A stretch of DNA of 27,062 bases, taken from positions 1 through 27,062 of IMG/VR virus record IMGVR_UViG_3300030107_005999; one strand, 5' to 3'. This document shows positions 1 through 27,062 of this stretch, in pieces (position 1 is the first letter of the stretch; each line of letters opens with the position of its first letter). A program made the position numbers and the translations under genes. Source of the stretch: a virus. A model generated the notes under the pieces. That model was not told where the DNA came from. It ran no database searches and saw nothing but the letters and a program-made list of their open reading frames with translations.

Positions 1-3000
1 ACTGCCGGAACTCCAGCCCGATTCGCTCTGGGGGATGGACAATCATATCGTCCCCAAACTCCAGGGATGGCTCAAACTCTTCCTGGTCCAGAGCCTTCTT
101 GAGGGCGTCTGTATCGACGGATGCCATCAGGGGGACTGTTGATAGGAGACTGTTGTACCGCTCCTGGACATCCATTATGGAAGTCATCTGACCGTCTGTA
201 ATGCCAAGCCCATCGGCAAAGGCCTCGGTCAAAGAGTCTATCGCCGTGTTAAGACTCCCCGCTCTGAATGTATTCATCGGCGTTTCGGTAAACATCTTGC
301 CCATCCTGGGCGCGGCCTTCGAGAGAAAGGCGGGGAACTGGGAGATCGACATGAAACCAAACGCCCTTGAGCCAGGCATCACCCCTACCTCACCTTTCAT
401 GTTTGTCCATGGAATCTTTGTTGGGGTTGATAGCATCGTTGCGTACATTGGCTGTCGAAGGTAGTTGAGAAAGTCTTCAATGCCCTTTCTAAACGCCCCC
501 CGCACCTTGTCCTGATACCCCTTTTCAGTCTTACGGAACTCTTTAATGTCCTTGATGAATCTGCCTGTTGCCGGGTTGTATAACCCTGGCAGTTTTGTTG
601 CGGGGTCTATCTTGTAAAACCCCATCTTCTCAAGATTTCTCAGCCCTGCTGTGTGCTTAAAGCTTGCGTCACCCCACGTGTACAGCATGCCTGGTATCTC
701 CTCGAACAGAGTCTTGAATGCTTGCCACCTCGTGGCCTTCCCAAGGCCAAACAGCCGGGCCTTCATGTTTGCATTCATCGGCAGCATAAGCTCGAGCGTG
801 TTATCCATTAGGTCTTTAGCCGAACCAAAGAACCCACGCATGGCCTTGCCCTGCGCTTGGACCAATCCCTCTGCCCTTGCGAAGTTGGAGTTATGGACCC
901 CTTCCTCAAACGCAATGTTGAAGAACAGACTTTTGTTTTGCGATGCCGTGTCTCGAGTCATCTGCTCGTAAAGCTTCCACCTGCGCGGATTAAACGGGTT
1001 GATGTCTGCGTATACGCTAAAGATTACGCCGTTGAATGCCCCGTTTCTCAGGTGAACGGCAGGGTGTCTGATTGTGAAGTTCCCCTTCATGTGTCGAACG
1101 TACCCACTGATCCAGGTTCTTGCAGCCTCCTGTATGTATTCGCTTAGTAGGATGTCGTACAAGAGTTCCTTGCGAATCCAGAGGCCAGAGGCATCGTGGT
1201 ACTTTCTGGCCTTGGACTTCCTTGTGACGTCCATCTCCCAGCGCACCTTCCCGTCCTTGCCCTTGATCTCTCGCCAACTCGCTAACTCTCCCTTTGGCGG
1301 TCTATCCGTTCGGGTCCTTGTTTCTACCTTGCGCTCAAACAGGTGGGTGTTTGGAAGTTGAGCCCAGTTAGATCTCTGCGCCTTCGTCCAATGAGCAGGC
1401 AGGCTATCGAGGACAAACGGCTCCGCGATCTCCCAGACCTTTGCGCCAGGAAGGGGGGCCTGCTTGCCCTTCATCTTGGCCAATGCGTTGAAGTATTCCG
1501 CATTCGCAACAGCCTGTCGAAGACTTCGGATGCCGCTAAAGACTTCTTGATTCAGGTTCTGGATGAGTCCGTATTTCTTGACCCGGGTCTCGAAAGGAAC
1601 GCCAGCCTGCCGAAGCTCATTGCCAAGACTCTTTCCAGTGCCCGTCCTGACGCTGTGAAGCTTGTCTGCGTTTTGCTCGATATGCTTATGCAATCTCCGA
1701 AGCTCACTACGGGTCCTTGGCACTTCACTGCTGAATTTGTTTTTGTACCACTCCACAAATTTTGAGTTCTGCTTGTAGCTCTCAGGCATCCACCACTGAA
1801 GCGCCTGCGATGGATTGTCTATGATTCCATACTTCTTCCCCAACGCCACTGTGTCGGCTATCTGCTGCGAGAGAGGCTTCGCCCACTTATTCAAAAGGTC
1901 CCGTCGCTCAACCAGGTCAGCGAGGCGTGCCTTCGCGTGCTTGTTGCCCTTGGACTCCATCAGCTTGAGGAACCTGCCGACGTCAGAGTCAATCTCCCAT
2001 TGCCCGCGACCGCCCCGCTTCGAGGCCTCAACCCACCGATAACCGTCGATTCTGTTGTTTCGAGCATTATCAAGACGTGTCCTTAGCTTGTCGATTACGG
2101 CGAGCATCTGCATGCGGTCTGCCTTTGATGCGGTCTTGATGAATGCCGCCTCGTACTGATGGAAGACGTTTAGCTCCTTGAAGGTGAAGCTGGACTGTGC
2201 CGCCTCGGTATGTAGCGCCTCACCGACTCGCTTTCTGATGTTGTATGTCTTCCCTTTGTATGTGATTGTCTTGTCCGGTATGGCCTGCAATGCAGCATGT
2301 GCATCCAGATCCCACTGATTCATCCGGGTGTTCATGTGCTCTCTTGCAATCCCGTCAATTGCAGCAGGGATAATCTTCTCCGGGGAGCGGGTAAACTTTT
2401 TCCACCACGCCATCCCGCTTCGCTGCCCGACAAGCCTGTTATATATGAGCCGAGAGAACTCAAACGGCGCAATCCAAGAACCCATTGGGTACAGCTTCGA
2501 GGCAGATACGATAGCCTCAGGAAGCGAGGTGTAAATCTTATCAACGTAGGAGAGGTAGCCCCTCTGCTTGGCCGCAGCATCCCACCTGTTCTCAATCCAC
2601 TTCTTGCCAAGAGAGAGTAGAGGCTCTGGCGGGTTCCTGAGGAACCGAGTTATCGACAGTGGATCTCCCCCAAACATTACACGAGAAACCCCCTCCATTG
2701 GCTGGCGAGTTATACTCAACGGGTCCCGGGCAAACCGCCACGCCTCGATGTCCTTCCGGAGGCTCTCCCGAACCCACACATCACGACCAGCCGCATTCAC
2801 CCTCTTCACCCAGCCAGACTGCATAGTGGGCGGCTCAGAGAATCTCACCTCAGTACCCCATCTGAAAGTACCTGGGGCCGCTGGAAGCTGCGGGGTGACC
2901 TTCTCGTAGTACGTTCGTCCCCCACGCCCCGTCTTCTTTACCCACTCCCCCTTGACGTCTGACTTCGGCTTAGTCCAAGTTCGCACGGTCCCAGGCCCCT

Positions 3001-5935
3001 CTGCAATGTCAGACACATACGTCCCCTCGGCGTACTTTACGGGGCCATCTGACGGCTGGGCCAAGGCGCGGCCAGTCAAAGAGCCAGCCTCTCTCGCATG
3101 AACATCATCAAAGGCCTTATTGGCGGCACTAAGCTCGGCTTCTGCCTGGGAAACCCTCCGCTTGGCGGCTGTGCTCATCACGCGATGAGCCATTCCAGAT
3201 GCCTCCTCCGCAGCAATTAGCTCCTCCCGCGCTGCCTTGAGTTCTGACCTGGCGCTGTTGACCCTCGCACTGGCTTCAGCCGAGGTTGCGGGCCTGGCCC
3301 CCTCTTCCTTTATGGTCTTGTAAGCCTGCTCTCTGAGGCTGTGAAGAGTGGCCTCTTTGCTGCGCGGGGACTTCTTGTTCAACAAGACCTTCAAGTCTTT
3401 GTTGGCCTTTGACAGCATCCGCTTTATCTTTCGCTTCTTCGCCCTCGAGCCCTTCCCTTTGGTGCTCATGTACTCTGCCTGAAGACTCTGGATCCTTCTC
3501 TTCAACTTGGCGATCTTTGAACTAAGGACGGGGAACTCCTTGTTTCTGGCCATCACCTCGACAAGGTGATTGTTCTGCGAGACATATTGCGTTGTCTGAT
3601 CAACCGATCTTGCGGAGTTGTAGTAATCCGCAACCTCTGCCACCCGGGAATCAAGCCTCGTAGATGGCTTCATTTCTTCCGCAAGCGCCCTGCGGGCTGC
3701 GGCCTCTTGCCAGGACTTCTTGCTTCTTATCCACTTAGGAACAGGCTTCACTCCACCGATTAGAACTGTGGCAGCACCAAACGGGTCTTCCGCCACAATA
3801 ACCTTTGGGTCCGCAAGCAAGCCGTAGCCTATATTTGGCACTGCCCCTGCCATCTCCCCAGCGGTTCTTATGGCCATAGGCGTCTTTTCATAAGCATGCT
3901 TAGGCGTGGAGGTTGCATACAGCCCCTGAAAGGCAAGCTCGAGTGTGCCAACCATCGCATGCCAAAACCCCGGCCCGAAGCCGGAAATGCCCTCGGCGGT
4001 GGCCTCCAGCATTGTTTGGTCGGACTTGGATAGCCCCGTGATATCAAACATCATCGGGTCAAGCCCGTATCTCTTATAGGTCTTGAAGAACTCAATATCC
4101 CCCACGGGATGCTCTCCACGCCACCCCCCGCTGAGTTCACTGCCAGACAGGGCAAGCCCGCCTTCTATCCAGGTCTTAGATCTGAAAAGGGAAGGTATCG
4201 CCTGTCCGAGGAATCGGCCCATGTTCAGAAAGGTCAGGGGGCTCTTCTCCTGGGGGTCATACGACCTTGCCCCGTGACGCTTGTGGAGCGGGTCATCCGC
4301 GCTATACCCCTCAACCCCCCTTGCATAATCCGTAACCGTAGACCCAAGCCCGAGGAGGATGGAGTGCGGGCTGTATCGAACCATGATGTTGTTATGCCAC
4401 CGCTCCGCATCAGATAGGTTTCCCGCCAGCCGATACCCGTCAATCTCAACAGCCTCGACCATCTCGCCCCTGGCCGCACCACTAAACCAGTCCCACCACT
4501 CAAGAGGATTGCCAGACCCTTTCTTTGCGGCGTAGAACTCTGCGTCGTGCGGCGTGAGCTTCGCCTCATAGCTGCCGGGGAAAGAGAAACTCAGCCCCCA
4601 GGGGAGGTGCATGGTTCTCGGGGCCGTCACGCGGACAGTCTTTGCTTTGTGAAGGACCTCGCCCTTATCAACCGAGATGAGGATCGGGGACTCCTGTCGG
4701 GACCTGGCTCGCTTGAGAACCTGTAGCTGATCGTTCAGTCTACCTCTCAGGTCTTCCAGGTCTGTCCTCCCCGTGGCGCCCGGCGTCTCGCGGGTAAGTG
4801 TTGCTCCCTGACCAGTCTTTAAGGAGCGGAACGTGGTGACCCCATGCTCCACCTCCTCCTCGGAGAGGCCTGATGGTCGATATCCATCAACCGCAATATC
4901 TAGCGCATTCAGCTTCTCATCAACCTCCGCAATCTCCCTGTTGAGGCGCTGGATTCTTGCATCGTGAGTTTGGTGTTTATTCGGAACCAACTCCAGTCCC
5001 CGGGTCGGGTTGTAGACGAAATCCGTGTTTGGAGAAAGCTGGACCTCCGTCGTGGGGCGGGGGGCTTCAACCTTCTCCACCACCTCAACGGGGCCGTCTT
5101 CGGTCTGAACGGTCCTGGACCTAAAGGAATCTATGCTCGCAACCTCAGGGGAGATATCCTTCGACATCTTGAGTTGGTCTGGAATGTAGTGGTCCGGGAT
5201 TGCAACCCGGTGCTCGGGAACATCAGTCCCTGGCCATGTTCTTCCGGTTGGGACAAGTACTGCGGCTGCATGAGGTTTGTCCTCGCCCTGCCACTTGGCG
5301 CCAAAAGCCTTGGCGAGCCCCAGTTTGTACTCCGCGAGGAATTTGGACTGAAGGTCTCTCTTCTTCGTTCTGTACTCGTCCCATGGGAATGGCTTCCTCT
5401 GCTTGTGCATCAGGTCGAGTTTTTTCATCGCAGCCTTATGGCGCCTGAGAATCTTGTGCGGACTTACCCCGGCAGCGGCCCACCTCGGATCCGACATGAC
5501 CGACCTGAGAGTTACATCCTTCCCCGTCTGAGGCTCCATCCCAGGAGTCTCGGTCGTGACTCGGGGCTGGTACCAAGATGATCCCTTGAACTCCGGCTCC
5601 TTTGATGCCCACTGGGTCCCCTCGGGGCCTATGTCGTAATGGCCCGGTAGTTTTGATTCGGGATCGGGCAAGATGCCCGGAGTGACCCCTCCAGTGTCAG
5701 AAAGAAGATTGGCGGCGCGAGCAATGTCCTCTGTCCTTGCGAGCGGGAGACCCCTCTCAAACCTCTTGGTCTGGTGCTGAAGGGAAGGAGGAGCGTAGTC
5801 CCGATGAGGGCCGTGAGCAGCAGTGCCAAGCGCAGCAGCAGCCTCATCAATATCGGGAGAAGTTTTGCTGCCCAGGCCCTTCTTAAGGCTATCCAGCAAA
5901 TCAAATACACTCTGACCATATCTAGGCGTTGGCAC
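1..5935 (-). CDS. Giant virion protein, probably ejected/internal (3' end outside window)
   Basis: A single minus-strand frame runs without a stop from a GTG at 5935 to the window edge, giving at least 1978 codons; the stop lies outside. The GTG is chosen because GAGGA sits 6 bases upstream, and it overlaps the previous stop by 14 bases, as other junctions here do. The product is hydrophilic and rich in Lys, Arg and Ala, with no signal peptide seen. Residues about 800-945 are a long charged coiled-coil-like stretch (repeated KLKRRIQSLQ-, ARSELKAAREEL-like heptads). A DPLSITR motif occurs twice near residue 1080. Size, position at the end of the late cluster and lack of enzyme motifs fit the very large internal or DNA-ejection proteins of podovirus-type phages, or the 'large polyvalent protein' class. 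I recognise no catalytic domain. The gene is certain; the role is inferred. Confidence 0.85.
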   Translation of the reverse strand, partial: MPTPRYGQSVFDLLDSLKKGLGSKTSPDIDEAAAALGTAAHGPHRDYAPPSLQHQTKRFERGLPLARTEDIARAANLLSDTGGVTPGILPDPESKLPGHYDIGPEGTQWASKEPEFKGSSWYQPRVTTETPGMEPQTGKDVTLRSVMSDPRWAAAGVSPHKILRRHKAAMKKLDLMHKQRKPFPWDEYRTKKRDLQSKFLAEYKLGLAKAFGAKWQGEDKPHAAAVLVPTGRTWPGTDVPEHRVAIPDHYIPDQLKMSKDISPEVASIDSFRSRTVQTEDGPVEVVEKVEAPRPTTEVQLSPNTDFVYNPTRGLELVPNKHQTHDARIQRLNREIAEVDEKLNALDIAVDGYRPSGLSEEEVEHGVTTFRSLKTGQGATLTRETPGATGRTDLEDLRGRLNDQLQVLKRARSRQESPILISVDKGEVLHKAKTVRVTAPRTMHLPWGLSFSFPGSYEAKLTPHDAEFYAAKKGSGNPLEWWDWFSGAARGEMVEAVEIDGYRLAGNLSDAERWHNNIMVRYSPHSILLGLGSTVTDYARGVEGYSADDPLHKRHGARSYDPQEKSPLTFLNMGRFLGQAIPSLFRSKTWIEGGLALSGSELSGGWRGEHPVGDIEFFKTYKRYGLDPMMFDITGLSKSDQTMLEATAEGISGFGPGFWHAMVGTLELAFQGLYATSTPKHAYEKTPMAIRTAGEMAGAVPNIGYGLLADPKVIVAEDPFGAATVLIGGVKPVPKWIRSKKSWQEAAARRALAEEMKPSTRLDSRVAEVADYYNSARSVDQTTQYVSQNNHLVEVMARNKEFPVLSSKIAKLKRRIQSLQAEYMSTKGKGSRAKKRKIKRMLSKANKDLKVLLNKKSPRSKEATLHSLREQAYKTIKEEGARPATSAEASARVNSARSELKAAREELIAAEEASGMAHRVMSTAAKRRVSQAEAELSAANKAFDDVHAREAGSLTGRALAQPSDGPVKYAEGTYVSDIAEGPGTVRTWTKPKSDVKGEWVKKTGRGGRTYYEKVTPQLPAAPGTFRWGTEVRFSEPPTMQSGWVKRVNAAGRDVWVRESLRKDIEAWRFARDPLSITRQPMEGVSRVMFGGDPLSITRFLRNPPEPLLSLGKKWIENRWDAAAKQRGYLSYVDKIYTSLPEAIVSASKLYPMGSWIAPFEFSRLIYNRLVGQRSGMAWWKKFTRSPEKIIPAAIDGIAREHMNTRMNQWDLDAHAALQAIPDKTITYKGKTYNIRKRVGEALHTEAAQSSFTFKELNVFHQYEAAFIKTASKADRMQMLAVIDKLRTRLDNARNNRIDGYRWVEASKRGGRGQWEIDSDVGRFLKLMESKGNKHAKARLADLVERRDLLNKWAKPLSQQIADTVALGKKYGIIDNPSQALQWWMPESYKQNSKFVEWYKNKFSSEVPRTRSELRRLHKHIEQNADKLHSVRTGTGKSLGNELRQAGVPFETRVKKYGLIQNLNQEVFSGIRSLRQAVANAEYFNALAKMKGKQAPLPGAKVWEIAEPFVLDSLPAHWTKAQRSNWAQLPNTHLFERKVETRTRTDRPPKGELASWREIKGKDGKVRWEMDVTRKSKARKYHDASGLWIRKELLYDILLSEYIQEAARTWISGYVRHMKGNFTIRHPAVHLRNGAFNGVIFSVYADINPFNPRRWKLYEQMTRDTASQNKSLFFNIAFEEGVHNSNFARAEGLVQAQGKAMRGFFGSAKDLMDNTLELMLPMNANMKARLFGLGKATRWQAFKTLFEEIPGMLYTWGDASFKHTAGLRNLEKMGFYKIDPATKLPGLYNPATGRFIKDIKEFRKTEKGYQDKVRGAFRKGIEDFLNYLRQPMYATMLSTPTKIPWTNMKGEVGVMPGSRAFGFMSISQFPAFLSKAAPRMGKMFTETPMNTFRAGSLNTAIDSLTEAFADGLGITDGQMTSIMDVQERYNSLLSTVPLMASVDTDALKKALDQEEFEPSLEFGDDMIVHPPERIGLEFRQ

Positions 5936-8126
5936 GGAATATCCTCGCAGCCTTCGCAGGGTCTAGCTCTCCAGAATCAACCCTCGCCCTAAGTCCATAC
6001 CAAAGCTCCTGGGCTCCGGCAGGAAGGCGCTGAACTACTGCTGGGGGTTTTGGCTGCATTCCCTGGGCCCGGGGGGATTGCGGGGTCCTGGGCGAAGCAC
6101 TTCCTCCTGGGTTCCATCCTTTATTACGCAGAATTGCTTTGTGTATTATTGAAAATCCCGTGAAATCTTCATTTACTTTGCTTATCCCTTCGGGGAGGGC
6201 CAGATTTACGGGCTCTTCTTCCTGCCTCCCGAGCCAGAGCAAGTACGCAACCCTCTTTGCCACATCTTCTACTGTTTTAGATTTGACCCCGGTCCTCGCG
6301 TTTTGTATTTTTCCACGAACTGATTTGTAGTTTTTTTGCTTTTTAAAGCCCTTGGATCCTAAATCATACTTATACAAACCCGCCAGGTCGTTGATATTTA
6401 GTTTCTTTTTCCGACTCCCTGAACCGATCAAGAGGGAGCCGCCGAAAAGCTTTTGGTTTCTACCTGCTTTCCCTGGGGTGATTATGCTTGCGTCCGTCAC
6501 AACGCTGGAAAAGAACTTGTACGGAGTCCTTTTGGCCTGCTCAATAAGGGTGTTTTGCTTACCCCCTGAGCCCCTTTTGGGACTGCTCCTATGCTCTATT
6601 TTTTGCTTATAGTTTAATGCCTGCCTTAGCTTGTTTCTGGTTCCGCGACTTGTTTCTTTCTTCCAAAGCCTCTTTAGCTCTCCGTCCACCGAATTCGCCT
6701 TTTCGATGTTGTCAGCCTTTCGGTGGTCTTCAAACCGGTCCCAAAGAGTACGCGCTTCCGCAATGATTTTTAGGTCTTTTTCTGTTAGCTCTATGTCTAC
6801 TTCTTCCCATTTTTTATTTTTATAAACCAGACCCTTTACGACCTCATTAGCCCTTTGAGCCTGCACGAACTCGTTAAGGACTTCGTCTGGAATGAATTCA
6901 ATCCCCTGGCTGAAGGAGGCAGAGTCCGTTTTTCCTGTACGGCGTGCGTAGGTCCCAGACCCACTTCCAAATTGAATCACCCCGGCTCTCTTTAGGAGGT
7001 TGGCCTTATTCGCTGCGGCCTTGTTGGTGATGCGTATATTTGCCACCATGTCGGGACCATAGTTTTCCTGGTCCTTCAACATTTTTGCACGAATGTGAGA
7101 TGGCAGTTTTGTTACGATTTTATTTTGCAACCCCGTGCGCATATAGGCGCCCATCATCTCTTGGGTCGCTGGGACTCTCCCAACCGCCCCTGCAACAATC
7201 GCCGCGTCTTCTTTGGACAGTGGTGTCCCATCAGGGTAGGTAATGTTGTCCAGGCTCTTTCGGCGCCACTTTCCGTTCTCATCTCTTTCATAAAACATGT
7301 GGGTTATATATTGTGAACTGAGCGCCCATGTAAGCTCTTCCGGGTCATATTTAGGTTGCCCCCTCGACCCGCGCTGGAGGGCTCGGGAGTTGTGAGTCCT
7401 TATTTCCGCCAAGACTTCCTTGTTGTGCGCTGCAATGCCCTTTTCTGACGTCAACGCCTCCCGAATCTCCTTCTGTCTTGTTCGCTCGGTCAGTGCCCGA
7501 TTTTTCACGTGGAGGTGCTGGCTCTTTGGGCCTTTATATCGGTACCCTTTGGGAGGTCTCTTGCTATTGGAATCCAATGGGTATAGTTTAGAGTGGATCT
7601 CCCGACGCCCCTCCTCTGTGCCAAGCTTCTTCTGCATGGCAAGGAGGGCCCTTCCCATGGCTGTCATCCGGCCAGACCCCTCGATCTCTTCGGGAGTAGG
7701 GTCCTTCCGCTTCGACCAATCAGAAACCCCCGCTTGTGTGTCAATTACAAAACGCCCCTTCTTCTGCTCTCCAAGTGCCTGTCGACCAGTGCCAATATCA
7801 CTGCCAATATCACTCGCTGCCAACTCATCTAGCCTGCGCTGCAAGCCTTCCTTGCTTATGGTATCTGGGTCTGCCTCTGTGAATATCCGGATATCCGCAT
7901 TGGGCTTATTTGATTCCTCTTGCTGGAAGGCAAGATCATCATCGCTGAAGAGGCTTTCTGCATAACTGCGACCAAGCTCGCCAAGCCCCTGTCCAAGTCC
8001 CGCTGTCAAGGAATCCTTGAGTATGTCGCCAAACCACGAGCCACGCTCCTTGTCTCTCTGTCGATTCTGAGCCACCTGCTGAAGGTAGCCTCCGCGCATG
8101 CTTGGAATACCTGGTATGTTTGACAT
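5922..8126 (-). CDS. Internal virion protein candidate
   Basis: A 734-residue protein of unknown family. The ATG at 8126 follows GGGAGG by about 9-10 bases. It is basic and hydrophilic with no membrane segment. The N-terminal ~60 residues have Gly-rich amphipathic character (SWFGDILKDSLTAGLGQGLGEL), a type seen in phage internal proteins. Residues ~95-110 hold a GSDIGSDIGTG stretch encoded by a 12-base tandem repeat near 7791-7814. The middle and C-terminal parts, about residues 420-670, are very Lys-rich and use AAA much more than the flanking genes, so the DNA there is AT-rich. The C-terminus is Pro/Ala-rich. It lies between two other probable ejection proteins and overlaps the giant gene by 14 bases, so an internal core or ejected role is likely but unproven. 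Confidence 0.75.
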   Translation of the reverse strand: MSNIPGIPSMRGGYLQQVAQNRQRDKERGSWFGDILKDSLTAGLGQGLGELGRSYAESLFSDDDLAFQQEESNKPNADIRIFTEADPDTISKEGLQRRLDELAASDIGSDIGTGRQALGEQKKGRFVIDTQAGVSDWSKRKDPTPEEIEGSGRMTAMGRALLAMQKKLGTEEGRREIHSKLYPLDSNSKRPPKGYRYKGPKSQHLHVKNRALTERTRQKEIREALTSEKGIAAHNKEVLAEIRTHNSRALQRGSRGQPKYDPEELTWALSSQYITHMFYERDENGKWRRKSLDNITYPDGTPLSKEDAAIVAGAVGRVPATQEMMGAYMRTGLQNKIVTKLPSHIRAKMLKDQENYGPDMVANIRITNKAAANKANLLKRAGVIQFGSGSGTYARRTGKTDSASFSQGIEFIPDEVLNEFVQAQRANEVVKGLVYKNKKWEEVDIELTEKDLKIIAEARTLWDRFEDHRKADNIEKANSVDGELKRLWKKETSRGTRNKLRQALNYKQKIEHRSSPKRGSGGKQNTLIEQAKRTPYKFFSSVVTDASIITPGKAGRNQKLFGGSLLIGSGSRKKKLNINDLAGLYKYDLGSKGFKKQKNYKSVRGKIQNARTGVKSKTVEDVAKRVAYLLWLGRQEEEPVNLALPEGISKVNEDFTGFSIIHKAILRNKGWNPGGSASPRTPQSPRAQGMQPKPPAVVQRLPAGAQELWYGLRARVDSGELDPAKAARIFRANA

Positions 8127-8140
8127 AGCTGTCCGCCTCC

Positions 8141-9589
8141 CTAGTCGGCCCCGACCATCGACTTAATTGAATCGCCCAACCATCCCCAAAAACCACCGCT
8201 GCCAGCGTCCTCTTCTTTCAGGTAACCCTTGTCTATTAACACGGCCATTATTTCGTCAACGCTATGTCCGGCGTCCCACATCTCGAAGTACACCTGCAAG
8301 CCTTCCTGGGAGAATTTGCCTTTCTGGGTCAAGCCCAGTAGCCACTCTGCTGCTGAGTACTTGTCGGCATCCTTCTGGAGTCCGATCAACTCATCGTGCA
8401 TCCGCTTACGCTCTTCAGCATCCGCCTCTTTCCAGTGCATCTCGATGACGTTTTTGGCCTTCTCCGCTCTGAGGTTCTCGTTGGCAAGCTCTATGTCCGT
8501 AAGTCTCTTATGCTTATCGGCAAAGGTCTGCGCTGACAGAGCGGTTTGCGCCCCCATGTGTTGTCCAGATCGCCCCATTCCAAGTCCGCCCATCATGCTT
8601 GCCAAATCTGCACCGGCCTTGGCCTCGGCCTGATCCATTCCGTAAAGCTCTCCGAATACCTCCTCAGGGGTTATGGCATCCGAGTCATCGGAGAGGTACT
8701 CGTCGATGAAGTCCTGCGTGGTCTTCGGCTTCTCGCTCTCATACATCCCGGCCTTATCGTCCCAAGGGTCTTCGGATTTAGGGGCGGTTGACATAAGGTT
8801 GCCATCAGCATCATAAACATTCCCGTCCCCATCGGACCAGCCAATAACCTCCCCAGTGAAGTCATCATATATGGGTTTCGGGTGAGGGGTCCCAGCAGGG
8901 AGCGGTGGGGTTGTTTTGTTTATTTTGTAACCCTTAGGCATAGTCCAAGGCGCAGGCCCCGTTTTCCAGCTTACTTCCGGCATATCCCAAGACGCAGGCT
9001 CCTCGCCCTCCTCTTGCATCTTAGCGTATGCGTGGGCTATTTCACCGAAGTCTGGAGTTGGGTACCCTTCGCCACTACCTCCACCACCTTCTCCTTTCAT
9101 CTTAGCGTATGCGTGGGCTATTGCAGCAGCAGCGGAGGCCGGGGATTCGTACCCCTCACCACCGCCCTCATCACCACCCCCGCCGCTATCCGCCTTCCCA
9201 GGGGCCATCCCAGGCTGCTGACCACTTCGCGCGTAGATGGGCGCGAACTCAGGGGCTGGGGCGCTCAACACCTCGGGCAACGCTGTCATCGCCTGAGCGG
9301 GGGCTGGCCCCATTCCGCGAACGCGAGCCAAGGCTGCATCTGCGATCTTCCCTGGCCCGGCTTGTTGGATCCCCCGAGTGAATGCTGCCTCTGCTCGCTG
9401 CTGAGTCGAGACAGGAGGCCGCGTATACGGAACTGGAGGAATGTCTTTGCGACGACGAGACTCTGCCGCCGCTCGCATGACCCCGCCCTGCCGCATCGGC
9501 GCAGATATGTTTCGAGCCTGCCCGGTCAAACGGCCATCTGCCATTGTGGCCCGGGGATTCTTGTATGCTTTCTCAGTTCTTGTAACCAT
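8141..9589 (-). CDS. Gly/Ala-rich internal virion protein candidate
   Basis: A 482-residue protein. The ATG at 9589 follows AAGG by 7 bases, and the upstream gene stops only 4 bases before. The N-terminal ~130 residues are low-complexity, basic and Pro/Ala-rich. Residues ~130-200 are Gly/Glu-rich and carry a 27-residue unit present twice (GEGY..P, then IAHAYAKM). An acidic DGDGNVYDADGN segment near residue 255 resembles a Ca-binding loop, although no full EF-hand or hemolysin-type array is present. Residues ~355-420 are a charged helix (IELANENLRAEKAKNVIEMHWKE). The C-terminus has FWGWLGDSIKSMVG, an amphipathic helix that could touch membrane. Position among virion genes and mixed helical/low-complexity make-up suggest an ejected or core protein. 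I do not recognise the family. Confidence 0.75.
   Translation of the reverse strand: MVTRTEKAYKNPRATMADGRLTGQARNISAPMRQGGVMRAAAESRRRKDIPPVPYTRPPVSTQQRAEAAFTRGIQQAGPGKIADAALARVRGMGPAPAQAMTALPEVLSAPAPEFAPIYARSGQQPGMAPGKADSGGGGDEGGGEGYESPASAAAAIAHAYAKMKGEGGGGSGEGYPTPDFGEIAHAYAKMQEEGEEPASWDMPEVSWKTGPAPWTMPKGYKINKTTPPLPAGTPHPKPIYDDFTGEVIGWSDGDGNVYDADGNLMSTAPKSEDPWDDKAGMYESEKPKTTQDFIDEYLSDDSDAITPEEVFGELYGMDQAEAKAGADLASMMGGLGMGRSGQHMGAQTALSAQTFADKHKRLTDIELANENLRAEKAKNVIEMHWKEADAEERKRMHDELIGLQKDADKYSAAEWLLGLTQKGKFSQEGLQVYFEMWDAGHSVDEIMAVLIDKGYLKEEDAGSGGFWGWLGDSIKSMVGAD
9017..9122 (-). repeat. Two 25-bp direct repeats, 81 bp apart, inside coding sequence
   Basis: The same 25 bases occur at 9017-9041 and 9098-9122. 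The offset of 81 bases is exactly 27 codons, so the reading frame is kept and the peptide IAHAYAKM is repeated. The conserved GEGY upstream of both copies shows the duplicated unit is longer than the identical DNA core. This looks like a recent in-frame tandem duplication. Confidence 0.9.
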
Positions 9590-9593
9590 GCCA

Positions 9594-10139
9594 CTACCTT
9601 ACGTGTTTAGCCTTTAACCACAGATACGCCGCAAATCCATCACAACCAGCCCCACCGCTCGTTGCTGAAAACTTAAATACTATAGTCCCACCGCCGGGAA
9701 GGGGCTGATACCAAGTGCCAGGGTAGTCCTCGCCCAGCTTCTCATCCACCTCGTCATCCGCATCAACTGTCATCTGATCAAGCAACTGCGTGTCAGAACT
9801 AAGGCCCGTTCCCTTTGTTGACTTAAAATATATATCACAAAAAGCATCAGCAGACCCGCCATCATATTCAGCGCAACTAAACGAGCCCCTGACGACCTGC
9901 ATAGGGCCAACGCCAGAGGGAAGCTTCACTGACAAGTAATGGGTGTCCTTATGCTGCGCCCCTTTCCAGGAAGTAACAGAGACGCAAAACATGGAGTTCG
10001 GCTGAAGCAGATTATCCTTGTCCAGCTTCGTCGTTGTGATCAAGGAGCGTAGCTCGGCAAAGTTCCTGTTCACATCATGGGCCGACGCGGCAGCGCCATC
10101 CGCAAAGATCGTCCAGTTCTTTAGGTTCACATCAACCAT
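9594..10139 (-). CDS. Fibre-like virion protein, paralogue of the upstream gene
   Basis: I take ATG 10139 as start because it lies one base after the TAA of the upstream gene and lines up with the first residues of its paralogue; a longer frame from 10214 would run 75 bases into that gene. The product is 181 residues. Its N-terminal ~55 residues match the neighbour closely: W...DGA.A.AH..N.NF.ELR.L...TKL...NL, then FCV. This repeated-helix start followed by a beta-rich domain is common in phage appendage proteins. The C-terminal half diverges and holds an extra acidic segment (DADDEVDEKLGEDYPG). Likely a trimeric fibre or head/tail decoration protein made next to the tailspike. Function is inferred from position. 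Confidence 0.75.
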   Translation of the reverse strand: MVDVNLKNWTIFADGAAASAHDVNRNFAELRSLITTTKLDKDNLLQPNSMFCVSVTSWKGAQHKDTHYLSVKLPSGVGPMQVVRGSFSCAEYDGGSADAFCDIYFKSTKGTGLSSDTQLLDQMTVDADDEVDEKLGEDYPGTWYQPLPGGGTIVFKFSATSGGAGCDGFAAYLWLKAKHVR

Positions 10140-10140
10140 G

Positions 10141-10650
10141 TTACGCTGTATCCGTATGGTAGCCCTTGGCCCAGATGCCAAAGGAAATTTGATCTCCACC
10201 GCCAGCGGCACCATCTATCTGAAAATACAACCGCTCCCCGGCAGCGATGGAGGTCTCTGCAAAGGAAGTGTCCTCGCCAGGAACGCCCGCAGATGAGCAT
10301 GTCGCCTCCGCTAGGAGCACATCAGGAGATGCGTCTCGATACAACTTCGCCGTCACCGTGCCAGCAAGTGAATTTGCAACAACATACATGCTGACCATGT
10401 GGAAAGTGGAGCCCTCACCTGTTGGCAACTTGAACGTGAACTTGTTAGATGCCGGGACGAAATTAGCGCCCTCATACATACTATAGGTCACACAAAAGAG
10501 AGCCCTCGGGTTCTGGAGGTTCTCGTGATTTAGCTTAGTGGATGTCAGCAGATTGCGAAGTTCCGTGAAATTCGTGTTCAAATGCGCTGCTTCCGCTGTC
10601 GCCCCGTCCGAAAGCGTTACCCAACTCCCCGTTACATCTGATGCTGCCAT
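10141..10650 (-). CDS. Fibre-like virion protein, paralogue of the downstream gene
   Basis: A 169-residue protein starting at ATG 10650, with AGGA about 10 bases upstream, immediately after the tailspike gene. The N-terminal pattern WVTLSDGATAEAAHLNTNFTELRNLL is shared with the next gene, showing tandem duplication and divergence. The rest is beta-rich, with alternating hydrophobic residues and a Gly-rich end (DGAAGGGDQISFGIWAKGYH). The Asn-Phe-Thr-Glu-Leu-Arg segment resembles the short helical linker seen before C-terminal domains of many phage fibre proteins. Probable virion surface protein; receptor binding is possible but not shown. Confidence 0.75.
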   Translation of the reverse strand: MAASDVTGSWVTLSDGATAEAAHLNTNFTELRNLLTSTKLNHENLQNPRALFCVTYSMYEGANFVPASNKFTFKLPTGEGSTFHMVSMYVVANSLAGTVTAKLYRDASPDVLLAEATCSSAGVPGEDTSFAETSIAAGERLYFQIDGAAGGGDQISFGIWAKGYHTDTA

Positions 10651-10653
10651 CTA

Positions 10654-11469
10654 TCAATTCCTCGTAATGTTGCCAGACTGAACCGCATTGCAAGACTCGA
10701 CTTCCGCTGCCGTCTGGTTATTCGTGCCCCCAGTATACTCGATAGTGCCCGAAGCATAATCAAAAACATTCCCGCATATCAGCGATTTATCCACGCCAGA
10801 ATCCATATGCAGCCATGCATCCGTTCCGCAAGACACAAACTTGTTGTTCAGTATGGAATGCATCGTGGGAGTTCCGGACACAAAAACCCCCCGCTCAGAG
10901 CAGGACTGGAAGATGCAATTGGAAACCGTGTTCCAATACTGACCGGCCAACTCAACGCCTGTTCCAACATCCTCAAACGTGCAGTTGTTCACCGTGCAAT
11001 AATCCCCCGTCACTTTCACGGCTGGCACCCTCCTTGTGCCGTCCGAGTCAACGAATGTAATTCCGTCTATCGTGGAGAAGTCATTTGCGAGGGTGATTAT
11101 TGACTCCGGGATATCTTGCTGTCTGACCAGCCTTGTCGCGCCTGGGCACGCTGAAAAGATGTGAACCTTCTTCGTTGTTGTTATCCCGCTACGAACAACC
11201 CATGTCCCCTCTGAAAGTATCAGTCTACCGCCACCCTTCGGTAAGGAAGCTATGGCATCGTAAATAGATACATCCGGCGTGACCAATGGGCCGTGATTTG
11301 CAATATGAGTCTGAAGCGCCCGCACCTGATCGTCCCGACCCATGTGCCTCATCGAGCCCTGGGCGGCTGGGGAAACAAATGGTACCGCCGGGAAAAGATA
11401 GCCCTGTCGGACCCGCCGAACCTTCCAGTTCCGCGTTGTGACATATGACGGGCTTCTTAGGAAACTCAT
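10654..11469 (-). CDS. Tailspike-like right-handed beta-helix protein
   Basis: A 271-residue protein starting at ATG 11469, overlapping the preceding stop as ATGA, with GGAG 7 bases upstream. From about residue 75 it has short repeated beta-strand turns typical of the pectate-lyase-like parallel beta-helix: GGGRLILSEGTW, NDFSTIDGITFVDSDG, DYCTVNNCTFEDV, NTVSNCIFQSCSERGVFVSG, HSILNNKFVSCG. The N.NCxF and N.F repeats are characteristic. The N-terminal ~60 residues would be the particle-binding part. It is short for a tailspike, and no catalytic acid pair can be assigned by eye, so polysaccharide cleavage is unproven. Next to the nozzle gene, as expected for an adhesin. Confidence 0.8.
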   Translation of the reverse strand: MSFLRSPSYVTTRNWKVRRVRQGYLFPAVPFVSPAAQGSMRHMGRDDQVRALQTHIANHGPLVTPDVSIYDAIASLPKGGGRLILSEGTWVVRSGITTTKKVHIFSACPGATRLVRQQDIPESIITLANDFSTIDGITFVDSDGTRRVPAVKVTGDYCTVNNCTFEDVGTGVELAGQYWNTVSNCIFQSCSERGVFVSGTPTMHSILNNKFVSCGTDAWLHMDSGVDKSLICGNVFDYASGTIEYTGGTNNQTAAEVESCNAVQSGNITRN

Positions 11470-13562
11470 CTCTGGTCTCCAACGTCCGACTCAATTGAGA
11501 ACGACTGGATGACAAGGTCTCCTGGGATCCGATACCCAGCCCCTGCGGCCCTTCCCCATACATAAAACCCCACCCGGCACGACCGCGAACGAACGCTCCC
11601 GCATTGGGGGGTTGAGGAGAACCAGTCTCTTTCCATCCACTTCGCATCGCCCCAGTCCATCTTTGGAGGCGCTATTCCGTCGTTGCCATACGTTACCGCG
11701 CCAACCAGATCAAGCTCGTCAACAAGCGAGGCAGCCGTGATGGTGTTCTGGACGGTATTCAGATTCCCCCAGAACGACTTTGACATTGGGTTTGGGTGCA
11801 TCGGGATCCCGGCGGTTGTTTGTTGTCGATCTGGATCTGTTACCGCATCAACAGCAGTGGGCCCCTCTGCGTCATGATCGCAGTGCGATTCCTCCCCTGT
11901 CACAAACATCACTGGCGTAGAGAAAAAGCCCCTAGCCGCAGGGCCCATACTATTAACACCCTGATAGCTCCTGCCCCTAGAGAGCATCTTCATGCGAACT
12001 GGTCGAAAGACTGTCGTCATGTCACTTTCTCTGAAGAGCCTCCCGCTCAACCAGCACATCGGGATGCCGTGGTTTTTTGTATCCAAGGCCTTTGACTGGT
12101 CAAACTGAACCCCGTATTCCTGAAGCTCAGAGTCCGCGCTGGTGGTAAAGATCCTCTCTACGTTGCGATCCCTGACGACACAGCCGCTAAACATGCAAGA
12201 GCCGATCTGCTTCGGATTTTGCGCCCCATCCTCGCCTCCGTAGACAGACGTCCCTTTAATGTAAAAGGTCCACGCCACCATCTTATAGTTATATACGGCG
12301 GTAAGGGCAAAGCTGAATGGCGCGTGCATCTGACACTGAATGGAGAACCAGACTTCATTGCGGCCCGGGATGTGAAGGGCCTGCGTTAGGTTCTGGCCCC
12401 CGCCTGATATCTTGAATGGCCACCCGGCACTTGACAGGAAACCGGCCATGTATCTCGGGGTTGAGTGAGAGGCGGTCGGCTCACCCCATAAAGATCCAAT
12501 CGGGTCGCTGATCTTCTGGACCATTCCCTGGGTGCTTTTCAGTCGGCTAGAGCCGCCAACAAAAGCATATATGCCATCGTGAGACATAAATAATATCGAA
12601 TCGCCAATGTTCACAACACTGTCAGGAGCTACGCACCCCACCCCATGAACAACCTTGTGCATGGCAAGAGGCGTCCCAGATCCAATAATCCCAACCAAGA
12701 GATAGACTCCCTTGTCGGAAAATATAACCAGATTGCCCTGGAAGGAGACCATGCCCGTCACTTTCTCACCGGGCTCGATGGCAGCGTAGTTATCCTGCTG
12801 AAGAGCAAAGGGATCGTACAAATCCGACCACTGGATAAAATCCGGCTCAAGAGACTTCATCGACTTATCATGCTTGCCTGTCGCAAGACCGCCCTCGCCG
12901 GGAGCGTCCTCAAGAGGGTCAGATAGCGTAACCGTCTCCCCGCGACGGAAGCCAGCATAGAAAACGCACTGCTGGTGCATAACCGAAATATCACCCCTCG
13001 GGGGAGACAGCCAATACGCCACGGTTATAGCGGCTTGCTGACGAGACAACATCGTGTTGGTCATCTCAAACTCAGAATAATACGTTGGGTCAAAAACGTA
13101 TGTGGCGTATTGCGTCGTCACAAGACACACATTCGATGCGGTGTCAATGGCCCCATCACCGTCAGAGTCCTGCGGGCCAAGCATATCCACAAAGCTACAG
13201 CGGAACTCTGGGTTGTTGGGCTCGCCAAACGCTGTCGTTAGGTTCTGCCCCGCCGTGAAGTTCGACCCCTCCTTCTTCAGGTATTGCCCATTTTTGGACA
13301 AGGCGAGGAACATGATGTCCCCGTTTGCCTTGGGGCCAACAAGTAGCAAATACTCCTCGCCGTGAGAGGATGTGAAGTGGTGTATCTGAGCCCTCTTTAC
13401 GGCAATAGCATTGAGCTTATTCTCAAAACCACGTCTTGGCTCAATGAAGCCTCGGCTGTAATCAACATTGATCGATACGGCGGCGCTCTCAGGCTTCTGT
13501 GCGCTCTCCCGCTCCTCAACCCCCAGGAATGGTCCTCGTATTGGGATGACTGTTGTCGGCAT
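11466..13562 (-). CDS. Tail nozzle / tail tubular protein B-like
   Basis: A 698-residue protein; AGGAG lies 6 bases before ATG 13562. It begins PTTVIPIRGPFLGVEERESAQKPESAA, followed by SINVDYSRGFIEPRRGFENK, the usual opening of podovirus nozzle (tail stabilisation) proteins. Repeated strands follow, such as YLLLVGP, GVYLLVGI, ILFMSHDGIYAFVG and NEVWFSI, matching the beta-propeller of this family (P22 gp10 / T7 gp12 analogues). It forms the distal tube under the adaptor. It lies between the adaptor and tailspike genes, as in related tail modules. Length fits the family. Assignment rests on pattern and order. Confidence 0.8.
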   Translation of the reverse strand: MPTTVIPIRGPFLGVEERESAQKPESAAVSINVDYSRGFIEPRRGFENKLNAIAVKRAQIHHFTSSHGEEYLLLVGPKANGDIMFLALSKNGQYLKKEGSNFTAGQNLTTAFGEPNNPEFRCSFVDMLGPQDSDGDGAIDTASNVCLVTTQYATYVFDPTYYSEFEMTNTMLSRQQAAITVAYWLSPPRGDISVMHQQCVFYAGFRRGETVTLSDPLEDAPGEGGLATGKHDKSMKSLEPDFIQWSDLYDPFALQQDNYAAIEPGEKVTGMVSFQGNLVIFSDKGVYLLVGIIGSGTPLAMHKVVHGVGCVAPDSVVNIGDSILFMSHDGIYAFVGGSSRLKSTQGMVQKISDPIGSLWGEPTASHSTPRYMAGFLSSAGWPFKISGGGQNLTQALHIPGRNEVWFSIQCQMHAPFSFALTAVYNYKMVAWTFYIKGTSVYGGEDGAQNPKQIGSCMFSGCVVRDRNVERIFTTSADSELQEYGVQFDQSKALDTKNHGIPMCWLSGRLFRESDMTTVFRPVRMKMLSRGRSYQGVNSMGPAARGFFSTPVMFVTGEESHCDHDAEGPTAVDAVTDPDRQQTTAGIPMHPNPMSKSFWGNLNTVQNTITAASLVDELDLVGAVTYGNDGIAPPKMDWGDAKWMERDWFSSTPQCGSVRSRSCRVGFYVWGRAAGAGYRIPGDLVIQSFSIESDVGDQR

Positions 13563-13570
13563 TCGATCTC

Positions 13571-14269
13571 CTAGTAGTGGCCAATATAACGCACTTGCCG
13601 GGGTTCGTCTGCATTGATTTCTTCCGCCTGCTGTTCAATCTGTATCCGAGCATTCTCCCACAAACGCTCAATTGTAGGGTTCTGCCCATTCTGCTTTGAG
13701 TTCATAAGCCACGCCAGGCAATATGCTACCGCATCATGGAAGCTCTCGGCCATACCGCCAAGGCACTCCGTCGAGTCGCTGGTGACCTTATCCAGCATCT
13801 GAACATAATAGATTGTGCATTCCTGAGCCTCCCCAGGCAATGGGGCGATGAATAGCTTCGTCCCCCGCAGGCAGTAGTAGCGCCCCCTAGGGACCCAGTA
13901 CGGGGAAGAGTCCTGAAGATATTTCGTTCTATCCTGGAACGCCATCGGCTTCCACTTCGCTGGGAGGTTCGACGATGTAACACTCCCTGAGGTGTCCTTG
14001 CTCTCAATGCCAAGAATCTTGTATGGGACAGCGGACAATCCGGCATCAGAAACGATGTCTCTTATCTCCGTATCAGCGGGCCAGGTGAAGTTCGCGCTTG
14101 CGTGGTAATGGCCTGGGTTGGCCTGCACGAGAAGGCGCCACACGGTTCGATTCGCCTCATCAAACAAGACATTCATCTGGGCGTCTGTCCAAAAGAGCGC
14201 ACCCTTCTCGTCCATCAGAGTCTTTGCAAGAGTTTTTGCCTGGGCTCTGGTTAGGTTCACTGTTGCCAT
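13571..14269 (-). CDS. Head-tail adaptor (connector) protein
   Basis: A 232-residue protein starting at ATG 14269, with GGAG 7 bases upstream. It is largely helical at both ends: N-terminal TRAQAKTLAKTLMDEKGALFWTDAQMNVLFDEANRTVWRLL and C-terminal ESFHDAVAYCLAWLMNSK. Between them is a beta region (WVPRGRYYCLRGTKLFIAPLP). The helix / beta insertion / helix plan with a long C-terminal tail is what podovirus adaptor proteins (gp4/gp11-type) show; they bind under the portal and hold the nozzle. It lies directly before the nozzle gene. Confidence 0.75.
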   Translation of the reverse strand: MATVNLTRAQAKTLAKTLMDEKGALFWTDAQMNVLFDEANRTVWRLLVQANPGHYHASANFTWPADTEIRDIVSDAGLSAVPYKILGIESKDTSGSVTSSNLPAKWKPMAFQDRTKYLQDSSPYWVPRGRYYCLRGTKLFIAPLPGEAQECTIYYVQMLDKVTSDSTECLGGMAESFHDAVAYCLAWLMNSKQNGQNPTIERLWENARIQIEQQAEEINADEPRQVRYIGHY

Positions 14270-14272
14270 GTG

Positions 14273-14779
14273 CTATCTCCAGGAGGTAGGCCCGAACCAT
14301 TTTGTGGATACGGGGTGCTTGGGAATGTATCCAACTTGATTTTTCATGAGCGGCTTGATTCGGTCGAAGGCCTGCTTCCCGAGATACTCAAGCTCATCGG
14401 ACGCGCTTCTTTCCTTCGTCTCTTCAATCCAATCAGCGTGATCGTACTGAAGCATGTATTTTTGACCGCCCTGGCGCCACAAGTCACACCGCTGAATGTA
14501 TGGCACTAGACGTGGATCTCGAATGTTCAGAGGAGTCCCGTCGTCATCCTCCCATCGTTTCCACACAAGCGGAGCCTGCTCGGACGTCGAAATAGTCTTC
14601 GCCCCAAACTTCATCTGGACCGTCGCCGGAACGACCCGAGCAAGCATCCACCGCTTCTCTTTTCCGCACCAACCGACAATCAGCTTGTCATCATGCACCA
14701 TTGCGCGGATGCGACGAGATTCAGCGTCGTTCCACTTAATGCGCTTGATGTCACGCCATTGTCGCTCAGATAAAATCAT
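14273..14779 (-). CDS. Conserved-position structural protein, unknown
   Basis: A 168-residue protein; its ATG at 14779 overlaps the upstream stop (TAATG), so translation is coupled. It is Trp- and Lys/Arg-rich (MILSERQWRDIKRIKWND; VGWCGKEKRWMLARVV; APLVWKRWEDDDG) with mixed alpha/beta character and no membrane segment. I do not recognise the family. Its place between the capsid-side gene and the adaptor suggests a head-completion or capsid-associated protein. Confidence 0.65.
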   Translation of the reverse strand: MILSERQWRDIKRIKWNDAESRRIRAMVHDDKLIVGWCGKEKRWMLARVVPATVQMKFGAKTISTSEQAPLVWKRWEDDDGTPLNIRDPRLVPYIQRCDLWRQGGQKYMLQYDHADWIEETKERSASDELEYLGKQAFDRIKPLMKNQVGYIPKHPVSTKWFGPTSWR

Positions 14780-15411
14780 TATGCATCCGTTGGTGCGGCT
14801 TGGTCAGAGACCTGCGTTCCGCTTGTCAGTTTCGGAATGTAAGCAACTTCAAGGCCCACAAAGACCGGGTCGAGGTTGCTTGCATCGACGTCACACTCAA
14901 CGTCAAAAACCAAGAATCCCAAATCCTCAGACCACGTGCCACCGTTTAGCGTGCCCCATGGCGTTGCGTCAATCGAGTTAGCTACGGTGCTATTTGCGTC
15001 TGCGCTTAGGGTAATGAGTGTGTCTGCCGCAGCGGGGGCTTGTTGGAACTGGAAAGATTTCCAAAGAACCTTCCACGTAATTGACTGGGCGGCGTTGGTA
15101 GCGTCATCTGACCACAGCACTCGGACGTGGATGTCGTTATCCAGGTCCCAGTGGCTCGGCAAGGGCGTCATCATTCGCAATAAGTCCCCGGCTGTGTCCA
15201 TCTTCGCACCGACAACACCAAGCGAACCGATTTCAGTCAGTGGAGGAGCCCCACCAACAGCACCGCTAAGGGTCGCAGTCGCAGTCGCCTCTTCCGTGGC
15301 CCCGCCATCGGACTCGTCATCCACAACCACAACCACCTCGAAAGAGTTGAATCCCGTCGCAGGGAACCAGTCTTTCTTATACTTGTATCCGATATTTCGA
15401 TCTTTAATCAT
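14779..15411 (-). CDS. Putative capsid decoration / head protein
   Basis: A 210-residue beta-rich acidic protein, first gene after the major capsid protein. Start ATG 15411 has GGAG 9 bases upstream. A second GGAGG further up lies in a small hairpin (15435-15448, arms CCTCC/GGAGG) and could be masked. Segments such as FEVVVVVDDESDG, IHVRVLWSDDATNAAQSITWKVLWKSF and PVFVGLEVAYIPK alternate strands as in phage decoration or stabilisation proteins. The internal A/T-rich ATATATLSGAVG stretch is low complexity. Decoration is a positional guess. Confidence 0.65.
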   Translation of the reverse strand: MIKDRNIGYKYKKDWFPATGFNSFEVVVVVDDESDGGATEEATATATLSGAVGGAPPLTEIGSLGVVGAKMDTAGDLLRMMTPLPSHWDLDNDIHVRVLWSDDATNAAQSITWKVLWKSFQFQQAPAAADTLITLSADANSTVANSIDATPWGTLNGGTWSEDLGFLVFDVECDVDASNLDPVFVGLEVAYIPKLTSGTQVSDQAAPTDA

Positions 15412-15454
15412 GGTTCATCACTCCACAGTTTACCCCTCCGTCAGGAGGATACTG

Positions 15455-15485
15455 AATGAAAAGGAAGGGGGGCTTCATGCCCCCC
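15455..15485 (-). terminator. Intrinsic terminator-like hairpin after the capsid gene
   Basis: Read on the minus strand, ten bases after the capsid stop, GGGGGGC-ATGAA-GCCCCCC forms a 7-bp all-GC stem with a 5-base loop, followed by TTCCTTTTCATT. The T run is imperfect, so read-through into downstream late genes is likely; it would set capsid mRNA above the rest or protect its 3' end. Confidence 0.7.
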
Positions 15486-15494
15486 AAACCTAAA

Positions 15495-16799
15495 TTAGAA
15501 AATGGTGTTGCTGACTGCCAGGTCCTTGAGAATGACGTGTGTGTTACGTCGCTCGCAGCCCAACTCGCCGTAGAAGCACATGAATGCTTCCCAGGCATCT
15601 TTATCAGAAACACGGCTCATCATTGAGCCATCCCGGTTAGCCCAGGCCCAGTCCTTTTGGACATAGTATTTTACGTCCGCAGTATTGACAAAGTACAGAG
15701 CGTTGTACGTGCAGTGCTTGTCGAACTCAATCGGAATTGGATTCGTCCCACCCGCATACGACAACTTCTGGAAACCACCGCGCAATTGCTCGGGGGCATA
15801 CCGCACGTCAGATGTCAGAAGGTTGATGTACTCACGTCGTGCGCTGTGGTGACCCATGATCAAGTTGGGCTCTGAGCCTCCGACCTCATCAGCCGTATCC
15901 ACAGCCAACTGCATCAACTCCAAGCTCAACGGACGAGTGGCTCCTCCGCCAGGACCGGCAAGCTCTGAAGCGGCCCACTCCGGGAAATCAGTCGTGCTAA
16001 TTCCAAGGAACGAACCAGACGCCTGCGCCTGCACGATATTGGCAATACCGTTCAACTCAGCATCCAAACTATGAGAACTCGCGCTATCTCCACGGACAAC
16101 AACATCGTCTGTCGCGGTATTCACCGCACCAGCCATTGTGAACTGCGCGGTTGAAGAAGCGACAGAATTAACAGTTTGGGACCCTTTGTGGGTTCCGTCT
16201 GCCGCCAAGATGCTCACCTTCATGCCAGCCTTGATATAGCGAGTTCCCGCTTTACCATTTCCGGAATCCAGTGTCTGTGTGGCATTGTTTACCCCAGTTT
16301 TGATGACGCCCAACGCACCAGTAACACTCAGCGCGGCACCATCAGATGCCTTGACTGGGAGTTGCCCGAAAAGCTGGCGGTTCAAGTCGTCACGCAAGTC
16401 ACGACGCATGCCTTCAACCTCAGAGCGCAATGCCGAAGCAAAAGCTCCTCGATCTCCACGGGATGCCTCAATGACCGGACCTGTTAATTCGATCCGACCG
16501 TAAAGGTATTTCGCGGAAATGTTGACATCATCGTATCGCTGGCGATCTGCCGCTGGCAAAGCATCGTATTCACCACGAGCACCAACGCCAGATGTCCGAC
16601 GAAGATTCACAGGGAAAACGACCTTACGGCCAACAAAGCTACGCTTTGATTTCTCGATGTATGATAAGAGTGTCACCTTCGTGTTGAGGTGATCACGGAC
16701 AGTGCCCTCAAAGAAGTCCTTAAGGACCGCGTTGAAGCCATTAGTAAAATTAGTATCCGAAGCCCCTAGGGGATTAGGAAAACCACCACCTTGTGCCAT
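15495..16799 (-). CDS. Major capsid protein
   Basis: A 434-residue protein directly after the scaffold gene, starting at ATG 16799 with AAAGG about 10 bases upstream. Features of the HK97-fold coat family: an N-terminal arm (NGFNAVLKDFFEGTVRDHL), the strand KVVFPVNLRRTSGVGARGEYDALP, a long spine helix (GAFASALRSEVEGMRRDLRDDLNRQLFG, ~127-155), and a C-terminal region WAWANRDGSMMSRVSDKDAWEAFMCFYGELGCERRNTH. Residues ~185-245 look like an inserted small beta domain (VSILAADGTHKG; VNSVASSTAQFTM; DDVVVRGD), as in coat proteins with an I-domain. It builds the shell around the scaffold. Followed by its own terminator-like hairpin, fitting high expression. Confidence 0.9.
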   Translation of the reverse strand: MAQGGGFPNPLGASDTNFTNGFNAVLKDFFEGTVRDHLNTKVTLLSYIEKSKRSFVGRKVVFPVNLRRTSGVGARGEYDALPAADRQRYDDVNISAKYLYGRIELTGPVIEASRGDRGAFASALRSEVEGMRRDLRDDLNRQLFGQLPVKASDGAALSVTGALGVIKTGVNNATQTLDSGNGKAGTRYIKAGMKVSILAADGTHKGSQTVNSVASSTAQFTMAGAVNTATDDVVVRGDSASSHSLDAELNGIANIVQAQASGSFLGISTTDFPEWAASELAGPGGGATRPLSLELMQLAVDTADEVGGSEPNLIMGHHSARREYINLLTSDVRYAPEQLRGGFQKLSYAGGTNPIPIEFDKHCTYNALYFVNTADVKYYVQKDWAWANRDGSMMSRVSDKDAWEAFMCFYGELGCERRNTHVILKDLAVSNTIF

Positions 16800-16814
16800 G
16801 TTATTCTAGCCTTT

Positions 16815-17543
16815 CTATTCGATTGACAGTAAGTATTCAATCGCGGCTTCTTCGGCCAGATCGAGGCTATCTCCAATATCCACAGGTTTAGCGGCTCCCT
16901 TACGACCAGCAGGCGCGAGTCGGCGTGCACGAGGCTTATAACCCCGCTTAGACGCCCACTCCTCAAAACGCTTATGAGTCTTGTTATGGCTTGTTTTAGC
17001 CAAGTCAACAACCCGAGCGTTAGGATTCCTGGCGAGTGCATCAAGGACAAATAAATCGCTCATATCCGGGTACTTACTTCGCGCCCGCTCAAGCTCTGAT
17101 CGAATCTGCCGTTCGGCATCTTTGACCTGAGATTGGCGAGAATTACTCTCTTGGCGGTTGTGAAGTGCTCGGATAATTTTCTCCAGCTTGGCAACTTTGC
17201 CTTCAAGCGGATCCGCGTATTGTTCCTCTTCTGACTCCCTTTCCTGATCTCGAGAACCCGCTGAACGCTGCATGTGCTGGACATATTCCTCCATGCTTGC
17301 CTGTCGTCCGCGAAGTTCGCTGAACTGCTGCATCAACTCATCACGCTCGGCCTTTAGCGCCCGTAATTGCTCACGAGATTTCTTAAACCGTTTGTAAGGA
17401 ATTGCTTGCGGCTCACCATCGTCTCCAATTTCAGGCTCATCGTCGATATCGTCCGACGCAAACGAAGTGTCCTGATCTTCTTCGACGCTATATTCCGAGG
17501 ACGGCGTCTCCTCGTAGCTGTTATCGCCCGTATAATCATCCAT
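16815..17543 (-). CDS. Capsid scaffolding protein
   Basis: A 242-residue protein between portal and capsid, with AGGAG before ATG 17543. The first ~45 residues are strongly acidic (many Asp/Glu/Ser), residues ~50-145 form a charged coiled-coil (FKKSREQLRALKAERDELMQQFSELRGRQ and onward), and the C-terminal part is basic (RGYKPRARRLAPAGRKGAAK). Acidic head, coiled coil and basic coat-binding tail are the expected build of scaffolds. No protease motif seen. Acts inside the procapsid and leaves before or during packaging. Confidence 0.85.
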   Translation of the reverse strand: MDDYTGDNSYEETPSSEYSVEEDQDTSFASDDIDDEPEIGDDGEPQAIPYKRFKKSREQLRALKAERDELMQQFSELRGRQASMEEYVQHMQRSAGSRDQERESEEEQYADPLEGKVAKLEKIIRALHNRQESNSRQSQVKDAERQIRSELERARSKYPDMSDLFVLDALARNPNARVVDLAKTSHNKTHKRFEEWASKRGYKPRARRLAPAGRKGAAKPVDIGDSLDLAEEAAIEYLLSIE

Positions 17544-17582
17544 GAAGCTCTCCTGGTTTATCGTTCCAGTTTACGAAGTTGG

Positions 17583-19799
17583 TTAGGCTTCAAACCCAAA
17601 TTCATAGTCCGCTACGCCAGGGCCCCGTGTCCCAATCGCTTGATTAAGCTCCGGAGTTCCCCCGCCTATTAGACCACCCTCACCCATACCTTCTGCCCCC
17701 GGGGGAGCCATTGGCATGGATTCAGTTCCTGGTGCCATTATAGCGCCTTGTCCTTGCGCCATGTCAACACCTAGTTCATCTCCGACCATCCCAGCAGGCA
17801 TCTCAGGCGGCGGCATGTCTTTGCCTCCAGCCTCTACATAGCTCGTCCACCAGGGCACGCCCTGTGCATTTTGGCTTTCCATGTAGTAGTGCCACGCTAA
17901 ATGTCGGACAAAGTTCTCTTGTACCTCTGTCGGTAAGATTCGATACTCGACGCTCTTCATAAACGCCATGTGAACATCAATGTGCGTAAGGTGGTCCTCC
18001 CACGCCTGCACATCAGACCATCCACCATTCTTGATCAACTCGACTTCTTCCTTGGCGTAGTTTCGATCCCGCGAATCGTCACCCTCAAGAAGCTCCGTAT
18101 CGCCAAACTCCATCAGCTTGCGAGCCGTGAGCTTTGTCTGAGGGTCTGCCGGATCCCCAAGCAACCCGACCTGGAATGCCTGCATTACCTGCTCACGCCG
18201 ATACGACGGATGTTTCGGCAGCATCGAGTTTGCGACGATGCGAACATCGGTGCTCTGGATATCGGATGAATAAAAGTCAAATACGTCAATCGCCTTGTTC
18301 TTACCAACCGCACGAATCGTCATCGGTATCGGCATATAATCACGCCAGAAACGAAGCAGGCAGGAACACAGGTCCTCAATCGCACGCTCCATCTCTCGAA
18401 CAGTCGGGCCAAGTTTCGTCTGGTCCAGGTCAGATAAAAGACCAATAGCACGCCCCGACGTGGACGCCGATGCCATACCACGGGTCACATCACTCACCCC
18501 ACTGATTGCCTCGATATGCCCAATCTGCTCATCCTGAATGGCTCGATGCTCAGGAGATAATGGAGGAGGGGGAAGCGGCTGTGGGGGTCTTGAGGCGGTG
18601 CGCGAGTACACAATCACTTCCCCCGGCTGGTCGGTGATTTGATGTTTTTCAATTGACCCCTTCTCGGCTAACCATTTAGGCGAGGCGTGGAGATTCTTGT
18701 TTTCAATCCGCTGACTCACGGACTTATTGAGTTCCTTCTGTGGGGCGACAATTGATTTCACAACGCCCTCACCAGCAAACTTGCCCGGCGCTGTTATGTG
18801 TCGAGCCATAACAAACGGCATCATTCCATAGGGAAGCTCGTCAGACTGCTCGAGGACAATGTCGCCAGCAACCACAATATAGCGACCATCAGGATGGCGA
18901 GGGGATGGGCGCTCGAAATACTCCAAAACAATAACGCGGTCAGTGTACTTCTCGTCCAGCCCCTCATTGCCGCTGAACTCCTTGATTATCTGAGCACTCT
19001 GCGTGTTCGCGCTGTACGAATCCTTCTCAGTGACGTACTTGCCCTTGGGCCAATTGTCCTTGATCTGGTCGATGTGGAGGGAATTTGCATGCACAATCCA
19101 CCGCGCAGTCTCCATATCCTTGGCGCCCGGATCCCAGGCCACATCAAGAACACTCAACACATCAACAACAGGGAAGCCAGTCTTCTCGGTCTTCCGCTTC
19201 TTCTTCGCCGGAGGCTTGTCCCCCGCTTCCATCTCTTCAGCCGTCTCGCCAACAACACCCTCTAGGTGCTCTACGATGGGCTCTTCCTCTTCAAACTCAT
19301 ACTCCACGCCAGCGGTAGGGTCCCACCAGACGCGGAAAAAAGCTGTCCCCGTAGTCGCCATCCACTTGCTAAACTCGTGGACCTTGACCTGCATGTTTGT
19401 CTCATGCCAAATGTAATTCAAGAGCTTCTCTGAGGCTCTAGCCCTATCCTTATCATCATCGTCATCAGTTGCTGGCATAACCATAAAACCAGGACGATTC
19501 TCCGTAAGCTTACCGACAAGGGTCTCGACGGTCGGTAGGATGTAGTTCAGCGTCATCCGAACACGCCATGCGGGGGGTGATGGCTCCTCGAGCATTTGAG
19601 TGACGCGATTCCAGCGGGTCCACTGCTTGCCAGTATAGAACGCTGTCCCAAGCCAGGCTTCCTCGATAACCCCCTGCTTTGCGCTCTCCGCTAGCTCATA
19701 CTGCTCACGAACGAACGAGGCCAACTCCTTCTCTTTGACCTTCGGCTCATACGACGAACGCTTCTTCTCGCCATACTCTCTCGTGATAGGGCCTTCCAT
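17583..19799 (-). CDS. Portal protein
   Basis: A 738-residue protein whose ATG directly abuts the TAG of the upstream gene. Family features: N-terminal helical region with AWLGTAFYTGKQWTRWN (~48-64), LNYILPTVETLVGKLTENRPGFMVMPA (~84-110), the KVHEFSKWMATTGTAFFRVWWDP wing (~139-161), then DVLSVLDVAWDPGAKD, and a long helical crown region. Length matches P22-type portals. A Glu-rich then Lys-rich insert lies at ~168-206. The last ~75 residues are Met/Gly/Pro-rich low complexity. It forms the dodecameric vertex for DNA entry and exit. Confidence 0.9.
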   Translation of the reverse strand: MEGPITREYGEKKRSSYEPKVKEKELASFVREQYELAESAKQGVIEEAWLGTAFYTGKQWTRWNRVTQMLEEPSPPAWRVRMTLNYILPTVETLVGKLTENRPGFMVMPATDDDDDKDRARASEKLLNYIWHETNMQVKVHEFSKWMATTGTAFFRVWWDPTAGVEYEFEEEEPIVEHLEGVVGETAEEMEAGDKPPAKKKRKTEKTGFPVVDVLSVLDVAWDPGAKDMETARWIVHANSLHIDQIKDNWPKGKYVTEKDSYSANTQSAQIIKEFSGNEGLDEKYTDRVIVLEYFERPSPRHPDGRYIVVAGDIVLEQSDELPYGMMPFVMARHITAPGKFAGEGVVKSIVAPQKELNKSVSQRIENKNLHASPKWLAEKGSIEKHQITDQPGEVIVYSRTASRPPQPLPPPPLSPEHRAIQDEQIGHIEAISGVSDVTRGMASASTSGRAIGLLSDLDQTKLGPTVREMERAIEDLCSCLLRFWRDYMPIPMTIRAVGKNKAIDVFDFYSSDIQSTDVRIVANSMLPKHPSYRREQVMQAFQVGLLGDPADPQTKLTARKLMEFGDTELLEGDDSRDRNYAKEEVELIKNGGWSDVQAWEDHLTHIDVHMAFMKSVEYRILPTEVQENFVRHLAWHYYMESQNAQGVPWWTSYVEAGGKDMPPPEMPAGMVGDELGVDMAQGQGAIMAPGTESMPMAPPGAEGMGEGGLIGGGTPELNQAIGTRGPGVADYEFGFEA

Positions 19800-20141
19800 C
19801 TACCGGGGCCCTGCCCCGCCAGTGCGCATCATTTCAAATAGGGCCCGCATCTTTGCAGCTTTGGGGTCGCCCTGCTGGAAGGGTGGCACACTCGAGCCAG
19901 AGAGGGCCATCCCTGCGTCCACGCCCGTGCGGCCCGCTCCACCCTGAGGTGCATATTGCGGGGAAGGGGCCATGTCTTGCGTGAGTGGCTGCGCTCCTGT
20001 GCTTCCCCTCGCTCCCTTTCCGGCATCTTCCATGAGCGCCAAAAGCTCATTGCCCTTGAGTGATTTTAGAATCTTGTCAATTGCCTGCTGGATAATTGTA
20101 TTTGTGTCCCCTTGCATGTTGGCTTCATTGGCAGGTCTCAT
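19800..20141 (-). CDS. Small late protein of unknown function (terminase-portal gap, 4th)
   Basis: A 113-residue protein. ATG 20141 overlaps the previous stop (TAATG). It has a short helix (NTIIQQAIDKILKSLKGNELLALMEDAG, ~14-42) and then a Gly/Pro/Ala/Gln-rich disordered stretch ending in AAKMRALFEMMRTGG. No membrane segment. Last of four small genes wedged between large terminase and portal. Its low-complexity tail resembles the tail of the portal, hinting at a virion or assembly role. Family not recognised. Confidence 0.65.
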   Translation of the reverse strand: MRPANEANMQGDTNTIIQQAIDKILKSLKGNELLALMEDAGKGARGSTGAQPLTQDMAPSPQYAPQGGAGRTGVDAGMALSGSSVPPFQQGDPKAAKMRALFEMMRTGGAGPR

Positions 20142-20422
20142 TAGACTTCTCCCCCTGGCTGGCGGTTTCGTAGGTTCATTGTGGCCCGTATTCTTGCATC
20201 AATTGGCTTGTAAATGGAAGGGCTTGTTGGATTTATTACTGTTTCTGGTGACTGGGGGACGAGCGTTGAAAGCCCCTGTAAGATCGCCTTCGCTGCATTG
20301 GCTCGGGTATCCCCCGATGGAATCATGGGGCTGACTGTGTTCAGTAGCCGCTGGCGGATCCTCTCATAGACAGGGTCCATTGACGTCTTCTCGTCAACAA
20401 GCTTAGGCCCGTATGGCGCCAT
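20141..20422 (-). CDS. Small late protein of unknown function (terminase-portal gap, 3rd)
   Basis: I take ATG 20422, which overlaps the upstream TGA as TGATG; a GTG one codon earlier (20425) is also possible. The product is 93 residues, basic and mainly helical (SMDPVYERIRQRLLNTVSPMI; RANAAKAILQGLSTLV; IDARIRATMNLRN). No known motif. Part of a tightly coupled set of four, so probably made in fixed proportion with the terminase and portal. Confidence 0.65.
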   Translation of the reverse strand: MAPYGPKLVDEKTSMDPVYERIRQRLLNTVSPMIPSGDTRANAAKAILQGLSTLVPQSPETVINPTSPSIYKPIDARIRATMNLRNRQPGGEV

Positions 20423-20754
20423 CACCCCAGCCCCCGTCTGACATTCGCTATTGCCTCAAGGGTCTGCAACCTGTCATGGCGCGGGGTCCCACCATCACTA
20501 CCAAGGGTCACGGGGGTTCTCTGGGAAAGTCTAGTCTGGCTAGGTATATCCCGCATGAGATTGGCCAGGGCCTCTTTATACGTGCCTCCACCTATCTCCG
20601 GAGGGCGAGCGTCCTGCGGCGCAGTAGCTTGCTGATCATCGCCCCACAGACCGCCGAGGACCTTACCGGCAACACCAGCGCCAGCGGCAGCGGCCCCCCC
20701 AGTCAAAAAGGAACTTAAAATTTTTGAGCCCAGAGTGACTTCTGCGACTGCCAT
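20422..20754 (-). CDS. Small Gly/Ala-rich late protein, unknown
   Basis: A 110-residue protein starting at ATG 20754, overlapping the stop before it (TAATG). Residues ~7-36 are a hydrophobic Gly/Ala-rich stretch (KILSSFLTGGAAAAGAGVAGKVLGGLW) that could form a membrane-active helix or pack in a virion; the rest is polar. Such short glycine-zipper segments occur in internal virion proteins. Unrecognised family. Confidence 0.65.
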   Translation of the reverse strand: MAVAEVTLGSKILSSFLTGGAAAAGAGVAGKVLGGLWGDDQQATAPQDARPPEIGGGTYKEALANLMRDIPSQTRLSQRTPVTLGSDGGTPRHDRLQTLEAIANVRRGLG

Positions 20755-20969
20755 TATCGCTCCCTTCGGCCAGCAACGGCAGCTTCTAGGCTGTCGCGCT
20801 GATACATGTCAAATGAGTCCCACTGCTTTGACTTGTCGGACTCTAACCGCAACTTCTCAAGCTCGTCTCTGCGTTTGGAGTCCTTGTGCATAAGCCAAAT
20901 GAGCGCCACCTGCATCGACATGGTAAAAATGTAACACAATAAGAGGAAGAAAAGTAAATAAGTCTGCAT
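20754..20969 (-). CDS. Small membrane protein with charged helical tail (holin/spanin-like?)
   Basis: A 71-residue protein; its ATG overlaps the stop of the large terminase gene (TAATG). One strong membrane segment lies at residues ~4-27 (YLLFFLLLCYIFTMSMQVALIWLM), followed by a charged coiled-coil-like tail (KDSKRRDELEKLRLESDKSKQWDSF). This shape fits an inner-membrane spanin or a single-span holin, and no other lysis gene is seen in the window, but a membrane-anchored assembly factor is equally possible. There is no endolysin neighbour to support lysis. Confidence 0.6.
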   Translation of the reverse strand: MQTYLLFFLLLCYIFTMSMQVALIWLMHKDSKRRDELEKLRLESDKSKQWDSFDMYQRDSLEAAVAGRRER

Positions 20970-22759
20970 TACCAGTACTCCGAAGAGCCAAGATGTGGGT
21001 CAGAGCGAGGGGATTCATCCATCATCAAGTCCCTAGCATACACCGCCCCGGGCTCCCTTTTGGGCTTTGGAGTGATGTCAATTTCTGATGACATCCTCTC
21101 TGAAATTTCTGAATCAAGGTAAAGGGCGATAGCCATCGCCATTACCGCATCATCATGTTCTCCAGGCATCGCCTCGGCTTTCCCTGTCGATGATTCGATA
21201 AAGGTCTGGCATTCGCCCAAAAGACGCAGCGAGTGAAAGTCCCATGACTTATCCCGGATGGCCTTAGCCAGCGCAGCAATCGCCGCATCTCTTTTTCCTT
21301 GGGCCCCAGTTCTGAATCCAAACCTTTGGGTCCAGTTACCGCTCTGAGATCGAACATAGATATTCCGGTACCCATCGCCGCCATTCATATCCAAAAGCTC
21401 ACGCACAACAGCCAGCCCTGGCCCATCAACCTCAGGGATAACAATTGCAAAATTGTAGGCTGACGCCACGGTTGCAGCCTCTCTTGCCACAACATCTGGC
21501 GGAACCCTGGCATAAAACTCGGCCACCTGGCAGCGGTCAGTGACATCGAGGACCTGTACGCAGCTAAAGTCTCCATCATCGATGCCGTGTGCCGAGTCAA
21601 TGGTTACGATGTACTGGTGGTTGGGGTTCACCTCTTTGTAGATTTGCCAGTTATCTTGCCCTGGGAAGATTGTGAGTTTGAATCCATCGTATGAGGCGGC
21701 TGACCCAACCGTCATTTTGGGTGGGTTGTCTTTTAGCTCATCAATTCTGTCAGAGATAATGACTTGATCGAATGGGCTTTTCCCGCTTGAGGTGAAGGCA
21801 ATCTGCGCCGAAAGGGGATACTCGGTATCGAACCGGGTCATATCACCATCGAACTTTGTCTGAAGAACTTGCTGCGCCCATCGAACCTGGCACGGCTTCA
21901 AATCATACTCGACAGCCCGCTCTGACCAAGTCTCGTTGTATCCCATCTGCCTACCAAGGTCGAAAAAGAACTCCATGTCCTCCTTCTCATAGGCATCCAC
22001 CAACGCCTGGTGCTTTTCGTTATCGCCTTTTTGCGGCTCTAGCCTGTAGCGGTCGTGCTCCTGCCACCCGAAAAACAGGGCATCGAACATATTGCCTGGC
22101 TCGTTTCTATGCGCTTTCCAGAACCGATTGTAGAATGCACCGGAGGCTCCATTGGCTGTGGACTCGATGATGATGTACGTGCCGGGTTTTGGATCTACAG
22201 AGCCCATCTGCGCCTGAAGCACATCCTCGTCTGTAGTGGAACGACGTCTTTTCCACCAAAGCGCAAGCTCTGAAATATGAACAAACGATGGCGTGGAGCC
22301 CCGGGCCGCATCCGTTGAACCCTGCGTTTCCACAGAGAACCTAGAGCCGTGCTTCCAGGAGATTGAAGAGCCAACCGCCTTGCCTGGTGCAATGGAGGCA
22401 ATGGATGACGGCAGGTTCTCCTGATATCTTTTTGTAATCTGGAAGACCTCTTTGGTCGATTCCTTCAAGTGCGCCACAACCTTCGCATTGGCATGAGGAT
22501 GGAACTGGCAATAGTGGTGACCGAGCGCCTCAATCAGAGTAGAGCACCCCATTTTACGGGCCTTGAGAATGATGATGCGAACAGGTCTGTTTTGAAACTC
22601 CTGCTCCTCGATGGTCTGTAAGATTCGTTCCTGCTCTTCATTTAGAATAAACGGGACGAGCTTGTAGTATCCATCCTTCAGTGCGCGGATCCTCAAACAA
22701 TGCTTGAAGTAAAACCGCCTATCACGCTTACACCTGTCCCAAAATTCTCTAGGGTCCAT
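20969..22759 (-). CDS. terL: Terminase large subunit (packaging ATPase-nuclease)
   Basis: I take ATG 22759, because TAGGA lies 7 bases upstream; the GTG two codons earlier is too close to it. The product is 596 residues. ATPase: Walker A-like KARKMGCST (~66-74), Walker B FVHISE (~159-164), coupling motif ESTANG (~199-204). RNase H-like nuclease: VTIDSAHG (Asp ~388), IPEVDG (Glu ~443), GEHDDAVMA (Asp ~536-537). All key acidic residues are present. It docks on the portal, pumps DNA and cuts concatemers. It follows the small-terminase candidate after a 95-base gap that holds a strong inverted repeat. Confidence 0.95.
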   Translation of the reverse strand: MDPREFWDRCKRDRRFYFKHCLRIRALKDGYYKLVPFILNEEQERILQTIEEQEFQNRPVRIIILKARKMGCSTLIEALGHHYCQFHPHANAKVVAHLKESTKEVFQITKRYQENLPSSIASIAPGKAVGSSISWKHGSRFSVETQGSTDAARGSTPSFVHISELALWWKRRRSTTDEDVLQAQMGSVDPKPGTYIIIESTANGASGAFYNRFWKAHRNEPGNMFDALFFGWQEHDRYRLEPQKGDNEKHQALVDAYEKEDMEFFFDLGRQMGYNETWSERAVEYDLKPCQVRWAQQVLQTKFDGDMTRFDTEYPLSAQIAFTSSGKSPFDQVIISDRIDELKDNPPKMTVGSAASYDGFKLTIFPGQDNWQIYKEVNPNHQYIVTIDSAHGIDDGDFSCVQVLDVTDRCQVAEFYARVPPDVVAREAATVASAYNFAIVIPEVDGPGLAVVRELLDMNGGDGYRNIYVRSQSGNWTQRFGFRTGAQGKRDAAIAALAKAIRDKSWDFHSLRLLGECQTFIESSTGKAEAMPGEHDDAVMAMAIALYLDSEISERMSSEIDITPKPKREPGAVYARDLMMDESPRSDPHLGSSEYW

Positions 22760-22784
22760 AAACACATCCTACAGGAAAGAAGGT

Positions 22785-22830
22785 GGGGGTGGTCCAAAAG
22801 GTTCGCGTATCAGGGTAGTGGACCACCCCC
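22785..22830. other. Perfect 12-bp inverted repeat between the terminase genes
   Basis: Arms at 22785-22796 and 22819-22830 are perfect reverse complements (GGGGGTGGTCCA / TGGACCACCCCC) around a 22-base spacer. It lies after the small-terminase stop and before the large-terminase start. On the minus-strand RNA it would form a very stable stem, but only a weak T-rich stretch (TTCTTT) follows. It may attenuate transcription, be a processing site or bind a protein. A packaging site is also possible, given its place. Confidence 0.75.
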
Positions 22831-22854
22831 GGAAGAATGACTAAGACAACCATA

Positions 22855-23388
22855 TCACTGGGTCCCACTGGGAGCAACCCTATCTTTCTTCCGAGCACGC
22901 TTCACCCCCGCCCGCTTAAGAGCCTTGCGGACCTGATAAAGAGATAGCCCCGTCTTTTTTACAACGGCCCCCATCGTAAGTCCTGACTTATACAAACGGA
23001 CAGCATCACGCTCTATCGGAGTATTGTCACCCTCCATGTGAGACAACCCAAGATTCACAGTCGCCGCACTCACACCATCAAACTGGGAACGAGCCTGAGC
23101 CTCATCGAGCTTCGCCTCCAAAGGGTCCGCGCCAAATGGGTCCCACCCCTCGTCACCAGATACACAGACAGCCTTCTCAACCATAGAGCCTATCTTCTCG
23201 CGAACGCGAACATAACTGTCCACCCCGCGAACAAGACGACCCAACTCCGCTATGTCGCCACCAGCCTCCTGTATCGCGCTTTGCAACATACGCTCCGCAC
23301 TCACAGCGGCAGACAACCAGTAGCTGGCCAAATCCTTTTCAATTACAGAAACAGGTATCGGTTTTGTTATTGATTTATCTTCTGTCAC
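22855..23388 (-). CDS. Probable terminase small subunit (C-terminal HTH)
   Basis: A 177-residue protein starting at GTG 23388. No Shine-Dalgarno is visible, and the start lies inside a palindrome. The N-terminal two thirds are helical (KDLASYWLSAAVSAERMLQSAIQEAGGDIAELGRLV; VREKIGSMVEKAV). Residues ~127-162 form a helix-turn-helix (RDAVRLYKSGLTMGAVVKKTGLSLYQVRKALKRAG), followed by a basic tail. Its place directly before the large terminase supports a DNA-recognising small subunit. The HTH at the C-terminus is unusual, since small terminases generally carry it N-terminally, so a late transcription regulator is the main alternative. Confidence 0.65.
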   Translation of the reverse strand: MTEDKSITKPIPVSVIEKDLASYWLSAAVSAERMLQSAIQEAGGDIAELGRLVRGVDSYVRVREKIGSMVEKAVCVSGDEGWDPFGADPLEAKLDEAQARSQFDGVSAATVNLGLSHMEGDNTPIERDAVRLYKSGLTMGAVVKKTGLSLYQVRKALKRAGVKRARKKDRVAPSGTQ

Positions 23389-23404
23389 GATGATAATCTT
23401 GACA
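23383..23404. promoter_or_regulatory. 22-bp near-palindromic operator between divergent starts
   Basis: TGTCACGATGA and TAATCTTGACA are reverse complements at 9 of 11 positions. The element covers the GTG of the small-terminase gene and ends one base before the ATG of the divergent ribbon-helix-helix gene. Only 17 bases separate the two start codons, so a protein bound here would affect both genes. The adjacent regulator is the natural candidate to bind it; ribbon-helix-helix proteins often bind such operators as paired dimers. Binding is inferred. Confidence 0.6.
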
Positions 23405-23405
23405 C

Positions 23406-23810
23406 ATGAAAACTAAAACTCAACAAGTATCTGTAGCTTTGGAAGAATCATGTCACGAATTGGTCCGCAGGACATCGGAAAAGACAAGACTAACAATCCA
23501 AACGCTAATCGATGTGGCCGTGGAATCATTCATTGGGTCTTTGGAAAACTACGGACTATCAGTGCCAGCAACCGATAGGAAGGCTCCAAAGGGGCAGGGC
23601 TATGAAAAGCGAGCGGTCATGAGCAAGTCACTGCACGTAAAGCTAAATGAGATCGGCGTCTTTCTCAATGTACCCGTCAGTGCCATGATCCGTGACGCAA
23701 TACTCGGGCAAAGATTCAACTTCCAAAGAATGCAACCAGTGAACGCAAGAGCAATGGGCTCGGTAAGACAAACACTTTTCAAAATCGAACAACAACCGCC
23801 AGCTACCTAA
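23406..23810 (+). CDS. Double ribbon-helix-helix DNA-binding regulator
   Basis: A 134-residue protein. ATG 23406 is the first start after an in-frame TGA at 23400; no Shine-Dalgarno is present, so the message may be leaderless. Residues ~5-47 read as a ribbon-helix-helix unit: strand QQVSVAL, helix EESCHELVRRTSEKTRL, then TIQTLIDVAVESFI. Residues ~68-102 repeat the plan: strand RAVMSKSL, helix HVKLNEIGVFLNV, then PVSAMIRDAILG. Two such units in one chain would make a single-chain pseudo-dimer. It lies against the 22-bp palindrome, so autoregulation and control of the divergent late cluster are likely. Confident in DNA binding, less in the exact role. Confidence 0.7.
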   Translation: MKTKTQQVSVALEESCHELVRRTSEKTRLTIQTLIDVAVESFIGSLENYGLSVPATDRKAPKGQGYEKRAVMSKSLHVKLNEIGVFLNVPVSAMIRDAILGQRFNFQRMQPVNARAMGSVRQTLFKIEQQPPAT

Positions 23811-23889
23811 TCACACACACACACCTCTCACGCGTACGCGCGTATGTATATACACGCGCATGACAAAGGGGGGTGTGTGTGTGTGATTA
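23808..23889. repeat. Cruciform with (CA)n/(GT)n arms and alternating purine-pyrimidine core
   Basis: Arms 23808-23825 and 23872-23889 are perfect 18-bp reverse complements made mostly of CA/TG repeats. The spacer holds a run of 33 strictly alternating purines and pyrimidines (23830-23862, rich in CG, TA and CA steps) with its own GCGCGT/ACGCGC hairpin. Such sequence is prone to left-handed (Z) DNA and cruciform extrusion under supercoiling. It starts inside the regulator's stop codon area and could act as a transcription barrier or supercoil sink. Confidence 0.8.
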
Positions 23890-23982
23890 AGTGTGATCCA
23901 AAAAACGTGCGATTTACTTTATGGGTACCTGCAAGCATATCGCGCGACCCCAATCAAAAATAAAATAGTACTCCCCCCATGT

Positions 23983-24000
23983 TTGGCACGATACTTGCTT
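23983..24000 (+). promoter_or_regulatory. Sigma-54 (-24/-12) promoter, first of three
   Basis: TTGGCACGATACTTGCTT matches the sigma-54 consensus TGGCACG-N4-TTGC exactly, with GG and GC separated by exactly 10 bases. The start site would be near 24010, right where the 9-base repeats begin. Sigma-54 promoters need an ATP-dependent activator, normally bound upstream; none is seen in the window, so a host activator would be used. Confidence 0.7.
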
Positions 24001-24044
24001 GTGTGCCGAATTGTCCGAAATGTCCGATTTGTCCGTTTTGTCTC
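24000..24044 (+). repeat. Five 9-base iterons with TGTCCG core
   Basis: Units start at 24000, 24009, 24018, 24027 and 24036 with strict 9-base period. The three central ones are AATTGTCCG, AAATGTCCG and ATTTGTCCG; the flanking ones are degenerate (TGTGTGCCG, TTTTGTCTC). The last runs into a palindrome. A regular TGTC half-site array just downstream of the first promoter is a plausible repressor or initiator binding site. It is not a CRISPR: units are adjacent with no spacers. Confidence 0.75.
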
Positions 24045-24062
24045 AATATGAGACACCAAAAC
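24035..24062. promoter_or_regulatory. TGTC/GACA palindrome downstream of promoter 1
   Basis: TGTCTCA-ATA-TGAGACA (24039-24055) is a perfect inverted repeat. Outer GTTTTG/CAAAAC arms extend it to 28 bases with slight overlap. It shares TGTC/GACA ends with the palindrome at 23383-23404, so the same ribbon-helix-helix protein could bind both. Operator function is inferred. Confidence 0.6.
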
Positions 24063-24117
24063 GGGACACATATACACATGCGCATATATTACACACACGC
24101 GCACACAAAGGTTACAC

Positions 24118-24135
24118 TTGGCACGATCATTGCTT
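24118..24135 (+). promoter_or_regulatory. Sigma-54 (-24/-12) promoter, second of three
   Basis: TTGGCACGATCATTGCTT matches TGGCACG-N4-TTGC with the exact 10-base GG-GC spacing. It differs from the first site only in the N4 spacer region. Predicted start near 24145. It lies 135 bases from the first site. Confidence 0.7.
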
Positions 24136-24170
24136 GCTCTGCATCATCCATGCCAACATAGTCAACACAC

Positions 24171-24188
24171 TTGGCACATTGTTTGCAT
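24171..24188 (+). promoter_or_regulatory. Sigma-54 (-24/-12) promoter, third of three
   Basis: TTGGCACATTGTTTGCAT keeps TGGCAC, TTGC and the exact 10-base GG-GC spacing; only the final G of the -24 element is changed. Predicted start near 24198. It lies 53 bases from the second site, same orientation, reading towards the structured RNA and the small genes. Confidence 0.65.
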
Positions 24189-24275
24189 GCTCGCCAGTCC
24201 AACACACACCAAACCACACACAAAACACGACCAAACCATGTACGTTTTTTGCGCGTTTCCACTGTCAACAATGTG

Positions 24276-24302
24276 CCAAAACACCCCAAAACACCCAAAA
24301 CC
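24276..24302. repeat. C-run/A-run tract (G-quadruplex potential on minus strand)
   Basis: The plus strand has CC, CCCC, CCC and CC runs separated by AAAACA-type spacers with a 9-10 base period. The minus strand therefore carries four G runs, enough for a two-layer quadruplex. It sits in a longer AC-rich, structure-poor plus-strand segment. Confidence 0.5.
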
Positions 24303-24471
24303 TAAACGCTGCACTGCGGTACAATCGACATGGGAAATACGAATATGCTTGCAATCTATGTCTACAGGCCTCATTGTTGACCCCAGGTTCAGGGATGAAT
24401 CAGGCCCAACGGGGTTCGCTCCTAGTAAGTCACCTGCCCACATGATGTGGGAGGTTCTTTGACAAAGCGCA

Positions 24472-24642
24472 GTTTCAGTCAGTGTTGAGTGTTCAACCGG
24501 ACGCCACTAGGCCAACCAAGAACACTCGGCACAACCAAAGACGGTTCAAGCCGTTGGGAGTTATCAGGCATAACCACCGTTGGGAGTATCACGGGGCACA
24601 CTAACAAGACGTGCCGCTTGAATGCTCAACACTGACTGAAAC
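24472..24642 (+). ncRNA. Candidate structured RNA closed by a 25-bp stem
   Basis: Arms 24472-24496 and 24618-24642 pair along all 25 positions, 23 Watson-Crick and 2 G-U. The G-U pairs form only in plus-strand RNA; the minus-strand copy would have A-C mismatches. Inside the 121-base loop are further helices: CGGCAC/GTGCCG (24527-24532 with 24611-24616), GCC-ACTA-GGC (24503-24512), ACGG/CCGT (24541-24554), GTTAT/ATAAC (24560-24574) and CCGT/ACGG (24577-24594). Together these make a multibranched fold. CCGTTGGGAGT occurs twice (24551, 24577). It lies downstream of all three sigma-54-type promoters and has no sensible frame. Function is unknown; a regulatory RNA, a packaging-type RNA or a processing site are options. 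Confidence 0.6.
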
Positions 24643-24701
24643 ACATGAAAGGGAAGCAGGCATGCCATTGGGCAGCGCGGACCTAATGAGAGTTGATTCC
24701 G

Positions 24702-24718
24702 CTTGCAGTGTCCGCAAG
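24702..24718 (+). other. Small hairpin before the arginine-rich gene
   Basis: CTTGC-AGTGTCC-GCAAG forms a 5-bp stem with a 7-base loop, 26 bases before the ATG of the arginine-rich protein. A short hairpin by a gene for an Arg-rich peptide recalls boxB/N pairs of lambdoid phages, but there is no other nut-site evidence. Confidence 0.3.
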
Positions 24719-24743
24719 TCAAACCAAAGGAACGGTGACGACT

Positions 24744-25160
24744 ATGGGACAACGTAGCAAAGCGATACGGAAACAGCGACGACGCAGCAAAGCACAACAG
24801 CGCGCCCGTCAATACTCCCGGCAAATGTCAAACATGCGGACTGATAACGAGCATACCGCAAACTTGACCACGCTGGACAGTGAACGACACAAGGGCTGTT
24901 CCTTACTGGAACAAGTTATCGAACTTTTCAAGTCTGTCAGTGTTCCATTCGCACACAACAACGGACGGTGTCCACGGTGGATTCAATCAAGAGTCCGCAA
25001 GGATGATTGGTCGTACAAACCTTGGAACAATCCGAACAAACGGCGCAAGCGTATCAAAACAACAACTCCACAAGCTAAACCAGTGCAACAGGGCAAGGTT
25101 GAAGAGCACTTGCTAGCACTGAACGACATGAAATCGAAGGTCATGTATATGACCGCATAA
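24744..25160 (+). CDS. Arginine-rich small protein, possible RNA-binding
   Basis: A 138-residue protein. I take ATG 24744, because GGTGA lies 5 bases upstream; in-frame GTG 24735 and TTG 24693 are alternatives. The N-terminus is an arginine-rich helix (GQRSKAIRKQRRRSKAQQR, continuing ARQYSRQM) like the RNA-binding arms of phage N-type antiterminators. A second basic cluster is near residues ~95-105 (NKRRKRIK). The middle contains LLEQVIELFKSVSVPF and a Trp-containing segment (RWIQSRVRKDDWSYKPW). It is the first gene after the structured RNA. RNA or DNA binding is likely from charge; antitermination is only a possibility. Family not recognised. Confidence 0.6.
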   Translation: MGQRSKAIRKQRRRSKAQQRARQYSRQMSNMRTDNEHTANLTTLDSERHKGCSLLEQVIELFKSVSVPFAHNNGRCPRWIQSRVRKDDWSYKPWNNPNKRRKRIKTTTPQAKPVQQGKVEEHLLALNDMKSKVMYMTA

Positions 25161-25214
25161 CCATGGCTTGTGGGCACTGTTGGCGGAATAAACTTAAACC
25201 AATGGAGAATGACT

Positions 25215-25301
25215 ATGAAAAAGCGTAGCAAACGTACGTTTATTATTTCAATCGATAGCAAATTGGACCTGGTGGTCACACGCAAACGAGGTGGCAAATG
25301 A
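25215..25301 (+). CDS. 28-residue basic peptide
   Basis: ATG 25215 has GGAG 7 bases upstream; an ATG two codons earlier is too close. The peptide is MKKRSKRTFIISIDSKLD and ends VTRKRGGK: basic ends around a hydrophobic strand. It overlaps the next start as ATGA. The RSK motif and the DNA CGTAGCAAA recur from the start of the upstream arginine-rich gene. Function unknown. Confidence 0.5.
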   Translation: MKKRSKRTFIISIDSKLDLVVTRKRGGK

Positions 25302-25378
25302 GTCCGGCAGACATGCTAACGATAATCTACCTATCTGCTGTATTCACCTCCGTATTCGGAGCGGCATGGTTGCCGTAA
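25298..25378 (+). CDS. 26-residue membrane peptide
   Basis: ATG 25298 overlaps the previous TGA (ATGA). The product MSPADMLTIIYLSAVFTSVF ends GAAWLP and is nearly all one hydrophobic segment (~6-24). It overlaps the next gene's start by 13 bases. Coupled start and clean hydrophobic profile support expression; the role is unknown. No independent Shine-Dalgarno apart from GAGG about 9 bases before. Confidence 0.45.
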   Translation: MSPADMLTIIYLSAVFTSVFGAAWLP

Positions 25379-25521
25379 CAGCTTACAGCATTGGCGAGCG
25401 CGTGGTGGCGTGCTGGAAGTATCGCGGGACAATCGTCTCGATATGGAAGGCACGCTATCGCGTGAGGTGGCCAGGCGGTGAGGCCTGGTTCGATATTGAC
25501 CAAATTGAAAGGGACGGATGA
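25366..25521 (+). CDS. 51-residue SH3-like small protein
   Basis: I choose ATG 25366, with GGAG about 4 bases upstream; a GTG at 25291 would lengthen it but has a weaker context and would duplicate coding of the overlapping small genes. The sequence reads VTAYSIGERVVACWKYRG, then TIVSIWKARYRVRWPGGEAWFDIDQIERDG: five short strands with the GERV....G.I......Y.V.WP.G pattern of KOW/SH3-like barrels. Such small barrels are common in phage early regions. Overlaps the next start as ATGA-like TGATG. Confidence 0.6.
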   Translation: MVAVTAYSIGERVVACWKYRGTIVSIWKARYRVRWPGGEAWFDIDQIERDG

Positions 25522-25589
25522 TGAACCACGACGAGGTGATTTTTGCAGTTTGTTTTGTTGGTCTGTTCATAGTGGCAGGCCTTTTATAA
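25521..25589 (+). CDS. 22-residue membrane peptide
   Basis: ATG 25521 overlaps the preceding TGA and is preceded by AAAGGGACGG. The product is MNHDEVIFAVCFVGLFIVAG plus LL, one membrane helix (~5-22). Very short, so confidence rests on coupling and composition. It ends 9 bases before the tRNA gene. Confidence 0.4.
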   Translation: MNHDEVIFAVCFVGLFIVAGLL

Positions 25590-25598
25590 GAGAATCAT

Positions 25599-25791
25599 AC
25601 CCGAGTAGCTCAGTTGGCCAGAGCACCGTTAGTAGGAAACCTCAGGTCCACACACGGAGTCGCGTCGCAAGCGCATGGGGAATTCGCCCCCACCGTAATC
25701 AGTGGCGATTGGGTCTGAGGCGGAAACACCCATGCAAGGTGGATCTATGACAGAGCGGGGGTCGGCAGTTCGATTCTGCCCTCGGGTTCCA
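25599..25791 (+). tRNA. tRNA gene interrupted in the anticodon arm; mature form would be tRNA-Val(GAC)
   Basis: The two halves of a normal tRNA are separated by about 116 bases. 5' half (25599-25630): acceptor ACCCGAG, TA, D arm GCTC-AGTTGGCCA-GAGC, A, anticodon stem CCGTT. 3' half (25747-25791): ATGACAG as a 7-base loop, stem AGCGG, variable GGGTC, T arm GGCAG-TTCGATT-CTGCC, acceptor CTCGGGT, T, encoded CCA. Acceptor pairs 7/7 and the anticodon stem 5/5 with one G-U. Only a junction at loop position 31/32 or 32/33 leaves U33 in place, and both give anticodon GAC (Val). The joined product is 77 nt, a standard size. It lies between tiny early genes and a zinc-ribbon protein. Confidence 0.75.
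25631..25746 (+). other. Structured 116-nt insertion in the tRNA (intron-like, class unknown)
   Basis: A 10-bp helix pairs 25640-25649 with 25711-25720 (CCTCAGGTCC / GGGTCTGAGG, two G-U). Inside lie possible hairpins GGGG/CCCC (25677-25690) and CCAC/GTGG (25690-25705); outside, CACC-CATGCAA-GGTG (25727-25741). GGAAAC occurs twice (25635, 25722). GGCGG at 25719-25723 could pair with the 5' exon end CCGTT with a final U-G, like a group I P1, but the segment is far shorter than usual group I introns, shows no recognisable P/Q/R/S core, and would not end in G. Boundaries could be one base to the right. Confidence 0.6.
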
Positions 25792-25817
25792 AGCAACTTT
25801 ATAACAAGGGAGGAGTG

Positions 25818-26360
25818 ATGAAGAAAATTGAGTACAGCCAAGCTGTCAATCCAGCACACAAGGATGCTGAAAACATCCCTGTAGCCGTTACAGGGTATGA
25901 CTTCGGCGTGCCTGGCTTGGCAGTCCGTAAGGCATGGGGCTCGTGGCAAATTGACCACGTGCCAAGTGGTTACCGTGTAATCACTTACTACCATACCACT
26001 CGGAGGGAGTGTGTGGAGAGTGCATTGCGAGCACAAGAGCAGGTTCCGGGTATTGACTGGACGGCCAGCAAGGAAGCGATAACAAGCGAGCATCTTATGG
26101 ATGCCACTAGGGCGTGGCGGGACGTGTTTGAGAGGGGGCATGTTTATCACACGAAACGTGAAAAGCACAGCATAACGGTGTGCCATGGGTGGACGCTGGG
26201 CGACCTTGAGTCGTTCATATATGAGGGACTATCGGAGGGATTGTGTGGGGCTTGTGGCGAGGTATCAGGTAACCACGAGCCGGACGCTACCAACAACTGG
26301 TGTCCTGGGTGTAAGGAATTGAAAGTGACCAGCGCACTGGTGCTGGCCGGAATGATTTAG
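25818..26360 (+). CDS. Early-type protein with C-terminal zinc ribbon
   Basis: A 180-residue protein. ATG 25818 has GGGAGG 4 bases upstream; the GTG one codon earlier is too close. The N-terminal part has VTGYDFGVPGLAVRKAWGSWQIDHVPSGYRV, a pattern seen in small phage early proteins (an LAVxK...W.ITHxPSG unit) followed by a helix with CVESALRAQ. The C-terminus has CGAC (Cys 143, 146) and CPGC (Cys 162, 165) around GEVSGNHEPDATNNW, a four-cysteine zinc ribbon. It probably binds zinc and possibly nucleic acid or protein. No enzyme motif. Followed after 8 bases by a small gene. Confidence 0.7.
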   Translation: MKKIEYSQAVNPAHKDAENIPVAVTGYDFGVPGLAVRKAWGSWQIDHVPSGYRVITYYHTTRRECVESALRAQEQVPGIDWTASKEAITSEHLMDATRAWRDVFERGHVYHTKREKHSITVCHGWTLGDLESFIYEGLSEGLCGACGEVSGNHEPDATNNWCPGCKELKVTSALVLAGMI

Positions 26361-26368
26361 GAGGCGTG

Positions 26369-26452
26369 ATGGAAAGCATAGAAGCATATATGAAGCGAAT
26401 GTATAAGCGGTGGGCCTATCCGCCCATTAGCATTCTCAATTTTTGGCCGTAG
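26369..26452 (+). CDS. 27-residue aromatic/basic peptide
   Basis: ATG 26369 follows AGGAGG by about 5 bases. The product MESIEAYMKRMYKRWAYPPI ends SILNFWP: a short amphipathic basic helix and an aromatic/proline tail. Strong ribosome-binding site and tight spacing (8 and 9 bases to the neighbours) support it. Function unknown. Confidence 0.5.
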   Translation: MESIEAYMKRMYKRWAYPPISILNFWP

Positions 26453-26461
26453 GGAGGAGTA

Positions 26462-26605
26462 ATGGAAGAGCAATTAACAGGATGGCGGCTGCTTGGCTAC
26501 CTCATGTATCGGTTCCACTTGGACCTGGGGCAAGCGGTAGAGTCAATGGTCCAAAACAACCAGGACATGACCTTTGTGAATGAACTGCTAGGCGAGGAGG
26601 AGTGA
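26462..26605 (+). CDS. 47-residue acidic helical protein
   Basis: ATG 26462 follows GGGAGGAG by 3-5 bases. The product starts MEEQLTGWRLLGYLMYRFHL and ends ELLGEEE. It is mostly helical and acidic, with no membrane span long enough to be sure. It is two bases from the next start. Typical of small phage early proteins that act on host factors, but nothing specific can be said. Confidence 0.55.
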   Translation: MEEQLTGWRLLGYLMYRFHLDLGQAVESMVQNNQDMTFVNELLGEEE

Positions 26606-26607
26606 TT

Positions 26608-26937
26608 ATGTCTTACGAATGGCCATACGGTCCATGGACTGTGGACTACGATGATGTCTGTGACATTGGGAAATGCACAATCCGATCGGAGCCGACTAGC
26701 TGGCACGAGGGAGGGCGGGTGGCGACTGTCAGCATGACTTCGCCGTCTATAGTGCGGCTACTCTCCAGAGCCCCGGAACTATACGACCACCTTACGGATA
26801 TTGTTCACATGATAGATGAGCGGGTGATGGTGCTAGGGGAGACAAAGGGTGGGCAATACGACCGGGCAGCGCAGGGGCAATGGGATGCCTCCATGCGCCA
26901 GGCCAGGAAGTTAATTAAAGAACTGTCGGGGCAGTAA
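26608..26937 (+). CDS. Hypothetical early protein (APEL-type)
   Basis: A 109-residue protein. ATG 26608 has GAGGAG about 6 bases upstream; the GTG two codons earlier is less well placed. It carries SIVRLLSRAPELYDHLTDIVHMI, matching the 'A..LM..APELLEAL' helix common in small uncharacterised phage proteins, with an aromatic N-terminus (YEWPYGPWTVDYDD). The C-terminus is a helix (MRQARKLIKELSGQ). No known enzymatic role. Confidence 0.65.
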   Translation: MSYEWPYGPWTVDYDDVCDIGKCTIRSEPTSWHEGGRVATVSMTSPSIVRLLSRAPELYDHLTDIVHMIDERVMVLGETKGGQYDRAAQGQWDASMRQARKLIKELSGQ

Positions 26938-26952
26938 TGACAAGGAGGAAGA

Positions 26953-27062
26953 ATGACTACGGTAAAGGCATTATATGCGGGAGTGGGGTTCAGTAAACTG
27001 TTCACTACCGCGCAACCCAAGCTGAACAAGTCCACCAAGTATGGGTACTTGTCGGCTGGGCT
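26953..27062 (+). CDS. Hypothetical early protein, 5' part only
   Basis: ATG 26953 follows AAGGAGG by 4-5 bases; the frame stays open to the window end (36 codons). It reads MTTVKALYAGVGFSKLF, then TTAQPKLNKSTKYGYLSAG, of a type seen in phage early genes, but too short to assign. The gene continues outside the window. Confidence 0.6.
   Translation, partial: MTTVKALYAGVGFSKLFTTAQPKLNKSTKYGYLSAG

Follow-up and report, generated by a model that had tools for sequence, protein, structure and literature searches.

The viral sequence analysed here, a 27,062-nucleotide stretch of IMG/VR record IMGVR_UViG_3300030107_005999 (the window), carries a cluster of four sites in its divergent control region which are probably recognition sites for the host sigma factor sigma-54 (RpoN), given their match to the sigma-54 element, the strict spacing within each site, their persistence in relatives and their recurrence at the same genomic place in unrelated phages. 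Since many such phages carry the same tight clusters just upstream of their packaging genes, what is seen here resembles a widespread element of phage control more than three ordinary promoters.

The window covers part of a phage whose portal, terminase and capsid genes are P22-like and lie on the - strand. It also contains a giant ORF (2-5935, -) of at least 1,978 aa, which runs off the record; Pfam gave no match to it and PHROG a marginal one at most. In the relative G002 (40.7 kb) the leftward arm holds structural, primase and lysis genes and the rightward arm an exonuclease, a Sak4-like annealing protein and an SSB-like protein. The sites lie between the two arms, 1.2-1.4 kb upstream of the terminase large subunit gene (terL), among the following features:

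20969..22765, - strand: terminase large subunit, terL (PHROG phrog_2, E 4e-21)
22855..23388, - strand: probable terminase small subunit, terS (weak HTH; position)
23406..23810, + strand: small Arc/ribbon-helix-helix-like regulator (weak profile match)
23811..24743, no strand: non-coding divergent control region of 933 bp, holding all sites
23983..23998, + strand: sigma-54-like site 1, TTGGCACGATACTTGC (exact match; 20.8 bits, E. coli matrix)
24039..24055, no strand: 17-bp dyad TGTCTCA-ATA-TGAGACA (from the sequence)
24118..24133, + strand: sigma-54-like site 2, TTGGCACGATCATTGC (exact match; 20.1 bits)
24118..24156, no strand: convergent (face-to-face) pair of sites 2 and 4, with a 7-bp gap
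24141..24156, - strand: sigma-54-like site 4, TTGGCATGGATGATGC, the inverted partner of site 2 (16.4 bits)
24171..24186, + strand: sigma-54-like site 3, TTGGCACATTGTTTGC (exact match; 17.8 bits)
24264..24279, - strand: degenerate inverted copy, TTGGCACATTGTTGAC, with the -24 half only and lacking the TTGC half
24349..24377, + strand: putative weak sigma-70-like promoter, TTGCAA-N17-CATTGT (from sequence comparison)
24453..24467, + strand: boxA-like leader element, GGTTCTTTGACAAAG (largely retained in the relative L004)
24744..25160, + strand: first conserved ORF of the rightward arm (MGQRSK...)

The leftward late arm opens with the probable terS. The Arc-like gene, which sits between terS and the sites, is conserved beside terS in the terminase relatives reaching that far.

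An initial annotation had described the sites at 23983, 24118 and 24171 as three tandem sigma-54-type promoters, all in the same orientation, in a phage control region. The pattern TTGGCAC-N5-TTGC (11 letters) is exact at each of them and occurs three times on the + strand of the 27,062-base record and not at all on the - strand, and the reversed pattern used as a control gave no match in the record. That the grouping is unlikely to have arisen by chance was borne out by dinucleotide shuffling of the control region (23811-24743), where none of 4,000 shuffles contained even two matches and 13 contained one each; when the whole window was shuffled, a single match appeared in 2 of 150. Two of the sites, 23983 and 24118, are perfect to TGGCACG as had been stated, whilst the third, at 24171, has A at the last position.

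For scoring, a matrix was built from 42 sigma-54 sites of E. coli, all of them intergenic and defined by ChIP-seq (PMC4591121). In a scan of the window for -24/-12 sites the three forward sites rank first to third, and a fourth, inverted site that the initial annotation had missed (24156-24141, -) ranks fourth, so that the original set is real but incomplete and the claim of a single orientation fails. Only these four matches in the window exceed the median of the E. coli sites; site 1 outscores 41 of the 42 ChIP sites, and even the inverted site 4, with two mismatches to the strict pattern, lies above the median. Whereas the four score 16.4-20.8 bits, the next-best match reaches 11.0, in line with the earlier statement that no further sites occur elsewhere in the window. 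A second matrix drew on 601 sites from other viral loci and excluded the pattern loci of two close relatives; it again placed the same four on top, with site 4 ranked fourth. GG and GC lie exactly 10 bp apart in the window sites, as in the sigma-54 element, and the sites, at matrix ranks 1-4, agree with the consensus YTGGCACG-N4-TTGCW; the term 'sigma-54-type' thus stands as regards the match to a -24/-12 site. By position, the forward sites would start transcription at about 24010 (site 1), 24145 (site 2) and 24198 (site 3), and site 4 leftward at about 24129.

Sites are present at the same place in L004, L005, L006 and L008 (98%, 91%, 91% and 69% terL identity respectively). Inverted partners recur here too: in L005 three sites are forward and several inverted, in L008 there is one inverted pair, and L004, L005 and L008 all carry a partner at the offset of site 4. 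In the forward sites of close relatives TGGCA and TTGC are constant and the spacer letters vary. The degenerate copy at 24264..24279, in which TTGGCACATTGTT (24279-24267, inverted) forms a perfect 13-nt inverted repeat of site 3 (24171-24183), is changed in L004. In more distant relatives (49-65% terL identity) the control regions are without the sites and have other repeated words; those of L009, L016, L018 and L020 contain CGGCAC, ATTCGC, GTGCGA and TGCACA in both orientations. A AAGGTACCC-like motif, possibly a packaging or end-related signal, is conserved after the Arc-like gene in L009, L010, L012, L015, L016 and L019, and its counterpart in the window is GGGTACC.

As the initial annotation had it, the sites lie in a phage control region. 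The three on the + strand are directed towards the arm that carries the recombination and replication genes. The first conserved ORF on that side, however, begins 550-730 bp downstream of the predicted sigma-54 starts with the sigma-70-like promoter in between; this promoter is conserved, is nearer to the first rightward gene than the sigma-54-like sites, and has a better counterpart in L005 (TTGCTA-N17-TATAGT). The dyad at 24039..24055 is a candidate operator or activator site, with its symmetry retained and its letters changed in L005, L006 and L008. From site 1 to the dyad (24011-24039), TGTCCG words stand in tandem about every 9 bp, and such words are present in L006 too. Compared with L004, the window has some 174 nt inserted directly 3' of the boxA-like GGTTCTTTGACAAAG (24468-24642). 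Its 29-nt inverted arms (24472-24500 and 24614-24642) are 90% complementary and the stretch around it folds better than shuffled sequence (z -3.5), and the order of boxA and then a long stem is reminiscent of an rRNA leader. Directly after the Arc-like gene lies a hairpin (23805-23892) with 44-nt CA/GT-repeat arms (fold z -6.7), possibly a two-way terminator, with a similar hairpin in L008. An Rfam search gave no match at gathering level, and its weak microRNA matches were rejected as CA-repeat artefacts of this hairpin.

Beyond these relatives, a 17-letter version of the motif found 43 loci in IMG/VR, many with more copies nearby in tandem or inverted order. Scans of IMG/VR for two half-sites at short distance from each other returned at least 120 stretches with the convergent arrangement seen at 24118..24156, at least 120 tandem and 108 divergent stretches, and none for a scrambled convergent pattern. 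In 257 Gb of GTDB genomes the convergent pattern occurred in only 8 stretches, of which several belong to short contigs and one is accompanied by a terminase gene. Two of these rare cellular pairs (L247, L251) adjoin genes that by eye resemble NAD-glutamate dehydrogenase and nitric oxide/flavorubredoxin genes, functions that are often under sigma-54 control in bacteria. Fifteen whole contigs held 78 sites and no match to the reversed control, grouped in one cluster in most and scattered in a few (e.g. G067). Wherever terL was in reach the cluster lay upstream of it (39 of 39 non-redundant loci, median 1.6 kb). By blast these terL loci fall together in a single broad component, and the terL of the window lies outside it. 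Cultured phages matched by BLAST with array queries were almost all Vibrio T5-like phages and Pseudomonas Pakpunavirus, and sites were read in Ceto, pVp-1, Kat and D419. Vibrio and Pseudomonas hosts possess RpoN; no enterobacterial phages were among the matches to the array queries, although their hosts have RpoN as well. A short-pair search of cultured phages gave chance matches only. A literature search confined largely to open-licence texts found no description of clusters like these, nor of phage sigma-54 arrays.

Several observations bear on the identity of the binding protein. The spacer between half-sites is strict across the viral sites (N5 in 1,445, N4 in none, N6 in one), and around GG-N10-GC near seed sites T-GGCAC-G/A and TTGC-A are enriched. 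Base frequencies in the viral clusters and at E. coli sigma-54 sites are similar at position 6 (C/T 0.60/0.40 vs 0.57/0.33), position 7 (G/A 0.65/0.31 vs 0.52/0.33) and position 16 (A or T 0.84 vs 0.90), though the viral loci were picked by motif and frequencies within the chosen letters are no independent evidence; because the searches required C/T at position 6 and, for most loci, G at position 7, position 16 is the freest test. An all-against-all comparison found no protein family common to all 15 genomes or records, the widest being terL (8 of 15), and a phage-encoded sigma-54 DNA-binding domain or activator was rejected, as neither Sigma54_DBD in 37 phage records nor Sigma54_activat in 31 was found. 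Together these absences make a host binder likelier, and they point to a host protein, most likely RpoN, which we favour with somewhat better than even confidence, a look-alike binder being the main rival. The Arc-like neighbour was rejected as binder, being conserved also in relatives lacking the sites and not among the families common to other array phages. P. aeruginosa SrpA and LfsT were likewise rejected, their motifs being different, and a TTGGCAC text match met in that check was a PCR primer. A search for the phage host via the capsid protein found no relative in GTDB genomes.

The arrangement of sites was analysed in 132 loci without shared 20-mers, for which the searches had sampled the distance ranges evenly. 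Tandem neighbours prefer 24-29 bp from start to start, with a peak at 26, and convergent and divergent neighbours each prefer 19-24 bp. Neighbouring sites are often 18-28 bp apart, which is tight for polymerase holoenzymes, and a spacing constraint in all three orientations is as expected of cooperative binding by a compact protein; both points speak against RpoN, as do the distance to the first rightward ORF with a sigma-70-like promoter on the way, the lack of sites in more distant relatives and the absence of enterobacterial phages from the array matches. Sigma-70 promoters by convergent pairs face outward in 45 cases, against about 10 expected, and inward in one. In face-to-face pairs, as with sites 2 and 4 of the window, the predicted start of each site falls inside the opposing element, and the two would not both be usable at once. 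A switch, occlusion or a decoy would fit this geometry, as would a smaller protein that binds cooperatively, but independent promoters would not; as for the proposal of three tandem promoters, unrelated phages pack half-sites too tightly for all overlapping promoters to fire.

Comparison with known systems frames the alternatives. The sites share with bacterial sigma-54 (RpoN) -24/-12 promoters the invariant GG-N10-GC, the sequence TTGGCACG-N4-TTGC-A/T and strict spacing, and outscore most ChIP-defined E. coli sites, but unlike them are clustered, overlapping and in both orientations, with no recognised activator site. RpoN-type phage promoters are already known from Pseudomonas phage YuA, whose record annotates three promoters with a -24/-12 consensus and high activity; their dependence on RpoN was reportedly confirmed with an rpoN mutant. 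YuA's promoter sites stand singly and depart from the strict pattern, and no cluster was present in the 50 kb scanned. It is conceivable, if rather doubtful, that the window sites are ordinary sigma-54 promoters, starting transcripts near 24010, 24145 and 24198 for the rightward arm, with the inverted copies incidental. RpoN would be the binder here as in our preferred explanation and only the function would differ. The near-perfect sites, their common direction, the recombination and replication genes ahead of them and the YuA precedent all fit, whereas the recurrence of inverted partners in relatives, and at constrained distance in unrelated phages, the long leader with a sigma-70-like promoter within it, and the lack of an activator gene in 31 phage records do not.

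An operator array is also unlikely, in which a compact host or phage DNA-binding protein, whose site resembles that of sigma-54 by chance, would bind cooperatively and repress or activate divergent sigma-70 promoters. The preferred distances in tandem, convergent and divergent order, the outward-facing sigma-70 promoters and the rarity of convergent pairs in cellular genomes are what it would produce, at the price of two coincidences, the agreement with sigma-54 at freely variable positions and the rigid half-site spacer, and in the absence of a common phage protein in the 15 genomes or records. Mycobacteriophage stoperators, likewise many asymmetric sites in non-coding DNA and bound by a monomer, occur only in related phages that share a single repressor, whereas the present clusters span phages with no detected common protein. 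It is very unlikely that the clusters serve packaging or replication, as cos/pac sites or origin iterons to which the phage's own terS or initiator binds: the position upstream of terL in 39 of 39 loci, and contigs that start or stop inside a cluster (several cases), would agree with it, yet terS families vary between array phages as the site stays constant. No co-variation with terS of the kind expected for cos/pac of one terminase family was seen, the same site occurring with unrelated terS/terL, and the contig ends of G002 fall in structural genes, not in the control region. RNA hairpins or cruciforms can scarcely be credited, for although inverted pairs are able to fold, the 4-nt middle parts of their arms are not complementary, the C/T position is commonly mismatched, and direct and divergent orders also occur.

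Three of the sites face the rightward arm (recombination, replication) and one the leftward late arm (terminase, head). If the sites are indeed read by RpoN, RpoN-RNA polymerase would dock at them as closed complexes, and of the overlapping face-to-face sites 2 and 4 only one could be used at a time; since these two would exclude each other, the cluster is probably a directional switch or occlusion element. It would tie the choice of arm to a host activator, or hold closed complexes waiting, whilst most transcription would come from nearby sigma-70 promoters. Sites 1 and 3 may also act simply as promoters whose output adds up. Because overlapping face-to-face sites cannot all fire, a switch, occlusion or decoy role appears as likely as promoter activity. 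More generally, we put forward tentatively that host sigma-54 site clusters of constrained spacing, in all orders and upstream of terminase genes, may form a widespread control element which, in place of ordinary promoter activity, uses the host's RpoN polymerase for docking, occlusion or switching, or acts as an RpoN decoy.

Should host RpoN read these clusters, the early/late control of many environmental phages would be wired to a sigma factor through which nitrogen, motility and stress state are sensed, and a new kind of regulatory switch, or an RpoN sink, would result from the overlapping geometry. Such phages can also be looked for by the cluster itself, which is a simple sequence signature.

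Follow-up and report, generated by a model that had tools for sequence, protein, structure and literature searches.

A long and probably lineage-specific helix in the early-operon leader of a virus with sigma-54-type promoter-like sites

Organization of the early leader

The window, i.e., the whole 27,062-nt stretch of the virus record IMGVR_UViG_3300030107_005999 analyzed here, is probably a fragment. Its structural genes (terminase, portal, and major head) are oriented leftward and its rightward early genes begin at ~24.7 kb. Between these two sets lie an Arc-like gene, three sigma-54-type sites, a leader of ~550 nt, and the first early gene. The Arc-like protein gene (23406-23810) is named from a weak PHROGs match, and neither phage records nor genome contigs yielded a relative of its product. 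This protein and its counterparts in the relatives introduced below have a very conserved C-terminus (QRFNxQRxQPVNARSM) and mark this phage group well. Just past the Arc-like gene, we also observed a CA/GT-repeat hairpin with 26-bp arms (23804-23893), and similar repeats occupy the same place in the three close relatives.

These close relatives, L004, L005, and L008, were identified via the terminase, which is 98%, 91%, and 69% identical to that of the window, respectively. Searches for further relatives with the first gene, or with a part of the leader that is conserved, found these three contigs and no others.

All three sigma-54-type promoter-like sites are on the plus strand. The first (23984-23999, TGGCACGATACTTGCT) has 0 mismatches to TGGCACGNNNNTTGCW and is present in L004 too, the second (24119-24134, TGGCACGATCATTGCT) likewise has 0 mismatches, and the third (24172-24187, 1 mismatch), closest to the leader, resembles a site that precedes the leader in L005, L008, L016, L102, L089, and L091. 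None of 100 shuffles matched this count of three sites (starting at 23984, 24119, and 24172). In L016 (5440-6130, minus strand), L102, L089, and L091 as well, a leader of ~300–720 nt, apparently strongly structured in each case, separates a sigma-54-type site from a first gene that is small and basic. In the L012 clade, an apparent sigma-70-type promoter (TTGACA ... GATACT) and a short leader replace the sigma-54-type arrangement (L085:8330-8450, minus strand).

Within the window leader, the boxA-like sequence GTTCTTTGACAA (24454-24465, plus strand) is the sole perfect match to GYTCWTTGAMAA in the window (0.03 expected), and ends 6 nt upstream of the element that is the subject of this study. 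GYTCWTTGAMAA occurs exactly once per contig in the window, L004, L005, L008, and L091, each time in the leader, and this match count is partly circular because the pattern was derived from these same leaders. The position in L004, L005, and L008 is the same as in the window; the L091 copy is in the leader as well. Compared to the gamma-proteobacterial boxA consensus GYTCTTTAANA (PMC5725501), GTTCTTTGACAA has 1 mismatch and the sequences of L005, L008, and L091 have 2, and no convincing boxA-like sequence was found in the L016 or L089 leaders.

On the other side of the element, a small hairpin (TGCC-ATTG-GGCA, 24663-24674, plus strand) is a weak candidate for a boxB equivalent, based on sequence inspection and the leader alignment. 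Near the same place, L004 has GCCC-TAAC-GGGC, and L005 and L008 have GCCC-TGAC-GGGT. These 4-bp mini-hairpins, too short for significance, lie 19 nt past boxA in the three relatives and ~26 nt past it in the window if the insert is excluded. The element is thereby placed between the boxA-like sequence and the boxB-like hairpin.

The first early gene (24744-25160, plus strand) encodes an Arg-rich 138-aa protein with a pI of 11.0 and 9 Arg among its first 40 residues, of which L004 has an 84% identical counterpart and L005 and L008 have counterparts with 63–64% identity. In each of the eight leaders compared, the product of the first gene is basic (pI 10.1–12.0). For the Arg-rich protein of the window, no family or structure match was obtained, and none that would support an N homologue.

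A 25-bp closing stem with an inner part predicted to be bistable

The window element spans 171 nt (24472-24642). As the preliminary description had claimed, its arms (24472-24496 and 24618-24642, plus strand) are 121 nt apart and pair at 25 of 25 positions, the two non-Watson–Crick positions are G-U on the plus strand and A-C on the other, and the whole lies between the sigma-54-type sites and the first gene. The two G-U pairs are adjacent to each other. The 191-nt segment with the stem folds at −71.1 kcal/mol (z = −5.4; 0 of 200 shuffles as good), and the stem reaches 61 in a simple pairing score that peaks at 46 in the controls, namely 15 shuffled windows and unrelated viral contigs totaling 234 kb. 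The 25-bp stem is thus real and far above chance. A conserved protein frame running through the stem had been named beforehand as evidence that would count against an RNA: no plus-strand reading frame of at least 60 aa crosses the stem. The plus-strand ORFs that touch it are 40–48 aa long with GTG starts, and the sole longer ORF overlapping it (86 aa) is antisense and starts with TTG. A terminator was also considered and rejected, as no T-run follows the 3′ arm.

While all 25 pairs are possible, only the outer 10–15 bp are firmly closed in the predicted ensemble, a correction to the stem as originally described. The inner 10 bp have a probability of ~0.5, as 24520-24527 is an equally good partner for 24487-24494. 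With ~two turns (~22 bp) of near-continuous RNA duplex taken as the criterion for an RNase III substrate, the stem offers 25 possible pairs, of which the inner 10 are predicted to form about half the time. The competing structure is a local hairpin (24482-24494 with 24520-24532, plus strand; z = −4.5) that cannot coexist with the inner pairs of the closing stem. The energy model places the two inner-stem states within ~0.5 kcal/mol, with 24487-24494 predicted to divide ~1:1 between the distal arm and its local partner, and comparable competition arose in 1.5% of loop shuffles. The long stems of relatives described below are not predicted to be bistable. These predictions lend moderate support to a bistable inner stem being peculiar to the window element among the stems of this family.

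The interior (24497-24617, plus strand) has no significant fold of its own: for 24498-24616, z is −0.46 and 67 of 200 shuffles fold as well. The four additional helices of the preliminary description do fit there, yet are not significant, and the label “branched” is therefore unsupported. The interior also contains a near-repeat, CCGTTGGGAGTTATCA (24551-24566) and CCGTTGGGAGTATCA (24577-24591). Rfam searches at gathering and relaxed thresholds gave nothing of note and no family at the gathering threshold, in agreement with the initial impression that the RNA belongs to no recognized family, and a tRNA/tmRNA search returned none.

Presence and absence among close relatives

The leaders of L004, L005, and L008 align with that of the window up to both flanks of the element, but each lacks the element and has AATAC at that site. 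In the window, the element is preceded by GCGCA and followed by ACATG, compared to the empty site AAGGTAATACATG in L004. As L004, L005, and L008 stem from different metagenomes, it is unlikely that assembly dropped the hairpin in all of them, and the empty sites suggest that the element was probably gained in the window lineage. Being absent from these three relatives, the element is dispensable.

No target-site duplication was found at the flanks by comparison with the L004 empty site, and the window contains no second copy. Across phages, plasmids, IMG/VR, and GTDB genome contigs, no homologue was detected beyond chance. Other matches to the 18-nt arm in collections of viruses and prokaryotes were no more than chance occurrences, none with the second arm, and the loop motif CCGTTGGGAGTnATCA had 27 matches in IMG/VR, none with the rest of the element. 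No covariation is therefore available for the window element, and the earlier claim that its stem is “kept” by G-U pairs found no homologue in which such keeping could be seen; the stem’s own G-U evidence is a single adjacent pair of G-U.

Separately, we observed unrelated AT-rich inverted-repeat elements of 174–186 nt (AGTTATTTTTAGATGCTTTTTACAGGGGCATGGG...), MITE-like in appearance, at L138:41-226, L139:4583-4767, L141:11492-11674, and L161:21-206. Further copies occur in L166 and L181 near contig ends, as do most copies, and the four loci tested had no Rfam match.

Long helices in the early region of more distant relatives

We scanned the family contigs for stems spanning 130–300 nt. The top five elements were the window element, three elements of L016 (190, 185, and 287 nt), and one of L102 (173 nt), i.e., four long helices of 27–32 bp in two more distant relatives. 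All five stems are in the early leader or the early gene region, and all five pair better on the transcribed strand (126 Watson–Crick pairs, 20 G-U, 0 A-C, and 3 other), a count that is not a clean binomial test since the pairing score favors homogeneous stems, although the strand was not picked by gene direction.

The L016b and L102 elements are homologous. In this comparison of two sequences, their 28-bp closing helix shows 6 two-sided and 4 one-sided changes and 1 broken pair, and shifting the partners by 1–3 columns abolishes the compensatory signal. The homologous RNA at L016:4624-4810 and L102:1517-1689 (both minus strand) is 173–187 nt long, with a covarying closing helix of 28–32 bp and a T-loop-like GGG-TTnRAnT-CCC, and has no Rfam match; the covariation evidence is better for it than for the window element. 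A covariance model built from L016b and L102 matched neither the window element nor L016a, so that homology of the latter two with L016b/L102 is not established. A pattern search for the L016b/L102 stem was discarded, as it returned unrelated inverted repeats, for which the pattern itself selects.

Long stems also adjoin or enclose translation signals. In L016, a 32-bp helix (5203-5489, minus strand) surrounds a complete 66-aa basic gene including its ribosome-binding site. The end of the L102 element adjoins a ribosome-binding site, unlike in the window, where the first gene begins ~100 nt downstream of the element. In both L016 and L102, the same gene is preceded by a short hairpin whose outer stem is similar, and such long or short stem versions just before ribosome-binding sites are as expected of transcript cut points.

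Overall, the sequence comparison supports RNA-level selection for the homologous pair L016b/L102 and makes it probable for the class of long stems, and it extends to the window element by analogy only. The initial proposal of selection on RNA rather than DNA is hence strengthened indirectly, through the wobble pattern of the five stems and the compensatory changes of L016b/L102, and not by the window element itself.

A possible processing or insulating helix

These observations are best explained if the element is a long-helix module specific to this lineage and situated in the untranslated part of the early operon. By analogy with the lambda N leader or the rRNA leader–trailer helix, its most likely role would be to process or insulate the transcript within an early leader of antitermination-like type, a reading that we favor tentatively and with slightly less than even confidence. 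Specifically, a transcript would start at a sigma-54-type promoter and pass a boxA-like signal, the long duplex would then form, and the gene for the Arg-rich protein, a putative antiterminator, would follow. The duplex may be a substrate of host RNase III, whose cleavage would part the leader from the message and free the interior, and/or it may fold the insert away and keep boxA close to downstream signals, the stem holding boxA and the boxB-like hairpin near each other across the insert. Exchange between the inner stem and the local hairpin could delay or tune this cleavage or folding step.

A leader acting in cis, for processing or antitermination, accounts better for both the boxA-like sequence and the relatives’ long helices next to ribosome-binding sites than does the free-standing, branched non-coding RNA first envisaged, whose interior has no significant fold. 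For the same element to be a trans-acting small RNA, the stem would stabilize or release a ~120-nt interior acting on a host or phage target. Its 171 nt are a typical size, and L016b and L102 conserve parts of their interior, including the T-loop-like motif; however, the window interior is also without a homologue, and neither an own promoter nor a terminator was found at the element ends, so that we consider this role unlikely. We regard as distinctly unlikely a cis-acting bistable switch, in which 24487-24494 would control translation or read-through without cleavage by swapping its local and distal partners: the closeness in energy of the two states, seldom equaled in loop shuffles, points toward it, but it rests on energy-model prediction, the relatives’ long stems are not bistable, and there is no homologue to compare. 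Finally, a DNA-level element, i.e., MITE-like terminal inverted repeats or a recombination or replication hairpin, has in its favor the inverted termini and the exact presence/absence among close relatives, but is very unlikely, since the lack of a target-site duplication, the single copy, and the chance-only arm matches argue against a MITE, no parent with the same ends was found, and the wobble asymmetry is toward the transcribed strand in all five family stems.

Beyond the processing or insulating helix proposed for the window, it is conceivable, if doubtful, that this phage lineage carries exchangeable 170–290-nt long-helix RNA modules that would cut and insulate the early transcript in a pre-rRNA-like manner, be gained and lost both in the sigma-54-driven leader and between early genes, and in some cases (L016b/L102) have interiors that are conserved RNAs in their own right. 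If true, sigma-54-type promoters, a boxA resembling that of rRNA, and long processing helices would occur together in the early leader of one uncultured phage group, which to our knowledge has not been described for any phage. The compensatory changes of L016b/L102 provide a ready-made testable structured RNA, and because the empty sites suggest module gain by single lineages, function could be tested by simple removal.

Comparison with known systems

The large ornate RNAs GOLLD and ROOL (PMC12286853) are, like the window element, phage-linked structured non-coding RNAs to which no role has been assigned. The window element differs in being much smaller, without an ornate interior, and without an Rfam 15 match. 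A second comparison is with the RNase III sites of the phage T7 early transcript, which are single hairpins at gene boundaries. Long duplexes at the gene boundaries of a polycistronic early transcript are a shared feature, clearest in L016 and L102, whereas the helices of this family enclose ~110–220 nt, and in L016 a whole gene.

In lambda, ~200 bp separate nutL from N downstream, and the sequence between them is highly structured; the description of this stretch refers to studies of RNase III and of N repression (PMC5725501). The window leader presents the same succession of promoter, boxA-like site, large structured stretch, and first early gene for an Arg-rich protein. However, it has sigma-54-type sites where lambda has sigma-70, its stem follows boxA but precedes the boxB-like hairpin instead of lying past boxB, its boxB and N equivalents are putative, and its element is found in one lineage only. 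In rRNA, RNase III cleaves the leader–trailer helices (27 bp for 23S), and boxA is present in the same transcripts (PMC10250234). There too, a boxA-like sequence directly precedes a comparably long helix that encloses the RNA downstream, although the window stem encloses 121 nt without a significant fold and not an rRNA. The likeness of the window leader to the lambda N and rRNA leaders is one of arrangement, not of sequence.

Follow-up and report, generated by a model that had tools for sequence, protein, structure and literature searches.

Does a tRNA body whose anticodon arm is split by a 116-nt insert encode a spliced tRNA, or does it encode an RNA that only takes the shape of one? The question is raised by a 27,062-base IMG/VR virus record, referred to here in its full length as the window, which encodes a P22-like portal protein and has PHROG matches to terminase and the major head protein. 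An earlier, sequence-only reading of positions 25599-25791 saw a tRNA-Val(GAC) split by this insert and offered as explanations a minimal or degenerate self-splicing RNA, a new intron type or, as its third alternative, an RNA of tRNA shape that stays unspliced.

A split tRNA body and its relatives in other phages

The tRNA body split by an anticodon-arm insert at 25599-25791 is a real observation. ARAGORN reports no tRNA in the window when introns are disallowed. With introns allowed, its single call in the window is exactly 25599-25791, with a poorer 99-nt excision and the anticodon CAT. Removal of 116 nt by hand, after 25630 or after 25631, leaves a clean 77-nt tRNA-Val(GAC) that ARAGORN calls, which bears out for the window the proposal that removal in the anticodon loop restores U33 and GAC. 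The description of every tRNA part as present and paired was also accurate: the acceptor, D, anticodon and T stems and the CCA are found as listed here, where members are the related elements described below.

25599-25791, + strand: whole tRNA-shaped RNA element; similarity to other phages ends at its limits
25599-25605, + strand: acceptor stem, 5' strand ACCCGAG, pairing with 25781-25787; three compensatory pairs among members
25608-25624, + strand: D arm, stem GCTC/GAGC, from the sequence
25626-25630, + strand: anticodon stem, 5' strand CCGTT, pairing with 25754-25758; the same in four of five distinct members, CCGCC in L069
25631-25747, + strand: inserted segment, 116 nt excised; one A at the junction is ambiguous
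25631-25655, + strand: core block 1, conserved in the member alignment, AGUAGGAANCCNNAGRUCCACACAC
25656-25680, + strand: peripheral region, variable; in L038 and L069 it is shorter by 10 nt and folds as CCGG...CCGG
25681-25749, + strand: core block 2, conserved in the member alignment, with the 3' end ...GUGGAUCUAUG
25750-25753, + strand: 3' joining residues ACAG ahead of the anticodon stem; members differ in length and sequence
25754-25758, + strand: anticodon stem, 3' strand AGCGG, from the member alignment
25764-25780, + strand: T arm, GGCAG-UUCGAUU-CUGCC; three compensatory pairs among members
25781-25791, + strand: acceptor 3' strand CTCGGGT, U73 and encoded CCA; the other members lack CCA

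The variable loop of the window element is 5 nt. ARAGORN -i on 100 dinucleotide-shuffled windows (2.7 Mb) gave two matches, each with an apparent intron of more than 1 kb. A chance origin is unlikely, mainly because the whole RNA recurs in six further phage contigs with its tRNA pairing kept by compensatory changes.

These six IMG/VR contigs are L038, L045, L066, L067, L068 and L069. L038 and L045 were found by junction-type DNA patterns, and the other four by a pattern taken from the conserved core of those two. With the window included, the distinct sequences number five. In all homologs, the insert lies inside a tRNA body with intact pairing; the sequence-only reading had considered that the segment might occur without paired tRNA halves, and paired halves are present in every homolog. 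R1, a covariance model built on the insert together with the anticodon stem, matches the seven contigs at E <= 1.3e-33 in 367 kb of collected sequence, these being its own building sequences and the near-duplicate L067, so that the result shows coherence and not independent discovery. In the same 367 kb, R1 matches nothing else beyond overlapping copies of these loci. Together, the elements make up a small phage RNA family, tRNA-shaped and sharing a conserved anticodon-arm domain.

When the window is compared with the other members, DNA similarity can be detected only in the element and ends within 2 nt of the tRNA ends; with L045, it spans 25598 to 25792. Since the element alone is common to the window and the other carriers and stops at the tRNA ends, the unit shared is the whole RNA, not the insert only. 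Another reading of the locus is a tRNA pseudogene broken by a small inserted element, for which TTA-insert-TAT in the window can be read as a 2-bp (TA) target duplication. Such a pseudogene is extremely improbable, as the insert sits at the same place in five distinct sequences, the tRNA arms carry compensatory changes, a strong promoter precedes the element in L045, and terminal inverted repeats were not seen.

Over the stretches examined, the carriers besides the window and L038 encode a UvsX-like recombinase, a DnaB-like helicase and a ribonucleotide reductase. In L066, L067 and L069, the element lies 4 nt after tRNA-Leu(TAA), between tRNA-Arg(TCT) and tRNA-Met, and L068 has the same Leu-element-Met order. 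CCA is not encoded in the L066, L068, L045, L069 and L038 elements, unlike the window element, and the tRNA-Leu genes adjoining the element in L066 and L069 likewise lack it. An ORF at L066:5787-6305 (- strand), with HNH-endonuclease-like and recombinase/invertase-like PHROG matches, lies about 180 nt downstream of the element and overlaps tRNA-Met; it could be a mobility gene of the tRNA cassette. Right behind the 5' anticodon stem of L069 (2440-2450, - strand), about 11 bases are added before the conserved AGTAGGAA start, and L069 is the only member with an insertion ahead of AGTAGGAA.

In the window, the element is flanked by a 23-aa ORF (25518-25589) and a 181-aa ORF (25815-26360). L003, a phage 95% identical over 18586-24465, matches the window as far as 25592, beyond which other small genes take its place until 26933. 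In L002/L004 (79-92% identical in the main matching blocks), position 25592 is joined to the gene at 26453. As these relatives do not have the element at this place, it is a single cassette in a variable region. In the terminase relatives of the window phage that were fetched, ARAGORN with introns allowed found no tRNA. The gene block at 25593-26932 differs wholly between the window and the otherwise 95%-identical L003, which marks the segment as a hypervariable cassette region of small genes.

Signals for expression differ among the carriers. L045 has a perfect sigma-70 promoter (TTGACA-N17-TATAAT, 12/12) whose end lies 22 nt upstream of the element, and L066 has an 11/12 promoter ahead of the tRNA-Leu/element pair. 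No promoter-like site lies in the 400 nt upstream of the window element, and the RNA of the window would thus come from an operon transcript and be released by tRNA processing. Between a TTGACA-like site and the L038 element, about 150 nt (L072:4480-4640) look like more noncoding sequence; they have no Rfam match above the gathering score.

Constraint and structure of the inserted domain

The core and the tRNA body differ in conservation. Over the core positions compared (25631-25655 and 25681-25749), the window is 99% identical to L045 and 95% identical to L066, with tRNA bodies at 91% and 70%; L038 and L069 are 95% identical in the core and 76% in the body. Across the two groups (window/L045/L066 versus L038/L069), the core is 84-86% identical and the body 65-83%. 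Ordinary tRNAs of the same phages are 92-99% identical versus 75-82% for the element body. Because the ordinary tRNAs are better conserved, the body appears to be held by its shape and not as a decoding tRNA, and it drifts faster; its acceptor and T stems each carry the three compensatory pairs listed above. The anticodon stem (CCGUU/AGCGG), constant except in L069, behaves in the alignment as if it were part of the core. The GC content of the core is 53-59%, versus 38-40% in the phage stretches examined around L067 and L069. A hint that the L066 body and core have different nearest relatives was set aside as unusable, with 4 informative body sites.

The insert had been described as structured, and this holds in part: helices can be drawn through the members, and the insert is only weakly structured relative to shuffled sequence, with MFE z-scores of -1.3 to +0.1 over five members, so that it is not clearly more stable. 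The candidate helices are as follows.

25644-25651, + strand: helix H1, 5' strand AGGUCCAC, pairing with GUGGAUCU at 25739-25746; one pair changes from G-U to A-U
25684-25688/25719-25723, + strand: helix that agrees with all members
25699-25702, + strand: helix H4, 5' strand UCAG, pairing with CUGA at 25715-25718; C-G, U-G and U-A across members
25727-25730, + strand: hairpin H5, 5' strand CACC, pairing with GGUG at 25738-25741; compensatory change of C-G to U-A

H1 and H5 compete for 25739-25741. Covariation in the insert is small (two pairs changed on both sides, a score reached by 40 of 500 shuffles), and RNAalifold favours a partly different fold. Two further helices were rejected: CCUCAGGUCCA/UGGGUCUGAGG, 11 bp in the window, is broken in L038, and GCAUGGG/CCCAUGC is broken in L038 and has a mismatch in L045. 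Hand-drawn folds of the HDV-like, hammerhead and group I types each lack a required helix or residue.

A search of all 4227 Rfam families with the window, L038, L069 and L066, at the gathering threshold and at E up to 10, returned chance matches only. None of these four members has a meaningful match to group I (RF00028, P3-P8 core), group II or tmRNA, and the assignment of the segment to no known class therefore stands. The covariance comparison with Rfam group I that had been suggested along with that assignment is part of this search. A degenerate or minimal form of an ordinary group I or group II intron would account for the anticodon-loop position and for the GGAAACC-like and hairpin motifs. 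Such an intron is very unlikely, given the lack of a group I/II match, alignment-supported helices that allow no P3-P7-P8 arrangement, and a 95%-conserved core between unrelated phages, which is not expected of a degenerate intron.

Wider searches gave no further relatives. When the element was compared by BLAST with 50,697 phages, 72,556 plasmids and 5,426 E. coli genomes, the matches were to tRNA arms only, or there were none. A DNA pattern of the exact 5' insert sequence had no match, a Val(GAC) gap pattern found only three ordinary tandem tRNA pairs, and a DNA pattern search of genome contigs gave seven chance matches, none of them a tRNA. R1 found nothing in 337 genomes from the same class as the Rhodobacteraceae contig L052 or in 321 from that of the Proteobacteria contig L054, both sets searched with strict filters and no positive control. 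RNA ligase PF09414 was not found in the carrier phages, and a literature search found no report of this RNA.

Splicing across members and the preferred reading

Each possible junction was defined relative to the conserved blocks, and the resulting loop was computed for every member. At the junction originally proposed, the loop is AUGACAG (U33, GAC, A37) in the window and L045 and AUGGACA (GGA, C37) in L038, and L066 and L069 have 8-nt loops. Junction rules that give 7-nt loops in L066 and L069 place G33 there and leave 6-nt loops elsewhere. Among all junctions of this kind, no single rule gives a 7-nt loop in every member, and none yields both U33 and a Val anticodon outside the window and L045. 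A 7-nt loop with U33 and a Val anticodon is thus present in these two and absent from L038, L066 and L069 at the same junction. The acceptor, D and T arms and a canonical T loop are present in all members.

Canonical tRNA-Val is thus not a conserved product. As the leading explanation, a tRNA-Val intron finds no support, and the best fit to the homologs is the third alternative of the earlier reading, the unspliced RNA of tRNA shape. The occurrence of one U33-bearing loop by chance in two close relatives, with cores 99% identical, is not improbable.

An intron deserves weight. The insert could be a new, very small tRNA-Val intron, self-splicing or protein-assisted, in which the core is the ribozyme and the anticodon stem is the splice-site recognition element. 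The anticodon loop is the usual site of bacterial tRNA introns, the Val(GAC) loop is canonical in the window and L045, and the core is better conserved than the exons, as for a mobile intron entering different tRNAs. In addition, all members keep AC beside the 3' junction, and if G33 is tolerated in L066 and L069, four of the five distinct members could therefore show a Val anticodon (GAC or UAC). L066 and L069 have no 7-nt U33 loop at any shared junction, though, and the loop of L038 either reads GGA with C37 or has 6 nt. Moreover, the shared unit takes in the whole tRNA, 116 nt is below the size of known bacterial group I introns, and the U-G rule gives no consistent terminal G. We regard this small intron as unlikely, though it is the main alternative. 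The more specific proposal, that the insert of about 116 nt represents a new class of tRNA intron or splicing ribozyme and moves inside tRNA genes among unrelated phages, is slightly more doubtful still.

The reading we prefer, with a probability of roughly 0.58, is that of an unspliced, tRNA-scaffolded noncoding RNA in which the inserted domain is the working part. It is preferred mainly because the canonical Val tRNA is not conserved; unusual loops or lineage-specific junctions are possible. Also in its favour are the coherence of the family under R1, the sharing of the whole RNA, the stronger conservation of the core over a body that keeps its pairing and varies more than ordinary tRNAs, the promoters in L045 and L066, and the higher GC content of the core. 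The element would be a stand-alone noncoding RNA gene in several unrelated phages. Its acceptor, D and T arms would fold as a normal tRNA body, whose ends would be trimmed and protected by host RNase P, RNase Z or exonucleases and the CCA-adding enzyme. In place of the anticodon arm, a conserved and unspliced domain of about 120 nt would be the active part, most likely through binding to a protein of the host or the phage. Against this scaffold reading count the perfect U33-GAC-A37 loop in the window and L045, the small number of distinct sequences, and the small covariation and weak z-scores of the insert. Unusual splicing might, in principle, also leave each tRNA half functional.

One particular form of the scaffold reading, with a probability contained in the figure above, is a decoy or sponge for a host tRNA-acting factor such as an anticodon nuclease, RNase P or a tRNA-modifying enzyme. 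The tRNA shape with an altered anticodon arm is consistent with a decoy, as is the placement of the element: the window phage carries it as a single cassette in the variable region, and L003, 95% identical over the adjoining 5.9 kb, lacks it. Neither a defence system nor a target was identified, and the decoy is a rather improbable version.

Comparison with known systems

The element is likely to be a new type of phage RNA, not a tRNA carrying an ordinary intron, and both the scaffolded RNA and the small intron would be new. Known bacterial group I introns are about 200 nt or more. The phage insert, at 116 nt, lacks both a group I core and an Rfam match. Were it an intron, it would be far smaller than the tRNA introns known in bacteria and about half the size of known self-splicing ones. 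Group I introns interrupt bacterial tRNA anticodon loops in cyanobacterial tRNA-Leu and Azoarcus tRNA-Ile (PMC3984707). The likeness is that the insert interrupts the anticodon loop, the tRNA gene being otherwise normal. Unlike those introns, the phage homologs give no consistent canonical spliced loop. Under the group I splice-site rule (5' U, last intron base G), no junction fits with a 7-nt U33 loop in all members, and the L066 insert would end in U, not G, under the UAC reading.

Archaeal bulge-helix-bulge tRNA introns are also short and can occupy non-canonical anticodon-loop positions. By inspection of the window, no bulge-helix-bulge (3-4-3) can be drawn at either junction, where UAGG versus GACA and GUAG versus UGAC are unpaired. 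Unlike the archaeal systems, the carriers encode proteins of bacterial-phage type (P22-like portal, UvsX-like recombinase).

Like tmRNA, the element combines the acceptor and T arms of a tRNA with a long structured domain where the normal anticodon arm would be. It differs in its normal 4-bp D stem, in C3-G70 instead of G3-U70 in the window, and in having no conserved reading frame, with insert lengths that differ by 10 and 1 nt. ARAGORN makes no tmRNA call on the element, and the Rfam tmRNA match is limited to a 17-nt T-arm fragment. YrlA, a bacterial Y RNA, is a noncoding RNA in which a tRNA-mimicking module is joined to an effector arm. YrlA has a capped acceptor end, and its termini are located in the effector stem, unlike the element, which ends at the acceptor stem and has no Rfam match in four members.

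If the scaffold reading is true, the element is a natural phage noncoding RNA that uses a tRNA body for processing and protection and carries an anticodon-arm domain acting on the host. In engineered tRNA scaffolds, a tRNA body carries a foreign RNA and enables its expression in cells (PMC3753655). Those scaffolds are man-made, and the phage element would be their natural counterpart.
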